64,000 nucleotides of DNA from Prevotellaceae bacterium KH2P17 (lineage in GTDB: Bacteria > Bacteroidota > Bacteroidia > Bacteroidales > Bacteroidaceae), in contig FZRE01000013.1 in assembly GCA_900199655.1 (NCBI GenBank), forward strand, positions 1 through 64,000, given 5' to 3'. The notes under the pieces are model-generated. The model did no database searches, was not told where the DNA came from, and saw nothing but the letters and a program-made list of their open reading frames with translations. Below, in pieces: positions 1 to 64,000 of this stretch. The position numbers and the translations under genes are program-made. The first letter of the stretch is position 1, and each line of letters opens with the position of its first letter.

Positions 1-139
1 AAAGTGCACTTAACAGAAAAACCTGACAACCAGATTTCCACATAAGAAATATATTGTCAACCTAAAGAACATTTAACTACTAAAACTGTCAACTAAATCC
101 AGGACAGGACAGCGTCGGAGTGCTGAAGGCATGCTTCGG

Positions 140-209
140 GAACTTTCGACACTTGTCGCACGATTGTGTGACACCTGTCGAATGATTATGCGACAAGTGT
201 CGAAAGTTC
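140..209. repeat. 70-bp triple-dyad element, copy 1
   Basis: Outer arms GAACTTT and AAAGTTC enclose three 12-bp near-palindromes of the form CGACAnnTGTCG (147-158, 169-180, 191-202) whose centres are 22 bp apart. The left flank adds a fourth dyad, CTGAAG/CTTCGG (123-128 and 134-139), centred 21.5 bp from the first. The same 70-bp layout recurs seven more times in the window. No coding function is apparent. Confidence 0.9.
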
Positions 210-500
210 AGAACAGCTGCCACCGGCACTCGTAAAATAGTTTTTTAACGACCCGGAGCATGCCCTTTGCTGTAAATTATAACGATAGGAGAGTGCACGT
301 ACACAGCTGGAAGGGCCGGGTGCTGCACGCGCATCGACACGACAAAATTCACCCGGAATTAGTGAATAACATAAAGATTGTTTTCTGTTTTATATACAAA
401 AGGTATAAAAGAATATACTATATTTGCAATGAAAGATGTACTACTCTGTTTTTTGAGATAACTTTTCTTTTCAATAGGTTAAGTTTTGTAAGGTGAAAAA
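210..500. other. Intergenic stretch, no supported gene
   Basis: Together with bases 1-139 this is non-coding as far as I can see. A 78-codon frame from 260 has unusual composition and no recognisable family, so I do not call it. A TATATTTG box lies at 419-426 on the plus strand but lacks a convincing -33 element; any RNA from it would run into the hairpin at 501-536. Confidence 0.4.
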
Positions 501-536
501 AGCCCCGGTCAGAGTAGTGATACTCATACCGGGGCT
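495..536 (-). terminator. Rho-independent terminator of the 562-924 gene
   Basis: A perfect 9-bp stem AGCCCCGGT/ACCGGGGCT (501-509 with 528-536) contains an inner hairpin GAGTA-GTGA-TACTC. Read on the minus strand it is followed by six T residues, and it lies 25 bp past the stop codon of the lipoprotein gene. Confidence 0.85.
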
Positions 537-561
537 GCTTTATCGAAGGTCTGCGGGTGCA

Positions 562-924
562 TCAGATATCGTTCTTGAACGTGACGACGCCTGTTAGCTT
601 GTCGTCAAGGTAGAACGTTTGCTGGCGCTTTTCCTCTTTCACCTTGTACTTAACGTGAATGAAATAGAGTTTCTCTGTTTGCTGGCTGTACTTTGGTTGT
701 TTACGGAAGAACTTCATGGTGTCTACGTCCTGATGCAGCCGAGCAGTCATCTGCGGCGTCACATAGACGGTGGAATCCATCTTCGAAAATTCGTCGATAT
801 CGAATTCCTCGGTCAGGTTGTCCTGTAGAAACTGCTTGACGCGCTGCTTGGCGTCATGTTCGCGACCGCATGATGCCATGAGAACAACGAGCGCAAGAAA
901 CAAAGTATGCTTCAGATATTCCAT
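562..924 (-). CDS. Small putative lipoprotein
   Basis: A 120-residue protein with a basic N-terminus, a hydrophobic stretch and a lipobox (LMASC, Cys19), so it is predicted to be lipidated and exported. The remainder is hydrophilic, with a charged region around residues 20-50 and alternating beta-like segments near the C-terminus. I do not recognise a named family. The start lies 27 bp after the pepD stop on the same strand, so it is probably the second gene of a pepD operon ending at the hairpin at 495-536. Function unknown. Confidence 0.75.
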   Translation of the reverse strand: MEYLKHTLFLALVVLMASCGREHDAKQRVKQFLQDNLTEEFDIDEFSKMDSTVYVTPQMTARLHQDVDTMKFFRKQPKYSQQTEKLYFIHVKYKVKEEKRQQTFYLDDKLTGVVTFKNDI

Positions 925-951
925 AAGTCAATCGTCGGGATGAGGTGAATG

Positions 952-2409
952 CTATTCTTCGGGAATGTTCCGCAGGATTTCTAACAGGTGATCCCAAACC
1001 ATCTGCACGGTGGGAATGTAGAGGCACTCGTCGGGAGTATGCACGTTGCGAAGCGTTGGGCCAAAGGATACCATGTCGATGTGAGGATACTTCTCGGAGA
1101 AGAGACCGCACTCCAAGCCTGCATGTATGCCGAGCACTTTAGGCTCCTTGTTGAAGAGTTTCTTGTAGGCATCGACGGTAATCTTTACCAGCTTGCTGTT
1201 TGGGTTCATCTTCCAGGCCGGATAGCCGTCGTTCTGCACAACCTCGGCGCCGCCCAGCTCGAAGCAAGCCTTGATGGTATTGGCCATGTTGCGCAGGTTG
1301 CTCATCACGTTGGAGCGCTGACTGGTCACCACAATAACCTTGTTGTCTTCGCTCTGTACGCTGGCCACGTTGCTCGAAGTTTCAACCATCCAGGCCAGCG
1401 CCTCGTCCTGGCACATGGTGAGAATGCCGTTGTAAAGTGCCTGCACGGACCTGATGAGGTTGGCAGAGACGGCCTTGGGCAGCACGGTTTGGGCCTCGGT
1501 GCTTTCGAGAGACCACACCATGTTGGTGTCGGTAACGTGGAATTCGTCTTCCACTGCAGCTGTAAATTGGTTCCAGTCGGCTTTAACCTCTTCCTTGCGG
1601 CCGGTCGGCACGGCGAATATAATCTTGCCGTCACGCGGTATGGCGTTGTGCATCTTGCCCGAATTCCATTGAGCCAGGCGCACGTCCATCTTGCTCTGTT
1701 CTGCGTACAGGAAACGTGACATAATCTTGATGGCGTTTGCCCGCTTCTTGTTAATGTCGTCGCCGGAGTGTCCTCCGTTAAGTCCCTTGAGCGAACCGGC
1801 CATGAAGAAGTAATCGGCCGGTGCTGTCTCACGTTCGAAACTGAATGTGGCCGTGGTGTTGATGCCACCGGCACAGGAGATGAAAATCTGCCCTTCGTCC
1901 TCAGAATCGAGGTTGATGAGATAGTCGCCGCTCATGAAACCGGCCTTCATGCCAAACGCCCCGGTAAGTCCGGTCTCCTCATCACGGGTGAAGAGACACT
2001 CTATCGGCCCGTGTTCTATATTGTCGCTGTCGAGTATGGCCAGTTCAATGGCAACGCCGATGCCGTCGTCGGCACCTAACGTAGTGCCCTTGGCGCGCAG
2101 CCAGTCACCGTCTACATAAGTCTGGATGGCGTCTTTGTAGAAGTCGAAATCAACGTCCACGAGCTTGTCACACACCATGTCCATGTGGCTTTGCAGCACA
2201 ACCGTTTTCTTGTTCTCATATCCGGGAGTAGCCGGTTTGCTGATAATCACGTTGCCGGTTTCGTCAACCCGCGTTTCAAGATGCCGCTCGGCAGCAAACT
2301 GTTTCAGATACTCAATCATCTGCTCTTCGTGTTTCGAGGGGCGGGGAATTTGGTTGATTTTGGCAAACTGCTCAAATACGCGAGCAGGTTTTAATTCGTT
2401 TTTCTCCAT
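952..2409 (-). CDS. pepD: Aminoacyl-histidine (Xaa-His) dipeptidase, M20C family
   Basis: A 485-residue cytosolic metallo-dipeptidase of the PepD/carnosinase-like M20C family, which hydrolyses a broad range of dipeptides. Visible motifs are HMDMV (His75, Asp77; metal ligand region), LGADDGIGVA (about 111-121, bridging Asp), TRDEETGLTGA (the Glu-Glu pair, catalytic base and metal ligand), GGHSGDD in the lid domain and GLECG near the C-terminus. Length matches the family (about 485). The MEKNELKP start gives the usual N-terminus. It heads an apparent two-gene operon with the downstream lipoprotein. Peptide use fits an asaccharolytic or mixed-substrate anaerobe. Confidence 0.95.
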   Translation of the reverse strand: MEKNELKPARVFEQFAKINQIPRPSKHEEQMIEYLKQFAAERHLETRVDETGNVIISKPATPGYENKKTVVLQSHMDMVCDKLVDVDFDFYKDAIQTYVDGDWLRAKGTTLGADDGIGVAIELAILDSDNIEHGPIECLFTRDEETGLTGAFGMKAGFMSGDYLINLDSEDEGQIFISCAGGINTTATFSFERETAPADYFFMAGSLKGLNGGHSGDDINKKRANAIKIMSRFLYAEQSKMDVRLAQWNSGKMHNAIPRDGKIIFAVPTGRKEEVKADWNQFTAAVEDEFHVTDTNMVWSLESTEAQTVLPKAVSANLIRSVQALYNGILTMCQDEALAWMVETSSNVASVQSEDNKVIVVTSQRSNVMSNLRNMANTIKACFELGGAEVVQNDGYPAWKMNPNSKLVKITVDAYKKLFNKEPKVLGIHAGLECGLFSEKYPHIDMVSFGPTLRNVHTPDECLYIPTVQMVWDHLLEILRNIPEE

Positions 2410-2537
2410 TTTTGCTTGTATTTTTTCTTATACCTTATTTATTATATGAGTGCACGGAGCGCCAAGAAGCTTCTTTGCTCTTCGTTTATGAAAATAACTT
2501 TCATCGTGGAAATAAAAACAAAATAATTGGGTTTTAT

Positions 2538-2568
2538 TTTGTACTTCTACCGATTTCCATTATCTTTG
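2538..2568 (+). promoter_or_regulatory. Bacteroidetes-type promoter for the 2589 gene
   Basis: A -33 element TTTG at 2538-2541 is followed, after 19 bp, by TATCTTTG at 2561-2568, the -7 consensus of the Bacteroidetes primary sigma factor. The expected start is about 2575, leaving a very short leader before the ATG at 2589. Confidence 0.75.
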
Positions 2569-2588
2569 CAAGCACAAAAGTAATAAAA

Positions 2589-2783
2589 ATGATAGAAACT
2601 CTGCTGTTAAGCATGTTAATAATTGCTATTGCCGTAGCATTCTTGAGCGTTAAGGTGATTCTTAAGAAAAACGGGAAGTTCTCCTCGCAGCATGTCAAGG
2701 ATAATCCGGGACTCCAGAAACAGGGAATACACTGTGTGATGGATCAGGATCGTGAGGCCCGGAGAGCAGGCAAGGCATACTGA
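2589..2783 (+). CDS. Small single-pass membrane protein
   Basis: A 64-residue protein. The start is placed at the ATG at 2589 because the promoter boxes lie at 2538-2568, so an upstream in-frame start at 2412 would precede the transcription start. One N-terminal hydrophobic helix (about residues 4-23) is followed by a short basic, hydrophilic tail ending in DQDREARRAGKAY. No known domain is recognised. The next gene, ompH, begins 77 bp downstream on the same strand, so the two may be co-transcribed. Function unknown. Confidence 0.65.
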   Translation: MIETLLLSMLIIAIAVAFLSVKVILKKNGKFSSQHVKDNPGLQKQGIHCVMDQDREARRAGKAY

Positions 2784-2860
2784 CGGCACAGTCTCCCGGC
2801 GGTGCTGTTTGTAAAAACACACTGTCAAAACCGAATGATTAAAACAAAACCTATTATAAA

Positions 2861-3469
2861 ATGAAGAAAACAGTTTTTCGTACATTGGCAGTTGCTGCTA
2901 TGGCTTCATGCGTCATGACTTCCTGCAACCAGAGCAATCCTCAGGTAGACCAGAAGTCGAATACCGCACAGGTAAATCCTTCAAACTTAAAGATAGCTTA
3001 TGTTGAGGTGGACTCCATCATGAGCCAATACGCTTTTTGCAAGGATTACACCAAGATTCTTGAGGCGAAAGGCAACAACATACAGAAGACTTTAGCCGGC
3101 AAACAGCAGCAGCTGCAGGCCGCTGCAGCCAACTTCCAGCAGAAAGTTCAGCAGAACGCATATACCCGCGAGCAAGCTGAAGGCATTCAGGCTGGCTTGC
3201 AAAAACAGAGCAACGACCTCCAGGCTTTAAATCAGCGACTCTCCGGTGAGTTCCAGACAGAAACCGAGAAGTACAACAAAGCGCTGCGAGACTCTATCCA
3301 GCACTTTCTTGCTGTTTACAACAAGGACAAGAAGTACAGCCTCATTTTGAGCAAGGCTGGCGACAACTTGCTCTATGCTGACAAGGCTTACGACATTACC
3401 TCCGAGGTTATCACAGGCCTGAACAAGGCCTACAAGCCGAGTGCAAAAGAAAAGCCGGCTGCCAAATAA
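2861..3469 (+). CDS. OmpH/Skp-family periplasmic chaperone, lipoprotein form
   Basis: A 202-residue protein with a signal peptide and lipobox (VMTSC, Cys22), followed by a low-complexity linker and an OmpH/Skp domain. The domain begins IAYVEVDSIMSQY (near residue 45) and continues with a Gln/Ala-rich coiled coil (about 75-145). Skp-family proteins hold unfolded outer-membrane proteins in the periplasm. The C-terminus is Lys/Pro/Ala-rich. A strong terminator at 3515-3553 ends the transcript. The lipidated form is common in Bacteroidetes; substrates are not deducible here. Confidence 0.85.
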   Translation: MKKTVFRTLAVAAMASCVMTSCNQSNPQVDQKSNTAQVNPSNLKIAYVEVDSIMSQYAFCKDYTKILEAKGNNIQKTLAGKQQQLQAAAANFQQKVQQNAYTREQAEGIQAGLQKQSNDLQALNQRLSGEFQTETEKYNKALRDSIQHFLAVYNKDKKYSLILSKAGDNLLYADKAYDITSEVITGLNKAYKPSAKEKPAAK

Positions 3470-3514
3470 CCCCCGCCATCCTTGTTACTCACAAGATATT
3501 GAAACACATTATAG

Positions 3515-3553
3515 AAAGAGGCATCGGCTATTAGGCTTTGATGCCTCTTTTTG
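3515..3553 (+). terminator. Terminator after ompH-like gene
   Basis: A perfect 11-bp stem AAAGAGGCATC/GATGCCTCTTT (3515-3525 with 3540-3550) with a 14-nt loop, followed by further T residues, 45 bp after the ompH stop. Confidence 0.9.
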
Positions 3554-3611
3554 TAAGGGTGCATTTCTTCACTAATCTGCTTCCGATTTTGGCGTTACTC
3601 AGAAAAAGTAG

Positions 3612-3619
3612 TAACTTTG
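3612..3619 (+). promoter_or_regulatory. -7 promoter box abutting the nth start codon
   Basis: TAACTTTG ends only 5 bp before the ATG at 3625. With the usual spacing the transcript would begin at or just past the start codon, so nth mRNA may be leaderless. No clear -33 TTTG is visible. Confidence 0.5.
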
Positions 3620-3624
3620 CAGTC

Positions 3625-4275
3625 ATGACACGTAAAGAGAGATATCAGTATATTCTTGACTATTTTCGCGCAAAGGAGGGCCATGCTACTACCGAGTTAC
3701 AGTTCAGCAGCGCCTTTCAGCTGCTTTGTGCCACGTTGCTTAGCGCCCAGTGTACCGATAAACGCATCAATGAAGTAACGCCCGAACTCTTTCGCCGTTA
3801 TCCTACGGCCGAAGCGATGGCCACAGCCGAACCGGATGAAGTGCTGGAGTATGTGCGCAGCGTATCGTATCCCAACGCCAAGTCCAGGCATCTGGTAGAA
3901 ATGGCGCGTATGTTAGTGGATAAGTTTGGAGGCAAAGTGCCTGACACAACAGAAGAATTGGTTAAGCTGCCGGGCGTGGGCCGCAAGACTGCCAACGTGA
4001 TACAGGCTGTTTGGTACGGCAAGGCTACCTTGGCAGTTGACACACATGTGTACCGTGTAAGCCACCGGCTGGGTCTGGTTCCCAAGGAAGCGAACACTCC
4101 CTACAAGGTAGAACAGTATCTGCTGAAGAACATTCCGGAGCATGATGTTGCCGATGCGCATCACTGGATACTGCTACATGGACGATACATCTGCAAGAGC
4201 GCTCGTCCTATGTGCGAGAAGTGCCCTTTCGACAGCTTTTGTCCGAAGTTGCTGGAGAACAGCAAGCTGGACTGA
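3625..4275 (+). CDS. nth: Endonuclease III (DNA glycosylase/AP lyase)
   Basis: A 216-residue base-excision repair enzyme that removes oxidised pyrimidines and cleaves the abasic site. It shows the helix-hairpin-helix LPGVGRKTANVI with catalytic Lys121, the catalytic Asp in LAVDTHVYR (Asp139), and the C-terminal 4Fe-4S ligands C-x6-C-x2-C-x5-C (CKSARPMCEKCPFDSFC). I chose the ATG at 3625, giving MTRKERYQ, because upstream in-frame residues do not match the family and would precede the promoter box at 3612-3619. The next gene starts 42 bp downstream on the same strand. All catalytic residues are intact. Confidence 0.95.
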   Translation: MTRKERYQYILDYFRAKEGHATTELQFSSAFQLLCATLLSAQCTDKRINEVTPELFRRYPTAEAMATAEPDEVLEYVRSVSYPNAKSRHLVEMARMLVDKFGGKVPDTTEELVKLPGVGRKTANVIQAVWYGKATLAVDTHVYRVSHRLGLVPKEANTPYKVEQYLLKNIPEHDVADAHHWILLHGRYICKSARPMCEKCPFDSFCPKLLENSKLD

Positions 4276-4317
4276 ATTGCCCAAAGAAAACGCGAACAGA
4301 AGAAGATAACATATAGG

Positions 4318-5028
4318 ATGGACACAAAAAGAATACTTTGTTTTTTGCAGGATATAGCCGCAAATAACAACCGTGAATGGTTTCTGGACCATAAGAGTGA
4401 ATACCAGGCTTGCAAGCAGGAGTTTGAAGCCGGGGTAGCTGCACTGATACTGGAGATATCCAAGTTCGATACTGAGGTTTCGCATCTCACGCCTAAAGAC
4501 TGCTGTTTCAGATTCTATCGTGACGTCCGCTTCTCGCCGGACAAGTCTCCTTACAAGCGCCATTTCGGTGCTTATATCTGCGCACACGGCAAGAAATCGC
4601 TTCGTGGAGGCTATTACATCCATCTGCAACCCGGCCAGTGTTTGCTCTCGTGTGGTGCCTATTGGCTGCCAACAAACATCCTGACCTCGTGCCGAAACGA
4701 GATTATGGCCAACATCGACGAATGGAGAAAATGTGTGGAAAACGGCAGATTCATCAGTTATTTCGGCTATCCCAATGCGGGTAAATGGTCGGAAGGCAAC
4801 ATTGACCCAAAAGGTTTCGGTATTGAAAGCCTGAAGACAATACCCAAAGGTTTCCCCCGTGATTATGAGTTCGCAGACTATCTGCGGATGAAAGACTATG
4901 CTACCTGGCGCTTGGTACCCGATGATTATTTTCAGGGAGACGGCTGGCTGAAAGACGCAGTCAAATACTTGAAGGTGGCAAAGCCGATGATGGACTTCAT
5001 GAATGCTGTGATTGATGATTACGAGTAA
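4318..5028 (+). CDS. DUF2461 (TIGR02453) family protein
   Basis: A 236-residue soluble protein matching the DUF2461 pattern: an N-terminal NNREWFLDHKSEY segment, the FRFYRDVRFSPDKSPYK core with conserved Arg, Asp and Lys residues, and a GGYYIHLQPG strand. The family is widespread in bacteria and has no established biochemical function. It lies 42 bp after nth on the same strand, so a shared transcript is plausible, but linkage alone does not make it a repair protein. Confidence 0.85.
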   Translation: MDTKRILCFLQDIAANNNREWFLDHKSEYQACKQEFEAGVAALILEISKFDTEVSHLTPKDCCFRFYRDVRFSPDKSPYKRHFGAYICAHGKKSLRGGYYIHLQPGQCLLSCGAYWLPTNILTSCRNEIMANIDEWRKCVENGRFISYFGYPNAGKWSEGNIDPKGFGIESLKTIPKGFPRDYEFADYLRMKDYATWRLVPDDYFQGDGWLKDAVKYLKVAKPMMDFMNAVIDDYE

Positions 5029-5129
5029 GCACCATTACGTGTGTTGCCAGTTGGCAGTTGCCAACCGGATAAGAATATAAAAAGTATAAAAAAGCAGGAA
5101 TAAGCGATACAACCAATTAGAGATTTTCG

Positions 5130-5137
5130 TATATTTG
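5130..5137 (+). promoter_or_regulatory. Probable -7 box of ald
   Basis: TATATTTG 31 bp upstream of the ald ATG. A matching -33 element is not obvious. Confidence 0.5.
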
Positions 5138-5168
5138 CCGCAGTTGAATATTCAAAATCTTTACTATC

Positions 5169-6275
5169 ATGAAAATCGGTATTCCTAAAGAAATCAAAGA
5201 CAACGAAAATCGGGTCGGCATGACTCCGGCTGGTGTGGCAGAACTTATCAGGCATGGACACGATGTCTGCGTACAACATACGGCAGGAGAGGGCAGTGGC
5301 TTTGCCGATGCTGAGTACGAGGAAGTTGGTGCCAAAATCCTTCCGACAATTCAAGATGTGTACGGCGCGGCCGAAATGATTATCAAGGTGAAAGAGCCCA
5401 TTGAGCCCGAATACGCCCTGATACGCAAAGGTCAGCTGGTGTTCACCTATTTCCATTTTGCCTGCGACAAGCCTCTTACAGACGCCATGATTAAGAGTGG
5501 TGCCGTGTGCCTGGCTTACGAGACGGTTGAAACCAAGGATCGCCACCTCCCGTTGCTGATTCCAATGAGCGAAGTTGCCGGCCGCATGGCCATTCTGAAT
5601 GGTGCTTACTATCTGCAGAAAACCAAAGGAGGAAAAGGAAAGCTGATAAGCGGCGTTCCCGGAGTGAAGCGAACAAAGGTTCTTGTGCTTGGAGGTGGCA
5701 CTGTAGGAGAGGCAGCCGCCCGCATGGCAGCAGGCATGGGGGCCGACGTCTACATAACTGATATCTCATTGCCACGGCTCCGTCAGCTCGAATTCGAGCT
5801 TCCCGTAACCGTTCATACCCTTTATTCTACCGCGCACAACATTCGCAAGGAATTGCACGATGTTGACATCGTGGTTGGTTCCGTGCTCATACCGGGCGAC
5901 AAGGCTCCACATCTGATAACACGCGACATGCTGAAACTGATGGAGCCCGGTACCGTTCTGGTAGATGTGGCCATAGACCAAGGCGGATGCTTTGAAACAT
6001 CCCGCCCAACTACTCACACCGATCCGGTATATACAGTCGATGGAATTGTGCATTACGCAGTTGCCAACATCCCCGGTGCTGTTCCCAACACGTCAACTAC
6101 GGCATTGACCAATGCCACCATGCGCTATGCACTGGAGCTTGCCGACAAGGGCTGGCGTAAGGCTTGCAAGGACAACGAAGCGTTGCGCAAGGGGCTTAAC
6201 ATTGTTGAAGGTAAGGTTACTTATGAGGCCGTTGCCGAAGTCTGGGGACTGCCTTACGAGCCTGTTACGTTGTAA
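5169..6275 (+). CDS. ald: Alanine dehydrogenase
   Basis: A 368-residue NAD-dependent enzyme interconverting alanine and pyruvate plus ammonia. The N-terminus MKIGIPKEIKDNENRVGMT is diagnostic. The substrate site is seen in IIKVKEP (catalytic Lys near 75) and TYFHFA (His near 96). The Rossmann motif LGGGTVGEAAARMAAGMGADV lies near 175-195, followed by VAIDQGGCFETSRPTTH. Length equals the family norm (about 370). The 3' untranslated region folds into a three-way junction (6288-6361) and is followed by 70-bp element copy 2. Confidence 0.95.
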   Translation: MKIGIPKEIKDNENRVGMTPAGVAELIRHGHDVCVQHTAGEGSGFADAEYEEVGAKILPTIQDVYGAAEMIIKVKEPIEPEYALIRKGQLVFTYFHFACDKPLTDAMIKSGAVCLAYETVETKDRHLPLLIPMSEVAGRMAILNGAYYLQKTKGGKGKLISGVPGVKRTKVLVLGGGTVGEAAARMAAGMGADVYITDISLPRLRQLEFELPVTVHTLYSTAHNIRKELHDVDIVVGSVLIPGDKAPHLITRDMLKLMEPGTVLVDVAIDQGGCFETSRPTTHTDPVYTVDGIVHYAVANIPGAVPNTSTTALTNATMRYALELADKGWRKACKDNEALRKGLNIVEGKVTYEAVAEVWGLPYEPVTL

Positions 6276-6287
6276 GTGAACCCTCTG

Positions 6288-6361
6288 TTACCCCTTGCAG
6301 CTGGCTGAAAAATCAGCAAACAGATGCGAATGCTGAAGCTGAAAGCAGCGTTCAGGGGTAA
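6288..6361 (+). other. Three-way-junction structure in the ald 3' region
   Basis: A closing stem TTACCCCT/AGGGGTAA (6288-6295 with 6354-6361) encloses two hairpins: GCTGA-AAAA-TCAGC (6304-6317) and GAATGCTG/CAGCGTTC (6328-6335 with 6346-6353, one G-U pair). There is no T tract, so it is not a standard terminator; it could protect the mRNA 3' end. It is not a tRNA: no anticodon or T-arm pattern fits. Confidence 0.45.
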
Positions 6362-6399
6362 AAATGTCACTTACTAGTGGTGCCGGAATGGGATGTCGG

Positions 6400-6469
6400 G
6401 AACTTTTGACACTTGTCGCACAATCGTGTGACACCTGTCGAATAATCGTGCGACAAGTGTCGAAAGTTC
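6400..6469. repeat. 70-bp triple-dyad element, copy 2
   Basis: Three GACAnnTGTC dyads at 22-bp spacing between outer arms GAACTTT and AAAGTTC, lying between the 3' ends of convergent genes ald and hisB. The left arm carries TTGAC in place of TTCGAC. The right flank CCTGAAG resembles the flank module of other copies. Confidence 0.9.
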
Positions 6470-6636
6470 CTGAAGTTATCATACTGCATCCTGAGAGTAT
6501 CCTTCCTGCGACCTAAGAGACTATGTTTTAGATGCAGGAAGATGCTTGTTTGCGTAGGTGAGCCAGAGATGTCGTGGCTCCATGCGAAGGAACTGACGCT
6601 GTTATATGCTTTGCAAAGCTGTGAACAGGAATAAAA

Positions 6637-6694
6637 ACAGAAAGTGCCAAGAGGAGCGACAACGATGCCGGCTGCCTGTCTTGGCACTTTCTGT
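6637..6694 (-). terminator. Terminator of the hisB operon
   Basis: A perfect 16-bp stem (6637-6652 with 6679-6694; arm sequence ACAGAAAGTGCCAAGA) with a 26-nt loop. Read on the minus strand it is followed by TTTTTAT and begins 3 bp after the hisB stop codon. Confidence 0.9.
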
Positions 6695-6697
6695 TGT

Positions 6698-7774
6698 TTA
6701 GAGTGTGCCCTTGGTTGAGGGCAACTCAAAATGGTAGATATCCCGTTTTACGGCCATCTTCAGCGCTTTGGCCAGCGCCTTGAATATTCCTTCAATCTTG
6801 TGATGCTCGTTAGTACCTTCGGCTTTGATGTTCAGGTTCATGCGTGCGGCATCACTCAGGCTCTTGAAAAAGTGGAAGAACATCTCCGTGGGCATTTCTC
6901 CAATCTTCTCGCGCTTGAACTCCGCGTCCCAAACAAGCCACGGACGGCCGCCGAAATCCAGTGCAACCTGGCAGAGACAGTCGTCCATTGGCAGGCAGTA
7001 GCCGTACCGCTCTATGCCACGTTTGTTACCGAGCGCCTGCAGGATACATTCGCCCAATGTTATACCAGTATCCTCGATGGTATGGTGTTCGTCTACATCC
7101 AAATCTCCCTTTGTGTGGATGGCCAAGTCCATCATGCCGTGGCGGCCAATCTGCTCCAGCATGTGGTCAAAGAAACCGATGCCCGTCGAGATGTCACATT
7201 TGCCCGTTCCGTCGAGATTCAGATTAATGTGGATGTCCGTTTCCTTGGTAGTCCGTCTCACTTCAGCTGTTCTTTCGCCGGCAAAGAGGATTTCTGTAAT
7301 CTTGTCCCAAGTCATTCCGTCCTTGCCGAGAATCAGTGACTTGCATCCCAAATTCCTGGCCAACTGCTCGTCAGAGGCTCTGTCGCCAATCACGTAGCTG
7401 CCCTTTATATCGTATGCAGGGTTGTTCAGATAGGCTTGCAGCATACCGGTGCCGGGTTTGCGCATTGGCGAATTGTCTTCTGGAAAATGCCTGTCTATGA
7501 GCTGTTCGTCGAAGGTAATGCCTTCGCCTTCCAGTGTCTGGATAATGAAGCGGTGTACGGGCCAGAACTGTTCCTCCGGAAAAGAAGGAGTGCCGAGCCC
7601 GTCTTGATTGCTTACCATGACGAGCTTGAAGTCAAGATGCTGGCAGATGAAGCCTAAGTTTCTGAATACACCGCTTGTAAACTTGAGCTTCTCAAAGGAG
7701 TCAATCTGCTCGTCGGCGGGCTCTTCTATCAGTGTTCCGTCGCGGTCTATGAATAGTATGCGCTGCTGTTTCAT
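6698..7774 (-). CDS. hisB: Bifunctional histidinol-phosphatase / imidazoleglycerol-phosphate dehydratase
   Basis: A 358-residue two-domain enzyme for two steps of histidine synthesis. Residues 1-165 are a HAD phosphatase (LFIDRDGTL with Asp10 and Asp12; VIGDRASD). Residues from about 170 are the dehydratase, with metal-binding motifs [18 protein letters not shown] and EHHKIEG. It is the last gene of a minus-strand operon after an RNA methyltransferase and a membrane protein (9-bp gap). The other histidine genes in the window, hisG-hisD-hisC, lie at 34.2-37.5 kb, so hisB is separated from the usual Bacteroidales hisGDCB order. Confidence 0.95.
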
Positions 7775-7783
7775 TGTGTTGTC

Positions 7784-8677
7784 TTACTGGAAGTTAATGT
7801 CTGTTAGTCTTGTTTTGGCATTCTCTTTCTCTTCAATGGAACCGTAAACATAGAAACAAACGAGTATGTTCCATGCTGCAACGAAGCAGAGGATGAAGTC
7901 GGTGATAACACCAGATGCGAAAACGATAATGTTGAAGTAGGAGGGAAGTCCCGAGGGGTCGCCCTTGCTCATGCCAATCAGCGAGCTAAGGTAGGAGTAA
8001 CCCAGGATGGAATCGGGCGTTTTAACCACACAGGCAATGATAACGGTAATGAAACCTGCCAGCAGCAGGGCACTTAGAAGGAAGCCATAGTGCTTGTATC
8101 CGGGTTTCAGTTCACTCCATAAACCTCGTCTCAAGCTGGTTTCTTTTTCCATCATGTACTTGGTAAAGAAGTAAACAAAGGGCAGAAGCGCCAGCAGCAA
8201 TATGAGATAAAGCAGCAGCCCGCCACCAAACATGCCTGCGTAAAATTGTCCTATCGTCATGTTTGCAGCTGCCTTCGTGTGCAAAAAGGCAATGGCCAAG
8301 CCGCCTGTAAGACATGCAAACAGCAGGTTCAGAAGTACAACAGTTGCCATTACTTTGGCGCTGCGCATGGTGTTCCACTTCTTGCCATGTTCATTGAGCG
8401 AGTCATACAGCCAGGCAAAGAACCAACATTCGGCAACAAGCAGCAGGAGGGCAAGCAGTCCTGTTGCAGTTGAAGCAAGGATGCTGACCGGCTGATGCAG
8501 AACAAAAGCCTCGGTCGTGTGCATGGAACTGGTTACAATCAATGCCTTGACAATGGCTATTCCCAATGCAGGCAGCCACAACTTCTTGACAACGGTTGTC
8601 AGATTTGTGCGCAACAGCACGGCTGCTGCCTTGAGGCAAGCCGATACACTCCTTATTTTATATACGTCCTTTTCCAT
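7784..8677 (-). CDS. Polytopic membrane protein of unknown function
   Basis: A 297-residue protein with about six hydrophobic helices, including ILASTATGLLALLLL, VMATVVLLNLLFACL, GGGLLLYLILLLALLPF, LLSALLLAGFITVIIAC and a final segment near 250-275. I chose the ATG at 8677 over a TTG 12 bp upstream. No transport or enzyme motif is recognised. It lies between an RNA methyltransferase (8-bp gap) and hisB (9-bp gap) in one transcript, but neither neighbour points to a function. Confidence 0.75.
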   Translation of the reverse strand: MEKDVYKIRSVSACLKAAAVLLRTNLTTVVKKLWLPALGIAIVKALIVTSSMHTTEAFVLHQPVSILASTATGLLALLLLVAECWFFAWLYDSLNEHGKKWNTMRSAKVMATVVLLNLLFACLTGGLAIAFLHTKAAANMTIGQFYAGMFGGGLLLYLILLLALLPFVYFFTKYMMEKETSLRRGLWSELKPGYKHYGFLLSALLLAGFITVIIACVVKTPDSILGYSYLSSLIGMSKGDPSGLPSYFNIIVFASGVITDFILCFVAAWNILVCFYVYGSIEEKENAKTRLTDINFQ

Positions 8678-8685
8678 ATCTTTCT

Positions 8686-9438
8686 TCAATATCTTCTTCT
8701 AAATTCGGCGCAGGTAATGGCCGTGGCTATGGCCACATTTAAACTGTCGGCCGTTTTACGGCCATCAGGAAAATTGGGAATCAGCAGCTTATGATTGATT
8801 TTCGGCCTGAGTTCAGGCGAAATCCCGTTGCCTTCGTTTCCCATGATGATGAGTCCGTAGTCGGTTAACTGCTGCTTGTAGATGCTGTCTCCATCGAGTA
8901 GGGTGCCGTAAACGGGATAGTCGGCCGGCAGAGAGCTGGCCAGTTCCGTCAGGTCTGTGTACATAATGTCTGCTCTGGCCAGGCTTCCCATTGTTGCTTG
9001 AACTACTTTCGGGTTGTAGACGTCGGCCGTATCGTTACTGCAATAGATGCGGTTGATGCCGAACCAGTCGGCTATCCGGATAATGGTTCCTAAGTTACCG
9101 GGGTCTTGCACACCGTCAAGCGCGAGCGAAAGCTGATGAGCCGGCGGCGCGGTAGGCTGGTTTTGTTGCGGAAACAAGGCCAAAACCTGCTGCGGATGCT
9201 GCAGAAGGCTGACCCTTCTCAGGTCGTTTTCCGAAACTTCGATACGCTCGCAGTCACCCTTTAGACTTGCTCCGTTGGCCGAAAACCATTGCCCCGTGGC
9301 CACTATTAGCCTGGCATCCATCGTTTCCAGCAGGTCACCCACAACCTTGGGGCCTTCAGCTACAAAGACTCCTTCTGCCTTTCGGTACTTCTTCTGTTCC
9401 AAAGAACGGATGTATTTGATTTTGGCTTTGCTGAGCAT
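8686..9438 (-). CDS. TrmH/SpoU-family RNA 2'-O-methyltransferase
   Basis: A 250-residue SPOUT-class methyltransferase expected to methylate a ribose in rRNA or tRNA. The N-terminal substrate-binding region (SKAKIKYIRSLEQKKYR, EGPKVV) precedes the SPOUT core: motif 1 LDGVQDPGNLGTIIRIADW, then IIMGNEGNGIS, then PNFPDGRKTADSLNVAIA, the knot region that binds S-adenosylmethionine. The start MLSKAKIKYIRSL at 9438 is preferred because the promoter box TATCTTTG (minus strand, 9457-9464) lies just upstream. First gene of the operon ending with hisB. The exact target base is not deducible. Confidence 0.88.
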   Translation of the reverse strand: MLSKAKIKYIRSLEQKKYRKAEGVFVAEGPKVVGDLLETMDARLIVATGQWFSANGASLKGDCERIEVSENDLRRVSLLQHPQQVLALFPQQNQPTAPPAHQLSLALDGVQDPGNLGTIIRIADWFGINRIYCSNDTADVYNPKVVQATMGSLARADIMYTDLTELASSLPADYPVYGTLLDGDSIYKQQLTDYGLIIMGNEGNGISPELRPKINHKLLIPNFPDGRKTADSLNVAIATAITCAEFRRRY

Positions 9439-9456
9439 TTTTGGTTTTTTATCATG

Positions 9457-9495
9457 CAAAGATAGCAATTATTCTCTGCTTTTTTATTATCTTTG
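9457..9495. promoter_or_regulatory. Back-to-back -7 boxes, RNA methyltransferase and tamL
   Basis: TATCTTTG occurs on the minus strand at 9457-9464 (for the methyltransferase) and on the plus strand at 9488-9495 (for tamL). The boxes are 23 bp apart and divergent, so the two polymerases would occlude each other. Neither has a clear TTTG -33 element. Confidence 0.6.
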
Positions 9496-9514
9496 CCGAA
9501 TAATTTACAAAGTT

Positions 9515-11767
9515 TTGAAGTTTATTATATTACATAAATCATCTTTTCTAAAAGGGTGCAGTAAGGAGATTGCGCCCTTGTTTTTAGGGCTTATTACTGT
9601 TCTTATTGCCTCGTGCAGTGCTACCAAGTTTGTGCCTGATGACAGTTATCTGCTGGAGAAGGTGCAAATCAGGTCGGAACAGAAGAAGTTTCCCGTTTCG
9701 GACCTTGCTCCCTACATCCATCAACAGGCCAACAGCCGCTGGTTCAGCTTGTTCAAGATACCCTTGGGAACGTATGCCTTGGCTGGCAAAGATACCACAA
9801 AGTGGATGAACAGAACCCTGCGGCGCATCGGAGAAGAGCCTGTTGTGTTTGATTCCGTGCAGGCCCGCCTGTCCTGTCAGGACCTTACTACGGCTATGCA
9901 GAACATGGGCTACATGCACGCTGCCGTGGATCTGAAAACCAAGAGACATGGTAAGAAACTTACGGCCATATACCTCTTGCGGCCGGGCGAGCCTTACTAC
10001 ATTCACCATGTGGCCTATGATGTCCAGGATGACAGCATTGCCGCCTTGCTGCAACTTGACAAACCTGAGAATCAGCAGCTGCGGGCCGGCTCACAATTTA
10101 CCGTTGCACGCCTGAATGAAGAGCGCCAGCGCATTACCACTCTCTTGGTTAACAGCGGCTACTACCGCTTCCATAAGGACTATATCCAGTTCAGTGCCGA
10201 CTCTGCTCGTAACAGTCAGGACGTGAACATCACCCTGCACTTGCTGAAATACAGGGCCAACAGCAGTTCGCCCGAAACACTCCATCCGCGATACAACATC
10301 AGCGGGGTACGATTTATGAGTGGCGACGAGGACGAGCAACTGCACCTCCGGCAGAAAGTACTCGAGTATAATACCGCCATAGAACCAGGCAAATACTACA
10401 GTGCTGCCGACTTGCAGAAAACTTACCACAACTTTGGCAAGCTGCAGGCCATACGCTACACCAACATCACTTTCCGCGAACATCCCGATACAACGCTGTT
10501 AGACTGTGATATTCAGCTGTCTACCAACAAACCTTCAACTATTTCTTTTCAGCCCGAAGGTACCAATACGGCAGGCGACCTGGGCGCTGCAGCCACGCTG
10601 ACTTATACCAACAAGAACCTGTTCCACGGCTCCGAGATGCTGAGCATCGCCCTGCGTGGCGCCTTTGAGGCCATTACGGGACTGGAGGGATATAAGGACC
10701 AGAATTATCAGGAATACAGTGTTGAGACCAAGCTGACGTTTCCTCGCTTTGTTGCTCCGTTCCTATCGCGCTCATTCCGGCGTCGGAGTCAGGCAACAAC
10801 CGAGTTGGCCGTGAGCTGGAATCTGCAAAACCGGCCCGAATTCCATCGGCGAGTATTCTCCACGGCATGGCGCTACAGATGGGCCGAACCTCATCACCAC
10901 ATCTCTTACCGCCTCGACTTTCTCGACCTGAACTATGTCTACATGCCCTGGATAAGCGAGACTTTTAAGCACGATTACCTGGAAAGCGCCAGCAGCCGGA
11001 ACGCCATTTTGCGCTACAACTACGAAGACCTGTTTATCATGAAGATAGGTTTCGGACTTACTTACAGCGACGGCGAAAACTCCGTACGCGCCAATGTAGA
11101 GACTGCCGGCAACCTCTTGGATGCAGTTTCGCGCGCCTCTGGCTTCAAGATAAATGACAACGGGCAGCGTACGTTGTTCAATATTGCCTATGCGCAATAT
11201 GCAAAATTCGATTTCGACTATACGCACCTGTTCCAGTTCGACAGCCACAATGCACTGGCACTGCATGGCGGTTTCGGCATAGCTTACCCCTACGGCAACA
11301 GCAAGGTGCTGCCGTTTGAGAAGCGCTATTTCTCGGGCGGAGCCAACTCCGTGCGCGGGTGGAGCGTAAGAGGACTGGGGCCGGGCAAGTTCAGGGGCAG
11401 CGATGGCCGGATAGACTTCATTAACCAGACCGGCGACATGAAGCTGGACTTGAATGCGGAGTACCGAACCTTCCTGTTCTGGAAGTTCAACGGAGCGGCT
11501 TTCATCGATGCCGGAAACATCTGGACACTGCGTAACTACGCAGAACAACCGGGCGGTCAGTTCAAGCTAAAGGATTTCTACAAGCAGATAGCCGTTGCTT
11601 ACGGATTGGGATTGAGGCTGAATTTCGATTACTTCATCCTGCGTTTGGATATGGGCATGAAAGCCATCAATCCGGCTTATCGCACCCAGCAGGAGCATTA
11701 TGCCATCTTCCATCCCAAGTTCAGTCGCGACTTCTCATTCCATTTTGCAGTAGGATTGCCGTTCTGA
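9515..11767 (+). CDS. tamL: TamL-like outer-membrane assembly lipoprotein (Omp85 family)
   Basis: About 750 residues. A lipobox (LIASC) is followed by POTRA-like repeats (about 30-320) and a C-terminal Omp85 beta-barrel with the conserved GGANSVRGWSVRGLGPGKF segment. TamL is the lipidated Bacteroidetes relative of TamA, which works with TamB in the outer membrane. I place the start at TTG 9515 because it follows the TATCTTTG box at 9488-9495 and gives a short signal peptide; no in-frame ATG lies between the promoter and the lipobox. No tamB gene is adjacent. The barrel end (HFAVGLPF) has the usual terminal aromatic residue. Confidence 0.85.
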   Translation: MKFIILHKSSFLKGCSKEIAPLFLGLITVLIASCSATKFVPDDSYLLEKVQIRSEQKKFPVSDLAPYIHQQANSRWFSLFKIPLGTYALAGKDTTKWMNRTLRRIGEEPVVFDSVQARLSCQDLTTAMQNMGYMHAAVDLKTKRHGKKLTAIYLLRPGEPYYIHHVAYDVQDDSIAALLQLDKPENQQLRAGSQFTVARLNEERQRITTLLVNSGYYRFHKDYIQFSADSARNSQDVNITLHLLKYRANSSSPETLHPRYNISGVRFMSGDEDEQLHLRQKVLEYNTAIEPGKYYSAADLQKTYHNFGKLQAIRYTNITFREHPDTTLLDCDIQLSTNKPSTISFQPEGTNTAGDLGAAATLTYTNKNLFHGSEMLSIALRGAFEAITGLEGYKDQNYQEYSVETKLTFPRFVAPFLSRSFRRRSQATTELAVSWNLQNRPEFHRRVFSTAWRYRWAEPHHHISYRLDFLDLNYVYMPWISETFKHDYLESASSRNAILRYNYEDLFIMKIGFGLTYSDGENSVRANVETAGNLLDAVSRASGFKINDNGQRTLFNIAYAQYAKFDFDYTHLFQFDSHNALALHGGFGIAYPYGNSKVLPFEKRYFSGGANSVRGWSVRGLGPGKFRGSDGRIDFINQTGDMKLDLNAEYRTFLFWKFNGAAFIDAGNIWTLRNYAEQPGGQFKLKDFYKQIAVAYGLGLRLNFDYFILRLDMGMKAINPAYRTQQEHYAIFHPKFSRDFSFHFAVGLPF

Positions 11768-11780
11768 AATTGTTCAGGAG

Positions 11781-11850
11781 GAACTTTCGACACTTGTCGC
11801 ACAATCGTGTGACACCTGTCGAATAATCGTGCGACAAGTGTCGAAAGTTC
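11781..11850. repeat. 70-bp triple-dyad element, copy 3
   Basis: The most symmetric copy: the outer 22 bp on each side are perfect inverted repeats, starting GAACTTTCGACACTTGTCGC. Three dyads are at 22-bp spacing. It lies between convergent genes (tamL and the 11879 lipoprotein). The right flank, 11851-11872, is a fourth, weaker dyad related to the flank of copy 1. Confidence 0.92.
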
Positions 11851-11878
11851 CCGAAGCACATGTTCAGCATGCTATATT

Positions 11879-12352
11879 TTATCGTTCTTGTTCCTTCAAG
11901 GCACGCGGCAGCGAACTGAGTGCCACTTTCCACTTCTCGTTTCTGCGCACAGCAGTGAGCGTGTAGGAGGCTTCGTCGGTTAGGTGAGCCACCGTTCCAA
12001 TGGTATCCATGCGCAAAAAATCCCTGACACTGATGTTTACCGTAGCCGTAGTATCGTTGTCGGCATAGGCTATGTCCTGAATTTCACACTTTGCACCTTG
12101 GGCTTGGGCTTTCAAAACATCTACGTCCTCCTGGTGTACCTGGCTTGCAGCATAACGCAGCCATCGTCCACTTTCCGGAGTACAATATGCTTTGGCAGCT
12201 TCAAACCGCCAGTTATAATAATTGGTGGCAAACGAGTCGGCGGTTTCCTTTAACAGGACTTCGTCGTCCTGATGGTGGCAAGCCCCGAGCGAAGCTGCCA
12301 ACAGGCAGAATGCGAAGAGAGAGAGGGCGAATGGCAACTTGCGAAAAGACAT
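11879..12352 (-). CDS. Putative lipoprotein, possibly NTF2-like
   Basis: A 157-residue exported protein with a signal peptide and lipobox (SLGAC, Cys24). The mature part begins with an alpha-helical segment (ADSFATNYYNWRFEAAKAYC) and continues with beta-like segments (TATVNISVRDFL, SYTLTAVRRNEKWKVAL), an arrangement resembling NTF2/SnoaL-like or DUF4878-type lipoproteins; this assignment is inference from pattern only. A TACCTTTG box on the minus strand (12374-12381) lies upstream. Function unknown. Confidence 0.7.
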   Translation of the reverse strand: MSFRKLPFALSLFAFCLLAASLGACHHQDDEVLLKETADSFATNYYNWRFEAAKAYCTPESGRWLRYAASQVHQEDVDVLKAQAQGAKCEIQDIAYADNDTTATVNISVRDFLRMDTIGTVAHLTDEASYTLTAVRRNEKWKVALSSLPRALKEQER

Positions 12353-12391
12353 AACTCAATCATTAATTTTGTACAAAGGTAAAGAAATAAT

Positions 12392-12422
12392 TTTGTAGTC
12401 TCGAACCTTTTCTTTACTTTTG
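12392..12422 (+). promoter_or_regulatory. Promoter and ribosome-binding site of the MBL gene
   Basis: TTTG (12392-12395), 19 bp, then TACTTTTG (12415-12422). The transcript would carry AAGGAG at 12431-12436, a good Shine-Dalgarno sequence 5 bp before the ATG at 12442, which is uncommon in this window. Confidence 0.7.
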
Positions 12423-12441
12423 TAGAAAATAAGGAGCGATA

Positions 12442-13245
12442 ATGCTGAAATTTATTTCTTTCGGCAGTGGTAGCAGTGGTAACAGTTATTTCCTATATAC
12501 AGAGACAGACGGATTGCTCATTGACGCAGGCGTTGGTGTCAGGGCACTCAAGCGACATTTCAAAGAGTACGGATTGTCGTTGTCGAATGTCAAGAACATA
12601 CTTGTTACCCACGACCATGCCGACCATGTTAGATGTGTTGGTAATTTGAGCAGAGATTATGACATACCTGTTTATGCAACGGAGAGAGTACATCAAGGAA
12701 TAAGGAACAACTATTGTGTAAAATGCAAGATATCTCCGGAGCGAACAAAGATTATAGAGAAGGGTAGTACTTTCCAAATCAATGACTTCACGATAACTTC
12801 TTTTGGCGTGCCGCACGACAGTACCGACTGTGTGGGCTACCAGGTGAGGTATAATGACGTCTGCTTCGTAGTTATGACCGACGTCGGACATGTGACTGAT
12901 GAGATGAAACCATTCATTGCATCGGCCAATTATCTGGTCATTGAGGCCAACCACGACGAGGAGATGCTTCTGCGCGGCAGTTATCCCAAACACTTGCAGC
13001 AACGCATCTTGAGCGATAACGGGCACCTTTCTAATTATAACTGCGGCGTGGCCATAACGGAGAATGCCACGCCGGAGCTCAAGCATGTATGGCTTTGCCA
13101 CATCAGCGAGGATAATAACCATCCCGAACTGGCACGCAAAACGGTGGAGCAAGTTCTCAGATCGCATGGCATTATAGCCGGTACAGACTTCCAGTTGGAA
13201 GTGTTGCGGCGTAAAATTCCATCCGAAATATACGATTTGGTTTAG
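12442..13245 (+). CDS. MBL-fold metallohydrolase (YycJ/WalJ-like)
   Basis: A 267-residue metallo-beta-lactamase-fold hydrolase. The N-terminus FISFGSGSSGNSYFL and the metal motif THDHADH (HxHxDH) are typical of the YycJ/WalJ group, some members of which are 5'-3' exonucleases linked to DNA repair or cell-wall signalling. Further ligands are plausible in EANHDEEML and near GHLSN. Its 3' end is only 12 bp from the convergent glycosyltransferase gene, with no terminator or repeat between. Substrate not deducible. Confidence 0.85.
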   Translation: MLKFISFGSGSSGNSYFLYTETDGLLIDAGVGVRALKRHFKEYGLSLSNVKNILVTHDHADHVRCVGNLSRDYDIPVYATERVHQGIRNNYCVKCKISPERTKIIEKGSTFQINDFTITSFGVPHDSTDCVGYQVRYNDVCFVVMTDVGHVTDEMKPFIASANYLVIEANHDEEMLLRGSYPKHLQQRILSDNGHLSNYNCGVAITENATPELKHVWLCHISEDNNHPELARKTVEQVLRSHGIIAGTDFQLEVLRRKIPSEIYDLV

Positions 13246-13257
13246 TCTCGGCCCGCT

Positions 13258-14163
13258 CTATTCTTTATGGTTCAGGCACTCCAAGTAATACCCCAACTTG
13301 TAGAGTTGGAATGTAATGAGCCGTGGGTTGGCACCGCACAGATTGCTGCGCCAGCGGTTTCGCGTACGTTTAAAGAGCCCGGAAAAGAGTGTGTCGAGAT
13401 AAAGTTTGCGCAAGGATGTGCTGATGTGGTCCAGCCGTGAGTACCCGGACAAATCTTGCCTGAAGTGTGCAAGGGTTCTGATAGCCTCTTCCGTTTTCTC
13501 TACGAATGTCTTGTTGGTTTCAAAATGCGAATAGGTGACGGGGTTCTCGATGTGGCTGATGCTGATGCCTTGTTCCTTGAGCCGCTTTCCAAGCATGACA
13601 TCTTCGTATCCGTAAGCCTGCATCCGCTCGTCCATTGGCGTGCTGCGCATGACGTCGCAGCGTATCATGAAGTTGCAGGAGCGGAAGTGTTGGTTTGCAT
13701 GCCGGCGCCTTTTGGCCAGCGTTTGTGTGTGGCAGTAGTGGCGTTCGTACGCATAACGCAGGTTGTGTTTGTAGGTTCCGGCCTCGTCTGCAACCTTAAA
13801 TCCGCCGTAAATAACAGGTTGACGGTTATTGGTAGCACTGAGATAAGTAGATACAAAGGTGGGGTTGTTTATCTGCACATCGCTGTCAACAAACACGAGC
13901 CAATGGTATTGGGATTCTGATGCGAGAAAGTTTCTGATTGAAGCTCGGCCTACATTCTGCCGTCTGATGATGTATCGGCAGTTTGTCAGGTTGTTGATGG
14001 GCTCGTTACGTGCAATTACATCAGCCTGCGTAGAACCGTCATCGGCAACAATCACTTCATACCCGAAGCCTGCAATGGCTTCAGCTTGCCGGGCAATGGC
14101 AGTAACCAATGCCACGCAAACGCTGTTGTAAGTGGGTATGAGGAAAGATATTCCGCTTTTCAT
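13258..14163 (-). CDS. Family 2 glycosyltransferase
   Basis: A 301-residue soluble GT-A-fold glycosyltransferase. ISFLIPTYNSV begins the nucleotide-binding fold, EVIVADDGSTQ carries the first acidic residues, NVGRASIRNF follows, and VFVDSDVQI is the DxD metal/nucleotide-sugar motif. No membrane helix is seen. It starts 17 bp after the uvrA stop codon, so it is probably translated from the uvrA transcript. The acceptor, perhaps cell-surface polysaccharide, cannot be inferred since no other polysaccharide genes adjoin. Confidence 0.88.
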   Translation of the reverse strand: MKSGISFLIPTYNSVCVALVTAIARQAEAIAGFGYEVIVADDGSTQADVIARNEPINNLTNCRYIIRRQNVGRASIRNFLASESQYHWLVFVDSDVQINNPTFVSTYLSATNNRQPVIYGGFKVADEAGTYKHNLRYAYERHYCHTQTLAKRRRHANQHFRSCNFMIRCDVMRSTPMDERMQAYGYEDVMLGKRLKEQGISISHIENPVTYSHFETNKTFVEKTEEAIRTLAHFRQDLSGYSRLDHISTSLRKLYLDTLFSGLFKRTRNRWRSNLCGANPRLITFQLYKLGYYLECLNHKE

Positions 14164-14180
14164 CGGCCGTCGTTAACGTG

Positions 14181-17012
14181 TCAGAGTTTCTCTTTCAGGT
14201 ACTTGCCCGTTATGCTTCCCTTGCAGGCTGCTATGTTTTCAGGCGTTCCGGCACATACCAGGCCGCCTCCCTTGGCACCACCGTCGGGTCCCAAGTCAAT
14301 AACCCAGTCGGCGCACTTGATGACATCCATGTTGTGTTCAATGACTATAACGGAGTGTCCGCGCTCTATCAGTGCGCTGAAAGCATGGAGCAGCTTCTGT
14401 ATGTCGTGGAAGTGGAGTCCCGTTGTTGGCTCGTCGAAGATGAAGAGGCTGGGCTCCTGTTTCTCCTGTCCAATGAAGTAGGCCAGTTTAACGCGCTGGT
14501 TTTCGCCGCCGGACAGCGTACTTGAGTTCTGTCCGAGCTTGATGTAGCCCAGTCCAACTTCCTCAAGCGGCTGCAAACGGGTAACTATATTCTTCTGTTT
14601 ATACGTATTGAAGAAGGCTATAGCTTCTGAAACGGTCATGTTCAGCACATCGTTGATGTTCTTCTCATGGAACCTCACGTCCAGTACATCGTGCTTGAAG
14701 CGTTGTCCGTGGCAGGCTTCACACTCCAATACAAGGTCGGCCATGAACTGCATCTCAACCGTAATGACGCCAGCCCCCTTACATTCCTCGCACCTGCCTC
14801 CTTCTGCATTGAATGAGAAATACTGCGCCGAGAACCCCAACTGCTTGGCCAGAGGCTGCTCGGCAAACAGCTGCCGGATGGCATCATATGCCTTTACGTA
14901 GGTTGCCGGATTGGAACGCGTACTCTTGCCGATAGGGTTCTGGTCAACGAATTCTACGTGTTTGATGTGTTCCCAGTTTCCTTCCATGGTGATGTACTCG
15001 CCCGGAATGTCGGCAACTTCATCAAGATGACGTTTCAGGGCAGGGTAGAGGATGCCCTTGACCAAGGAAGATTTGCCCGATCCGGAGACACCAGTAACAA
15101 CGGTGAGCACATTCAGCGGGAACTTAACGTCAATGCCTCGCAGGTTGTTCATGCGTGCCCCTTTAATCTCAACGGCCATGTTCCAGCTGCGCCGCGACTT
15201 GGGCGTGTCAATCGTTTCAGTCCCTGTAAGGTATTTGATGGTGTAACTTCGGGGGTATTTCTTCAGGAGTTCGTCGTTCTTCAGTGTCTTGTTTATCTCT
15301 TCGGTGTCACCTTCAAATACGATTTCACCGCCGTTTGTGCCCGCATCAGGCCCCACATCAATCAGATAGTCGGCTGCACGCATGATTTCTTCGTCGTGCT
15401 CCACCACCATCACAGTATTGCCGAGACTCTGCAAATCCTTCAGAACATGGATGAGCCTGTCGGTATCCCGGCTGTGGAGACCTATGCTCGGTTCGTCAAG
15501 AATGTAGAGAGAACCGACGAGAGAACTGCCGAGAGACGTTGTGAGACTAATTCTTTGAGACTCGCCACCCGACAATGTATTCGATTGCCGGTTCAGCGTG
15601 AGATAGCCCAAACCTACCTCATTAAGGAATTGCAGACGGCTTTTTATTTCCGTGAGCAGTCGTTTGGCCACGTCGGCGTCATGCTCGCTGAGTTGGAGAG
15701 AGCTGAACCACTCAGTCAGATTGGTTATAGGCATCTCTACCAAATCCGTTATGCTCATGCCGTTAATCTTCACCCATGTGGCTTCTTTCTTCAGGCGCGT
15801 GCCATGACAGTCAGGACAAGTTGTCTTGCCTCTGTATCTGCTCATCATGACACGGTACTGTATCTTGTACTGGTTCTCCTTTACCATCTGGAAGAAGCTG
15901 TCAATCGAGACCTGGTCGTGGATGTCGAGTTTCGCTTCCGAAGGCAGCCCATGCCACAGCTGGTCCTTCTCTTTACGCGAAAGTTCAAAGTACGGCTTGA
16001 ATATAGGAAAGTTATCCCGCTGTGCCCTGCGGCAGAATTCGTCCTGCCATATCTTCATCTTGTCGCCATGCCAGCACTGCACGCAACCGTCATAAACACT
16101 GAGCGTAGAATTGGGGATGACGAGTTTCTCGTCAATGCCGATGATATTGCCGAACCCCTCGCATGTAGGACAGGCGCCAAGTGGCGAGTTAAAGGAGAAC
16201 ATATTGTCGTTTGGTTCCTCGAACTTCATGCCGTCGGCTTCGTACTTGGTTGAGAATTCATAGCACAGATTAGACGGCAGGAACATGAGCTTGCACCTTC
16301 CGTCGCCCTCGTACATGGCCGTTTCGGCGGAGTCCACGAGTCGTGAGAGCTCGCTCTTCTCGTCAGACACGCTCATCCTGTCTATGACTATATAGATTTC
16401 TTTGTCCCGGATGCCGTCCTCGTTGCCGCCTGCCTCTTCCAGAACGTCGTCTATTCGCTTCACTTCCCCGTCCATTAACAGGCGCGAGTAACCCTCCTGA
16501 AAATCCATTTCGAGCTGCTTCAGAACCGTTCTTCCTTCGGTTATGTGCAGCGGAGCCAGCACCATGAACTTGGTACCTTTGGAGAATTGCCGCGTACACT
16601 GTATGATATCTTCGGTAGAGTGCTTCTTAACTTCCTGCCCGGATATAGGCGAGTAGGTCTTGCCAATGCGCGCGAAGAGCAGGCGCAGATATTCATATAT
16701 CTCGGTAGAGGTGCCTACGGTGGAGCGTGGATTGCGCGCTATGACTTTCTGCTCGATGGCTATGGCCGGAGGCAAGCCTTTGATGAAATCGCATTCGGGC
16801 TTGCTCATGCGGCCTAAAAACTGGCGGGCATAGCTCGAAAGAGATTCTACATACCGCCTCTGTCCCTCGGCGTACAGCGTATCGAAGGCCAATGACGACT
16901 TGCCGGAGCCTGAAACACCTGCAACGACAATGAACTTGTTTCGTGGTATCCGCAAGTCTACGTTCTTCAGATTGTTGGCTCTCGCTCCCTTTATCTCAAT
17001 ATATTTATCCAT
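14181..17012 (-). CDS. uvrA: Excinuclease ABC subunit A
   Basis: A 943-residue damage-recognition ATPase of nucleotide excision repair. Two ABC modules are visible: the first Walker A VSGSGKSSLAFDTLYAEGQR and signature LSGGESQRI; the second GVSGSGKSSLVKGIL and LSGGENQRVKLA. Zinc-binding cysteine pairs occur (CPTC, CPDCHG, CEECKGAG...CEACHGQ). The start MDKYIEIKGARANNL at 17012 is the conserved N-terminus; a minus-strand promoter lies just upstream (17038-17068). The long open frames antisense to it are codon-bias shadows. Confidence 0.97.
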   Translation of the reverse strand: MDKYIEIKGARANNLKNVDLRIPRNKFIVVAGVSGSGKSSLAFDTLYAEGQRRYVESLSSYARQFLGRMSKPECDFIKGLPPAIAIEQKVIARNPRSTVGTSTEIYEYLRLLFARIGKTYSPISGQEVKKHSTEDIIQCTRQFSKGTKFMVLAPLHITEGRTVLKQLEMDFQEGYSRLLMDGEVKRIDDVLEEAGGNEDGIRDKEIYIVIDRMSVSDEKSELSRLVDSAETAMYEGDGRCKLMFLPSNLCYEFSTKYEADGMKFEEPNDNMFSFNSPLGACPTCEGFGNIIGIDEKLVIPNSTLSVYDGCVQCWHGDKMKIWQDEFCRRAQRDNFPIFKPYFELSRKEKDQLWHGLPSEAKLDIHDQVSIDSFFQMVKENQYKIQYRVMMSRYRGKTTCPDCHGTRLKKEATWVKINGMSITDLVEMPITNLTEWFSSLQLSEHDADVAKRLLTEIKSRLQFLNEVGLGYLTLNRQSNTLSGGESQRISLTTSLGSSLVGSLYILDEPSIGLHSRDTDRLIHVLKDLQSLGNTVMVVEHDEEIMRAADYLIDVGPDAGTNGGEIVFEGDTEEINKTLKNDELLKKYPRSYTIKYLTGTETIDTPKSRRSWNMAVEIKGARMNNLRGIDVKFPLNVLTVVTGVSGSGKSSLVKGILYPALKRHLDEVADIPGEYITMEGNWEHIKHVEFVDQNPIGKSTRSNPATYVKAYDAIRQLFAEQPLAKQLGFSAQYFSFNAEGGRCEECKGAGVITVEMQFMADLVLECEACHGQRFKHDVLDVRFHEKNINDVLNMTVSEAIAFFNTYKQKNIVTRLQPLEEVGLGYIKLGQNSSTLSGGENQRVKLAYFIGQEKQEPSLFIFDEPTTGLHFHDIQKLLHAFSALIERGHSVIVIEHNMDVIKCADWVIDLGPDGGAKGGGLVCAGTPENIAACKGSITGKYLKEKL

Positions 17013-17037
17013 GTACAATACCTTGTGATTGAGTATG

Positions 17038-17068
17038 CAAAAATACATTATTTTGTCCGAAATACAAA
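17038..17068 (-). promoter_or_regulatory. uvrA promoter
   Basis: On the minus strand TTTG (complement of 17065-17068), 19 bp, then TATTTTTG (complement of 17038-17045), giving a leader of about 20 nt before the uvrA ATG. No SOS-type operator was recognised. Confidence 0.7.
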
Positions 17069-17186
17069 ACAAACCTGCCGTTTTGTTCTTTCATGCTGCC
17101 GGAGGCAGACATTGCAGACCGTGGCAAGCAGCATTTCTGTATCCGGATTACGGAAAGGAGGGCAAGCGTAAAAAGTGAAGAAAATA

Positions 17187-17218
17187 TTTGGTGGTTCTGA
17201 AAAAAGTAGCTACCTTTG
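17187..17218 (+). promoter_or_regulatory. tRNA-Arg promoter
   Basis: TTTG (17187-17190), 20 bp, TACCTTTG (17211-17218), ending 21 bp before the first tRNA. Consensus -33/-7 arrangement for Bacteroidetes. Confidence 0.8.
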
Positions 17219-17239
17219 CACTCGCAAAACACGAATAAT

Positions 17240-17313
17240 GGCTCCGTAGCTCAACTGAATAGAGCATCTGACTACGGATCAGAAGGTTCCGGGTTTGAAT
17301 CCCAGCGGAGTCA
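17240..17313 (+). tRNA. tRNA-Arg (anticodon ACG), first copy
   Basis: A 74-nt cloverleaf: acceptor GGCTCCG/CGGAGTC, D arm GCTC/GAGC, anticodon arm TCTGA-CTACGGA-TCAGA with anticodon ACG (read as ICG after A34 deamination), T arm CCGGG-TTTGAAT-CCCAG. CCA happens to follow directly (17314-17316). The T loop has T at position 56 and the D loop A at 19, so the usual G19-C56 pair is replaced by a potential A19-U56. T-stem pair 50-64 is C-A, a mismatch. Confidence 0.95.
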
Positions 17314-17344
17314 CCAAGTTCGTTATTTGCAACCAAAACGGTTA

Positions 17345-17418
17345 GGCTCCGTAGCTCAACTGAATAGAGCATCTGACTACGGATCAGAAGGTTCCGGGTT
17401 TGAATCCCAGCGGAGTCA
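17345..17418 (+). tRNA. tRNA-Arg (anticodon ACG), second copy
   Basis: Identical over all 74 nt to the first copy and separated from it by 31 bp, evidently a tandem duplication transcribed from the same promoter. Here the 3' end is followed by CAA, so CCA must be added enzymatically. A terminator follows at 17420-17446. Confidence 0.95.
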
Positions 17419-17419
17419 C

Positions 17420-17446
17420 AAGAGAGTCGTAAGACTCTCTTTTTTT
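17420..17446 (+). terminator. Terminator of the tRNA-Arg pair
   Basis: A perfect stem AGAGAGTC-GTAA-GACTCTCT (17421-17440) followed by six T residues, 2 bp after the second tRNA. Confidence 0.93.
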
Positions 17447-17513
17447 GTTTTCCCAACTCTCATGCTTTTCGTTTTCATTCCTGCTCTTCTGCGGTGCTGA
17501 AGCTATGCTCCGT

Positions 17514-17583
17514 GAACTTTCGACAAGTGTCGCATTTATATTCGACAAGTGTCACACAATCGTGCGACAAGTGTCGAAAGTTC
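17514..17583. repeat. 70-bp triple-dyad element, copy 4
   Basis: Same length and outer arms as the other copies, but the interior reads best in the opposite orientation: its reverse complement aligns with copy 1. Three GACAnnTGTC dyads at 22-bp spacing, preceded on the left by GCTGAAGctATGCTCCG, the flank module. It lies between the tRNA terminator and the convergent maeB 3' end. Confidence 0.9.
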
Positions 17584-17661
17584 CAGACCGGCATTATCAA
17601 GGAACCTGAACGGACAGATGGAGACCTTCGTTTTGCATCTCCCGGCTGCATCAAACAACAA

Positions 17662-17692
17662 CCCCCGACAGTCAACTGCTGACTATCGGGGG
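17662..17692 (-). terminator. Terminator of maeB
   Basis: A 13-bp stem with one mismatch (CCCCCGACAGTCA with TGACTATCGGGGG), loop ACTGC, followed on the minus strand by TTGTTGTTTG; 45 bp past the maeB stop. Confidence 0.85.
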
Positions 17693-17737
17693 CGTGTGGA
17701 TTTGTTTTCTGCTTCGTGCAGGCTAACCTGTCAAGCC

Positions 17738-20026
17738 TTACATTTTGTTCTTCAGCTTGTCTACATAGGCGTCGATAACCGCTACTGCGGTGATGTTGAT
17801 GACGTCACGCACAGAACTCTCGAAATCGGTGAAGTGGATTGGCTTGTTGAGACCCATCTGGATGGGGCCTATAATCTCTGCATCAGGGTCGAGAGCCTGC
17901 AGGAGCTTGTAGCTTCCATTGGCCGAACTCATGTTGGGGAACACCAGCGTATTGACGTCTTTCCCCTTGAGGCGGGTGAACGGATATTTGCTGTCGCGCA
18001 GCTCCTTGTTGAAAGCAAAGTTCACCTGCATCTCTCCGTCGATGGCCAAATCAGGGAATTCGTTTTGCAACTGCTCAACTGCCGCGTGCACTTTGGCCGG
18101 ACTTCCAATCTCATCGGTGCCGAAGTTGGAGTAGCTAACCATTGCAATGACGGGCTCCTCATTGAAGAACTTCACGCTGTGAGCACTCAGCCGGGCTATG
18201 TCGTAGAGTACATTCTCGTCGGGATGGCGGTTTATCAGCGTGTCGGCAATGAAGTAGACACCGCGTTTCGTGTTGAGAATGTGCATCGTACCGAAGGTGT
18301 TGAAGCCCTTGCGGATGCCGATTACTTCCTTTGCCACCTTGATGGTGTTGGAATATTTGGTGTACAGACCGGTAATGAAGGCGTCGGCGTCGCCTTTTTC
18401 TACCATCGACATGCCGAAGTAGTTGCGCTCGTACATCTTGTCGTAGGCCTCTTCGAAGGTGTATCCTTGGCGTGCCCGCTTCTCGGCCAGATGCTTGGCG
18501 TAAGTGGCGCGGCGTCCTTGTTCTTTGTCGGCACGCATGTCTACGATTTCAATATCAGTCAAGTCGAGCTTCAGCCGGGTAGCCAGACGGTGCAGACGGT
18601 CTACGTTTCCCAACAGAATAGGTTGGCAGATACCTTCCTGCTTAGCCTGTACGGCTGCCTTCATCATGGTTGGATGGCCGCCTTCGGCAAATACCACACG
18701 CTGCGGGTGCATGGCCGCGGTGGCGTGAATGGTACGGGTGAGCTTGGTCTCTTGGCCCAACAGCTGGCGCAGGTGTTCCTTGTATTCCTTCCAGTTGGTG
18801 ATGCACGTGCGGGCAACTCCGCTCTCAATGGCGGCTTGGGCCACGGCAGCAGAAACCTCGGTAATGAGCCGCGGGTCTACTGGTTTGGGAATAAAGTACT
18901 TTGAACCGAACTGTAAATCGTTGACATGATATACCTCGTTCACAATGTCTGGTACGGGTTGCTTGGCCAGCTCGGCAACAGCCTCGACGGCGGCGAGCTT
19001 CATTTCCTCGTTGATAGCTTTGGCATGAACGTCTAAAGCACCCCTGAAAATATACGGGAAAACCATCACATTGTTAATCTGGTTGGGGTAGTCAGAACGT
19101 CCGGTGGACATCAGTACGTCGGGGCGAGCTGCCATTGCGTCCTCATAGGAAATCTCCGGCACGGGGTTGGCCAACGCGAATACCACCGGGTTCTCGTTCA
19201 TCCGGCGCACCATGTCCTGCGTAAGGACATTGCCCTTGGACAGTCCTACAAACACATCGGCACCCACTATAGCCTCTGCCAGTGTGTGTACATCGCGCCG
19301 GTCGGTGGCAAAGAGAGCCTTTTGGGGTGTAAGGTTGGGCCGGTCGGAAGTAATAACTCCCTTGGAATCGAGCATCACGATGTTCTCTTTCCGGGCTCCG
19401 AGAGCCACGTAGAGTTTGGTACAGCTGATGGCGGCAGCGCCGGCGCCGTTGACTACTATCCTGACTTTGGCAATATCTTTGCCTGCTACTTCGAGCGCAT
19501 TCTTCAGTCCGGCTGCCGATACGATAGCCGTTCCATGTTGGTCGTCGTGCATGACGGGAATGTCCAGCGTCTTTTTCAGTCGTTCCTCTATATAGAAACA
19601 CTCAGGAGCCTTGATGTCTTCCAGGTTGATACCGCCGAAGGTCGGGGCAATTTTCTCTACCGCCTCGCAGAATTTCTCGGGGTCTTTCTCGTCAACCTCT
19701 ATGTCGAACACATCGATGCCTCCATATATCTTGAAGAGGAGTCCCTTGCCTTCCATGACCGGTTTGCCGCTCATAGCGCCAATGTCTCCCAGTCCCAGCA
19801 CGGCAGTACCATTGCTGATAACAGCTACCAGATTGCCTTTGTCGGTATATTTGTAAACATCGTCGGGGTTCTTTTGTATTTCCAGGCAAGGATAAGCCAC
19901 GCCCGGAGAGTAGGCTAAGCTCAAGTCTGTTTGGGTATGATAGGGCTTGGTTGGTTTTACTTCAATCTTACCTGGCCTGCCGGTCTCATGATATTCGAGA
20001 GCAGCTTCTTTCGTAATCTTTACCAT
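17738..20026 (-). CDS. maeB: Malic enzyme fused to a phosphotransacetylase-like domain
   Basis: A 762-residue MaeB-type enzyme. Residues 1-420 are the malic enzyme, which oxidatively decarboxylates malate to pyruvate: [30 protein letters not shown], then the nucleotide-binding [20 protein letters not shown]. From about 430 a phosphate acetyltransferase-like domain follows ([13 protein letters not shown]...), which in MaeB proteins is regulatory, binding acetyl-CoA. Full length for the class. It is divergent from a TetR regulator, and the shared upstream region holds a 13-bp inverted repeat overlapping the maeB -7 box. Confidence 0.95.
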
Positions 20027-20069
20027 ATACGCTTTATAATTTATGTTAAATATTCTATGTAATCTTTCT

Positions 20070-20127
20070 CTTTGTCGTCAAACAGGCCGTAAATGCTACG
20101 GTACGCCTGGCTATTTTGACGACAAAG
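20070..20127. promoter_or_regulatory. Nested inverted repeat at the maeB/tetR divergent promoters
   Basis: Perfect 13-bp arms CTTTGTCGTCAAA (20070-20082) and TTTGACGACAAAG (20115-20127) enclose a second nested dyad CAGGC-CGTA...TACG-gtac-GCCTG. The right arm overlaps a minus-strand TATCTTTG box (complement of 20123-20130), the likely maeB -7 element. It could be an operator for the adjacent TetR-type protein or a 5' leader hairpin in the maeB transcript. Confidence 0.65.
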
Positions 20128-20172
20128 ATAATAAAAAACCGATAAACTGAATGAAGTTTTTCCGATTTTTTA

Positions 20173-20180
20173 TATCTTTG
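20173..20180 (+). promoter_or_regulatory. -7 box of the TetR-family gene
   Basis: TATCTTTG 25 bp before the ATG at 20206; no clear -33 TTTG. Confidence 0.55.
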
Positions 20181-20205
20181 CATATAATAACAAAAGATTT
20201 CGGAA

Positions 20206-20823
20206 ATGAGCAACTCAACGCTTTATCGCCAAGAATTGAAATCCCGGATTTTAATTGCTGCCATGCAGGAGTTTAAAGTCAAGGGCATCAAGTCTGTTAA
20301 AATGGACGATATAGCTAATCTTTTGGGCATATCCAAGCGTACACTTTACGAAACTTATGCAAACAAAGAGGAGCTTCTTTACGAAGGAGTTTTAAGGGAA
20401 GAAGCCAGCAATGATGCCTATATGCGCCAGTTCGCTGCCAAGCCGAAACACCATGTAATGGACATCTTGGCCGAATTCTATCGCCTGCAAATAAAGAATC
20501 TGGCGAATATAAACCCCTTGTTCTTTTCCGATTTGCATAAGTATCCGCGCATTATCTCTTTCCTTTCAGAGAAGCACAAGGTAAAGGAACAGAAGTCGCA
20601 TGAGTTTTTCCGGAAAGGAGTAGAGGAGGGTTACTTCCTTGGAGGCGTGGATTATCTGATTATCTACAGGCTGGCAAATGCAGCCATGCAGCACGCCATG
20701 CAGACGCAAATGTACAAGGAGTTCGACATGGACAGGCTGCTGCGCAACACGATTATCCTCTTCATTCGAAGCATCTGCACGCAGAAAGGCATCGCCATGA
20801 TAGATAACTTCGAATGGAAGTAG
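20206..20823 (+). CDS. TetR-family transcriptional regulator
   Basis: A 205-residue regulator. The N-terminal helix-turn-helix is clear (about 10-60): ILIAAMQEFKVKGIKSVKMD, DIANLLGISKRTLYETYANK, EELL. The C-terminal ligand/dimer domain is all-helical and not assignable to a specific ligand. It is divergent from maeB, and the inverted repeat between them is a natural operator candidate; control of malate use is therefore possible but unproven. Its 3' end is 19 bp from the convergent relA-like gene. Confidence 0.9.
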   Translation: MSNSTLYRQELKSRILIAAMQEFKVKGIKSVKMDDIANLLGISKRTLYETYANKEELLYEGVLREEASNDAYMRQFAAKPKHHVMDILAEFYRLQIKNLANINPLFFSDLHKYPRIISFLSEKHKVKEQKSHEFFRKGVEEGYFLGGVDYLIIYRLANAAMQHAMQTQMYKEFDMDRLLRNTIILFIRSICTQKGIAMIDNFEWK

Positions 20824-20842
20824 CGTTTCTTGCCGCGCGGGG

Positions 20843-23053
20843 TTAGATTCTGGAAACCTGCTTGACCCCCTTTACGGTCCGTAGTTTCTTGATAAGAGCC
20901 TCCAGACGTGATGTGTCGTCGAGCATTACCACCATGTTTCCACTGAACAGACCATCGTTGGAATCGATGTTAATGGAGCGCATGACAATCTTTTCTTCCT
21001 TGGATATGATGTTGGTAATGTTGCTTACGATACCGATATCATCGTTACCTATTACGCGCAAGGTTATGCTGTACTGGCTTGAACCTTTGCCGCTCCACCG
21101 TGCCTTTACTATTCTGTAGCCGAAACGGCGCTGCAACTCCGGTGCATTCGGGCAGTCCTTGCGGTGTATCTTGATGCCTCCGCTGACAGTAACAAACCCG
21201 AAAACATCATCTCCATAGATGGGATGGCAGCATTGGGCGAGCGAATAATCCACGCCTTTAAGGTTCCTGTCAATGACCAGAACATCGTCATTCTGCCTGG
21301 CTATGTCCTCATCAGGATTGTCGTATTCAAATTTTTCTGCGCTTTCCGCTGCTTTCTGCATCCCTGTGTTTTGTGAGTGGTCGCGCAGTTCGATATATTG
21401 TTCAATGATGGAGTTGACATCCAGTTTTTCGTCTGCAATCTGTTTGTAGAAGTCGGAGATTTCCTTGAACCCCATCTTCTTAATGAGATGGTTCATAACA
21501 CTTTCCTCATACTCCACCTTCTTATTCCTGAACCGCCTTTCGAGCAGCTCTTTGGCATATAAGCCATCCTTGATGGTGGTCTCTTTCAGGGCCAGGCGGA
21601 TTTTGGAACGAGCCTTACTTGTCTTGACTATCGACAGCCAGTTGCGGTTTGGTTTCTGATTGCTTTGGGTCAGAATCTCAACAGTGTCGCCTGAAGAGAG
21701 CTGCTCTCTGATAGATACATTCTTGCCATTGATGCGTGCCCCCACGCAGGTATTGCCCACACCGGAGTGGATGTGGTAAGCAAAATCAAGCACCGTGGCA
21801 CCTTTCGGGAACTTGAAAAGGTCGCCTTTTGGTGTGAACACGTACACTTCATCTTCGTACAACTCCAGTTTGAACTGGTCCATGACCTCAAGACCGTTGC
21901 CCGCTTCGAGTGCTGCCCTGATGCTTGCGAGCCAGGTGTCGAGGCCACCTTCACTCTTGATGCCTTTGTACCGCCAGTGAGCAGCAAGTCCGTGTTCGGC
22001 TATGTCGTCCATGCGTTCAGTGCGAATCTGCACTTCCACCCATTTGTTTTCAGGTCCCAGAACCGTGATATGCAGGCTTTCGTAACCGTTGCTTTTAGGC
22101 ACCGACAGCCAATCGCGCAGTCGTTTGGGATTTGGCTGGTACATATCTGTTACGATGGAGTAGGCCTGCCAGCACTGCATTTTTTCTTTCTCGACCGGAG
22201 AATCGATGATGATGCGGATGGCGAACAAATCGTAGATGCCCTCGAAACCGCATCCCTGCTTCTTCATCTTCTGCCAGATGGAGTGAATGCTCTTTGTCCG
22301 TCCCTTCATGTGGAACTTGAGTCCGGCATCCTGCAGGCGTGCCTGGATAGGAGTGATGAAGCGCCGGATGTATTCGTCACGTGCCTTCTTCGTAGCATTC
22401 AGCTTCTCCTTTATCATATAGTAGGCATCGTGTTCCAGGTATTTCAGGCTCAAATCCTCCAGCTCGCTCTTGAGCGTGTAGAGGCCGAGCTTATGAGCCA
22501 GCGGGGCGTAAAGATAGCTGGCTTCTTCCGAAACCTCGCGCTTTGCTTCCTCGTTCTGCGTGTCCCGTATCTGTCTCATTAGGTTTACTCGGTCTGCAAT
22601 CATAATGAGAATAACCCTCATGTCCTCGGCAAAGGAGATGAGCAGGTTGCGGAAGTTCTCGCTCTCGATAACAGGATTCTTCTTGTAGAGGTTCTGGATT
22701 CTGACAAGTCCATGAATGATATGGGCCACATGGTCGCCAAACTGCTTTTTGATGTCCTCGAAACTCGAACTGCCATCAGACACATTGGGGTAGAGGAGGA
22801 TAGCCAGCACGCCGTCTCTTTTCAGTCCTATCTCGCGTACGGCAATCTCTGCGGTTTGCAATGCGCTTAATATCGAGTTGAGACCAAACACGTCCCGCTT
22901 CATGTTACCGGCCTCCACGGCACGGCGCAGATAGTCGGCGAGCTTCTGCTCGTCGTCTTCCTGCAAGGTTTCTCCAATATAGTCCTTTAGTCTCTTGTAT
23001 ATTGCCTGAGCCTCGGAAATCTCCTGAGGCGTGAATTCAAAACCATTCTCCAT
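20843..23053 (-). CDS. relA: RelA/SpoT-family (p)ppGpp synthetase with degenerate hydrolase site
   Basis: A 736-residue long Rsh protein. Domains in order: HD hydrolase-like (about 50-190), synthetase (about 240-370: YDLFAIRIIIDSP, SVPKSNGYESLHITVLGP, VEVQIRTERMDDIAEHG), TGS (VYVFTPKGDLFKFPKG), helical/zinc-finger-like region, and a C-terminal ACT domain. In the HD part the expected LLHDVVEDT is replaced by LLYPNVSDG (near 86-94), removing the metal-binding His-Asp, although the later IADRVNLMRQI is kept. I infer a synthetase without hydrolase activity; a second, bifunctional enzyme would be expected elsewhere in the genome. Confidence 0.9.
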   Translation of the reverse strand: MENGFEFTPQEISEAQAIYKRLKDYIGETLQEDDEQKLADYLRRAVEAGNMKRDVFGLNSILSALQTAEIAVREIGLKRDGVLAILLYPNVSDGSSSFEDIKKQFGDHVAHIIHGLVRIQNLYKKNPVIESENFRNLLISFAEDMRVILIMIADRVNLMRQIRDTQNEEAKREVSEEASYLYAPLAHKLGLYTLKSELEDLSLKYLEHDAYYMIKEKLNATKKARDEYIRRFITPIQARLQDAGLKFHMKGRTKSIHSIWQKMKKQGCGFEGIYDLFAIRIIIDSPVEKEKMQCWQAYSIVTDMYQPNPKRLRDWLSVPKSNGYESLHITVLGPENKWVEVQIRTERMDDIAEHGLAAHWRYKGIKSEGGLDTWLASIRAALEAGNGLEVMDQFKLELYEDEVYVFTPKGDLFKFPKGATVLDFAYHIHSGVGNTCVGARINGKNVSIREQLSSGDTVEILTQSNQKPNRNWLSIVKTSKARSKIRLALKETTIKDGLYAKELLERRFRNKKVEYEESVMNHLIKKMGFKEISDFYKQIADEKLDVNSIIEQYIELRDHSQNTGMQKAAESAEKFEYDNPDEDIARQNDDVLVIDRNLKGVDYSLAQCCHPIYGDDVFGFVTVSGGIKIHRKDCPNAPELQRRFGYRIVKARWSGKGSSQYSITLRVIGNDDIGIVSNITNIISKEEKIVMRSINIDSNDGLFSGNMVVMLDDTSRLEALIKKLRTVKGVKQVSRI

Positions 23054-23149
23054 GTCCTGTTATTTATTTGTGCAGCCACACAGGGTTTGCTATAATGCAA
23101 AGATATTGCTTTTTATGCGAAAAGATTTCATGTTTTCAGAAAAACTGAT

Positions 23150-23157
23150 TATATTTG
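23150..23157 (+). promoter_or_regulatory. -7 box of the DUF4301 gene
   Basis: TATATTTG, with TTTC 20 bp upstream as a near-consensus -33. Its position rules out the in-frame start at 23155 and supports the ATG at 23197. Confidence 0.55.
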
Positions 23158-23196
23158 TGGCACATTTACCTGGAACATGATATAAACCTAATAATT

Positions 23197-24714
23197 ATGC
23201 TTTCTAACAACGACTTGAAACAAATCTCCCTGCGCGGGATTACAGCGGAGCAAGTAAATCACCAGCTTGAGCAGATACGGACGGGCTTCCCTTTCCTCCG
23301 ATTGGAAGCTCCTGCGGCTATCGGCAAGGGCATCATGGCGCCCGACAACAACGAACGCGATGCCTACATAACGGCATGGCAGGATTATAAACAGGCCGGA
23401 CACAAGATTGTGAAGTTTGTCCCGGCATCGGGAGCGGCCAGCAGAATGTTCAAAGACATGTTCGCTTTTCTGGATGCCGACTACGATGTACCCACTACGG
23501 ACTTCGAGAAACAGTTCTTTGACAACATCAAGAAATTCGCTTTCCGCGAGGCTCTGTGCGACAAGTGCAGGCAGAACACGGGCAAGAGCATCATGGAGTT
23601 GATACGCGACGGAGAGTATAAAGCCGTAGTGGACAACATGCTCAACGCCGAAGGACTTAACTACGGACGCTTGCCCAAGGGCTTGTTGCTATTCCACAAC
23701 TATGACGACGGGCCGCGTACATCGATGGAAGAGCACCTGGTTGAGGCCGCCCTTTACGCCGACAGCAATGCCGAAGCCAACGTACACTTCACGGTGAGCC
23801 ACGAGCACTTGGAACTCTTCAAGCAGAAAGTGGCCGAAAAGGCCGAATTCTATGCCAGGAAATACGGAGTGAAATACAACATCTCCTTCTCCGAGCAGAA
23901 ACCTTCTACCGACACGATAGCCGCCAATCCCGACAATACTCCTTTCCGCAATGCGGACGGCTCGCTGCTCTTCCGCCCCGGAGGGCATGGTGCGCTGATA
24001 CAGAACCTCAACGAGATAGATGCTGATGTGGTGTTTATCAAGAATATAGACAACGTTGTGCCCGACCGGCTGAAGGACGATACCGTTACTTACAAGCAGC
24101 TCCTGGCAGGCATACTCGTAACACTGCAGGCCCAGGCGTTTGAGTTTCTGCGCATACTCGACAGCGGAGCCTACTCGCATGCACAGCTGGAAGAGATGAT
24201 TCGCTTTGTTCAGCGCGACCTGTGTTGCCGCAAGCACGATATCAAAGAACTGGAGGATGCCGAACTGGTGAGCTACCTGCGCACCAAACTCAACAGACCC
24301 ATGCGTGTGTGCGGCGTGGTGAAGAATGTTGGAGAGCCTGGCGGCGGACCGTTCCTCACCTACAATCAGGACGGAACTGTGAGCCCGCAGATACTCGAAT
24401 CGAGCCAGATAGACAAGAACAACCCCAGCTACGTGCGCATGTTTACCGAGGGAACGCACTTCAATCCGGTAGACCTTGTATGCGCAACCAAGGACTACAA
24501 GGGCCATAGGTTCGATTTGCCTAAGTTCGTTGACGCCGCAACGGGCTTCATCAGCAACAAGAGCAAGGACGGAAGAGAACTGAAAGCACTGGAACTGCCC
24601 GGCTTGTGGAACGGCGCCATGAGCAACTGGAGCACGGTGTTCGTAGAGGTTCCGCTGTCTACCTTCAATCCGGTAAAGACCGTGAACGACCTGTTGCGCG
24701 AGCAACATCAGTAG
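23197..24714 (+). CDS. DUF4301 family protein
   Basis: A 505-residue soluble protein matching the Bacteroidetes family DUF4301. Recognisable blocks are FVPASGAASRMFKDMFAFL, PKGLLLFHNYDDGPRTSMEE, HFTVSHEHLELF, FRPGGHGALIQNLN and the C-terminal VEVPLSTFNPVKTVNDLL. The PASGAASRMFK and GGHGALI blocks resemble the nucleotide loop of sugar-phosphate nucleotidyltransferases, so a related fold is possible, but no activity is established. The start at 23197 (MLSNNDLKQ) follows the promoter box at 23150-23157. Confidence 0.8.
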   Translation: MLSNNDLKQISLRGITAEQVNHQLEQIRTGFPFLRLEAPAAIGKGIMAPDNNERDAYITAWQDYKQAGHKIVKFVPASGAASRMFKDMFAFLDADYDVPTTDFEKQFFDNIKKFAFREALCDKCRQNTGKSIMELIRDGEYKAVVDNMLNAEGLNYGRLPKGLLLFHNYDDGPRTSMEEHLVEAALYADSNAEANVHFTVSHEHLELFKQKVAEKAEFYARKYGVKYNISFSEQKPSTDTIAANPDNTPFRNADGSLLFRPGGHGALIQNLNEIDADVVFIKNIDNVVPDRLKDDTVTYKQLLAGILVTLQAQAFEFLRILDSGAYSHAQLEEMIRFVQRDLCCRKHDIKELEDAELVSYLRTKLNRPMRVCGVVKNVGEPGGGPFLTYNQDGTVSPQILESSQIDKNNPSYVRMFTEGTHFNPVDLVCATKDYKGHRFDLPKFVDAATGFISNKSKDGRELKALELPGLWNGAMSNWSTVFVEVPLSTFNPVKTVNDLLREQHQ

Positions 24715-24786
24715 CAGTATCTGTTGCATCAGTGCCCTCCGTAGGCTCCGCCGGTCTGCTAAGGCATTGTCAAATACACCTTTCGG

Positions 24787-24856
24787 CAACTTTTGACAAG
24801 TGTCGAACAATCGTGTGACACTTGTTTAATAATCGTGTGACACTTGTCGAACGATA
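24787..24856. repeat. 70-bp triple-dyad element, copy 5 (degenerate)
   Basis: The three dyads remain (centres 24799.5, 24821.5, 24843.5) but the outer arms are worn: CAACTTT on the left and no AAAGTTC on the right. It runs in phase into the following 22-bp array, whose first dyad is centred at 24864. It lies between convergent DUF4301 and clpC genes. Confidence 0.85.
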
Positions 24857-25043
24857 AGGAGACCATCTCCTTACAACAGTGAGGCCATCTCACTACAACA
24901 GTGAGGCCATCTCACTACAACAGTGAGGCCATCTCACTACAATAGTGAGGCCATCTCACTACAATAGTGAGGCCATCTCACTACAACAGTGAGGCCATCT
25001 CACTACGACAGTGAGGCCATCTCACTACGACAGTGAGGCCATC
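24856..25043. repeat. 22-bp tandem hairpin array
   Basis: Seven complete 22-bp units AGTGAG-GCCAT-CTCACT plus a linker TACAAC, TACAAT or TACGAC, then a half unit ending at 25043. The arms and loop are invariant; only the linker varies. The first module (24856-24872) has different arms, AAGGAG-ACCAT-CTCCTT: two base pairs differ and both are compensated. There are no spacers, so this is not CRISPR. Confidence 0.92.
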
Positions 25044-25091
25044 AATTGTATGCAGAAAGAGCAGGATAGAGCACTTAGGCAGATAGAACGC

Positions 25092-25128
25092 AAAAGGCGT
25101 GCAACCACAATCAAGTTGCACGCCTTTT
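25092..25128. terminator. Hairpin at the clpC 3' end
   Basis: A perfect 14-bp stem AAAAGGCGTGCAAC/GTTGCACGCCTTTT with a 9-nt loop, 4 bp past the clpC stop. It has A/T-rich ends on both strands and could terminate in both directions. Confidence 0.85.
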
Positions 25129-25132
25129 AGGT

Positions 25133-27670
25133 TTATTTGAACGTAAGTTCGTCTTTCGCCGGGTTCTTCCCTATGGCGATGGTGTCGCCGGGATGAACAT
25201 CGCCGGATAGTATCTTCTCGCACAGGCCATCTTCGATGTAGTTCTGGATGGCTCGCTTCAGCGGACGGGCTCCAAACTGGACATCGTAGCCCTTGGAGGC
25301 CACGAACTCTTTGGCCTTGTCGGTTATGGAGAGATGATAGCCCATGTCCTCAATGCGCTTGAAAAGAGACTTCAGTTCTATGTCGATAATCTTCTTGATG
25401 GCGTCCATGTCCAGCTGGTCGAAGGTGATGATTTCGTCCAGGCGGTTCAGAAACTCTGGCGCGAACTGCTTGCTCAGGCTCTTCTGAATGATGGAGCGGG
25501 CGTATTCCTTGTCGCTCTCGTTCAGGCTCAAGCCGAGCGTTCCGTTGGCATTGAAGCCTATGCCGCGCCCAAACTCCTTGAGCTGGCGGGTTCCCGCGTT
25601 GGATGTCATGATGATGACGGTGTTGCGGAAGTCAACCAGTCGGCCGTTTCCATCGGTCAGTCGGCCCTCATCCAACACCTGGAGCAACAGGTTGAACACG
25701 TTTCCGTGCGCCTTCTCTATTTCGTCCAGCAGCACAATGGAGTAGGGATGGCGGCGTACGCGCTCCGTCAGCTGGCCTCCTTCTTCATATCCCACATATC
25801 CGGGAGGTGCTCCGATGAGCCTTGATACGTTGAACGACTCTGTGTATTCGCTCATGTCAATGCGGATAAGCGAGTCGGTTGAACCGAACATAAACTCGGC
25901 CAGCTTCTTTGCCAGATACGTTTTGCCGACGCCGGTCGGGCCCAGGAACATGAATGCACCGATGGGGTGGTTGGGCTCCTTGAGGCCTACGCGGTTACGC
26001 TGGATGGCTTTCACCATCTTGTCGATTGCCGGATCCTGGGCAATGACGGCCTGTTTCAGCTCGGCTGCCATGCCTTTCAGCCTTGTGCCTTCGGCTTCGG
26101 CCATCCGCTGCACGGGTACACCGGTCATCATGCTCACTACGTCGGCCACGTCTTTCTCGGTAATGACCTCGCGGTTGTCGGTATCTCCCTTGGTCCAGTT
26201 GTCCTGCATCTGCTGCAGTTCTCGCTCCAGTTCGGTCTGTTTGTCTCTGAAACCTGCGGCCAGTTCGAAGTTCTGGTTCCTCACGGCAGCCTGTTTCTTC
26301 TCCTTTATTTCATCTATCTGCTTCTCTTTGTCAGTAATTTCCTGCGGAACCTTGGCGTGCTGCAGGTGTACGCGGGAGCCTACCTCGTCGAGTGCATCAA
26401 TGGCTTTATCGGGGAAGAACCTGTCAGTTATATACCTTTCTGTCAATTTGACACAGGCTTTCAGTGCGTCATCAGTGTACGAAACGTGGTGATGTTGCTC
26501 GTACCGGTCTTTGATGTTCTCCAGTATCTGGAGCGTTTCGTCGGTCGTGGTGGGCTCGATGAGAATCTTCTGAAATCTGCGTTCCAGCGCTCCGTCTTTC
26601 TCAATGGAGTTGCGGTATTCCTCCAGCGTGGTGGCGCCAATGCACTGTATGGTTCCGCGGGCAAGCGCCGGCTTCATGATGTTGGCCGCATCCATGCTGC
26701 CCGGAGTGCTTCCGGCACCGATGAGGGTGTGTATCTCGTCTATGAAGACGATGATGTCCGGGTTCTGTTCCAGCTCCTTGAGCAGGGCTCGTATGCGCTC
26801 CTCAAATTGTCCGCGGTACTTGGTTCCTGCCACAATGGCGGTCATGTCAAGGCTTACAAGCCGCTTATTGAACAGTATGGGCGATGTTTGGTGCTTGTTG
26901 ATGAGTTGTGCCAGCCCTTCTACAATGGCACTCTTGCCAACGCCCGGCTCACCTATGAGGATGGGGTTGTTCTTCTTTCGGCGTCCCAGAATTTCGGTCA
27001 CGCGCATTATCTCCTTGTCACGGCCGACTACGGGGTCGAGCTTTCCTTCGGCTGCAGCCTGCGTAAGGTCAGTCGAAAAGTTGTCGAGCACCGGCGTCTT
27101 GCCGTTTCCCTTGCGGGTTTGAGTTGTGGTATGGGCCTGTGTACCGCCGTCACTTGATTTGGAAGACTTCCACTGTTCGTCGTTCACTTCCTCGTCTTCG
27201 TCAGGCAGTCCGATACCGTCTTGTATGGTTTTGGCTTCCTTGTGCAGCAGTGTCAGCGTGTCCTCGTAGTTCATGTTGTTGAATTCCAGAACCTCCTTGG
27301 CACCGTTGTTCACTTGGTCATGCAGGATGGCAAGCAGCAGATGCTGCACGTCAACCATCTGAGTGTGCTGGATGCGGGCTTCAAGAACTGCGAGTTTCAG
27401 AATGTTGCTGGCTTTTTCGTTGAGCACGAGCTCGGTCGTCTGAAGCGGTTCTCCTATCTCGTCCTGACGTACACGCTGCTCCAGTTCTTCCTTTACAGCG
27501 TCTATGTTCACGTCCAAACGGCGGAACAAATCAATGATAAGGCCGTTTCTTTCACGGATGATGCCAAGCAGCAAGTGCTCCGGACCAACCGAACGGCTGG
27601 CCAATCGCGTTGCTTCCTCACGTGAAAAGGCGAGTATCTCAGACACTTTGGGTGAAAATTGACTGGTCAT
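25133..27670 (-). CDS. clpC: ClpC-type AAA+ protein-unfolding ATPase
   Basis: An 845-residue Hsp100 unfoldase that feeds substrates to ClpP. Double Clp-N repeats (about 1-145), AAA-1 with Walker A GEPGVGKSAIVEGLAQ and Walker B IIVFIDEIH, a middle coiled-coil with UVR-type segment, AAA-2 with GPTGVGKTYLAKKLAEF, and a C-terminal small domain. The start MTSQFSPKVSEIL at 27670 is fixed by a full promoter (27706-27737). The 3' end abuts a hairpin and then the 22-bp arrays. Confidence 0.95.
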   Translation of the reverse strand: MTSQFSPKVSEILAFSREEATRLASRSVGPEHLLLGIIRERNGLIIDLFRRLDVNIDAVKEELEQRVRQDEIGEPLQTTELVLNEKASNILKLAVLEARIQHTQMVDVQHLLLAILHDQVNNGAKEVLEFNNMNYEDTLTLLHKEAKTIQDGIGLPDEDEEVNDEQWKSSKSSDGGTQAHTTTQTRKGNGKTPVLDNFSTDLTQAAAEGKLDPVVGRDKEIMRVTEILGRRKKNNPILIGEPGVGKSAIVEGLAQLINKHQTSPILFNKRLVSLDMTAIVAGTKYRGQFEERIRALLKELEQNPDIIVFIDEIHTLIGAGSTPGSMDAANIMKPALARGTIQCIGATTLEEYRNSIEKDGALERRFQKILIEPTTTDETLQILENIKDRYEQHHHVSYTDDALKACVKLTERYITDRFFPDKAIDALDEVGSRVHLQHAKVPQEITDKEKQIDEIKEKKQAAVRNQNFELAAGFRDKQTELERELQQMQDNWTKGDTDNREVITEKDVADVVSMMTGVPVQRMAEAEGTRLKGMAAELKQAVIAQDPAIDKMVKAIQRNRVGLKEPNHPIGAFMFLGPTGVGKTYLAKKLAEFMFGSTDSLIRIDMSEYTESFNVSRLIGAPPGYVGYEEGGQLTERVRRHPYSIVLLDEIEKAHGNVFNLLLQVLDEGRLTDGNGRLVDFRNTVIIMTSNAGTRQLKEFGRGIGFNANGTLGLSLNESDKEYARSIIQKSLSKQFAPEFLNRLDEIITFDQLDMDAIKKIIDIELKSLFKRIEDMGYHLSITDKAKEFVASKGYDVQFGARPLKRAIQNYIEDGLCEKILSGDVHPGDTIAIGKNPAKDELTFK

Positions 27671-27705
27671 ATATCTTTTTACCTTTCTTCTATAGTTATA
27701 CTTCA

Positions 27706-27737
27706 CAAAAATAAACAATCATTTGATAGTGAGCAAA
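27706..27737 (-). promoter_or_regulatory. clpC promoter
   Basis: On the minus strand TTTG (complement of 27734-27737), 20 bp, TATTTTTG (complement of 27706-27713). The predicted leader is about 28 nt to the ATG at 27670. No CIRCE-type repeat is visible. Confidence 0.75.
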
Positions 27738-27875
27738 TGTTATGCCAAAATATTTTGTGTCAGCGTGTTTTTTATGTGAGAAGTACTGCTATCTGGCTCT
27801 CATTCATAGTAATAAAAAGGTGGGAAACGACAAGCAAAAGCATAAGAAAGGGTGATGTGGCATGCACAAAAGTAC

Positions 27876-27908
27876 GGCCTCTTGTAGCTTTTCTGCTACG
27901 AAGAGGCC
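27876..27908 (-). terminator. Terminator of the ftsY-HU operon
   Basis: GGCCTCTT-GTAGC pairs with GCTAC-g-AAGAGGCC around loop TTTTCT, with a single-base bulge; about 70 bp past the HU-LysM stop. The minus-strand T tract is weak (CGTACTTTT). Confidence 0.7.
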
Positions 27909-27979
27909 TTGAAATTGTCGTTTTGGAATATAGTCCAGAACTGTTTAGCCGAACAGACGGTGCGAAACAGACTTGCCCT

Positions 27980-29311
27980 TTATCTTTTCTTCCTGAGTTG
28001 CAGCTCGGGTATCTTGACCTTTTGGCCTGCCTCAGCGGTCTTGATGCCGCCGTTGAGTGCTTCGACATAGCACTCCATGCCCGGACCTAAGTAGGTGCGG
28101 CTGATGGAAGAGAGGGTTTGTCCTTTCTTTACCGTTACGGTATTGGCCACTCCTACAATGCGGTAAGCGCCTGTACGCACACGTGGATCGCTGTCGTAAG
28201 GGCTTGCGACAATTGGCTGTTGTACCTTAGCTTTGGTTGCAGGCTGTGCCGGAGTCTGGGTGTTCTGCTGCTTCGGCTGGCTTTGTGCGGCTGTTTGCTG
28301 GGTAACTGCAGGTGCTGATGCGGCAGGCTTTACGGCAACGGACCGCCGTGCAACTGCTCTTTTAGCTGTAACGGATGGCTTTACTATGGGATTGGGAACA
28401 CGATGTTCAGCCTCCAGGTGCAGTATTCTGTTGTCGCGGATGGATATTTGTCGCCCCACGTAGTAAGCTCCGCCTATCACGGCAAGCAGAAGCAGCGCCA
28501 CGCCGGCAATGAGTCCTTTGATGAGCTTGTGGCTGCGTGCGATTTCCTCACGGAGCTGATTGTTTGCTACTGTTAGGACTTCGTTTTCCGAATGCTCGCG
28601 GGCAGTTTCCCATTTTCTGGCTATGTCTTGCTCGGTCGCATTGGTCTGCTCTTCTTGGGTTTCGACGGTAGGATTGTCGGAGAAGTCTACAAGTGCAACT
28701 TCTTCCTCCTGATTGTCGTCTTCTGTTACATCTTCCTCAATCTCGTCTTCCGCTGTTGGTTCTGTCATTGGTTTCGATTGTGCAGAATACTCTTGCTCTG
28801 GTTCCATGGCAGAGAGTAGGGAGGCAGCGACGGCAGGAGACTCAGGCTGGCTCTCGGCGACTGGTTCAACAGCCGCGATTTCAGCAATGGGTTCCGGTGA
28901 ATTTGCCGGTTCCGCTGCGGGTTCTTCATCTTCCGACTCTTCTTCCGACAGTTCGGCGGGCATTCGGTTATCTATATCGCTGAAGTCTACGCCATCGTTA
29001 ACGACCGTGGTCTCGAACTGTGAAAACGGCCGATTGACCAAATCGCGCATGGAAACATCAGGAGTGAACGATATCTTTTCACGTCCTTCGATGACGATAG
29101 GTTCTCCGGTATTGACGTCGATGCTTTTACGCGGACTGACGGAGATGACCTTGAACGTGCCCAGTCCTTTCAGTTTGACTTGCTTCTCGTGGCGGAGAGC
29201 TTCGTTGAGCACCTCGAACATCCGCTCTACAAACAATTCCGCATCCTTCGTATCCAGTCCATGCTTATTGGCCAGAGCCTGTGCCAATTCGGTTATTCCA
29301 ACTTTGCTCAT
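27980..29311 (-). CDS. HU-like DNA-binding domain fused to a transmembrane helix and LysM domain
   Basis: A 443-residue multidomain protein. Residues 1-97 are an HU/IHF-type domain (GLGTFKVISVSPRKSIDVNT, the beta-arm start). Residues 118-230 are strongly acidic and Pro/Ala-rich; 264-286 form one membrane helix (LIAGVALLLLAVIGGAYYVG); 310-335 are basic; 340-370 are Gln/Pro/Ala-rich; 388-437 are a LysM-like domain (TVTVKKGQTLSSISRTYLGP...VKIPEL). Topology inferred from the helix puts HU in the cytoplasm and LysM, a peptidoglycan-binding fold, in the periplasm. It overlaps the stand-alone HU gene by 4 bp. Confidence 0.88.
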   Translation of the reverse strand: MSKVGITELAQALANKHGLDTKDAELFVERMFEVLNEALRHEKQVKLKGLGTFKVISVSPRKSIDVNTGEPIVIEGREKISFTPDVSMRDLVNRPFSQFETTVVNDGVDFSDIDNRMPAELSEEESEDEEPAAEPANSPEPIAEIAAVEPVAESQPESPAVAASLLSAMEPEQEYSAQSKPMTEPTAEDEIEEDVTEDDNQEEEVALVDFSDNPTVETQEEQTNATEQDIARKWETAREHSENEVLTVANNQLREEIARSHKLIKGLIAGVALLLLAVIGGAYYVGRQISIRDNRILHLEAEHRVPNPIVKPSVTAKRAVARRSVAVKPAASAPAVTQQTAAQSQPKQQNTQTPAQPATKAKVQQPIVASPYDSDPRVRTGAYRIVGVANTVTVKKGQTLSSISRTYLGPGMECYVEALNGGIKTAEAGQKVKIPELQLRKKR

Positions 29312-29598
29312 GCCTCAAGTCCTCCATTTTTTAATTCTTCCTTGATGGCAGTAGCAGGCTTGAAATTAAGAACGAGCTTTGGCGGTACAAGCATGCGCCT
29401 GCCTGTAGATGGGTTGACAACAATGCGCTCGAGGCGCTTCTTGACTTCGAAGCTGCCGAAGGCGGGAACCGACAGGGCATCGCCGTCTTCAAAGCGGGCT
29501 CCCATTTCCTCAATGACAGTACGCACCAGTTTCTGTGTATCCTGCTGTGTATAGCCGCACTTCGAAGCTAATTCTGCTAAAAACTCCTTGTTGTTCAT
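29308..29598 (-). CDS. HU-family DNA-binding protein
   Basis: A 96-residue HU/IHF-like protein: N-terminal helical dimer region (NNKEFLAELASKCGYTQQDT), the VPAFGSFEVKKR turn, the VNPSTGRRMLVPPKLVLNFK beta-arm with its proline, and a C-terminal helix. Its stop overlaps the start of the HU-TM-LysM gene by 4 bp, so translation is coupled; a heterodimer between the two HU domains is a reasonable inference. It lies 21 bp after rimO in the same operon as ftsY. Confidence 0.93.
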   Translation of the reverse strand: MNNKEFLAELASKCGYTQQDTQKLVRTVIEEMGARFEDGDALSVPAFGSFEVKKRLERIVVNPSTGRRMLVPPKLVLNFKPATAIKEELKNGGLEA

Positions 29599-29619
29599 AG
29601 GTCATCCTCGTTATTTGGG

Positions 29620-30924
29620 TTACTGAATACATTCACCGTAAAGGTCGAAAGCCTCGCTGGAAGTTATCCTGACATCATAGAAGCTGCCCACACGGAGCTT
29701 GCGCTTGGCTACGGGGATAAGAACTTCGGGGTCAACCTCCGGCGAAGAGAACTCTGTACGCCCCACATAGTAGTCTCCTTCTTTTCTATCAATGATGACT
29801 TTGCATACCTTTCCCACTTTCTCAGCTTCAATCTCCGCGCTGATTTCCTGTTGTACGGCCATCAGCTCGTCCAATCTGCGCTGCTTGATATCCTCGGGAA
29901 CATCGTCAGGATAGTGCCGGGCGCTGTAGGTTCCTTCTTCCTCGGAATAGGCGAAAGCCCCCATCCGCTCGAACCGGGCCCATTTCACAAGGTCTACCAA
30001 CTCCCGAAAATCTTCCTCTGTTTCACCAGGAAAGCCAACCATTAATGTAGTGCGGATGTGGATACCGGGAACAGACTGGCGAATGCGCGTCAGGAGGTCG
30101 ATGGTTTCCTGCTTGGTCACACGGCGGTGCATGCGGCTGAGCATGTGGTCGGAGATGTGCTGCAGAGCTATGTCAAGATAGTTGCAGACATTCTGTTTCT
30201 CGCGAATAACGTCGAGAAGCTCCAACGGGAACTGGTTAGGGTAGGCGTAATGCAGCCGCACCCACTTTACACCGGGAATGTCGGCTATGGCAGCTATGAG
30301 TTCTGCTATCTGCCTGCGGCCGTCAAGATCAACGCCGTAGTAGGTCAGCTCCTGCTCAATAATCTGGAATTCCTTTACTCCCGCCTGCACCAACTCTCTC
30401 ACTTCCTGCAGTATCTCGGCCTGGGGGCGCGAAACATGTTTGCCCGTAATGAGCGGAATGGCGCAGTAAGCGCAGTGCCGGTCGCATCCTTCGGCTATTT
30501 TGATGTAGGCATAATGGTGCGGCGTAGTAAGGTGACGGCGCCCGTCGCATGAGGGAACGTCGGCCTTGCCCAATTCCTGCAACAGCTGCTTATAGTTGAA
30601 CTTGCCGTAGAATTTGTCAACTTCGGGGATTTCGGCTTCGAGCTCTTTCTGGTAGCGTTGTGAGAGGCAACCCATGACGTAGAGCTTGTTGAGCTGGCCT
30701 TCGTTCTTACGTTCAACGAATTCTAGTATTGTATTGATACTCTCTTCCTTAGCGCTCTCAATGAAGCCGCATGTATTGATGACAGCAATCTCACCTTGCG
30801 GGCGTTTGCTGTCGTGCGTGCAATGATAGCCGTTGGCTTCAAACTGTTTCATCAGCAGCTCCGAATCGACCAGATTCTTGGAGCAACCCATTGTAATGAT
30901 GTCTATCTGGTTCTTCTTCATCAT
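29620..30924 (-). CDS. rimO: Ribosomal protein S12 methylthiotransferase
   Basis: A 434-residue radical-SAM enzyme that methylthiolates an aspartate of ribosomal protein S12. An N-terminal UPF0004 domain has iron-sulfur cysteines (TMGCSKNLVDSE, VINTCGFI, VMGCLSQRY), the radical-SAM loop is CDRHCAYCAIP (CxxxCxxC), and a C-terminal TRAM domain ends the protein. The SKNLVDSE block distinguishes RimO from MiaB. It overlaps the ftsY stop by 4 bp (ATGA), so translation is coupled. Confidence 0.95.
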   Translation of the reverse strand: MMKKNQIDIITMGCSKNLVDSELLMKQFEANGYHCTHDSKRPQGEIAVINTCGFIESAKEESINTILEFVERKNEGQLNKLYVMGCLSQRYQKELEAEIPEVDKFYGKFNYKQLLQELGKADVPSCDGRRHLTTPHHYAYIKIAEGCDRHCAYCAIPLITGKHVSRPQAEILQEVRELVQAGVKEFQIIEQELTYYGVDLDGRRQIAELIAAIADIPGVKWVRLHYAYPNQFPLELLDVIREKQNVCNYLDIALQHISDHMLSRMHRRVTKQETIDLLTRIRQSVPGIHIRTTLMVGFPGETEEDFRELVDLVKWARFERMGAFAYSEEEGTYSARHYPDDVPEDIKQRRLDELMAVQQEISAEIEAEKVGKVCKVIIDRKEGDYYVGRTEFSSPEVDPEVLIPVAKRKLRVGSFYDVRITSSEAFDLYGECIQ

Positions 30925-31874
30925 TCGTTAAATAGGGAGTCTACAAATTCCTTGCGGTTGAACAACTGCAAGTCCTCCATCCTTTCACCGAGCCCGATAT
31001 ATTTCACGGGAACTTTCAGCTGGTCGCTGATACCGATAACCACGCCGCCCTTAGCGGTTCCGTCAAGTTTGGTGATGGCCAGCGATGTGATTTGTGTAAC
31101 GGCCGAGAACTGCTTAGCTTGCTCAAAGGCGTTCTGCCCGGTGCTGCCGTCGAGCACCAGCAACACCTCGTCGGGAGCTTCGGGAAGAACCTTTCGCATT
31201 ACCTCCTTGATTTTCTTAAGCTCGTTCATCAGTCCCACTTTGTTATGCAGTCGGCCGGCTGTGTCTATGATAACCACGTCGGCATCCTTGGCCTTGGCGC
31301 TCTGCAGCGTGTCAAAGGCAACGGAGGCGGGGTCCGACCCCATTTGCTGCTTTACCACCGGAACACCAACACGGTCGCCCCAAATCTGGATTTGCTCCAC
31401 GGCAGCTGCCCTGAAGGTGTCTGCGGCGCCAAGATATACCTGCTTACCGGCCTTCTTGAACTGATACGCCAGCTTGCCTATAGTCGTGGTTTTACCTACG
31501 CCATTCACGCCAACTACCAATATTACGTATGGCTTATGGTCGTTGGGGAGGTCCCAGTTGTCGTTGTCTTCCGAGTTATTCTCGGCCAGCAGGGCAACAA
31601 TTTCGCTGCGCAGGATGCCGTTCAGTTCCGAGGTAGACACGTATTTGTCCCTCGCCACCCGTTCTTCTATGCGCTCAATAATCTTGAGCGTGGTGTCAAC
31701 GCCCACGTCGGATGTAATGAGCACCTCTTCCAGGTTATCCAGAACTTCGTCGTCAACCTTCGATTTTCCGGCTATCGCACGGCTCAGTTTGTCAAAAACA
31801 CTTTGCTTGGTCTTCTCAAGACCCTTGTCAAGCGTCTCTTTCTTGTTCTTGTTAAACAGTCCGAATATCCCCAT
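30921..31874 (-). CDS. ftsY: Signal recognition particle receptor FtsY
   Basis: A 317-residue SRP GTPase that docks ribosome-SRP complexes at the inner membrane. The N helix bundle (about 10-95) is followed by the G domain: VVGVNGVGKTTTIGKLA (P loop), GAADTFRAAAVEQIQIW, VVIIDTAGRLHN, ITKLDGTAKGG. The acidic A domain of enterobacterial FtsY is absent, as usual here. The start at 31874 is chosen because the upstream in-frame TTG forms part of the TATCTTTG promoter box (minus strand, complement of 31894-31901). First gene of ftsY-rimO-HU-HU/LysM. Confidence 0.95.
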   Translation of the reverse strand: MGIFGLFNKNKKETLDKGLEKTKQSVFDKLSRAIAGKSKVDDEVLDNLEEVLITSDVGVDTTLKIIERIEERVARDKYVSTSELNGILRSEIVALLAENNSEDNDNWDLPNDHKPYVILVVGVNGVGKTTTIGKLAYQFKKAGKQVYLGAADTFRAAAVEQIQIWGDRVGVPVVKQQMGSDPASVAFDTLQSAKAKDADVVIIDTAGRLHNKVGLMNELKKIKEVMRKVLPEAPDEVLLVLDGSTGQNAFEQAKQFSAVTQITSLAITKLDGTAKGGVVIGISDQLKVPVKYIGLGERMEDLQLFNRKEFVDSLFNE

Positions 31875-32074
31875 AATAGCAATTATTTTTTGCAAAGATA
31901 CTGATTAAAAATGAAAAACTTGGCAGATTGAACAAGATTTGTTGATAACCGAGAGGATAACAGCTGCTAATTTAACGCCTGAAAAGCAGGTCTCTGAAGT
32001 GCTACAAGACCACACCGCATGATGAACTTTACTCCGACCAATGAGACAAATCGGGAAAGGCGTATGTTTGCAGC

Positions 32075-32167
32075 CGCCGTGGCGAAGCTGTCGTTCAAGA
32101 CTGTTGAAGGATAGCTTCAAGCGCCTTGAACGGCAGCATCAAGCGCCTTGAAGAATAGCTCTTTAAA
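32075..32167. repeat. 22-bp dyad array between ftsY and the Dcu gene
   Basis: Dyads CGCC-gt-GGCG (centre 32079.5), TTCAA-gactg-TTGAA (32101), TTCAAG-CGC-CTTGAA (32123) and ATCAAG-CGC-CTTGAA (32145) follow at 21.5-22 bp; TTTAAA centred at 32164.5 may be a fifth, weaker module. The sequence differs from the 70-bp family, but the period and the 12-15-bp dyads are alike. The remaining intergenic DNA (31902-32074 and 32170-32260) shows no gene. Confidence 0.75.
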
Positions 32168-32260
32168 AGCAGGACGATATAAGAAGCAGTATAATTCTGT
32201 AATTCAAACACTTACAACAGCATGCTGCAGAAAGACAGAAAGGAAATAGGAATAAACAAA

Positions 32261-32289
32261 AAAGAGCCCGGGCTTTTCCCGGGCTCTTT
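32261..32289 (-). terminator. Terminator of the Dcu-type gene
   Basis: A perfect 12-bp stem AAAGAGCCCGGG/CCCGGGCTCTTT with a 5-nt loop, followed on the minus strand by TTTGTTTATT, 33 bp past the stop. Confidence 0.92.
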
Positions 32290-32322
32290 ATTCCGCCAGC
32301 CATGTGGCAGTGCTGTAATGGC

Positions 32323-33798
32323 TTAGTACATGCCCATGCTATGAAACAGGAATGATATGCCATAGCCGGCAATGGTTGCAGCAACGACATGAATCATACC
32401 GGGTGCCATGAACGAGTGGTTGAGCAGGTACTTTCCGATGACGGTAGTGCCGGAGCGGTCGAAGTTCACCGTGGCGATATCCGACGGATAGTTCGGGATG
32501 AAGAAGTACCCGTAAACCGACGGCATGATACCCAGCAGAACCCAGCCTTCAATACCCAGAGAGTATGCTAGCGGCAACATGGACACCACAACGGCACCCT
32601 GCGAGTTGATGAGTACCGAAACAGCGAAGAACGCAAAGGCCATGGCCCACGGCCACTTCTCAACAATACCGCTCAACATGAGGTTCATCTCGTCGGTATA
32701 ATTGTCAAAATAGGTGTTCGACATCCATGCAATACCATAGATGGCAACAACTGCCACCATGCCGTTCTGCCATACGGCACCGGAGATGGCGGCCTTGGGC
32801 TTGGCTTTGCAGAAAATAATCATCAGCGCTGCTGCTGTAATCATGATAATCTGAATGACGATGTTCATCGACAGATGTTTGGACACGCTCTCCGTTACAC
32901 CTGCAACCACCACGCCGGCTTTTGCCAGTTGTTTGGCCGACTCGGTAACGCCGCCGGCCAGGGTGATGCTCTCCGGGCCTCCTTTCACAGTCTGTATTTC
33001 GTTCCAGGCGGGCAGAATGTTGTGCCCCATCATGGTCAGAACGGAGAAAAGAACAATGACGACAAGGGCGCCGAGGAAGATGTAAACGGCATTCTTGCTC
33101 TCTTTTGAAATCTGCTTATCAAGCGTTGTAGCGCTGTTTCCATAGATGTAGGCATACTGAACGGGGTCCTGAAGCTTCTTCTGGAACTCGGGATCCTTGT
33201 CAAGGTCTAAGCCGCGGTTCCAACTGTAGATAACAGCCATCAGGATGCCGACGATACATGCCGGGATGGTAACCATGATAATTTGAATGTTGCTGACGTT
33301 GAAACCATTGTCGGCAGAAATAGATGAGAAAGCTACTACGGCCGCAGCGATGGGGGAACAGGTAATGCCAATCTGCGAGGCGATACTTGCAACGCCGCAC
33401 GGACGCTCCGGACGGATGCCTTTTTTCAGTGCAATGTCGCAGATAATGGGCATCAACGTGTAAACCACGTGCCCCGTTCCAACGAGCACAGTGAGTATAA
33501 ACGTGGTGAAAGGAGCCAGAATGGTGATGCGGTCAGGGTGCTTGCGCAACATTTTTTCTGCTATCTGTATCATCCAGTCCATACCTCCCGAAGCCTGCAA
33601 GATGCCGGCACAGGTAACTGCTGCTATGATGATGTAGATTACATCGGTAGGAGGATTTCCCGGTTTTAACTGAAAACCGAATACAAGAATGGCCAGGCCG
33701 ATGCCTGAAATGGCGCCAAGCGCCAGGGAACCGTAACGTGCTCCAATCCAAAGTGCTACCAAAACAACAAGTAGCTCGATAATCATTAGAAATGTCAT
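32323..33798 (-). CDS. dcuB: Anaerobic C4-dicarboxylate transporter (DcuA/DcuB family)
   Basis: A 491-residue inner-membrane carrier. The N-terminal half aligns with DcuA/DcuB (ELLVVLVALWIGARYG, ILAPFTTFILTVLVGTGHV, ASQIGITCSPIAAAVVAFSS), and at least ten hydrophobic helices are visible. These carriers exchange fumarate or malate for succinate in anaerobic respiration. The protein is about 45 residues longer than enterobacterial members, with extra length between roughly 205 and 320. The A versus B subtype cannot be fixed. It fits with the malic enzyme at 17.7 kb in a C4-dicarboxylate metabolism. Confidence 0.88.
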   Translation of the reverse strand: MTFLMIIELLVVLVALWIGARYGSLALGAISGIGLAILVFGFQLKPGNPPTDVIYIIIAAVTCAGILQASGGMDWMIQIAEKMLRKHPDRITILAPFTTFILTVLVGTGHVVYTLMPIICDIALKKGIRPERPCGVASIASQIGITCSPIAAAVVAFSSISADNGFNVSNIQIIMVTIPACIVGILMAVIYSWNRGLDLDKDPEFQKKLQDPVQYAYIYGNSATTLDKQISKESKNAVYIFLGALVVIVLFSVLTMMGHNILPAWNEIQTVKGGPESITLAGGVTESAKQLAKAGVVVAGVTESVSKHLSMNIVIQIIMITAAALMIIFCKAKPKAAISGAVWQNGMVAVVAIYGIAWMSNTYFDNYTDEMNLMLSGIVEKWPWAMAFAFFAVSVLINSQGAVVVSMLPLAYSLGIEGWVLLGIMPSVYGYFFIPNYPSDIATVNFDRSGTTVIGKYLLNHSFMAPGMIHVVAATIAGYGISFLFHSMGMY

Positions 33799-34041
33799 AG
33801 ATTGTTATAATTTGTTTGTTGTTAGATTTTAGAATTGTTCTTGTCCGTTTTTGCAAAAATAACCAAATATTGCCAACGTACAAAGATTTAACAGACTTTT
33901 TTTCATTCTTTATGCTTCAGTTTTCTTGTGTTTACGCACACATTGCCTATTTCGTGAGTTGACATAAGTCAAGAAATTGTTGAGAAAAGGCAATTTACTG
34001 CTTTCGGAACAACTCGTTTTTTAATAATAGAATTATCTTTG

Positions 34042-34178
34042 CAGGGTAGTAGAGATTATGTTGTCTACAAAAAAGGCTCCGATAGGACAGCGAATGCCAG
34101 ACCGGAACCTATGTTTGAGACAAAAGAAAAATGAGAGAGAATGAATAAGGCGGTAAGATTACTCTTATCGCCTTACTT
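34042..34178 (+). ncRNA. Candidate small RNA, promoter to terminator
   Basis: TATCTTTG at 34034-34041 is followed by about 137 nt with three predicted hairpins: GTAGA...TCTAC, AGGCTCCG/CGGAACCT (one mismatch) and a terminal 12-bp stem AAGGCGGTAAGA-TTAC-TCTTATCGCCTT (34147-34174, one G-U-like mismatch) before CTTGTTTCTTG. There is no open frame of note. It runs toward hisC on the opposite strand. A consensus -33 TTTG is missing, and the last hairpin may serve hisC instead. Confidence 0.45.
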
Positions 34179-34212
34179 GTTTCTTGTTGTTGCCTGCGTG
34201 CAGGCAGACTGC

Positions 34213-35247
34213 CTAATACTGCCGGAGAACAGATAGCAGTTCGTTGTTCTCGGCCTTGTTGCCTACGGTTATTCGCAAACAATCCTTGCATAAGGCCACC
34301 TTAGTACGGTTTCTTACAATGATACCGCTCTCTACCAGGTAGTTGTAAATGGCTTGTGCATCGGTCATCTTGGCCAGAAAGAAGTTGGCATCCGATGGAT
34401 ACACGGCTTTGCAAATAGGCAAATCGAGGAACGATTTCATGAGTCTGCCACGCTCCAGCAGCAACGTCGTCACCCATTTCTCAACGTCAATGCGTTCGTC
34501 GAGAGCCTCAATGGCATGCTCCTGGGTGAGCAGGTTGACGTTGTAGGGATACTTCACCTTATTAAATAAGTCTATTATTTCCTTGCCGGCAAAGGCCATG
34601 CCCAGTCTTATGGCTGCGTTAGCCCAAGCCTTACTCATGGTGTTTAGCACGATGATGTTGGGATATAGGGCTATTTCCGACCTGAATGTCTTCTGCGAAG
34701 AGAAGTCACTGTAGGCCTCGTCTATCACTACGATGCCTCCAAAAGCGCCGAGCACCTTCGCAACTTCGTTGCGGTCGATGTTGTTACCCGTAGGGTTGTT
34801 TGGCGAGCATATCCATATCAGCTTTGTCCGTTCATTGCAGGCCTGCAGCAATTTGCCGGCTTTCATCTGGTAACTGTCATCCAGCAGCACGGGCCGGTAC
34901 TCCACTTCGTTAATGTCGGCACATACTTTGTACATACCGTACGTGGGCTCTATGGCTACCACATTGTCCTTTCCGGGGCGGCAGAATATCCGGTAGCACA
35001 GGTCGATGGCCTCGTCGGAGCCGTTGCCCAGAAAGATTTGCTCGGCCGGAACGCCCTTTATTTTTGCGAGCTTGGCCTTTAATTCCGTTTGTAACGGGTC
35101 GGGATAGCGGTTGTATGGCTTGTTGTAAGGGCTCTCGTTGGCATCAAGAAATACGTGGGCAGCGTGCCCGCTGTACTCGTTTCGGGCACTGCTGTAGGGC
35201 GCCAGGTTCCAGATGTTGGGCCTGACCAGTTCTTCCAGTTTCTTCAT
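34213..35247 (-). CDS. hisC: Histidinol-phosphate aminotransferase
   Basis: A 344-residue fold-type I PLP enzyme converting imidazole-acetol phosphate to histidinol phosphate. Motifs: [10 protein letters not shown] and NRYPDP at the N-terminus, [38 protein letters not shown], and the PLP lysine in [18 protein letters not shown]. The start [15 protein letters not shown] at 35247 is preferred over a longer frame reaching 35310 that would overlap hisD. It follows hisD by 19 bp. Normally hisB would come next; instead an intergenic region and the Dcu gene follow. Confidence 0.93.
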
Positions 35248-35266
35248 CTTATCACTTTTTTGACGT

Positions 35267-36619
35267 TTATAGCCCGATGTTGTCCATCCGCAGCTGCATG
35301 GCATGGGCATGGGCGTGCAGCTGTTCCTCTTCTGCCATGATGACTACGGCTTTCCCGATGCTGCGTATGCCCTCCTCATTCAGCTCCTGGAAGGTTATCT
35401 TCCTGTTGTAGCTGTCCAGATTTACGCCGTTATAAGCCAAGGCATACCGGTGCGTTGGCAACGTGTGATTGGTGCCGCTGGCATAATCGCCGGCGCTTTC
35501 ACAGGCGTATTTTCCGAGAAACACGCTCCCTGCATTGACCACTTTCTCTGCCAGCTGTGTATAGTCGGCCGTGGCAATGATGAGATGTTCGGGCGCATAA
35601 GCATTGCTGAGAGCCACGGCTTCGGCCGTGTTACTGACGAGAACCAGCTTAGAGTTCTGCAGAGTCTGGGCAGCTATCTCCTTACGGGGCAGCAACCGGA
35701 GTTGCTTTTCCACTTCGTTCTCAATGTCATGAAGCATCTGTTCGGAGGTTGTTATCAGCATAACCTGCGAATCAGTACCATGTTCGGCCTGCGAGAGCAG
35801 GTCGGCCGCGGCAAAGGCTGCATTGCTTTGCGCGTCGGTTATGACGCATACTTCCGACGGACCGGCCGGCATATCGATTGCCACATCGTGCAGGCTAACC
35901 TGCTGTTTGGCTGCCATGACGTACTGGTTGCCCGGGCCGAATATCTTGTAAACTTTGGGAATGCTCTGCGTTCCGTAAGCCATCGCCCCGATGGCCTGTA
36001 CACCTCCGGCCTTGTAAATGCTGCTCACGCCTGCAATGCGGGCAGCAACAAGAATGGCAGGGTTCACCTTTCCCTCTCTGTTTGGCGGCGTGCAGAGCAC
36101 TATCTCCCTGCAACCGGCAATCTTGGCAGGGGTTGCAAGCATCAGCACAGTTGAAAACAGCGGTGCCGTTCCACCCGGTATGTAGAGGCCGACTTTCTCT
36201 ATCGGCACGCTTTTCTGCCAGCAGCTTACGCCCGGAGCGGTTTCTTTCTTCGTGCTTTTGAACAGCTGGGTTTCGTGGAACGACTTGATATTGGCATGTG
36301 CCAGATGCAGAGCCTCCTTGAGTTCTGCCGTAACCAGCAGCTCTGCTTCGTCCATTTCGGCCTCCGTAACGGCGAGAGAGGAGAGCTGAACGTGGTCGAA
36401 CTTCTCCTCGTATGTTTGTACCGCCTTGTCGCCATTCTGTTTTACATCAGCCAGTACACCCGCCACTGTGGCATTGAGTTGGGATACGTCCAGGTGCGGA
36501 CGCTCCACAATCTCGTTCCAGAGGTCGCGAGACGGATACTTGTAGATGGCCTCTCCTAATTTTCCTGTTGTTCGGCAAGAGGTAAACTCTTGTTGTTCAG
36601 AACTGTTATCTATACTCAT
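35267..36619 (-). CDS. hisD: Histidinol dehydrogenase
   Basis: A 450-residue zinc enzyme catalysing the last two oxidations to histidine. Clear blocks: [71 protein letters not shown] and GTNHTLPT. Zinc and catalytic residues (Gln/His in SQAEHG, paired His in the C-terminal region) appear intact. It is preceded by hisG (51-bp gap) and followed by hisC (19-bp gap) in one minus-strand operon. Confidence 0.96.
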
Positions 36620-36670
36620 TGATTTATTGCTTTAGGTTTGTTTTGTGTTGCAGTTACCCTTTCCATAGGG

Positions 36671-37522
36671 CTATAAAATCATCTTCTCGATAGGCGTAAC
36701 CAGTATTCCTTGGGCTTCGAGCTCCTTCAGCTTGCCGATGATTTCCCAGAAACGCTTCTCATCCAGTACCGTGTGGATGGAGCACCAGTTCGGATCGGCC
36801 AGCGGAATGATGGTGGGGCTCTTGATACCCGGCAGCACATTGATGATATCCTGCACCCTGGCACGGGGCGCGTTCATCATCACGTATTTCTTGTCTTGTG
36901 CCGAGCGCACGGCCTCGAAACGGAAAAGCACCTCGTCGAGTATGCCCTTGTTCTCCTGGCTCATTTGCTTGTTGCCTATCAGCAGTGCCTCACTTTTGAG
37001 CACTACTTCCACCTCTCGCAGGTTGTTATGCACAAGGGTAGAACCCGAACTCACAATATCAAAGATGGCATCGGCCAGTCCGATGCCCGGACTAATCTCC
37101 ACACTGCCGGTTATAACGTGAATGTTGGCATGTATATGGTTATCATTCATGAACTTGCGAAGGATGTTGGGGTAGGACGTTGCAACCTTTTTGCCGTCGA
37201 ACCACTGCAGCCCCTGGTAGTCAATGTGCTTGGGTATGGCGAGCGAAAGACGACACTTGCTGAAGCCGAGGCGCGAGATGATGTCGGCATCTTCCTGCTT
37301 CTCGATGAACTCGTTTTCGCCCACAACGCCAATGTCGGCCACTCCGCTGGCCACACTTTGTGGTATATCGTCGTCGCGCAGATAGAGAACTTCGAGCGGG
37401 AAATTGTCAGCCTGCACCAGCAAAGTACGCTTGGAGGGTGTTATCTTGATGTCGGCCTCGGCCAGAAGAGCCATCGTGTCCTCATACAAACGGCCCTTTG
37501 ATTGAACTGCAATACGTAGCAT
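36671..37522 (-). CDS. hisG: ATP phosphoribosyltransferase (long form)
   Basis: A 283-residue first enzyme of histidine synthesis. It shows the catalytic domains (MLRIAVQSKGRLYEDTMALL, GVADIGVVGENEF, KVATSYPNILRKFM, the phosphate-binding ITGSVEISPGIGLADAI) and a C-terminal ACT-like regulatory domain (about 205-283), as expected of the hexameric, histidine-inhibited long form that needs no HisZ. Operon leader. A minus-strand TAATTTTG box (complement of 37551-37558) lies 28 bp upstream. No histidine-rich leader peptide is visible. Confidence 0.95.
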   Translation of the reverse strand: MLRIAVQSKGRLYEDTMALLAEADIKITPSKRTLLVQADNFPLEVLYLRDDDIPQSVASGVADIGVVGENEFIEKQEDADIISRLGFSKCRLSLAIPKHIDYQGLQWFDGKKVATSYPNILRKFMNDNHIHANIHVITGSVEISPGIGLADAIFDIVSSGSTLVHNNLREVEVVLKSEALLIGNKQMSQENKGILDEVLFRFEAVRSAQDKKYVMMNAPRARVQDIINVLPGIKSPTIIPLADPNWCSIHTVLDEKRFWEIIGKLKELEAQGILVTPIEKMIL

Positions 37523-37550
37523 AATCGTCTAATTTTCTTAAATGTAGGGG

Positions 37551-37598
37551 CAAAATTACGCTTTTTCAGGCTTATTTGCAAGAAATGTATTACTTTTG
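37551..37598. promoter_or_regulatory. Divergent -7 boxes of hisG and the transglycosylase gene
   Basis: Minus strand TAATTTTG (complement of 37551-37558, with CTTG 20 bp upstream) for hisG, and plus strand TACTTTTG (37591-37598) for the transglycosylase gene starting at 37610. Confidence 0.55.
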
Positions 37599-37609
37599 TG
37601 CGGTTGAAG

Positions 37610-38782
37610 ATGAGTTTAAGATATATATACATTATATTTTCATTGCTGCTGACCGTGAGTTGCTCGGAGCACAAGGAGAAAGCGATGACGCCCTGGGGAA
37701 CGCCCGTGGGGGGCGATACGGTTGCCGTAACCGGCAGCTTTACACTTGACGACATAGTGAGTAATGGCGAGATGATAATGCTGACGCTCACCGGCCCTGA
37801 TAATTACTACGACTACCGCGGACGAGGTATGGGAACGCAGTATCTGCTGTGCGAGAAGTTTGCCCAGCAGTTAGGCGTCTCTTTGCGCGTTGAAGTATGC
37901 AAGGATACGGCCGAACTCGTGTCGCGTCTGCAACAGGGCGAGGGCGATGTTGTGGCCTTTCCCCTGCCCGGAAACACACGGGGAGTGAGGCTGTGCGGAC
38001 TCTCCGACAATGGCCGCAGATGGGCTGTGAGAGATGAAAACAAGGCGTTGGCCGACACACTCGACCGCTGGTATCGCCCCGAAATGCTGGCCCGGATAAA
38101 GAAGGATGAGGCTTTTCTGCTCTCTTCGCGCAGCATCACGCGCCACGTTTATTCGCCCATGCTCAACCGCTCGGCCGGTGTTATCTCGCAGTACGATGCT
38201 TATTTCCAGAAGTATGCACCGCTTGCCCGTTGGGATTGGCGCCTGATGGCTGCCCTGTGCTATCAGGAATCAACCTTTGACCCTAATGCCCGGTCGTGGG
38301 TAGGAGCCTGTGGACTGATGCAGATTATGCCGGGCACGGCCGACCATCTTGGCCTGCCGCGGGCCCAGATATACCATCCCGAAGCCAACATAGCCGCTGC
38401 GGCCAACTATATACGTGAGCTCGATACCAAGCTGCGCGACATTTCGGACCGCATGGAGCGTACTTATTTTGTACTGGCTTGCTACAACGGCGGCTTCAAC
38501 CACATACGCGATGCCATGGCACTGGCCCGCAAACATGGCCGCGACCCGCACAGATGGGGCGAAGTGGCACCCTTTGTGCTGCGTCTCAGCACGCCCGAAT
38601 GTTACAATGACCCTGTGGTGAAGTATGGCTATATGCGAGGTTCGGAGACAGTGGACTATGTTGAACGCATCCGTTCCCGCTACGCCCAGTATCGCGGAGT
38701 GGCCACAGGCGGCTACTCCACCCACTTCGGCACGCCTGCCGTACCCCAGAAGGCACGGCGCAAGTACCGTTTTCATATTTAA
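37610..38782 (+). CDS. MltF-like membrane-bound lytic transglycosylase
   Basis: A 390-residue lipoprotein (lipobox LLTVSC). After a short spacer comes a solute-binding-like domain (about 60-185, the regulatory module of MltF proteins) and then a C-terminal SLT domain (GH23): LCYQESTFDPNARSWVG with the catalytic Glu, ACGLMQIMPGTADHLGL, YIRELDTKL and VLACYNGGFNHI. It cleaves peptidoglycan glycan strands without hydrolysis. The ATG at 37610 is used because the promoter box ends at 37598. A loose hairpin (38872-38896, AAAACG/CGTTTT) may end the transcript. Confidence 0.88.
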   Translation: MSLRYIYIIFSLLLTVSCSEHKEKAMTPWGTPVGGDTVAVTGSFTLDDIVSNGEMIMLTLTGPDNYYDYRGRGMGTQYLLCEKFAQQLGVSLRVEVCKDTAELVSRLQQGEGDVVAFPLPGNTRGVRLCGLSDNGRRWAVRDENKALADTLDRWYRPEMLARIKKDEAFLLSSRSITRHVYSPMLNRSAGVISQYDAYFQKYAPLARWDWRLMAALCYQESTFDPNARSWVGACGLMQIMPGTADHLGLPRAQIYHPEANIAAAANYIRELDTKLRDISDRMERTYFVLACYNGGFNHIRDAMALARKHGRDPHRWGEVAPFVLRLSTPECYNDPVVKYGYMRGSETVDYVERIRSRYAQYRGVATGGYSTHFGTPAVPQKARRKYRFHI

Positions 38783-38931
38783 GCATATCATTGCTTGTTA
38801 TAGCACGAATTCTTACCGTAGCGACTGTAAACAGCTGTTCTTCCGTTCAGCGGCAGCGCTATGAGTATCTCAAAACGGCCTTTCTCGGGTCGTTTTAAAG
38901 ATGCTTTCGCAGTGTTGATTGATGCCTTCAG

Positions 38932-39001
38932 GAACTTTCGACACTTGTCACACATATCTGTGACACTTGTCGAACAATCGTGCGACACTTGTCAAAAGTT
39001 C
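38932..39001. repeat. 70-bp triple-dyad element, copy 6
   Basis: Outer arms GAACTTT and AAAGTTC, three dyads at 22-bp spacing; the first and last carry TGTCA in place of TGTCG. The left flank is GCCTTCAG. It lies between the convergent transglycosylase and clostripain-like genes. Confidence 0.9.
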
Positions 39002-39037
39002 CCGTTACAGTCAGTTTGGTACCCGCATGCAGATATT

Positions 39038-40216
39038 TTAGTGAGTTGCCCGGTACCATGCCGTGTTTTGTAACGGAGTGGTTACATTCGGGTTCTGGGT
39101 GGGGTCGGAGATTGTGATACCTGAGAAAGAAAGCACGTCGGTGTACTGGATATCGTAGTTGGAATAAATCCGCTGGGTTGCTTTCTTGTAAGGAACGAGC
39201 AACTGCTCCGCGTTTAGGTAGCTGTCCAAGAGTGTTGCGTCGCTGCACAGAAGCCTAACGTAGCTGCCCATGTCGTAGAACACCGCACTGCTGTAGCCGT
39301 CTAAACGCTGTACAGCGGCCAGTTTCGTCGGGTCGAAGGTGTAGCGGCTGTTGATGGTTTGCATGATTTGAGCCATGTTTTCAGTCTGACGGCAGTTGAT
39401 AACGCTCAATGTGCCGTAGGGATAAGGCTGTCCGTCGGGGCCAACATAGGCTGAATAGAAATTGTAGAAACCATCGACAATAGCGCCGTAGTCGGGCTCT
39501 GAAGGAGTAATGTATCTCCAAATGTCCTTATAAGGCATGCCGGCTGCCATGATTTCGCTGGTTGATGCAATGAGAAAGTCGGTTACATCTTTGAGGTCAT
39601 AGGCAACTTCAACGGCCGCCATGTAGCAGTCGTCGAACGAAATGAACTGCATGTGCATGCCTGCTTGGCGTATGCCGTCAGCCAGAGTCGGAATTTCAGT
39701 CTGATAGGTTGCAGTAGCCCCGCCGAAAGCTCTGCTCTTGGTTTGTGCCGGATTGGAGCCTTTGGGAAGCCAACCGGAACCGTGGCAGCCTATGAGCATG
39801 TCGTAGATATTGGCCGGAGCGTAGCTTTTCACATCCCGAAGGATGGAGGCCAGGTTGGCAGCCGTGGTGTAGTCGAAGTCTGTATAGCGTTTCAGCGTGT
39901 CGCGCAGGCATCTTCCATCCCTGTACTTCACTTCAACCAGTGCAGAGTAATGCGCTGATTTAGAGATGAAAACGAGCATTCTGTTGTTGCCCAAGCCTCC
40001 TTGAGTCCCGATGGCTGCCTCCATGTCGCGAATGTTATCCATGAAGTTACCGTACAGGTTGTTGGCTGTGGAATGTTCGCTCGCCGTCCACGGCATATAA
40101 ACAAAAATCGTTTTCTCCGTAACATCGCTGCCGCCAGGACCGTCTTCACTGTCATGACAGGAAGTAAGTCCACCTAAAACAATGGCGCACAAGATGTAAA
40201 AGAGAAAACGATTCAT
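39038..40216 (-). CDS. Clostripain-like (C11) cysteine peptidase, lipoprotein
   Basis: A 392-residue protein with a signal peptide and lipobox (GGLTSC) followed by a C11-type caspase-fold domain. The likely catalytic pair is His in LIGCHGSGWLP and Cys in FISFDDCYMAAVEVAYDL, with strand TIFVYMPWTASEHS at the start. C11 peptidases cut after basic residues and often act on the cell surface in Bacteroidales. The start at 40216 (MNRFLFYILC) gives a normal signal peptide. It lies 24 bp after valS on the same strand. Substrate unknown. Confidence 0.85.
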   Translation of the reverse strand: MNRFLFYILCAIVLGGLTSCHDSEDGPGGSDVTEKTIFVYMPWTASEHSTANNLYGNFMDNIRDMEAAIGTQGGLGNNRMLVFISKSAHYSALVEVKYRDGRCLRDTLKRYTDFDYTTAANLASILRDVKSYAPANIYDMLIGCHGSGWLPKGSNPAQTKSRAFGGATATYQTEIPTLADGIRQAGMHMQFISFDDCYMAAVEVAYDLKDVTDFLIASTSEIMAAGMPYKDIWRYITPSEPDYGAIVDGFYNFYSAYVGPDGQPYPYGTLSVINCRQTENMAQIMQTINSRYTFDPTKLAAVQRLDGYSSAVFYDMGSYVRLLCSDATLLDSYLNAEQLLVPYKKATQRIYSNYDIQYTDVLSFSGITISDPTQNPNVTTPLQNTAWYRATH

Positions 40217-40240
40217 AGCCTTTGTCTGCATTTGTTCTTC

Positions 40241-42934
40241 TTACTTTTTCGTCAATTCTTCGATAGAAGCCTTCAGGGCGGCTATCTTTTCCTCTGAGTC
40301 GCTTTGTTTTTTGCGCTCACGGGCCACAACGGCCTCGGGCGCATGGGCTACAAAGTTCTCGTTGGCGAGCTTCTTCTTTATGCTTGCCAGGAAGCCTTCG
40401 AGGTGCTCAAGTTCCTTTTTGGCTTTCTCAATTTCGGCCTCAATGTCTATCAGATTGCCTACAGGCACGGCGTATTCGTAGGTACCTACCATGAATGCAC
40501 TGGCGTCGGCAGCCTTCTCGGCAGCAACATTGACAGCCTGAAGGTTGGCCATCTTGAGGATAACTTCGTTGTAGGCTTCGTATTGGTTCTGTCCGATGGC
40601 TTCCAACGTCAGCGGCTCTTTGGGCGCAATGTTCTTCTGGTTGCGAACCGTACGCACACCGGACACAATCTGCTTGACGGTTTCTATATCCGCAGCCAGC
40701 TGTTTCTCTTCAGCCGTGGGTGCCGGGATGGCGAGCGTGGCGCGCATGATGCTTTCGCCTTCTTGGCGCTCGTAGATGTGCTGCCAGAGCTCCTCGGTAA
40801 TGAAAGGCATGAAGGGATGCAGCATCTTCAGCAATGAGTCGAAGTAACGCAAGGTTGCTTCGTAGGTCTGTTTGTCAATGGGTTTGCCGTATTCAGGCTT
40901 TATCATCTCCAGGTACCAGCTTGAGAATTCATCCCAGAAGAGGCGATAAACGGTCATCAGAGCTTCGGAGATACGATAGCTCTTGAACTGTTCGTCCATG
41001 ATTTCGCTGGTTTCCTTCAGCTTGGCTTCAAACCATTTTGTGGCTATTTCATTGGCTTTTGGCTGCTGGACGTCGGCAGTCTGCCACCCTTTGATGAGCC
41101 GGAAAGCATTCCAAATCTTGTTGTTGAAGTTGCGTCCCTGCTCACAGAGCGTCTCGTCGAACAAGATGTCGTTGCCTGCAGGGGCTGAAAGCATCATGCC
41201 CATACGCACGCCGTCGGCACCATATTTATCAATGAGCATGATGGGGTCGGGCGAATTGCCCAGGCTCTTGCTCATCTTGCGTCCTAACTTGTCACGTACA
41301 ATGCCCGTAAAGTACACGTGGCGGAACGGCATCTTGTGCCTATACTCGTATCCGGCCATAATCATACGGGCCACCCAGAAGAAGATGATGTCGGGTCCTG
41401 TTACCAAGTCGGAAGTGGGGTAGTAGTAGTTGATGTCTTCATTGTCCGGATTGTTGATGCCGTCGAATACAGAGATGGGCCACAGCCACGAGGAGAACCA
41501 CGTGTCGAGACAATCGTTTTCCTGCTCAAGGTCGGCGGCTGTCAGTGTCGGATTCTTTTCTTGAGCCTGGATTAAGGCTTGTTCTGCCGTCTCGGCTACA
41601 ACGAAATCGTTCTTGCCTTCGGCGTTCTTGAAGTAATAAGCGGGAATTCTGTGCCCCCACCAGAGTTGCCGGGAGATGCACCAGTCCTTGATGTTCTCCA
41701 ACCAGTGGCGGTAAGTGTTCTTGTATTTCTTGGGATAGAACTCTATCTCATCATTCATTACAGGATCCAAGGCTATGTCTGCAAAGTGCTCCATCTTGAG
41801 GAACCACTGCGTAGACAGCTTCGGTTCGATGGGCACATTGGTACGTTCGGAGAAGCCTACCTTGTTGTCGTAATCCTCCACTTTCTCCATCAGCGAGGCT
41901 GACTCGAGGTCTTTGGAAATCTGCTTGCGCACATCCATGCGATCCTGGCCAACGTACATGCCGGCTGCTTCGGATAGGGTACCGTTGTCGTTAAAGATGT
42001 CTATGGTCTCCAATCCATGTTTCAGGCCGAGTGCATGGTCGTTTACATCGTGAGCAGGTGTAACCTTCAGACAGCCGGTACCGAACTGAATGTCAACGTA
42101 TCCGTCTTCGATAACGGGAATGCAACGGTCCACCAGCGGCACGATGACATGCTTTCCTTTTAACCAAGTGTTCTTTACATCGTCGGGATTGATGCACATG
42201 GCGGTGTCACCCATGATGGTTTCCGGACGCGTGGTAGCCACAACGGCATAGTAACCGCGTTCGTCCTGGTGCATCACATTTCCTTCGTCTTTGCGCGTAA
42301 TGCCTGCTTGGTCTTCGGGAGCTACATAATATTTAAGATAATAGAGTTTGGAGTGTTCGTCCTTGTAGATAACTTCTTCATCCGAAAGGGCGGTCTGTGC
42401 CATAGGATCCCAGTTCACCATGCGCACGCCGCGATAAATATATCCCTTGTTGAAGAGGTCTACGAAAACCTTGATAACGCTCTTTGAGCGGGTCTCGTCC
42501 ATTGTAAACGCAGTGCGATCCCAGTCGCAACTTGCGCCCAATTTGCGCAACTGCTTGAGAATAATGCCGCCATGTTCGTGCGTCCAGTCCCACGCATGCT
42601 CCAGAAATTGCTCGCGTGTAAGGTCTGTCTTCTTAACTCCCTGCTCTGCAAGTTTATTTACCACCTTTGCCTCTGTTGCGATAGAGGCGTGGTCGGTGCC
42701 CGGAACCCAGCAAGCGTTCTTGCCCTCCATTCGAGCGCGACGTACCAGAATGTCCTGTATAGTGTTGTTCAGCATGTGCCCCATGTGGAGAACGCCCGTC
42801 ACGTTTGGCGGAGGTATAACCACGGTATAGGGCTCTCGACCATCGGGTTTAGAACTGAAGAGTTTGTTATCCAGCCAGTACTGATACCATTTTGACTCAA
42901 CTTCTTTTGGGTCGTACTTACTTGCTAATTCCAT
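40241..42934 (-). CDS. valS: Valyl-tRNA synthetase
   Basis: An 897-residue class Ia synthetase. The HIGH-type motif is [19 protein letters not shown], the KMSKS motif is [12 protein letters not shown], the editing domain (about 190-330) contains [12 protein letters not shown], and a C-terminal coiled coil ([20 protein letters not shown] onward) matches the tRNA-binding arm. A minus-strand TAACTTTG box (complement of 42978-42985) lies 44 bp upstream, divergent from mazG. The clostripain-like gene follows in the same direction. Confidence 0.97.
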
Positions 42935-43024
42935 TTAATTATTCTCTATTTATGATATTCTTTATAAAAAACGATGCAAAGTTAGTCATTTTTGATTAGA
43001 AATGACTACTTTTGTATTTAAATT

Positions 43025-43945
43025 ATGTCTAAGATGCACACGAGAGAAGAAAAGTTGAAGGCCTTCGGAAGATTGCTGGATGTACAGCATCGCTTGCGAG
43101 TAGAATGTCCGTGGGACAGGAAACAGACGAACGAAAGCCTCCGCCCCAACACGATAGAAGAAGTATTTGAGCTTGCTGATGCCTTGATGAAAGACGACTG
43201 CAAGAATGTAAGCAAAGAGTTGGGCGACGTTATGGAGCATGTCATGTTCTACTCCCTGATAGGCGAAGAGACCGGAGATTTCGACATAGCCGACGTCTGC
43301 AATCAGGAAGCCGACAAGCTGATGTTCCGCCATCCGTTTATTAACTGGAAGCAGGAGCAGGGGAACTGGGGCATTGACAACAAGCCTTTTACGGTGAGCT
43401 GTTCCGAGATGGAAATCAACGAACAAGGTCAGGCCGTTTATAAAGATGTGTCCGGCACTTTAGCAGACAAGCCTAAAACTGCCGGCGAGGTAGAACAGAC
43501 TTGGGAACAGATTAAACAGAAGGAGAAAGATGGCAACGAGAGCGTGCTTTCGGGAGTACCGGATGCGCTGCCCTCCATCATCAAAGCCTACCGCATACAG
43601 GACAAGGCACGCAACGTGGGCTTTGACTGGAAGCAGAAAGAAGACGTCTGGACAAAGGTGCGGGAAGAACTGGAAGAGCTGGAAGTGGAACTGAAAAAGG
43701 AAAACAAGGAGAACTCTACCAAGGAGCTGGGCGACTTCCTGTTTAGCGTCATCAATGCAGCGCGTCTCTATCATCTGAATCCTGACAATGCGCTTGAGCA
43801 CACCAACAAGAAGTTCATCTACCGTTTTAATTACATAGAGCAGAAAGTTAAGGAAGCCGGAAAGCAGTTGAAGAACCTTACCTTGGCCGAGATGGACGAA
43901 CTCTGGAACGAAGCAAAAGAAATGGAAAAAGGAAGAAAAGACTGA
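43025..43945 (+). CDS. mazG: Nucleoside triphosphate pyrophosphohydrolase MazG
   Basis: A 306-residue all-alpha NTP pyrophosphatase. The first MazG domain has RVECPWDRKQTNESLRPNTI, EEVFELADAL and KELGDVMEHVMFY (EExxE and ExxD metal-binding patterns); the second, near 215-280, has VREELEELEVEL and KELGDFLFSVINAARL. Compared with the E. coli enzyme (263 residues) it has about 40 extra residues between the domains. A TACTTTTG box at 43007-43014 precedes the start. The next gene, a lipoprotein, begins 20 bp downstream. Confidence 0.95.
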   Translation: MSKMHTREEKLKAFGRLLDVQHRLRVECPWDRKQTNESLRPNTIEEVFELADALMKDDCKNVSKELGDVMEHVMFYSLIGEETGDFDIADVCNQEADKLMFRHPFINWKQEQGNWGIDNKPFTVSCSEMEINEQGQAVYKDVSGTLADKPKTAGEVEQTWEQIKQKEKDGNESVLSGVPDALPSIIKAYRIQDKARNVGFDWKQKEDVWTKVREELEELEVELKKENKENSTKELGDFLFSVINAARLYHLNPDNALEHTNKKFIYRFNYIEQKVKEAGKQLKNLTLAEMDELWNEAKEMEKGRKD

Positions 43946-43965
43946 ATAATAAACGACCAATAATT

Positions 43966-44523
43966 ATGAGAAGACTTTTTTATATTGCGGCAGTTCTGCT
44001 GGCAGCTTTGCTCATCACAGGATGTAAGCAAAACAAGCCCGTAAATCAGATAGCCGAAGTTGACAGTACAGCCGCTGCACCCACCATAGCGGACAGTACG
44101 GTATATGGCGTTTGCGGCGAAGGAACATCCATGCACGCGCTGGAACTGATAACAGATACCGGCGACACGCTTACTTACATGGTCAACACGGACGAAGAGG
44201 AAAACGTGAAAGGCGGCTTATTGGCCGGCGACCGTCTGGCTGTGGTCAGCACGGAGGTTGATGGCGAAAAGGTTGCCCGCAACGTCATTAACCTGACAAC
44301 GCTGCTGGGTAAATGGACAAGTATAGACAAGAACTTCGAGATAGAAGAGGGTGGAGTCGTAAAATCGAACGTAAGAGCGGAGTCGAACCCTTGGACCAAC
44401 TGGAAAATCCTGAACGGGAAGCTGCTGCTCAACAAGGATACGTTCACCATCAATGAGCTCGGTGCCGACAGTCTTTACCTTGAGAACAAAAACGGCATCT
44501 TTGCTTACAATCGACAGAAGTAG
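43966..44523 (+). CDS. Lipocalin-like lipoprotein
   Basis: A 185-residue protein with a lipobox (LLITGC, Cys20) and two beta-rich halves. The C-terminal half (about 115-183: LLGKWTSIDKNFEIEEGGVV, WTNWKILNGKLLL, ADSLYLENKNGIFAYNRQ) resembles the lipocalin-like domains found in many Bacteroidetes lipoproteins. It starts 20 bp after mazG and is probably co-transcribed with it and with rnz. Function unknown. Confidence 0.75.
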   Translation: MRRLFYIAAVLLAALLITGCKQNKPVNQIAEVDSTAAAPTIADSTVYGVCGEGTSMHALELITDTGDTLTYMVNTDEEENVKGGLLAGDRLAVVSTEVDGEKVARNVINLTTLLGKWTSIDKNFEIEEGGVVKSNVRAESNPWTNWKILNGKLLLNKDTFTINELGADSLYLENKNGIFAYNRQK

Positions 44524-44582
44524 TGCCATGGAGCGGCCGTTGCGCAGCTTCGCTCAAGCAGGCATGTTTAGACAGTATTCCA

Positions 44583-45500
44583 TTGGAACCTTTTAAAGTC
44601 CACATTCTGGGGTGTGGCTCCGCCTTACCCACATTAAAGCATTTCGCATCATCACAGGTTGTGGAGATACGAGAGAAGCTGTTTATGGTTGATTGTGGCG
44701 AAGGCACGCAGATTCAACTGCGCCGTTCTCGCATCCGTTTTACCAAAATAAGCGCTGTGTTCATATCTCATCTGCACGGTGATCATTGTTTCGGCCTGAT
44801 GGGTCTTATCTCCTCCTTCGGCATGTTGGGGCGTACAGCTCCGCTGCATGTGTATGCTCCGGCTGAGTTTGAAACCATGCTGCAGGCCCAGATAGATCTC
44901 TTTTGCCACGGATTGGAGTACGAAGTCAGGTTTCATGCAGTGGACACAACGGTCAGTCAGGTAATTTACGAAGACAAGAGTCTGACCGTTGAAACCATCC
45001 CTTTGCAGCACCGGGTGCCTTGCTGCGGCTTTCTGTTCAGAGAAAAGCCCACTCGCAGACACATCCGTCGCGACATGATAGATTTCTATCACATCCCCAT
45101 AAGTCAGATTGATAACATTAAATGCGGAGCCGACTGGACTACGGTGGAAGGCGACACCATTCCCAACGCCCGGCTGACAACCGACCCCGACCCCGTACGC
45201 AGCTATGCTTATTGCAGCGACACCAAGTATATGCCCACGCTCCATAAGCTGATAGAGGGGGTGAACCTGCTTTATCATGAGAGCACTTACGACAGCAGTT
45301 GTGCCAATAGGGCAGAACTCTTCTATCACAGTACGTCGCAACAGGCTGCTATGGTGGCTCGCGATGCCCATGTGGGCAAGTTGTTGCTGGGCCATTATAG
45401 TGCCCGATACGATGACGAAACGGCCATTTTACAGGAAGCCCGCGCTATTTTCCCCCATTCAGAATTATCGCAAGAAGGCATGTCGGTCAGCGTTTTGTGA
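44583..45500 (+). CDS. rnz: Ribonuclease Z (tRNA 3' processing endonuclease)
   Basis: A 305-residue MBL-fold nuclease. It begins EPFKVHILGCGSALP and carries the metal motif SHLHGDHCFGL (HxHxDH), VDCGEGTQIQLRRS, SYAYCSDTKYMP, LLYHESTYD and LLLGHYSARY. I place the start at TTG 44583, because that gives the usual family N-terminus; the alternative GTG at 44523 adds 20 non-conserved residues overlapping the previous stop. It matures tRNA 3' ends, and may act on tRNAs lacking encoded CCA such as the second tRNA-Arg. Confidence 0.92.
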   Translation: MEPFKVHILGCGSALPTLKHFASSQVVEIREKLFMVDCGEGTQIQLRRSRIRFTKISAVFISHLHGDHCFGLMGLISSFGMLGRTAPLHVYAPAEFETMLQAQIDLFCHGLEYEVRFHAVDTTVSQVIYEDKSLTVETIPLQHRVPCCGFLFREKPTRRHIRRDMIDFYHIPISQIDNIKCGADWTTVEGDTIPNARLTTDPDPVRSYAYCSDTKYMPTLHKLIEGVNLLYHESTYDSSCANRAELFYHSTSQQAAMVARDAHVGKLLLGHYSARYDDETAILQEARAIFPHSELSQEGMSVSVL

Positions 45501-45607
45501 CCACGTTCGTCAGTATTAATACCGAAATAAGTTTGTACTCACTATGTGAATGTGACCTGCAAGGGTTTCCATTTGCCCCCTTCCGTATTCCTGAAGTTAT
45601 CCTTCAG

Positions 45608-45677
45608 GAACTTTCGACACTTGTCGCACGATTGTTTGACAAGTGTCGAATTCATGTGCGACAAGTGTCGAAAGTTC
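45608..45677. repeat. 70-bp triple-dyad element, copy 7
   Basis: Three dyads centred at 45620.5, 45642.5 and 45664.5. The left flank is a perfect 7-bp dyad CCTGAAG-TTATC-CTTCAGG (45590-45608) centred at 45599, making four modules in phase. It lies between co-directional rnz and aspS. The remainder of the 416-bp intergenic region to 45859 shows weaker dyads but no gene. Confidence 0.92.
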
Positions 45678-45859
45678 CAATAGGCATCAACTTACACGGC
45701 GAAAGCAGCTGCACAACTACCTTGATGCAACGTGCTTCAGGCTGAACGTGCCATGAAATACGTTGCCTAAAGCCGTTCATCCTCAGCATGCGTCAAAGAT
45801 TAAAAAGACTTGATTATAGCCAAATTAGGAGCGTAAACTTGATTTTGTCATGTATTTAT

Positions 45860-45890
45860 TTTGCATTGCGGCCGAAAAAGTGTACTTTTG
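45860..45890 (+). promoter_or_regulatory. aspS promoter
   Basis: TTTG (45860-45863), 19 bp, TACTTTTG (45883-45890), 26 bp before the aspS ATG. Confidence 0.75.
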
Positions 45891-45916
45891 TGCTTAAATA
45901 ATTAATCCTTTGTTTT

Positions 45917-47677
45917 ATGTATAGAACGAATACTTGTGGAGAGTTGCGACTCTCTGATGCTGGTAAAAACGTAACACTGTCCGGTTGGGTGCAGCGAATC
46001 AGGAAAATGGGCGGAATGAGTTTCGTCGATTTGCGTGACCGTTATGGAATTACACAGTTAGTGTTCAATGAGACTGATAACAAGGAACTTTGCGATGCCG
46101 CCAATGGTCTGGGCCGCGAATACTGTATCCAAGTGAAAGGCGTAGTGAGTGAGCGGCAAAGCAAAAATCCTAAAATACCAACGGGCGACATAGAGATCTT
46201 GGCTCGTGAACTGAATGTCTTGAGCCCAAGCCTCACTCCTCCTTTTACTATAGAAGATAAAACAGACGGCGGTGACGAGTTGCGCATGAAGTACCGCTAC
46301 CTCGACTTACGCCGCACGCCGGTACGCAGCAATCTGGAACTTCGCCATCGCATGACGATACTCATACGCAATTTCCTGGATGCAAGGGACTTCATAGAAG
46401 TTGAAACCCCTATTCTGATAGGCTCTACACCCGAGGGGGCACGAGACTTTGTAGTGCCTTCGCGCATGAACCCCGGCCAGTTCTATGCCTTGCCCCAAAG
46501 CCCACAAACCCTGAAGCAACTGCTGATGGTGGCAGGTTTCGACCGCTATTTTCAGATAGCCAAGTGCTTCCGCGATGAGGATCTGCGGGCCGACCGCCAG
46601 CCTGAATTTACGCAAGTAGACTGCGAGATGAGCTTTGTTGACCAGGATGACGTGATAAACATCTTCGAAGATATGTGCCGAACGCTCTTCAGGGAGATAC
46701 GCGGCGTGGAGCTGCCAAAGCTGCAGCAGATGACTTGGCACGATGCTATGAAACGCTATGGTTCCGATAAACCGGACCTTCGTTTTGGCATGGAGTTCGT
46801 GGAGTTGAAAGATGCGTTTGCCGGAAAAGGCACGTTCAGCGTATTTGACGAGGCTCAATACATTGGCGGTATCTGTGTTCCAGGCTGTGCCGACTATAGC
46901 CGCAAACAGCTCAACGAGCTCACCGACTTCGTAAAACGGCCGCAAATAGGCGCCAAGGGACTCGTTTTTATCAAGTACAACACCGACGGAACGGTAAAGA
47001 GTTCGATAGAAAAATTCTATTCGGAAGATGTTCTGCTCGACGTCAAACAGAAGATGGGAGCTAATGATGGCGACCTTGTTCTCATCTTGAGTGGCGACAA
47101 TGCCAACAAAACTCGTGTGCAGCTCTGCTCGCTTCGCCTTGAGATGGGCGACAGATTAGGCCTGCGGGATAAGAATGTCTTCAAGTGTCTGTGGATTGTT
47201 GACTTCCCCCTGTTCGAGTGGAGCGATGAAGAACAGCGCCTGATGGCCACTCATCATCCCTTTACCATGCCTAATCCGGATGATATTCCTTTGCTGGAAG
47301 AACATCCGGAACGTGTTCGGGCCAAGGCCTACGACTTTGTTTGCAATGGCATAGAGGTCGGCGGCGGAAGTCTCCGTATCCATGATACGAACTTGCAGGA
47401 GAAGATGTTCAAGATTCTTGGCTTCACTCCGGAGCGGGCAGAAGCACAGTTTGGCTTCCTGATGAATGCTTTCAAATATGGTGCACCACCTCACGCAGGA
47501 CTCGCCTTCGGCCTGGACAGATTTGTAAGTATCATGGCCGGGTTGGATTCCATTCGCGATTGCATTGCTTTCCCGAAGAACAATAACGGGCGCGATGTGA
47601 TGCTCGATGCTCCTTCTGCACTCGAAGCCGGCCAGTTAGAGGAACTGCAACTGAAGCTGGATATTAAGACCAAATGA
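45917..47677 (+). CDS. aspS: Aspartyl-tRNA synthetase
   Basis: A 586-residue bacterial-type class IIb synthetase. The N-terminal OB fold binds the anticodon ([20 protein letters not shown]). Motif 2 is [20 protein letters not shown]; the bacterial GAD insertion lies between about 285 and 420; motif 3 is [15 protein letters not shown], followed by [14 protein letters not shown]. Length matches the family. A terminator follows at 47725-47761. Confidence 0.97.
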
Positions 47678-47724
47678 TAAAGAGTACGTTATCCGTTCGA
47701 TAATGGGCACATATTTCTGATATT

Positions 47725-47770
47725 GCGGAGGTTTTCTTGCACGAGTCAAGATAGCCTCCGCTCTTTTGAT
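47725..47770 (+). terminator. Terminator of aspS
   Basis: A 7-bp stem GCGGAGG/CCTCCGC (47725-47731 with 47755-47761) followed by TCTTTTGATTT, 47 bp past the stop. Confidence 0.75.
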
Positions 47771-47834
47771 TTGAGTTTGCGCATTGTTATGTCCTTGAAA
47801 TGCAGGCAATAAGGAGGTAATATAGGGGAAAATG

Positions 47835-47850
47835 CTTGATTTACATCAAG
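47835..47850. promoter_or_regulatory. Perfect Crp/Fnr-type dyad
   Basis: CTTGAT-TTAC-ATCAAG contains TTGAT-N4-ATCAA, the consensus half-site arrangement of FNR-family regulators. It lies about 80 bp upstream of the -7 box (TAATTTTG, 47931-47938) of the winged-helix gene at 48002. Whether such a regulator exists in this genome is not visible here. Confidence 0.45.
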
Positions 47851-47930
47851 AAATTTAAAAATAACGGACAAACAAACTGCTTTTGATGTAGATTGTGGTA
47901 AAAATATTCTGCAAAATGAATATAAATTAT

Positions 47931-47938
47931 TAATTTTG
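47931..47938 (+). promoter_or_regulatory. -7 box of the winged-helix gene
   Basis: TAATTTTG with TCTG 19 bp upstream as an imperfect -33. The predicted leader is about 57 nt. Confidence 0.55.
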
Positions 47939-48001
47939 CACCGTATTAAGAGCAAAACCGTTATTAAAACATAAAGCGGCATTATTAATTTTACAAAGAT
48001 T

Positions 48002-48292
48002 ATGGCAGAAAAGAATGCAACAAAGAAGGTTGCTGCACCAAAGGCAACAACCAAGAAGGCACCAGTTAAAAAGGCTGCTCCTAAGAAAGCTGTATTGGTT
48101 TTGAATGCTGAAAACGCAGGTTTCAAGGCTGGTGATGTTTACCAGACATTGGCAGCAGCAGGAAAGGCTTATACTGTAGCCGAAATCGCTAAGGCTGCTA
48201 AAATCACAGAAGAGGAGACTCTGCTGGGTATTGGATGGCTTTTCAAAGAAGGCAAAATCAAAGACGAGGACAACAAGATTGCTCTCGCGTAA
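48002..48292 (+). CDS. DUF2582-type winged-helix protein with histone H1-like tail
   Basis: A 96-residue protein. Residues 1-30 are Lys/Ala/Pro/Thr repeats (KKVAAPKATTKKAPVKKAAP) like the tails of histone H1-type bacterial proteins. Residues 32-96 form a small winged-helix domain (DVYQTLAAAGKAYTVAEIAK, ITEEETLLGIGWLFKEGKI) of the DUF2582 type. The basic tail suggests nucleic-acid binding, but no target is known. Strong promoter, long leader and a strong terminator (48306-48341) suggest a monocistronic, abundant product. Confidence 0.85.
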   Translation: MAEKNATKKVAAPKATTKKAPVKKAAPKKAVLVLNAENAGFKAGDVYQTLAAAGKAYTVAEIAKAAKITEEETLLGIGWLFKEGKIKDEDNKIALA

Positions 48293-48305
48293 ATACCACT
48301 TTTAC

Positions 48306-48341
48306 AAAAAAGGCCGCGCTGAATAGAGTGCGGCCTTTTTT
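48306..48341 (+). terminator. Terminator of the winged-helix gene
   Basis: A perfect 12-bp stem AAAAAAGGCCGC/GCGGCCTTTTTT with a 12-nt loop, 14 bp past the stop. Confidence 0.95.
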
Positions 48342-48385
48342 GTCGACTTCTACATTGTTATATCTCTTGCAGAAATAATACTTCA

Positions 48386-48727
48386 TTGGTCTTGGATTAC
48401 GATAAAGCTATACTGCGCGCACTGTACCGGGCAGGTGAAGAAGGATTGTCGGTAGGCTGTACTACGCATCGCGTATTCAACTCTTTAAACGATTTTTTCT
48501 GCCCTTTGTCCTACGAAGAGGTGTACCGCTACGTTTCCCGATATCTGGTTCATAATTCGCACAATCCTGATTCTCTAATCGAAAAAACGGCCCAGAGAGG
48601 CGTGTATCATCTCAATTTCCATTCTTCGGAAACCCAACAACTGATGCTGCAGTTTGATGATGATGAGGAAGACGAGACCGATGCAGAAGCGGAAGATACA
48701 CAAAACCAACCCTCGCTCTTTGACTAA
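48386..48727 (+). CDS. Conserved hypothetical protein with winged-helix-like fold
   Basis: A 113-residue protein starting at TTG (no in-frame ATG precedes the conserved DYDKAILRALYRAGEEGLSV). Helical segments with a VYRYVSRYLVHNS helix and RGVYHLNFHSS wing-like strand suggest a winged-helix fold; the C-terminus is a run of Asp/Glu (about 90-108) ending QPSLFD. I recall similar short proteins in Bacteroidales but no assigned function. It lies 45 bp past a strong terminator with no obvious promoter of its own. Confidence 0.7.
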   Translation: MVLDYDKAILRALYRAGEEGLSVGCTTHRVFNSLNDFFCPLSYEEVYRYVSRYLVHNSHNPDSLIEKTAQRGVYHLNFHSSETQQLMLQFDDDEEDETDAEAEDTQNQPSLFD

Positions 48728-48795
48728 CCCAATCTTAGGGCTGCACCATCAGGTCATAATGAATGCAGAATTGAAGCCAAAAAGGTAATGTGAAG

Positions 48796-48865
48796 AAACT
48801 TTTGACAAGTGTCAAACGATCGTGCGACAAGTGTCGAATTCTTGTGTGACACTTGTCGAAAGTTC
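48796..48865. repeat. 70-bp triple-dyad element, copy 8
   Basis: Dyads at centres 48808.5, 48830.5 and 48852.5, with a fourth flank dyad GAAG/CTTC centred at 48874.5, all 22 bp apart. The first is TTTGACAAGTGTCAAA, where both arms changed relative to TTCGAC/GTCGAA, a compensated pair. It lies between co-directional genes (48386 and manC). The rest of this 305-bp gap holds only the manC promoter. Confidence 0.9.
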
Positions 48866-48970
48866 CCGAAGGTATATCTTCAACACGCCGATAGGCTTCT
48901 CTATGAATGCAGAACGTAACCTTTTTATTTTGACCTCATGCAATTCATCAATAAGATTTCTGCATGATTA

Positions 48971-49002
48971 TTTCCGTGGTAGCTTTTTTTTTTCTATATT
49001 TG
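48971..49002 (+). promoter_or_regulatory. manC promoter
   Basis: TTTC (48971-48974), 20 bp, TATATTTG (48995-49002), 30 bp before the ATG. Confidence 0.6.
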
Positions 49003-49032
49003 TGCTCAACTTTTCTTAATTAAAAATAGATT

Positions 49033-50100
49033 ATGGCTCAAGAAAACAATCATTTGGTCATTATGGCAGGCGGCGTAGGAAGTCGTTTTTGGCCTATGAG
49101 TACAGCCGAGAAACCTAAACAGTTCATCGATGTACTGGGTGTTGGGCGTTCTCTTTTGCAGCTAACGATGGATCGTTTCAAGGGAGTCTGCCCTCCTGAG
49201 AACGTGTGGGTTGTGACCAACAGGACTTATGCGCCGCTGGTGAAAGAGCAACTTCCGGAGGTTCCTGCTGACCATGTGCTCTTGGAGCCATGCCGTAAGA
49301 ACACGGCACCCTGCATCGCTTACGTGAGCTGGCGCATCAAGTGCGTCAATCCGAAAGCCAATATCGTTGTGTCGCCCAGTGACCACGTCGTTACGAATGA
49401 GGCCGAGTTCCGCCGGATTATTGCGTCTTGTCTGAAGTTTACATCAGAGTCTGACGCCATAGTAACCCTTGGCATGCACCCAACTCGCCCCGAGACAGGC
49501 TACGGCTACATTCAGGCTGACCTGACTACCAGCTCTCCCCGCAATCCGGAAATATTCCGGGTGGACTCTTTCCGAGAGAAACCCGACATGCAGACTGCCC
49601 TGAAATACATCAAAAACAAGAACTACTTCTGGAACGCGGGTATATTTATCTGGAGTGTGAGCACGATTGTCAACGCTTTCAGGGTTTATCAGCCGGCTAT
49701 CAGCAAGATATTCGAAGGCATGCAGCATGTCTATGGCACGGAGCTGGAACAGGCAGAAATCGACAAGCGATATCCTGAATGTGAAAGCATATCAGTAGAT
49801 TATGCCATCATGGAAAAGGCAGAAGAAATCTTTGTTTGTCCTGCCGACTTTGGCTGGAGCGACCTCGGAACATGGGGCAGTCTGCTTATTCAGACCAAGC
49901 ACGACCTCTACGGAAACAGCTGCATCGGCCCGAATATCTCCATGTTCGACAGCCATAACTGCATTGTTCATACGCTTCAGGAAAAGAAAGTCATCGTTCA
50001 GGGGCTCGACAATTATATTGTAGCCGAGAAGGATGGCGTGCTCCTGATATGCAGTTTGAGCGAGGAGCAGCGAATTAAACAATTTTCGGGAGAAGAATAA
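49033..50100 (+). CDS. manC: Mannose-1-phosphate guanylyltransferase
   Basis: A 355-residue nucleotidyltransferase making GDP-mannose, precursor of mannose, fucose and related sugars of surface polysaccharides. Signature IMAGGVGSRFWPMSTAEKPKQF with conserved Arg and Lys, then SPSDHVV, TRPETGYGYIQ, FREKPDMQTAL, FWNAGIFIWS and FGWSDLGTWGSL. It lacks the C-terminal isomerase domain of bifunctional ManC/AlgA, so phosphomannose isomerase must be separate. The transcript converges on dedA. Confidence 0.95.
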   Translation: MAQENNHLVIMAGGVGSRFWPMSTAEKPKQFIDVLGVGRSLLQLTMDRFKGVCPPENVWVVTNRTYAPLVKEQLPEVPADHVLLEPCRKNTAPCIAYVSWRIKCVNPKANIVVSPSDHVVTNEAEFRRIIASCLKFTSESDAIVTLGMHPTRPETGYGYIQADLTTSSPRNPEIFRVDSFREKPDMQTALKYIKNKNYFWNAGIFIWSVSTIVNAFRVYQPAISKIFEGMQHVYGTELEQAEIDKRYPECESISVDYAIMEKAEEIFVCPADFGWSDLGTWGSLLIQTKHDLYGNSCIGPNISMFDSHNCIVHTLQEKKVIVQGLDNYIVAEKDGVLLICSLSEEQRIKQFSGEE

Positions 50101-50138
50101 GGATTGTTCTGCCTGTTGGGAACATCCTCTGATAAAGA

Positions 50139-50198
50139 AAAATCTCAGCTTTTAGCCACGACTTTTTTATGAGTGAAGTGGCTGAAAGCTGAGATTTT
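50139..50198. terminator. Long bidirectional hairpin between manC and dedA
   Basis: A 21-bp stem with one G-U-type mismatch: AAAATCTCAGCT... (50139-50159) pairs with ...AGCTGAGATTTT (50178-50198), loop 18 nt. A/T ends on both strands fit bidirectional termination for convergent genes. Confidence 0.8.
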
Positions 50199-50287
50199 AC
50201 ATTGTTGGAAGACGGTTTGGGCGATGTTGCAAGATGCAAGCCGCGAGCCAAGAAATAACCAGTTGGCTGCCAAGTAGGCCCCTCCGT

Positions 50288-50926
50288 TTAGTCGAGGTTC
50301 AAGTTCTTGCGCCTGTTTAAATACCATTTTGCAAGAAAATACACAAAGGCCACAGCTACTGCTGCAGCAATAACAACCTTTATATACTCTCCATATTCCA
50401 TTATCTTATCATTGAGTTGCTCCTCGGGTACCATCGAGTGCAGATACCACCCCAGCGCTGCGAGGATGCAATTCCACACTCCCGCTCCAAGTGTAGTGTA
50501 AAGCAGAAACTGCCAATACTTCATTTTGGCCAATCCGGCAGGGATAGATATCAGGTGTCTGATGCCCGGAATGAGCCGTCCGGTAATAGTGGCAACCATT
50601 CCGTGGTTGTAGAAATAGCGCTCACTCTTTTCTACCTTAGCCTGGTTCAGCAGGCAGATATGCCCCCATTTGCTGTTTGCAAACTTGTAGATGATAGGTC
50701 GTCCCAGGTAGTATCCGCCTATGTAGTTGATTGTGGCACCTGTATCAGCTCCAAGTGTAGCAAAGAGTATGACGAGCCAAATGTTGATATTGCCTCCGGC
50801 GGCATGATAAGCCGCGGGAGAAACAACTAACTCCGATGGGACGGGAATAACGGTACTTTCCAGCAACATCAGCAGGAAGATAGTCCCGTAATTCAGGTTT
50901 CCCAGTAGGGTTGATATCCAATTCAT
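50288..50926 (-). CDS. DedA-family membrane protein
   Basis: A 212-residue inner-membrane protein of the DedA/SNARE-associated family, members of which include undecaprenyl-phosphate and phospholipid flippases or transporters. Visible: LMLLESTVIPVPSELVVSPA (the family's E-x-PxP-E region), GADTGATINYIGGYYLGRP, the signature GRLIPGIRHLISIPAGLAKM, and a final transmembrane helix followed by basic residues. It overlaps the TPR gene by 4 bp (ATGA) at the end of the glnS operon. Confidence 0.92.
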   Translation of the reverse strand: MNWISTLLGNLNYGTIFLLMLLESTVIPVPSELVVSPAAYHAAGGNINIWLVILFATLGADTGATINYIGGYYLGRPIIYKFANSKWGHICLLNQAKVEKSERYFYNHGMVATITGRLIPGIRHLISIPAGLAKMKYWQFLLYTTLGAGVWNCILAALGWYLHSMVPEEQLNDKIMEYGEYIKVVIAAAVAVAFVYFLAKWYLNRRKNLNLD

Positions 50927-52335
50927 GCTTTATTCTTTAAGTATTTATAATAGTCTTTGGGCTGCAGGTCGTCCGGGAACATGTCGCCCAGTACAGCCTT
51001 CGCCTCCTGCGGGTTCAGTTCCACGGCTTTCTTTACTGCCTTCATAAATTCTTCGTTCCGATTGAGTTCCTTGCAGCACACTGCGTAGTACGACCATCCG
51101 GTGTCCCAATCGTCACCTGCGGTTTCAAATATCAGCTTCAGTATTCTGTAGGTTGCCTTGAGGTAGCCGCTCTCAAAGAGCGAGATGGCAATCTTGTACA
51201 TGATGACCGGGTTCTCGTGCGAATGCCTGACAGCCTTGCTGAACCACTTAGCAGCCTCCTTCTGCTTGCCGTGTTCGGCATACAGATGTCCCCGCAGTAC
51301 CATCAGCTCTTCCTGATTGCTGTTGGGTTCGCGTTCAGCTTTGTCCACATATTCTAATGCTTTGTCCAGTCCAATGTGGCGTGAGAGCAGGAAAACAAGG
51401 TGCAGATAAATCTCCAGATGGTTCAGTGAGTCCTTTGGTAACAGTCTTGAAGCCTGTTGCAGGTGCTCAATAGCCTCCTGGGACCTGTTGAGATTGGCCA
51501 AGGCAATGCCTTGGAAGAGTTCGCCCGAGAAGTCATTAGGGCATAGCTTGCTGTATCGCTGATAGTATTCGAGCGCTTCCTCGTTGTTTCCCAGGCTCAA
51601 GAGACCGTTTGCCTTGTTCAGAAGAGCTTCCTCATCGTCGGGATTGATGGCCAGCGAAAACTCGCTGCTTGTGATGGAATCCTGAATGTTGTTGCTCATG
51701 TATTGCGACGACGCCAAGCTATTCCAATAGATGTTATCGTACGGATTCTTGTCGAGCAGCTCGTTGAAGATACGTTCTCCTTCCTCATAGTTACCCTGTC
51801 CGATGGATATTCTACCCATTGCCTCCTGGTAATCTTCGCTCTCTTTGTCTTCCGATAGCTGCAACCACAGCAGCGCCATGTCATTCAGGTTGTAATCGGT
51901 GTACATGTTTGCCACGTCGAGAACGAAGTCCTCGCGTTCTTCCTTGTCTATTTCGTGATAGCAATTCTTCAGGAAATCGTCGGCCTCCTGTATCTTATTG
52001 TCAACAATCAGTATTTCGGCTTTCAAGTAGAAGTAGTCCAAATCAGCTTTGTCAGCTATCTGTTCAGCATACATTTCAGCTTCTTCTGCATTGCCGTATT
52101 CCAGCAAAGCGGCCCTTGAACGAAACACAAGAGGGGCCGTAGCGCCCGGAAAAACCGAGATGGCATAGTCTATTGTCTCCATGGCTTGTTGCAGTTGACC
52201 TTTGGAGTGATAGTACTCTGCTATGTCGGTAAGTTCTTCTGGCTCTAAATAAACGGAGCTGCCGGCATTGCGGGCAGCTTCGTATTTGTTCAGATTATCC
52301 TTGAATTCCTTCTTGTTAAAATAGCTGTCGGCCAT
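50923..52335 (-). CDS. Tetratricopeptide repeat protein
   Basis: A 470-residue soluble protein made almost entirely of TPR-like helical pairs, for example AEYYHSKGQLQQAMETIDYA, KANGLLSLGNNEEALEYYQR and GIALANLNRSQEAIEHLQQA. No signal peptide is seen, so it is probably a cytoplasmic scaffold. It starts in the TAATG junction with the glnS stop and overlaps dedA by 4 bp, so the three genes are translationally coupled. Partner unknown. Confidence 0.88.
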   Translation of the reverse strand: MADSYFNKKEFKDNLNKYEAARNAGSSVYLEPEELTDIAEYYHSKGQLQQAMETIDYAISVFPGATAPLVFRSRAALLEYGNAEEAEMYAEQIADKADLDYFYLKAEILIVDNKIQEADDFLKNCYHEIDKEEREDFVLDVANMYTDYNLNDMALLWLQLSEDKESEDYQEAMGRISIGQGNYEEGERIFNELLDKNPYDNIYWNSLASSQYMSNNIQDSITSSEFSLAINPDDEEALLNKANGLLSLGNNEEALEYYQRYSKLCPNDFSGELFQGIALANLNRSQEAIEHLQQASRLLPKDSLNHLEIYLHLVFLLSRHIGLDKALEYVDKAEREPNSNQEELMVLRGHLYAEHGKQKEAAKWFSKAVRHSHENPVIMYKIAISLFESGYLKATYRILKLIFETAGDDWDTGWSYYAVCCKELNRNEEFMKAVKKAVELNPQEAKAVLGDMFPDDLQPKDYYKYLKNKA

Positions 52336-54053
52336 TATTTATTCAGTTTTGCCCAAGTGTCTTTTAAGCCAACGGTCTTGTTAAAGACCGGATGCGCAGC
52401 CGTGGAGTCGAGGTCTGCCATGAAGTAACCAATGCGTTGGAACTGCAGATAGTCGCCCGGCTTCTTGCCGGCGGCATAGTTCTCAACGTAGCAGTTGGTG
52501 TAAACGTGCAGCGAGTCGGGGTTAAGAAGCTCGTGGAAGTCGCGCTCATCGGCCGATGGATTCTCTACATAGAACAGCCGGTCGTACTCTCTGACCTCTG
52601 CCTTGACGCAATGGTCGGCCGAAACCCAGTGTAGCGTACCCTTCACTTTGCGGTTTGCACCCGGCATACCGCTCTTGCTTTCGGGGTCGTACTCTGCCTG
52701 TATCTCGGTTACATTGCCCTCGGCATCCTTGGTGCAACCTGTACATTTAATAATGTAAGCGTTCTTCAGCCGGACTTCTTTGCCAGGCGATAGGCGGAAG
52801 AACTTCTTAGGAGCATCTTCCATAAAGTCGGCCCGCTCTATCCACAGGTTCTTGGAGAAGGTGATGGCGTGTGTACCGTCGGCCTCGTTCTCGGGATTGT
52901 TGACCGCTTCCATTTCCTCGCTTGCGCCTTCAGGATAATTGGTAATCACCAGTTTTACCGGATCCAGCACGGCGCTAACCCTGCAGGAACGCCTGTTCAG
53001 GTCGTCTCTTACGGCAGCCTCAAGCAGTGCCACGTCGTTCAGTGCATCGAACTTGGTGTAGCCGATGGAGTTGATGAACTCACGGATGCTCTCAGGCGAG
53101 TAGCCGCGACGGCGCATGCCGCATAGTGTAGGCATACGTGGGTCGTCCCAACCGTTAACGAGGTGCTCGTCAACCAGCGTGTGGAGCTTGCGCTTGCTCA
53201 TAACGGTATAGGTGAGGTTCAGCCGGTTAAACTCAATCTGGCGCGGCCGGAAGTCGTTCAGCCCCTTGGCAGCTGTGCCGTCGTATTCCTTGAGGAAGTC
53301 CACGAATTTATCGTACAAAGGGCGGTGGGGCACAAATTCCAGCGTACAGATGGAATGGGTTACACCCTCAAAGTAGTCGCTCTGGCCGTGTGCAAAGTCG
53401 TACATAGGGTAACAGTGCCACGTCGTACCGGTGCGGTGATGGGGTGTCTGGATGATGCGATACATGATGGGGTCGCGGAAGTGCATGTTCGGATTGGCCA
53501 TGTCGAGCTTGGCTCGCAGCACCATCGAGCCTTCTACAGCCTCGGGGGTGTTCATCTTTTCAAACAGTTCCAGGCTCTCTTCCACCGGCCGGTCCCGGTA
53601 AGGACTGGCTACGCCAGGTGTTGTCGGCGTACCTTTTTGCTGTGCTATCTGCTCCGAAGTCTGCTCGTCAACGTAGGCATTGCCCTGCTTTATCATCCAT
53701 ACGGCAAAGTCCCACAGCTGCTGGAAATAGTCGGAAGCATAGTATATATTTCCCCACTTGAAGCCCAGCCAGCTGATATCAGAGAGAATGTTGTCAACGT
53801 ATTCCGTGTTCTCTTTGCTGGGGTTGGTGTCATCGAAGCGCAGGTTGCAGACTCCGTTATATTTTTCAGCTACGCCGAAGTCCATGCAGATAGCCTTGGC
53901 ATGGCCGATGTGAAGGTAGCCGTTAGGCTCCGGTGGAAAGCGGGTCTGTATCCTACCGCCGTTCTTACCGGCAGCAAGGTCTTCTTCAACGAGCTGTTCC
54001 ACAAAGCTCAGGCTTTTCTTTTCTTCGTTAGCGTTTTCTTCTTTTACTGACAT
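52335..54053 (-). CDS. glnS: Glutaminyl-tRNA synthetase
   Basis: A 572-residue class Ib synthetase. HIGH motif: TRFPPEPNGYLHIGHAKAIC; then NLRFDDTNPSKENTEYVDNI; KMSKS-type motif VMSKRKLHTLV; two C-terminal beta-barrel anticodon domains. Presence of GlnRS means tRNA-Gln need not be charged by the amidotransferase route. A minus-strand TATCTTTG (complement of 54082-54089) lies about 30 bp upstream. It heads glnS-TPR-dedA. Confidence 0.97.
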   Translation of the reverse strand: MSVKEENANEEKKSLSFVEQLVEEDLAAGKNGGRIQTRFPPEPNGYLHIGHAKAICMDFGVAEKYNGVCNLRFDDTNPSKENTEYVDNILSDISWLGFKWGNIYYASDYFQQLWDFAVWMIKQGNAYVDEQTSEQIAQQKGTPTTPGVASPYRDRPVEESLELFEKMNTPEAVEGSMVLRAKLDMANPNMHFRDPIMYRIIQTPHHRTGTTWHCYPMYDFAHGQSDYFEGVTHSICTLEFVPHRPLYDKFVDFLKEYDGTAAKGLNDFRPRQIEFNRLNLTYTVMSKRKLHTLVDEHLVNGWDDPRMPTLCGMRRRGYSPESIREFINSIGYTKFDALNDVALLEAAVRDDLNRRSCRVSAVLDPVKLVITNYPEGASEEMEAVNNPENEADGTHAITFSKNLWIERADFMEDAPKKFFRLSPGKEVRLKNAYIIKCTGCTKDAEGNVTEIQAEYDPESKSGMPGANRKVKGTLHWVSADHCVKAEVREYDRLFYVENPSADERDFHELLNPDSLHVYTNCYVENYAAGKKPGDYLQFQRIGYFMADLDSTAAHPVFNKTVGLKDTWAKLNK

Positions 54054-54279
54054 AAACTATATACCTTATTATATTTACGTGCAAAGATAGTGCAAGTTGT
54101 GGGAATATCCAAGAAGAATTTAAACTATTTACGTTTTTACCCCAAGTGTGCGGCATACGCCCTGCCGGCACATTGTAATGCAGCCAGCACGCCCTGCCGC
54201 TGCGTTTGACAACGAGGGCTGATGATGTGAAAGAATGAAAAACAAAAACTGAAAACATGTTTTATAACATGCAAATAAA

Positions 54280-54311
54280 TTTGTATAAAACTTAAAAACC
54301 CTATATCTTTG
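54280..54311 (+). promoter_or_regulatory. Strong orphan promoter
   Basis: TTTG (54280-54283), 20 bp, TATCTTTG (54304-54311): a complete consensus promoter with no gene behind it, only the small-RNA candidate. Confidence 0.75.
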
Positions 54312-54317
54312 CAAACG

Positions 54318-54405
54318 TTATCCTGAATACAATCTTTTTACCTTAAAGAGAACTAATACCTATTGAGATAGAATGCCTCCCTCTGTGAAGCGGGGGGCAT
54401 TTCTT
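54318..54405 (+). ncRNA. Candidate small RNA of about 90 nt
   Basis: The consensus promoter at 54280-54311 leads to a short transcript ending at a 10-bp hairpin AATGCCTCCC/GGGGGGCATT (54372-54381 with 54392-54401; one G-U pair) followed by TCTTGTTTGTT. A 23-codon frame starts within the hairpin and is unlikely to be expressed. The segment is either a stand-alone small RNA or an attenuator whose downstream gene is lost. No Rfam family was recognised. Confidence 0.55.
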
Positions 54406-54622
54406 GTTTGTTACAGGTCACACCTTGTTTACAACTTAAAATAATCGTTACAAAAGGTCTCGCTGGTTTGTGATATTTGCTGTCAAGACTACATGTGGGC
54501 CGAAATACGCCCGTATGGAGCCACCTCCTAACTTGTTGATAACCAAGAGTTTCGTTTTTATTCCGCATTTTCGGGTTGCCCGAATGAGGCTTTCAAGGCC
54601 GAAAAAAGATTGTTTTCTGCCT

Positions 54623-54710
54623 GCCGGAGCATGCTTTCGGCCGCGTTGAAAGCATCCTTCAACGCCCTTGGAGCTATGCTTCGGGAATGCTGGAGCATAG
54701 TTTTAAGCAG
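54623..54710. repeat. 22-bp dyad array, four units
   Basis: Four exact 22-bp units (54623-54644, -54666, -54688, -54710) sharing a core GGAGCATGCTTC. Each has partial dyad symmetry, clearest in GTTGAA...TTCAAC and in AGCATGCT flanked by GCCG/CGGC. The core matches the flank module beside several 70-bp elements (GCTGAAGGCATGCTTCGGG). The rest of the 54412-54740 gap holds no supported gene. Confidence 0.75.
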
Positions 54711-54742
54711 GCAGAGGGTAAAGAACAAGGGGGTAAAAAGAT

Positions 54743-54793
54743 AAAAACCGCTTCTCCATTTTCTGTTTCGCAGATTTCGGAGAGCGGTTTTTT
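54743..54793 (-). terminator. Hairpin downstream of mltG
   Basis: AAAAACCGCTTCTCC pairs with GGAGAGCGGTTTTTT with one bulge; 73 bp past the mltG stop, T-rich on both strands. Confidence 0.75.
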
Positions 54794-54865
54794 ACGTATG
54801 AATTCTTGACATTAAGCTCCGTTCCCGGTTGCATGCTGCCGGCATGGCAACCACTGTCAGAGCAG

Positions 54866-55912
54866 TTACTTGATGCCTCTGTGGTTCAGTGCGGCGGCAT
54901 ATTTGGCCGCATTGCGCAGATGTTCGTCGTACGTACGGGCAAAATTGTGCGTGCCGCTGAAGTCTTCCTTGGCGCACATGTACAGGTAGTCGTGCTTCGC
55001 GTAGTTGAGTACGGCGTCTATACCTGCCACCGACGGAATGCGGATAGGTCCCGGTGGGAGCCCCACATTCTTGTACGTGTTGTAGGGACTGTTGGTGTAG
55101 AGCATGTTGTTATAGATGCGGTGCAGGTCGAACCGCCTCAGGGCAAACTTGATGGTGGGGTCGGCCTGCAGGGGCATTCCGTTGGGATATTCGGCATCGC
55201 GGTACTTCAGCCTGTTGTAATACATGCCGGCTATCATCGGCTTTTCGCCGTCGTTGGCCGTCTCCTCGTCTATAATGCTGGCCATGGTGATAACCTGCGT
55301 CTTGCTGAGACCCATCTGTTGGGCCTTGGCCGTGCGGTCATCGTTCCAGAAAGCTTTGGCCTCCTTGTCCATTCGGTCCAAGAACTTGTCTGCCGGTATG
55401 TTCCAGTAAACGTCGTAAGTGTTAGGTATGAACATGCAGGCAATGGTCGTTGTGTCGTATCCATACTTGCGGCAGGTGGCCTCATCGGTCAGTTTGCGGT
55501 ACAAAGTGGTACTGTCTAACATGAGCTTTTGCGAGAGCTCGCCGGCCAGCCTGTCGAGAGTTCTCACCGAGGGAATGGTCAGATTGACCGGTGTCTGCAT
55601 GCCGTTTTTCAGATGGCGGAACACTGTCAGAGCGCCGTCGCCCGGCTGTATGCCGTATCTACCTGTGCGTACCTTCTTCATGTAGGCGCTGTGGCGGGCC
55701 AGCGTGCTGAACCCCTGCAGGCCATGATGCGAGGCTACGGGCGTGAGCTTGGCAAATACGGAGTCAACATTGTCGTCCGGGTCTACGTAGACATAAGCCG
55801 TTTGAGGGCTTGCCAGGAACGAGGAGAAGAAGTAATAGTAGACAAGTCCGCCTATTACCATCAGGCACAGAACTGCCGGAATGAGATATTTTTTTCGATG
55901 TTCTTTATTCAT
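54866..55912 (-). CDS. mltG: Endolytic murein transglycosylase MltG (YceG-like)
   Basis: A 348-residue inner-membrane enzyme that cuts nascent glycan strands and limits their length. One N-terminal transmembrane helix (about 8-30) is followed by a LysM-like subdomain and the YceG catalytic domain: MASIIDEETANDGEKPMIAG with the catalytic Glu, YYNRLKYRDAEYPNGMPLQADPT split over the conserved core, and the closing GTHNFARTYDEHLRN. The start MNKEHRKKYL at 55912 is supported by a minus-strand TATCTTTG box (complement of 55937-55944). Confidence 0.93.
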   Translation of the reverse strand: MNKEHRKKYLIPAVLCLMVIGGLVYYYFFSSFLASPQTAYVYVDPDDNVDSVFAKLTPVASHHGLQGFSTLARHSAYMKKVRTGRYGIQPGDGALTVFRHLKNGMQTPVNLTIPSVRTLDRLAGELSQKLMLDSTTLYRKLTDEATCRKYGYDTTTIACMFIPNTYDVYWNIPADKFLDRMDKEAKAFWNDDRTAKAQQMGLSKTQVITMASIIDEETANDGEKPMIAGMYYNRLKYRDAEYPNGMPLQADPTIKFALRRFDLHRIYNNMLYTNSPYNTYKNVGLPPGPIRIPSVAGIDAVLNYAKHDYLYMCAKEDFSGTHNFARTYDEHLRNAAKYAAALNHRGIK

Positions 55913-56082
55913 AAGGATATTCAAATATAATCGTTGCAAAGATACATGAAGTTATGCAAACGTGCAAATGTTTTATTCCTTTTCGGCCGAAGGCTTTTTC
56001 CGTTTGTGCAGAAACTTTGCTGGCATCGGCATGTAGTTTAAGGAAAAAATGGTAACTTTGCGATTGAGAAAACGATATCGGT

Positions 56083-58707
56083 ATGAAATTAAGGTTCTCC
56101 ATCCATTACGGCACATCGTGGGGACAGTCCCTGCATGTCGTCATTTCGTATTATGACGCCGATGGACGTTGTCGTTCGCACAACCTGCCCATGCAAACGC
56201 AGGACGGCGAGGTGTGGACAATGGAAACCGATGTCATGGAGTCGCGGCGCCGGCCGCTGTCGTCGGTTGATTATTACTATCGGGTCGAGGATGGCGAAGG
56301 CAAGGTTATCCGTACGGAATGGAATCTGGTGCCGCGCCGGTACAGTGTGGATACTACCAAGGAATACCTGTTCCCTGACCGGTGGAGGGATGTACCTCTG
56401 CAGCTCCATCTGTACAGCGATGCCTGTCTCACTACCACAGGCCGGCAACGGCAGGATGGGGTTGAGGTGCTCAAGTTGCCGCTCTTCAGGCGGACAGTTG
56501 TCTTCCGCGTCTCTGCTCCGCAGCTGGGCAGGGGCGAATCGGTAGGTATCTGTGGCAGTCATCCGGCCCTGGGAGACTGGAATCCGGCTAAATTTCAACG
56601 GCTCACGCCGATAGGCAACTACGAATGGGTGATTGCCGTCAATGCCTACGGACTGTATCTGCCGCTGGAATACAAGTTCGTGGTGATAGATGATGCTGCC
56701 AATCAGCTGAAGCAATGGGAAGAAGGAGAGAACCGTACAACGGGCAATGGCGGGCTGGCCGACGGCCAGGTGCTGGTGCTTTACGGCGAGAGCCTGCGCG
56801 TGAAGGAGGAACTCTGGCGATGTGCCGGGGTGGTTGTGGCTCTCTCGTCGCTGCGTTCGGAGCATTCGTTCGGCATAGGCGACTTTGGCGACCTAAAGCG
56901 GTTGGTGGATTGGGCGTCAGCTACAGGCCTACGGATGATACAACTGCTGCCGCTGAATGATACCAGACCTTACGATGCGTGCAGTGATTTTAATCCCTAT
57001 CTCGGAGTTTCCCAGTTCGCTCTCCATCCGCTGTATCTGGATTTGGAGGCATTGGGAGAACCGAAAGACAAAACTAAAAAGACTGCGTTCAGGCGTCAGC
57101 GCAGAGAACTCAACGCGTTGCCGACTATAGATTTTGAAGCTGTGGAACGAGTGAAAAAAGCCTATGCAGACCATCTCTTCAAGGCAAACGGTAGTAGAGT
57201 GCTTGCCTCCGAGGGCTTCAAGCGCTTTTTTGAAGCTAACCGTGATTGGCTCGTGCCTTATGCGGAACATGTATCATGTAGCGGCTATCCGGTTGAGGAA
57301 GTGTGGTTTGTGCAGTATTTCCTTAACCTCCAGCTTACCAAAGCCGTTTCTGAAGCGCGCCTTAAAGGCATTTCCATCGTAGGCGACTTGCCCTCGGGAA
57401 TATGCCATGACAGCGCGGAAGCTGTTCTGCATCCCGAGTTTTTCCATGCTCACGCATGGATGGGACATTTCCCCGGTGCCGGCGAAGACGACATGGCACC
57501 TGCCGATTATCAAGTAATGGACTGGAATTGCAATGGCAATTCCTATGCTGCCGACTTGCTGAAACAGTGGTGGAACCGACGGCTGGAGTACATGGAGCAG
57601 TTCTTCGACGGTATCTGCCTGGAACATGTAGCCCGTTATTTCAGGGTATGGGAAGTTCCCGCCGACCAGCTGACGGCGGTCATGGGGCACTTTGTACCCG
57701 CGTTGCCGTTGAGTATCGAGGAAATAGAACAATACGGACTGACTTTCAGGTGTGAGCTGTTCACCCGGCCATATATTTCGGATAAAATACTGGATAAAAC
57801 GTTCGGTATCCACTGCCGGTATGTAAAAGACAAGTTCCTTGACAGCATCGATGGCGGACTTTACAAGCTGAAGGGCGAATACAGCACCCAGACCCGCGTT
57901 CGTGAGCATTTTGCCGGGCTTACCGATGAGAACAGTCTCTGGATTAGAGACGGACTTTACAGTCTGATAGCCAATGTGCTTTTCCTGGAAGATGGTACGC
58001 TGCAGGACATGTATCATCCGCGTTTCGGAGTCTTCTCATCCCCCGTTTACGAGGTGTTGAAAGGTGAAGAGAAAGATGCTTTCATGCGATTGTACAACAG
58101 CTATTATTACGAACGCCACACCGACTATTGGGGTTACACGGCCAAGAAGAAGCTCGGCATGATTGCCAATGCAACCCGCATGCTGATAATAGGTGATGAC
58201 TCTGACGAGTCCTCGGAACAAACAGCCTCGGTGCTGGATGATTTCCGCATTCTCTCAGTGGAAGTGCAGACGCGCCCGAAAGCCCGCGGTAGCGAGTTCT
58301 CACATCTAGAAGCCAATCCGTACCGTAGTGTAGCAATAGCTTCTACGCCTGCCATGCCACCTTTCAGGCAATGGTGGCAGGAACATCCCGGGCATGCCCA
58401 GCGCTATTACATAACCTTGTTGCAACAGGAAGGGAGGGCTCCCAGGAACCTGCCGGCTCATCTGGCAGAGAAAGTTATAGCCCGTCATCTGTACTGTCCT
58501 TCCATGTTATGCTTGCTTGCTCTGCAGGACTGGCTGTCAATGAATGCCGACATACGGCCGGCAGAAGCCGCTACGGGGCATGCGCGGGCGCACTCGGACG
58601 AATACCAGCCGTGGCATGTCAGGATGCCGATAACCATCGAAGAGCTTTTGAAAGCAAACCAGTTTAACAATAAAATACAGACAATGGTCCGGCGCAGCAG
58701 GAGGTAA
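56083..58707 (+). CDS. GH77 4-alpha-glucanotransferase homologue with CBM20 domains, catalytic residues replaced
   Basis: An 874-residue protein with the layout of DPE2/Bacteroidetes MalQ: two N-terminal CBM20 starch-binding domains (about 1-115 and 130-245) and a GH77 barrel (about 255-860). The scaffold is clear (SLRSEHSFGIGDFGDLKRLV, GDLPSGI, FRVWEVP), but key residues differ. The nucleophile segment FRIDH is GICLEH here (Arg to Cys512, Asp to Glu514); acid/base GEDLG is GDDSD (Glu to Asp705); the transition-state HD is PA (756-757). I infer loss of glucanotransferase activity with glucan binding possibly kept. The frame is intact over 2.6 kb. Confidence 0.85.
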   Translation: MKLRFSIHYGTSWGQSLHVVISYYDADGRCRSHNLPMQTQDGEVWTMETDVMESRRRPLSSVDYYYRVEDGEGKVIRTEWNLVPRRYSVDTTKEYLFPDRWRDVPLQLHLYSDACLTTTGRQRQDGVEVLKLPLFRRTVVFRVSAPQLGRGESVGICGSHPALGDWNPAKFQRLTPIGNYEWVIAVNAYGLYLPLEYKFVVIDDAANQLKQWEEGENRTTGNGGLADGQVLVLYGESLRVKEELWRCAGVVVALSSLRSEHSFGIGDFGDLKRLVDWASATGLRMIQLLPLNDTRPYDACSDFNPYLGVSQFALHPLYLDLEALGEPKDKTKKTAFRRQRRELNALPTIDFEAVERVKKAYADHLFKANGSRVLASEGFKRFFEANRDWLVPYAEHVSCSGYPVEEVWFVQYFLNLQLTKAVSEARLKGISIVGDLPSGICHDSAEAVLHPEFFHAHAWMGHFPGAGEDDMAPADYQVMDWNCNGNSYAADLLKQWWNRRLEYMEQFFDGICLEHVARYFRVWEVPADQLTAVMGHFVPALPLSIEEIEQYGLTFRCELFTRPYISDKILDKTFGIHCRYVKDKFLDSIDGGLYKLKGEYSTQTRVREHFAGLTDENSLWIRDGLYSLIANVLFLEDGTLQDMYHPRFGVFSSPVYEVLKGEEKDAFMRLYNSYYYERHTDYWGYTAKKKLGMIANATRMLIIGDDSDESSEQTASVLDDFRILSVEVQTRPKARGSEFSHLEANPYRSVAIASTPAMPPFRQWWQEHPGHAQRYYITLLQQEGRAPRNLPAHLAEKVIARHLYCPSMLCLLALQDWLSMNADIRPAEAATGHARAHSDEYQPWHVRMPITIEELLKANQFNNKIQTMVRRSRR

Positions 58708-58731
58708 GGCTGCGTTGGTGACGCAAAGAAC

Positions 58732-59376
58732 ATGAGGTACAATACATATATATTCGATTTAGACGGCACCTTGCTCGACTCGCTTCAGGACTTGGCGGCA
58801 AGTTGCAACTATGCGCTACGATGGGCTGACATGCCCGAGCGCAGCATGGAAGAAGTAAGGAAATTCGTTGGAAACGGAGTGAAAAAGCTGATGGAGCGGG
58901 CTATCCCCGGCGGAATGGATAATCCGCGGTTCGACGAAACTTATCAAACGTTCAGGAAACATTACATGGTGCATAACCTTGACACGACGAAGGCATATCC
59001 CGGTATCATGGAGTTATTGGCGACGTTGCACAAAGAACATCGCAACATGGCTGTGGTTAGCAACAAGTTCTACGCTGCAACACAGGACCTGTGCCGCCAT
59101 TTCTTCGGCGATTACATACAAGTGGCAATAGGCGAAAGGGAAAACATCAGGAAGAAACCTGCCCCCGATACCGTGACAGAAGCACTGAGACAACTCGGCG
59201 TTTCTGCCGAAAATGCAATCTATGTGGGTGACAGCGATGTTGACATCGAGACTGCACGTAACTGCGGAATGCCGTGCGCCAGTGTCTTATGGGGATTTCG
59301 CAGTCGCGAATTCCTGATAAAACACGGGGCAGAACATCTGATAGCAAACCCTTTGGATTTGCTGGATATCAAATGA
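58732..59376 (+). CDS. HAD-superfamily phosphatase (phosphoglycolate phosphatase-like)
   Basis: A 214-residue HAD subfamily IA phosphatase: motif I FDLDGTLLDSLQ (nucleophile Asp), a helical cap, motif II VVSNKF, motif III Lys in KKPAPDT, and motif IV YVGDSDVDIETARNCG. It resembles Gph, but the substrate could be another small phosphate ester. It begins 24 bp after the GH77 homologue and is probably co-transcribed. Its last 8 bp overlap the 3' end of the convergent response regulator. Confidence 0.88.
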   Translation: MRYNTYIFDLDGTLLDSLQDLAASCNYALRWADMPERSMEEVRKFVGNGVKKLMERAIPGGMDNPRFDETYQTFRKHYMVHNLDTTKAYPGIMELLATLHKEHRNMAVVSNKFYAATQDLCRHFFGDYIQVAIGERENIRKKPAPDTVTEALRQLGVSAENAIYVGDSDVDIETARNCGMPCASVLWGFRSREFLIKHGAEHLIANPLDLLDIK

Positions 59377-60082
59377 TGGAATGTGAGTCAAAGTATTGTT
59401 GCGCAGCATCCTTGTAGCTGTCGGATATTGGTAGGAACTGATCTCCGAATACAAGACGGAATCTGTCTACCATCTGCACCTTTGGCATGTGCACGATGTA
59501 GGACCGATGAATGCGCAAGAACTCGGGATGAGGAAGTCCTTCTTCCAGCTTTTTCATGTTCATCAGGCTCATGATAGGCTTCTGGTCAGGGCCTAAATAG
59601 ATTTTGACATAGTCCTTGACGCCTTCAATGAAGATAATGTCATCCAAGTTGATGCGAACCAACTTGTATTCGCTTTTGACAAAGATGAACCGATCCTGCA
59701 TGTACGTATGTTTCATGTTGGCTTTCGTAAACCAGCTGAGACCTTTGTTGGCTGCAGCGATGAAATCTTCGTAGCTGATGGGTTTGAGCAGGTAGTCGAG
59801 TGCATCGACCTTGTATCCTTCGATTGCATACTGGCTAAAAGCTGTGGTGAAGATAACCTTGATATCCTTGGAGAGTATCTTGGCAAACTCCACTCCGCTC
59901 AGCTCCGGCATCTGAATGTCAAGGAAAATCAGATGTACTTCGTTGGTCTTGATGTCCTTGATGGCTTCTATCGCACTGTTGTAAGTTCCGACAAGATGCA
60001 GGAAAGGTGTCTTTTTAACATAACTTGTAAGCAATTCAGCTGCCAATGGTTCATCGTCAATAATTACGCAGTTCAGTGTCAT
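59369..60082 (-). CDS. LytTR-family response regulator
   Basis: A 237-residue regulator with a CheY-like receiver (CVIIDDEPLAAELL; phosphoacceptor Asp in LIFLDIQMPELSG; IFTTAFSQYAIEGYKVDALD) and a C-terminal LytTR DNA-binding domain (DDIIFIEGVKDYVKIYLG, FLRIHRSYIVHM). It overlaps the sensor kinase by 26 bp, so the two are translationally coupled. The regulated genes cannot be told from the window. Confidence 0.94.
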   Translation of the reverse strand: MTLNCVIIDDEPLAAELLTSYVKKTPFLHLVGTYNSAIEAIKDIKTNEVHLIFLDIQMPELSGVEFAKILSKDIKVIFTTAFSQYAIEGYKVDALDYLLKPISYEDFIAAANKGLSWFTKANMKHTYMQDRFIFVKSEYKLVRINLDDIIFIEGVKDYVKIYLGPDQKPIMSLMNMKKLEEGLPHPEFLRIHRSYIVHMPKVQMVDRFRLVFGDQFLPISDSYKDAAQQYFDSHSII

Positions 60083-61100
60083 AGATGATTATATTATTTG
60101 TATAAATGGTTTTATCAGAGTTGGTTATTTGTTTCCATTCGTATTTCCCTGGATAGAGAAGTTCCAAACGACGCCTAACGTGCTCGAGTCCAATGCCGTG
60201 TCCGCTCCTGTCAGCATCCGACTTTGGATAGTTGCTGTTCTCTATGGTCATGCTGATGTGCTGCCTGTCGGCCTCACAATTGAAGTGTATAAAACTCTTC
60301 TGGGTAGGTGAGATGCCGTGTTTGAAGGCATTTTCCAACAAAGGAAGCGCAATCAGAGGAGCTATTTTTATAGCATTTTCGTCCTTCACGCTTGTTTCAA
60401 AGGTCAGTTCTACACGCTCCGGCAACCTTATCTTCATCAGGTTGATGTAATTGCGGTAGAATTCCAGTTCGTTTTCCAGGCCGACTGCTTGCTCTTGGGT
60501 TTCGTATAACATGTGCCGAAGCAGTCCGCTCAACTGTAGGAGAGCCTTCTGCGCGCTGTCCTGGTTAATGGCAGTAAGCGCGTAGATATTGTTGAGCGTG
60601 TTGAGCAGGAAGTGCGGACCAATCTGCGTTCTGAGCACTTCGAGTTCGGCATGTGTACGCTCCAGTTCGGCTTTATTCTTGATATCTTCTGACTCTGCGT
60701 AGTGTTTAGAAAGCACGATAGCCGTAGCTACGGTTCCTGCCACCCACATATTGAACATGTCCCTCAGCAGGTAAAACACCTGAATCTTCACTTCAGGTAT
60801 ATCAACTCTGGTCAGATGCTCGAACAACAGGATAAAGAAAGCCAGCGAAGTGATGAGAACGCTGTTGATGAGCCAGTAGATGCCGGCTCTGGCTTTCATC
60901 AGATATCGCGGAGCAAGATACAGGAAATTGGCGAAAAAGACAATGAACAAAGATATGTGAATAAGCAAAGTTCCCATAAACTTGTTCCATTCAAATGCCT
61001 CATGGTAGTTGATAAACATGATAGGCATCAGGAAGATGGCAACCCATACAATGGTCAGCACAAGCAAACCGGGTCTTTTGAAAATACTCTTCCTTGTCAT
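60057..61100 (-). CDS. LytS/YehU-type sensor histidine kinase
   Basis: A 347-residue membrane kinase: four hydrophobic helices (about 10-140), then a His_kinase domain with phosphoacceptor His in EVLRTQIGPHFLLNTLNNIY and a compact ATPase domain (LLENAFKHGI N-box, GHGIGLEHVRRRLELLYPGK G-box). No extracytoplasmic sensor domain is apparent, so the signal may be sensed within the membrane. It is cognate to the overlapping LytTR regulator. Confidence 0.94.
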   Translation of the reverse strand: MTRKSIFKRPGLLVLTIVWVAIFLMPIMFINYHEAFEWNKFMGTLLIHISLFIVFFANFLYLAPRYLMKARAGIYWLINSVLITSLAFFILLFEHLTRVDIPEVKIQVFYLLRDMFNMWVAGTVATAIVLSKHYAESEDIKNKAELERTHAELEVLRTQIGPHFLLNTLNNIYALTAINQDSAQKALLQLSGLLRHMLYETQEQAVGLENELEFYRNYINLMKIRLPERVELTFETSVKDENAIKIAPLIALPLLENAFKHGISPTQKSFIHFNCEADRQHISMTIENSNYPKSDADRSGHGIGLEHVRRRLELLYPGKYEWKQITNSDKTIYTNNIIIYDTELRNY

Positions 61101-61188
61101 TGTCTTTGTTGGTTCTTAGGAGTCCCGGCGACATTCGCCGCCATTCAGTAACTGGCTGCAGAACATCCGTACAGTCTGCAGCCATAGG

Positions 61189-61244
61189 CCGGTCTCTTGT
61201 TTATTGGACTATTCTTGTGAAGAAAGGTTTATTTCACAGACCGG
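61189..61244. other. Hairpin between ribE and the kinase gene
   Basis: CCGGTCT (61189-61195) and AGACCGG (61238-61244) form a perfect 7-bp stem around an inner GTGAA/TTCAC hairpin. It lies 25 bp past the ribE stop and may end that transcript, though there is no T tract. Confidence 0.4.
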
Positions 61245-61268
61245 TATTAACATAAATTAATTCGATTG

Positions 61269-61871
61269 TTACTTGAAATCCTGCAACCTGGCTATGTATT
61301 TGCCCAGTATATCGAATTCTATGTTGACTACGCTGCCTATTTCTATTGTCCTGAAGTTGGTGTGTTCCCGTGTGTAGGGGATGATGGCAACCTTGAACGT
61401 GTTGGCAGTAGGTTCGCAGACTGTTAGCGAAACGCCGTTCACGGTTACCGAGCCTTTGTCTACAGTAAAGTATCCGCGACGGGCCATCGCCTTGTCCGCC
61501 TTGTATTCAAAGGTAAAGTAAGTAGACCCGTCGGCATCTTCCATGCCGATACATGTGGCCGTTTCGTCTACGTGTCCCTGTACAATATGGCCGTCAAGCC
61601 GCCCGTTCATCAGCATGGAACGCTCTACATTGACAGCAGAACCCACCTGCAGCAAGCCGAGATTCGACCTGTCTAAGGTCTCCTTCATAGCTGTAACGGT
61701 GTAGGTTCCGTCTTCTATCTTGACCACCGTGAGGCAAACACCGTTATGCGCAATACTTTGGTCAATTTTCAACGCATCGACAAATGAGCATTTAAGCGTG
61801 AAGTCCACATTGCCCTCATACTTCCTGACGGCTACTACGGTAGCCATTTCTTCTACAATACCACTGAACAT
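61269..61871 (-). CDS. ribE: Riboflavin synthase, alpha subunit
   Basis: A 200-residue enzyme that dismutates 6,7-dimethyl-8-ribityllumazine to riboflavin. Two internal lumazine-binding repeats each carry the family pattern: MFSGIVEEM, SIAHNGVCLTVV and MKETLDRSNLG in the first; GHIVQGHVDETA, SVTVNGVSLTVC and IPYTREHTNFR in the second. Full length. No other riboflavin gene is adjacent. It is preceded by a roughly 240-nt structured leader with its own terminator hairpin ending 22 bp before the ATG. Confidence 0.95.
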   Translation of the reverse strand: MFSGIVEEMATVVAVRKYEGNVDFTLKCSFVDALKIDQSIAHNGVCLTVVKIEDGTYTVTAMKETLDRSNLGLLQVGSAVNVERSMLMNGRLDGHIVQGHVDETATCIGMEDADGSTYFTFEYKADKAMARRGYFTVDKGSVTVNGVSLTVCEPTANTFKVAIIPYTREHTNFRTIEIGSVVNIEFDILGKYIARLQDFK

Positions 61872-61892
61872 ACTATACCTTATTTAATAAAT

Positions 61893-62133
61893 AAAAGGCA
61901 GGAGAGCCCTCCTGCCTTTTGTAATATAAAAAGGGTTGCACGACGATGTGATGAAAACTCCGAGTTTAAAAGATTTGAGAGTTTCCCGCCTTTGTAATCC
62001 ACCGATGCCGAAGCATTTAGTTGCAGATGCAATTTATGTGGCCCGCCATGAGCAAAAGAAGCCTTCTCGGTTTTCAATTTAATTTGATGAGTATCCCTAT
62101 CGAATCGATACAACCCCAATAGCTAACTCCTTT
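61893..62133 (-). ncRNA. Structured, terminator-ended leader upstream of ribE
   Basis: Transcription is expected from a minus-strand promoter (complement of 62140-62171). The RNA has several hairpins: UAUCG-AUU-CGAUA, UUGCA-UC-UGCAA, AUGC-UUCG-GCAU (a stable tetraloop) and AAACU-CGG-AGUUU. It ends in a perfect 12-bp terminator stem AAAAGGCAGGAG-agcc-CTCCTGCCTTTT (61893-61920). This is riboswitch or attenuator architecture. The FMN riboswitch consensus is not recognisable. A 79-codon minus-strand frame covers it but lacks an ATG. Confidence 0.55.
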
Positions 62134-62139
62134 CTGTTG

Positions 62140-62171
62140 CAAAGATAGCACAATCTGCAGATATTGACAAG
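62140..62171 (-). promoter_or_regulatory. Promoter of the ribE leader
   Basis: On the minus strand CTTG (complement of 62168-62171), 20 bp, TATCTTTG (complement of 62140-62147). Confidence 0.65.
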
Positions 62172-62186
62172 TAAAACGCACGTTTT

Positions 62187-62218
62187 TTTCACCCGTTCCT
62201 ATAAAATGATTATCTTTG
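62187..62218 (+). promoter_or_regulatory. fhs promoter
   Basis: TTTC (62187-62190), 20 bp, TATCTTTG (62211-62218), 23 bp before the ATG. Confidence 0.65.
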
Positions 62219-62241
62219 CAGTAAACAAATAACTAAATCTA

Positions 62242-63909
62242 ATGAAATCGGATATTGAAATCTCACGCGAGCATAAATTGCAGCGCATCGGCAAAATTGC
62301 CGGCAAGTACGGCATTCCTGTTGATGAGCTGGAATATTATGGCAAGTACATAGCAAAAGTTCCGCTTGCATGTATTGACAACCGTAAAGTGGAGCAGAGC
62401 AATCTCATTCTGGTAACAGCCATCTCGCCGACCAAGGCAGGAATAGGCAAAACCACCGTAAGCATTGGCCTCTCGATGGCCTTGAACAGGATAGGCTACA
62501 AGTCGCTGCTGGCCTTACGCGAGCCCAGTCTTGGCCCCTGTTTCGGCATGAAGGGCGGAGCAGCGGGCGGCGGTTATTCGCAGGTTCTGCCCATGGAGAA
62601 GATAAATCTCCACTTTACCGGCGATTTTCATGCCATCACCACGGCCCACAATATGATTACGGCCATGCTGGATAACTATATTTATCAGCACCGCGATGAA
62701 TGTACCGGACTGAGAGAAGTGTACTGGAAGCGAGTGATGGATATCAACGACCGCAATCTGCGATACATCGTTACCGGCCTTGGAGCCAAGACTAACGGAG
62801 TAGTGAGTGAGAGTGGTTTTGACATTACACCGGCCAGTGAAATCATGGCCATATTCTGTTTGGCACAGGACGAAGACGACTTGCGCCGCCGTATTGAGAA
62901 CATTCTGTTGGGCGTAACCATTGACGACAAGCCTTTTACGGTCAAGGATTTAGGTATTGCCGGTGCCATCTGCGCCTTGCTGCACGATGCCGTTGCACCA
63001 AATTTTGTGCAGACCATCGAGGGCACAGGTGCCTTTGTGCATGGTGGCCCGTTTGCAAACATAGCCCACGGATGCAACAGTATCATCGCAACCAAGATGG
63101 CCATGACCTTCAGCGACTATGTGGTGACTGAGGCGGGCTTCGGTGCCGACCTTGGTGCTGAGAAGTTTCTGGACATCAAGTGTCGCAAGGCTGGCATCCA
63201 TCCGCGCGTAACCGTGTTGGTTGCCACGCTGAAGGGGCTAAAGATGAACGGCGGGATGCCCGTTGGCGCGATAGACGAAAAGAACGACGAAGCCATTCGC
63301 CGGGGACTCGCCAATCTGGACAAGCACCTCTCAAACCTGCAGTCTATGGGCCAAACGGTTGTAGTTACGCTCAACCGCTTTGGCACCGATACGGATGCCG
63401 AAATCCGGATAGTGGCCGACCATTGTGCTCAGCTGGGCGTTGGCTTTGCCGAAAACAATGCCTACATGCAAGGCGGAGAGGGGACAGCAGAGCTTGCCCG
63501 CTTGGTGGTTAAGGCCATTGCGAAAGAACCGTCACGTGGAATTAAATTCGCATACAGCGAGGATGACGACGTTCAGACAAAGATAAACAAGATAGCCAAG
63601 AACATATACGGAGCCGGAAAAGTCATTTTCAGGCCGGCTGCCATGAAGGCCTTGGAGCAGATAGAGGCGTGGGGAATGAGCAGCTACCCCGTGTGTATAG
63701 CCAAAACTCAATATTCGTTCAGCGATGACAGCAAGCTCTACGGCGTACCCACAAACTTCACGTTCACCATACAGGACTTGATAGTCAATGCCGGAGCAGA
63801 AATGATAGTAGCCGTAGCCGGTGAAATCATGCGCATGCCCGGACTGCCCAGGCATCCTCAGGCCGAACGGATAGACGTGGTGAACGGCAGAATTGAAGGG
63901 TTGGAGTAA
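62242..63909 (+). CDS. fhs: Formate-tetrahydrofolate ligase
   Basis: A 555-residue ATP-dependent enzyme forming 10-formyl-THF from formate. The ATP-binding loop is [16 protein letters not shown]; other conserved blocks are [56 protein letters not shown], and [15 protein letters not shown] near the C-terminus. Length matches the family (about 557). It supplies one-carbon units for purine and other synthesis, using formate from fermentation. Confidence 0.97.
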
Positions 63910-63947
63910 TTTTCTGAATATTATACAAGTCTTTTTCAATTAAATGT

Positions 63948-63955
63948 TATATTTG
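63948..63955 (+). promoter_or_regulatory. -7 box of the final partial gene
   Basis: TATATTTG, 31 bp before the ATG at 63987; no clear -33 element. Confidence 0.45.
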
Positions 63956-63986
63956 CAATGGATATACAAAATATGGAGGACTTGTT

Positions 63987-64000
63987 ATGAAACGATTACC
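63987..64000 (+). CDS. Start of a gene cut by the window edge
   Basis: ATG AAA CGA TTA CC begins a frame that continues outside the window. A GGAGG sequence lies at 63975-63979, 7 bp upstream, a good ribosome-binding site. A ten-codon frame from 63959 ends by overlapping this start (TTATGA). Identity cannot be told. Confidence 0.4.

Follow-up and report, generated by a model that had tools for sequence, protein, structure and literature searches.

The array at positions 24787-25043 of the window, that is, of the whole 64,000-nucleotide stretch of Prevotellaceae bacterium KH2P17 analysed here, is not a lone curiosity but one of many strings of 22-base units that lie between genes in the Prevotella group. 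In this genome such modules are dispersed and stand in register, several classes mix within single strings, and some modules are chimeric; an excess of the 22-bp period is seen in the sampled Prevotellaceae. The array is best filed as a modular intergenic repeat of the REP/BIME kind, for which PINSR and BrickBuilt are the nearest described systems. We give a probability of roughly 55% to the reading that these are REP/BIME-like modular repeats that grow by recombination and whose arms are re-matched at the level of DNA.

In that reading, the array would be one of the non-coding repeats that the sampled Prevotellaceae carry between genes, all made of imperfect dyads whose axes lie 11 bp apart, 22 bp being the full unit. 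Short strings of modules, such as the GACA element and the PINSR-like element described below, may seed new strings through a dispersal that resembles transposition or conversion, and strings would gain or lose whole 22-bp units through unequal recombination or through slippage during replication. Exchange within modules would yield chimeras, and template switching between arms could produce re-matched stems and, sometimes, inverted loops. The route of expansion, the repair of the arms and the lack of an essential host function are what we infer from these patterns. Neutral copying alone does not explain why 22 bp stays fixed amid the turnover of letters, and this constancy is the unexplained and interesting part.

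The array at the DUF4301/clpC junction

The neighbour of the array on the left is a DUF4301 gene and that on the right a clpC-type gene, both recognised by their Pfam domains. The features of the junction are as follows, with no strand assigned to the repeat modules:

23155-24714, plus strand, DUF4301 gene
24768-24789, degenerate outer 22-bp module to the left of the GACA element, in phase
24795-24848, three GACA/TGTC modules of the dispersed GACA element (24795-24804; 24817-24826, degenerate; 24839-24848)
24856-24872, AAGGAG-ACCAT-CTCCTT module, 20.5 bp from the centre of the last GACA module
24878-25026, seven identical AGTGAG-GCCAT-CTCACT modules of period 22 (TRF)
25032-25043, half unit AGTGAGGCCATC, read from the sequence
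25091-25129, minus strand, intrinsic-terminator-like hairpin directly downstream of the clpC-type gene and apart from the array, the sole terminator-like site in 24600-25250
25133-27718, minus strand, clpC-type gene

The make-up that an earlier note gave for this array, with three GACA/TGTC modules, one AAGGAG module, seven AGTGAG modules and a half unit in phase, can be read directly, and the centre-to-centre steps are 22, 22, 20.5 and then 22 bp onward. Its count of 11 complete modules holds only if the second GACA module, which is degenerate and ends in TGTT, is included. It was also right that the AAGGAG/CTCCTT and AGTGAG/CTCACT stems differ at two pairs (stem pairs 2 and 3) and that both changes are compensated; the loop differs as well (ACCAT vs GCCAT), a point absent from that note. 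Within the array only the linker varies, as had been claimed: the seven 17-mers are identical, and the 5-base linkers among them read ACAAC, ACAAT or ACGAC. The TRF score of 321 for 24859-25043 is the highest among the 11 TRF rows in the window. The AAGGAG/AGTGAG string occupies the place where the right outer module of the GACA element would be expected.

The Rfam matches above gathering score in the window were Bacteroidales-1 and two tRNAs, none on the array, and its linkers, 5 bp long and recurring, are not the unique spacers between direct repeats that define a CRISPR. As for the wider distribution of the junction, the closest DUF4301 protein among 298 other genomes of the genus is 82% identical, the named relatives, as judged by ClpC, are Prevotellaceae and at most 83% identical, and clpC was found near DUF4301 in none of 29 related loci (tblastn, E<=1e-5; loci extending no more than 1.5 kb beyond the gene, several of them less). 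In this material neither an empty site nor a difference in copy number among strains came to light, which counts against the recombination reading. The exact tandem AGTGAG pattern occurred in one of 200 genomes of the genus, that of KH2P17 itself, and not in a wider contig collection from which records near the KH2P17 genome may be missing; searches of plasmid and phage collections likewise gave no match.

The GACA element and its surroundings

The GACA element is dispersed, with 28 copies in 464 kb (the window plus twenty 20-kb stretches), and a genome-wide search with its pattern gave 744 matches, compared with 20 for the control pattern, in a count that takes in both strands and adjacent modules. 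Beyond the 28 elements, dyad symmetry peaks 21.5 bp outward (z 4.8; 130 half-base offsets), and conservation fades outward stepwise, in 22-bp steps (56 arms). An AGTGAG array adjoins a GACA element in phase in the window and at two other loci, L015 and L016. The element scan placed further copies in the window, each of three modules and with no strand assigned:

148-201, GACA element
6408-6461, GACA element, convergent genes on either side
11789-11842, GACA element, convergent genes on either side
17522-17575, GACA element
38940-38993, GACA element
45616-45669, GACA element
48804-48857, GACA element

The window also holds, at 17240-17418 and 61928-62115 respectively, two adjacent tRNA genes near a GACA element and a Bacteroidales-1 (6S-like) RNA. 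C-rich repeats of the CACCCATCACCCA type occur elsewhere (L066:13385-13438, L069:10396-10466, L072:13125-13331 and 15861-16070), and those in L066 and L072 join a GACA element directly, at the same junction.

Stem classes across the KH2P17 genome

The AGTGAG unit has 63 matches in the genome with at most two mismatches, which we grouped into 12 arrays, while the reversed control pattern has none. Several arrays mix AGTGAG, AAGGAG, TTGAAG and CTATG-loop modules in register. Other classes form arrays of their own, for instance TTGAAG-GATAG-CTTCAA at 32104-32160 of the window (2.6 units of period 22 by TRF, no strand assigned) and TTACCA-CTATC-TGGTAA elsewhere in the genome. This one genome contains at least five stem classes. 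When AGTGAG, AAGGAG and GACA sequences were masked, 38 intergenic 6-5-6 dyads 22 bp apart were left, against 2.4 in ten dinucleotide shuffles.

A composite element of about 440 bp is common to four loci, and three further places match much of its length at 64-75% identity. In its copies (L010, L011, L019, L020, L061:8650-9046, L078:4313-4731), homogeneous modules are central and diverged, in-register modules lie outward, a layout that looks as if units were inserted at the centre. A separate intergenic family has periods of 44 and 66 bp, multiples of 22, and contains ACTCTGTTACTCTGT and CAGCAGCAG or their complements (L060:18763-19219, L066:8118-8329 and 10873-11038, L070:9127-9246, L073:9200-9334).

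The 22-bp period in Prevotellaceae and outgroups

We measured self-similarity at lags of 15-30 in intergenic regions between 100 and 2500 bp long, with a base-permutation threshold that was equal for all lags. In KH2P17, 49 of 141 regions gave a signal at lag 22, compared with 0-9 for each of the lags 15-21 and 23-30. Nine other Prevotella genomes together gave 39 of 256 regions at lag 22 (5-17 at each of the other lags); the figure for 80 named Prevotellaceae loci was 69 of 403 (9-30), and that for ten outgroup genomes 6 of 241 (4-21). The outgroups come from other families of the order, class and phylum, and the sample holds no sister genus of the same family. In these ten genomes there is no excess at 22 bp, and in the sampled Prevotellaceae there is one, in sequences of unrelated letters.

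The TRF rows show a similar distribution. Period 22 makes up 50 of the 59 rows of period 18-26 in KH2P17, 32 of 60 in the nine Prevotella genomes, 43 of 84 in the 80 loci (27 of which have such rows) and 3 of 43 in the outgroups; the lengths searched were 462, 792, 1475 and 800 kb, respectively, and since rows may overlap these are not counts of arrays. Two further genomes gave 4 rows in 100 kb (G061) and 18 in 200 kb (G084); G045 had none in 100 kb. A weaker sign is the mean identity at lag 22, with z of 2.9-6.2 for KH2P17, G024, G016 and G136 and -0.0 to 1.9 for the other six of ten Prevotella genomes. Thus, the earlier claim that independent sequence classes share one period is borne out at 22 bp by the masked dyads, the TRF rows and the lag scan. 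Candidates for the same kind of module in other Prevotella, as 22-bp arrays of unrelated sequence, are L203:12195-12322, L180:21799-21904 and L171:19097-19209.

Such constancy might suggest a symmetric DNA-binding protein that occupies one half-site per approximately 11 bp, side by side, its contacts holding the spacing while the letters drift together with the protein. Axes 11 bp apart in unrelated sequences and the lag-22 excess in the sampled Prevotellaceae would fit such a protein, as would a period that is steadier than stem or loop length, and a conserved core with a free linker, although the modules were gathered by core similarity. Nevertheless, at least five stem classes in one genome are awkward for a single sequence-specific protein, and most of the relatives sampled show only weak dyad symmetry. 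Furthermore, period 22 is favoured over 21 in KH2P17 (50 vs 4 TRF rows), and therefore plain B-DNA phasing is not the reason for the spacing. We regard the protein array as possible but on the unlikely side.

Stem pairing, chimeras and covariation

The earlier note had argued that the structure is selected, or else that one mechanism expands any 22-bp dyad. Pairing within KH2P17 is imperfect: the 12 arrays hold 80 modules, of which 58 pair perfectly, 3 depart from this by G-U pairs only and 19 are mismatched. The mismatched group includes 3 array-edge or half units and 6 chimeras that combine AGTGAG with CTCCTT or AAGGAG with CTCACT, leaving both variable pairs non-Watson-Crick. Mean column entropy is lowest in the loop (approximately 0.17 bit), followed by the stem (0.43) and the linker (1.16), an order favoured by the gathering of modules through core similarity. 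If nothing but the stem-loop were selected, the loop should be unconstrained, and thus the loop, with the same collection bias, speaks against this part of the argument. Among 150 adjacent in-phase pairs of dyads, counted with no chance control, the loop is repeated in 93 and inverted in 8, and the remaining 49 show neither relation; the small number of inversions counts against the recombination reading.

Between species, stems change in both arms around a conserved core. The tandem GAG-RCCAT-CTC core was detected in 8 of 297 genomes of the genus, including KH2P17, and its reversed control in 5 of 297 (G121 and G506 among them); the single matches in G044, G506 and G091 may be due to chance, those in KH2P17, G136, G285, G260 and G121 being firmer. 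The stems read CAGGAG/CTCCCG in G121, AAAGAG/CTCCTT in G136, TCAAAG/CTCTGA in G260, and AGTGAG/CTCACT and AAGGAG/CTCCTT in KH2P17. The outer stem pairs played no part in detection; of their 36 consensus cells, 28 are Watson-Crick, compared with 16.9 when the arms are permuted (P 0.0004, a permutation that keeps relatedness), in a set that includes G091 and both KH2P17 classes. With only the six species that have at least three modules, the figures are 19 of 24 and 11.2 (P 0.008, relatedness again not removed). Such covariation would fit selection too. Matching arms would be expected even in the absence of selection, from template switching between inverted repeats (PMC8794818), the marks of which are spacer inversion and arm matching (PMC8604942, PMC8794818). 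Selection of structure is thus favoured by the co-varying stems and opposed by the 19 mismatched modules with their 6 chimeras. Expansion of any 22-bp dyad by one putative mechanism fits better.

In most of the other species sampled, dyad symmetry is weak. In a circular symmetry test on TRF units, which is underpowered, 16 of 43 units reached p<0.05 in KH2P17, compared with 2 of 27 in other Prevotella, 5 of 32 in the named loci and 0 of 3 in the outgroups. Dyads of 6-5-6 form 22 bp apart, relative to shuffles, numbered 1 and 0.7 in G260, 2 and 1.0 in G045, 3 and 1.2 in G024, and 10 and 0.4 in G016, so that only G016 of these four relatives has a clear excess, and an array run finder detected a single array in 400 kb of the same genomes. 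These results speak against a dyad structure common to all of them.

Genomic placement and RNA signals

With genes called by a simple codon model of our own, 49 of 55 sampled TRF arrays are intergenic, the other 6 being in coding sequence or at an edge (period 21, 22, 23, 44 or 66, hence of mixed kinds). The 49 lie between convergent (23), tandem (23) and divergent (3) genes, for which 42, 121 and 39 regions were available.

An array of RNA hairpins in the 3′ ends of mRNAs, acting as terminators, stabilisers or pause sites, could also account for paired stems. The region 24715-25135, in which the clpC hairpin is included, folds strongly (z -9.28 vs 100 shuffles), and the consensus modules of the six species pair in 24 of 24 cells once G-U is allowed on the ATGGY strand (permuted mean 15.8, P 0.008). 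On the GCCAT strand, A-C cells outnumber G-T cells by 84 to 21 across species. However, these cells are related by copying and therefore represent few events, and the ratio in KH2P17 alone is 7 to 8. Wobble polarity was considered as proof of the transcribed strand and rejected, since within a single composite element the modules do not agree, those with CTATG having the opposite polarity. Moreover, placement does not depart from what intergenic length predicts (chi-square p 0.16), arrays in tandem pairs are not closer to the upstream 3′ end (12 of 23), and hairpins have no need of a fixed 22-bp spacing. On balance, we consider a role as RNA hairpins unlikely.

Relation to known repeats and mobilisers

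REP and BIME sequences are short intergenic palindromes of high copy number, with regular spacing and alternating orientation, that form mosaic strings. The KH2P17 arrays resemble them in all these respects; they differ in that the 22-bp spacing holds even where the sequences are unrelated, and in showing no consistent association with Y1 transposases. RAYTs act on dispersed palindromes, and mobilisation by a Y1 (RAYT/TnpA-REP, IS200-like) transposase is a further conceivable reading. The KH2P17 genome encodes one IS200/IS605-family Y1 protein, and Y1 matches occur together with period-22 rows in KH2P17, G016, G117, G121, G194 and G061. However, the flanks of the KH2P17 Y1 gene carry no modules, five of the 12 genomes compared (G260, G024, G136, G249 and G084) have period-22 rows and no Y1 match, and G045 presents the converse, with two Y1 matches and 100 kb devoid of period-22 rows. 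Y1/RAYT is thus not supported as a common factor, and we regard such a mobiliser as very unlikely. Beside the sole IS200-like transposase gene lies a different repeat, which contains GCATGCCAGCGAGAGAGCG and occurs twice (L021:1100-1330).

Among the matches listed from open-licence PMC papers, we found no literature on a 22-bp Prevotella repeat beyond PINSR and BrickBuilt. PINSR is described as a lineage-specific, intergenic, non-coding repeat of Prevotella with 177-184 copies and a 188-bp consensus, reported downstream of tnaA. The Prevotella genome G084, with two chromosomes of 1.97 and 0.71 Mb, carries a repeat of about 190 bp with 287 candidate places, and all 40 of the 40 that were scored match most of the 191-base query. 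Because a copy is found 242 bp downstream of tnaA (tryptophanase TnaA), this repeat is probably PINSR, to judge from place and from similar length and copy number rather than from the published letters. Its consensus has dyad axes every 11 bp, with 35 of 48 pairs in the best run of six axes (500 shuffles: mean 19.3, maximum 27) and 19-23 pairs at the other periods from 8 to 14. The KH2P17 repeats resemble PINSR in being intergenic, non-coding and abundant in a Prevotella lineage, while section 3.4 of the PINSR account describes no 22-bp modules. The G084 repeat has no match in the KH2P17 genome and is unrelated in sequence to the array. Stem and loop lengths vary by family, and since the G084 modules look approximately 6-3-6+7 and not 6-5-6+5 as in KH2P17, it is the spacing, and not the shared stem-loop geometry that had been proposed, that is the common feature.

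BrickBuilt, a MITE minisatellite of Porphyromonas gingivalis, is described as species-limited, with 19 loci, a 23-nt period and predicted stem-loops (PMC4596501), and the same paper refers back to earlier accounts of 22-nt repeats from strain W83 (PMC4596501). The likeness lies in dispersed intergenic tandem repeats with predicted stem-loops, whereas the unit is of 23 nt rather than 22 and many classes stand in register here (PMC4596501). BrickBuilt is further described as having a non-repeat leader and tail and, in some copies, IS5-like terminal inverted repeats (PMC4596501); GACA elements have GGAAC/GTTCC arms and a gradual loss of conservation outward.

Biological meaning

The constant 22-bp spacing in unrelated sequences points to a physical cause, either a protein or a copying process. 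We would tentatively entertain, as a doubtful but real possibility, that Prevotellaceae possess an as yet undescribed machine of one or the other kind that reads or writes intergenic DNA in dyad steps of 11 bp. If this were true, it would hold the 22-bp spacing as module sequences turn over from one species to the next, and roughly a third of the scanned intergenic regions of KH2P17 (49 of 141) would bear its traces. Repeats that have been described singly, species by species, of which PINSR is a likely example, may belong to one modular system that is recognisable by its period, and this system is a natural test of whether compensatory changes in stems arise by selection or by template switching.
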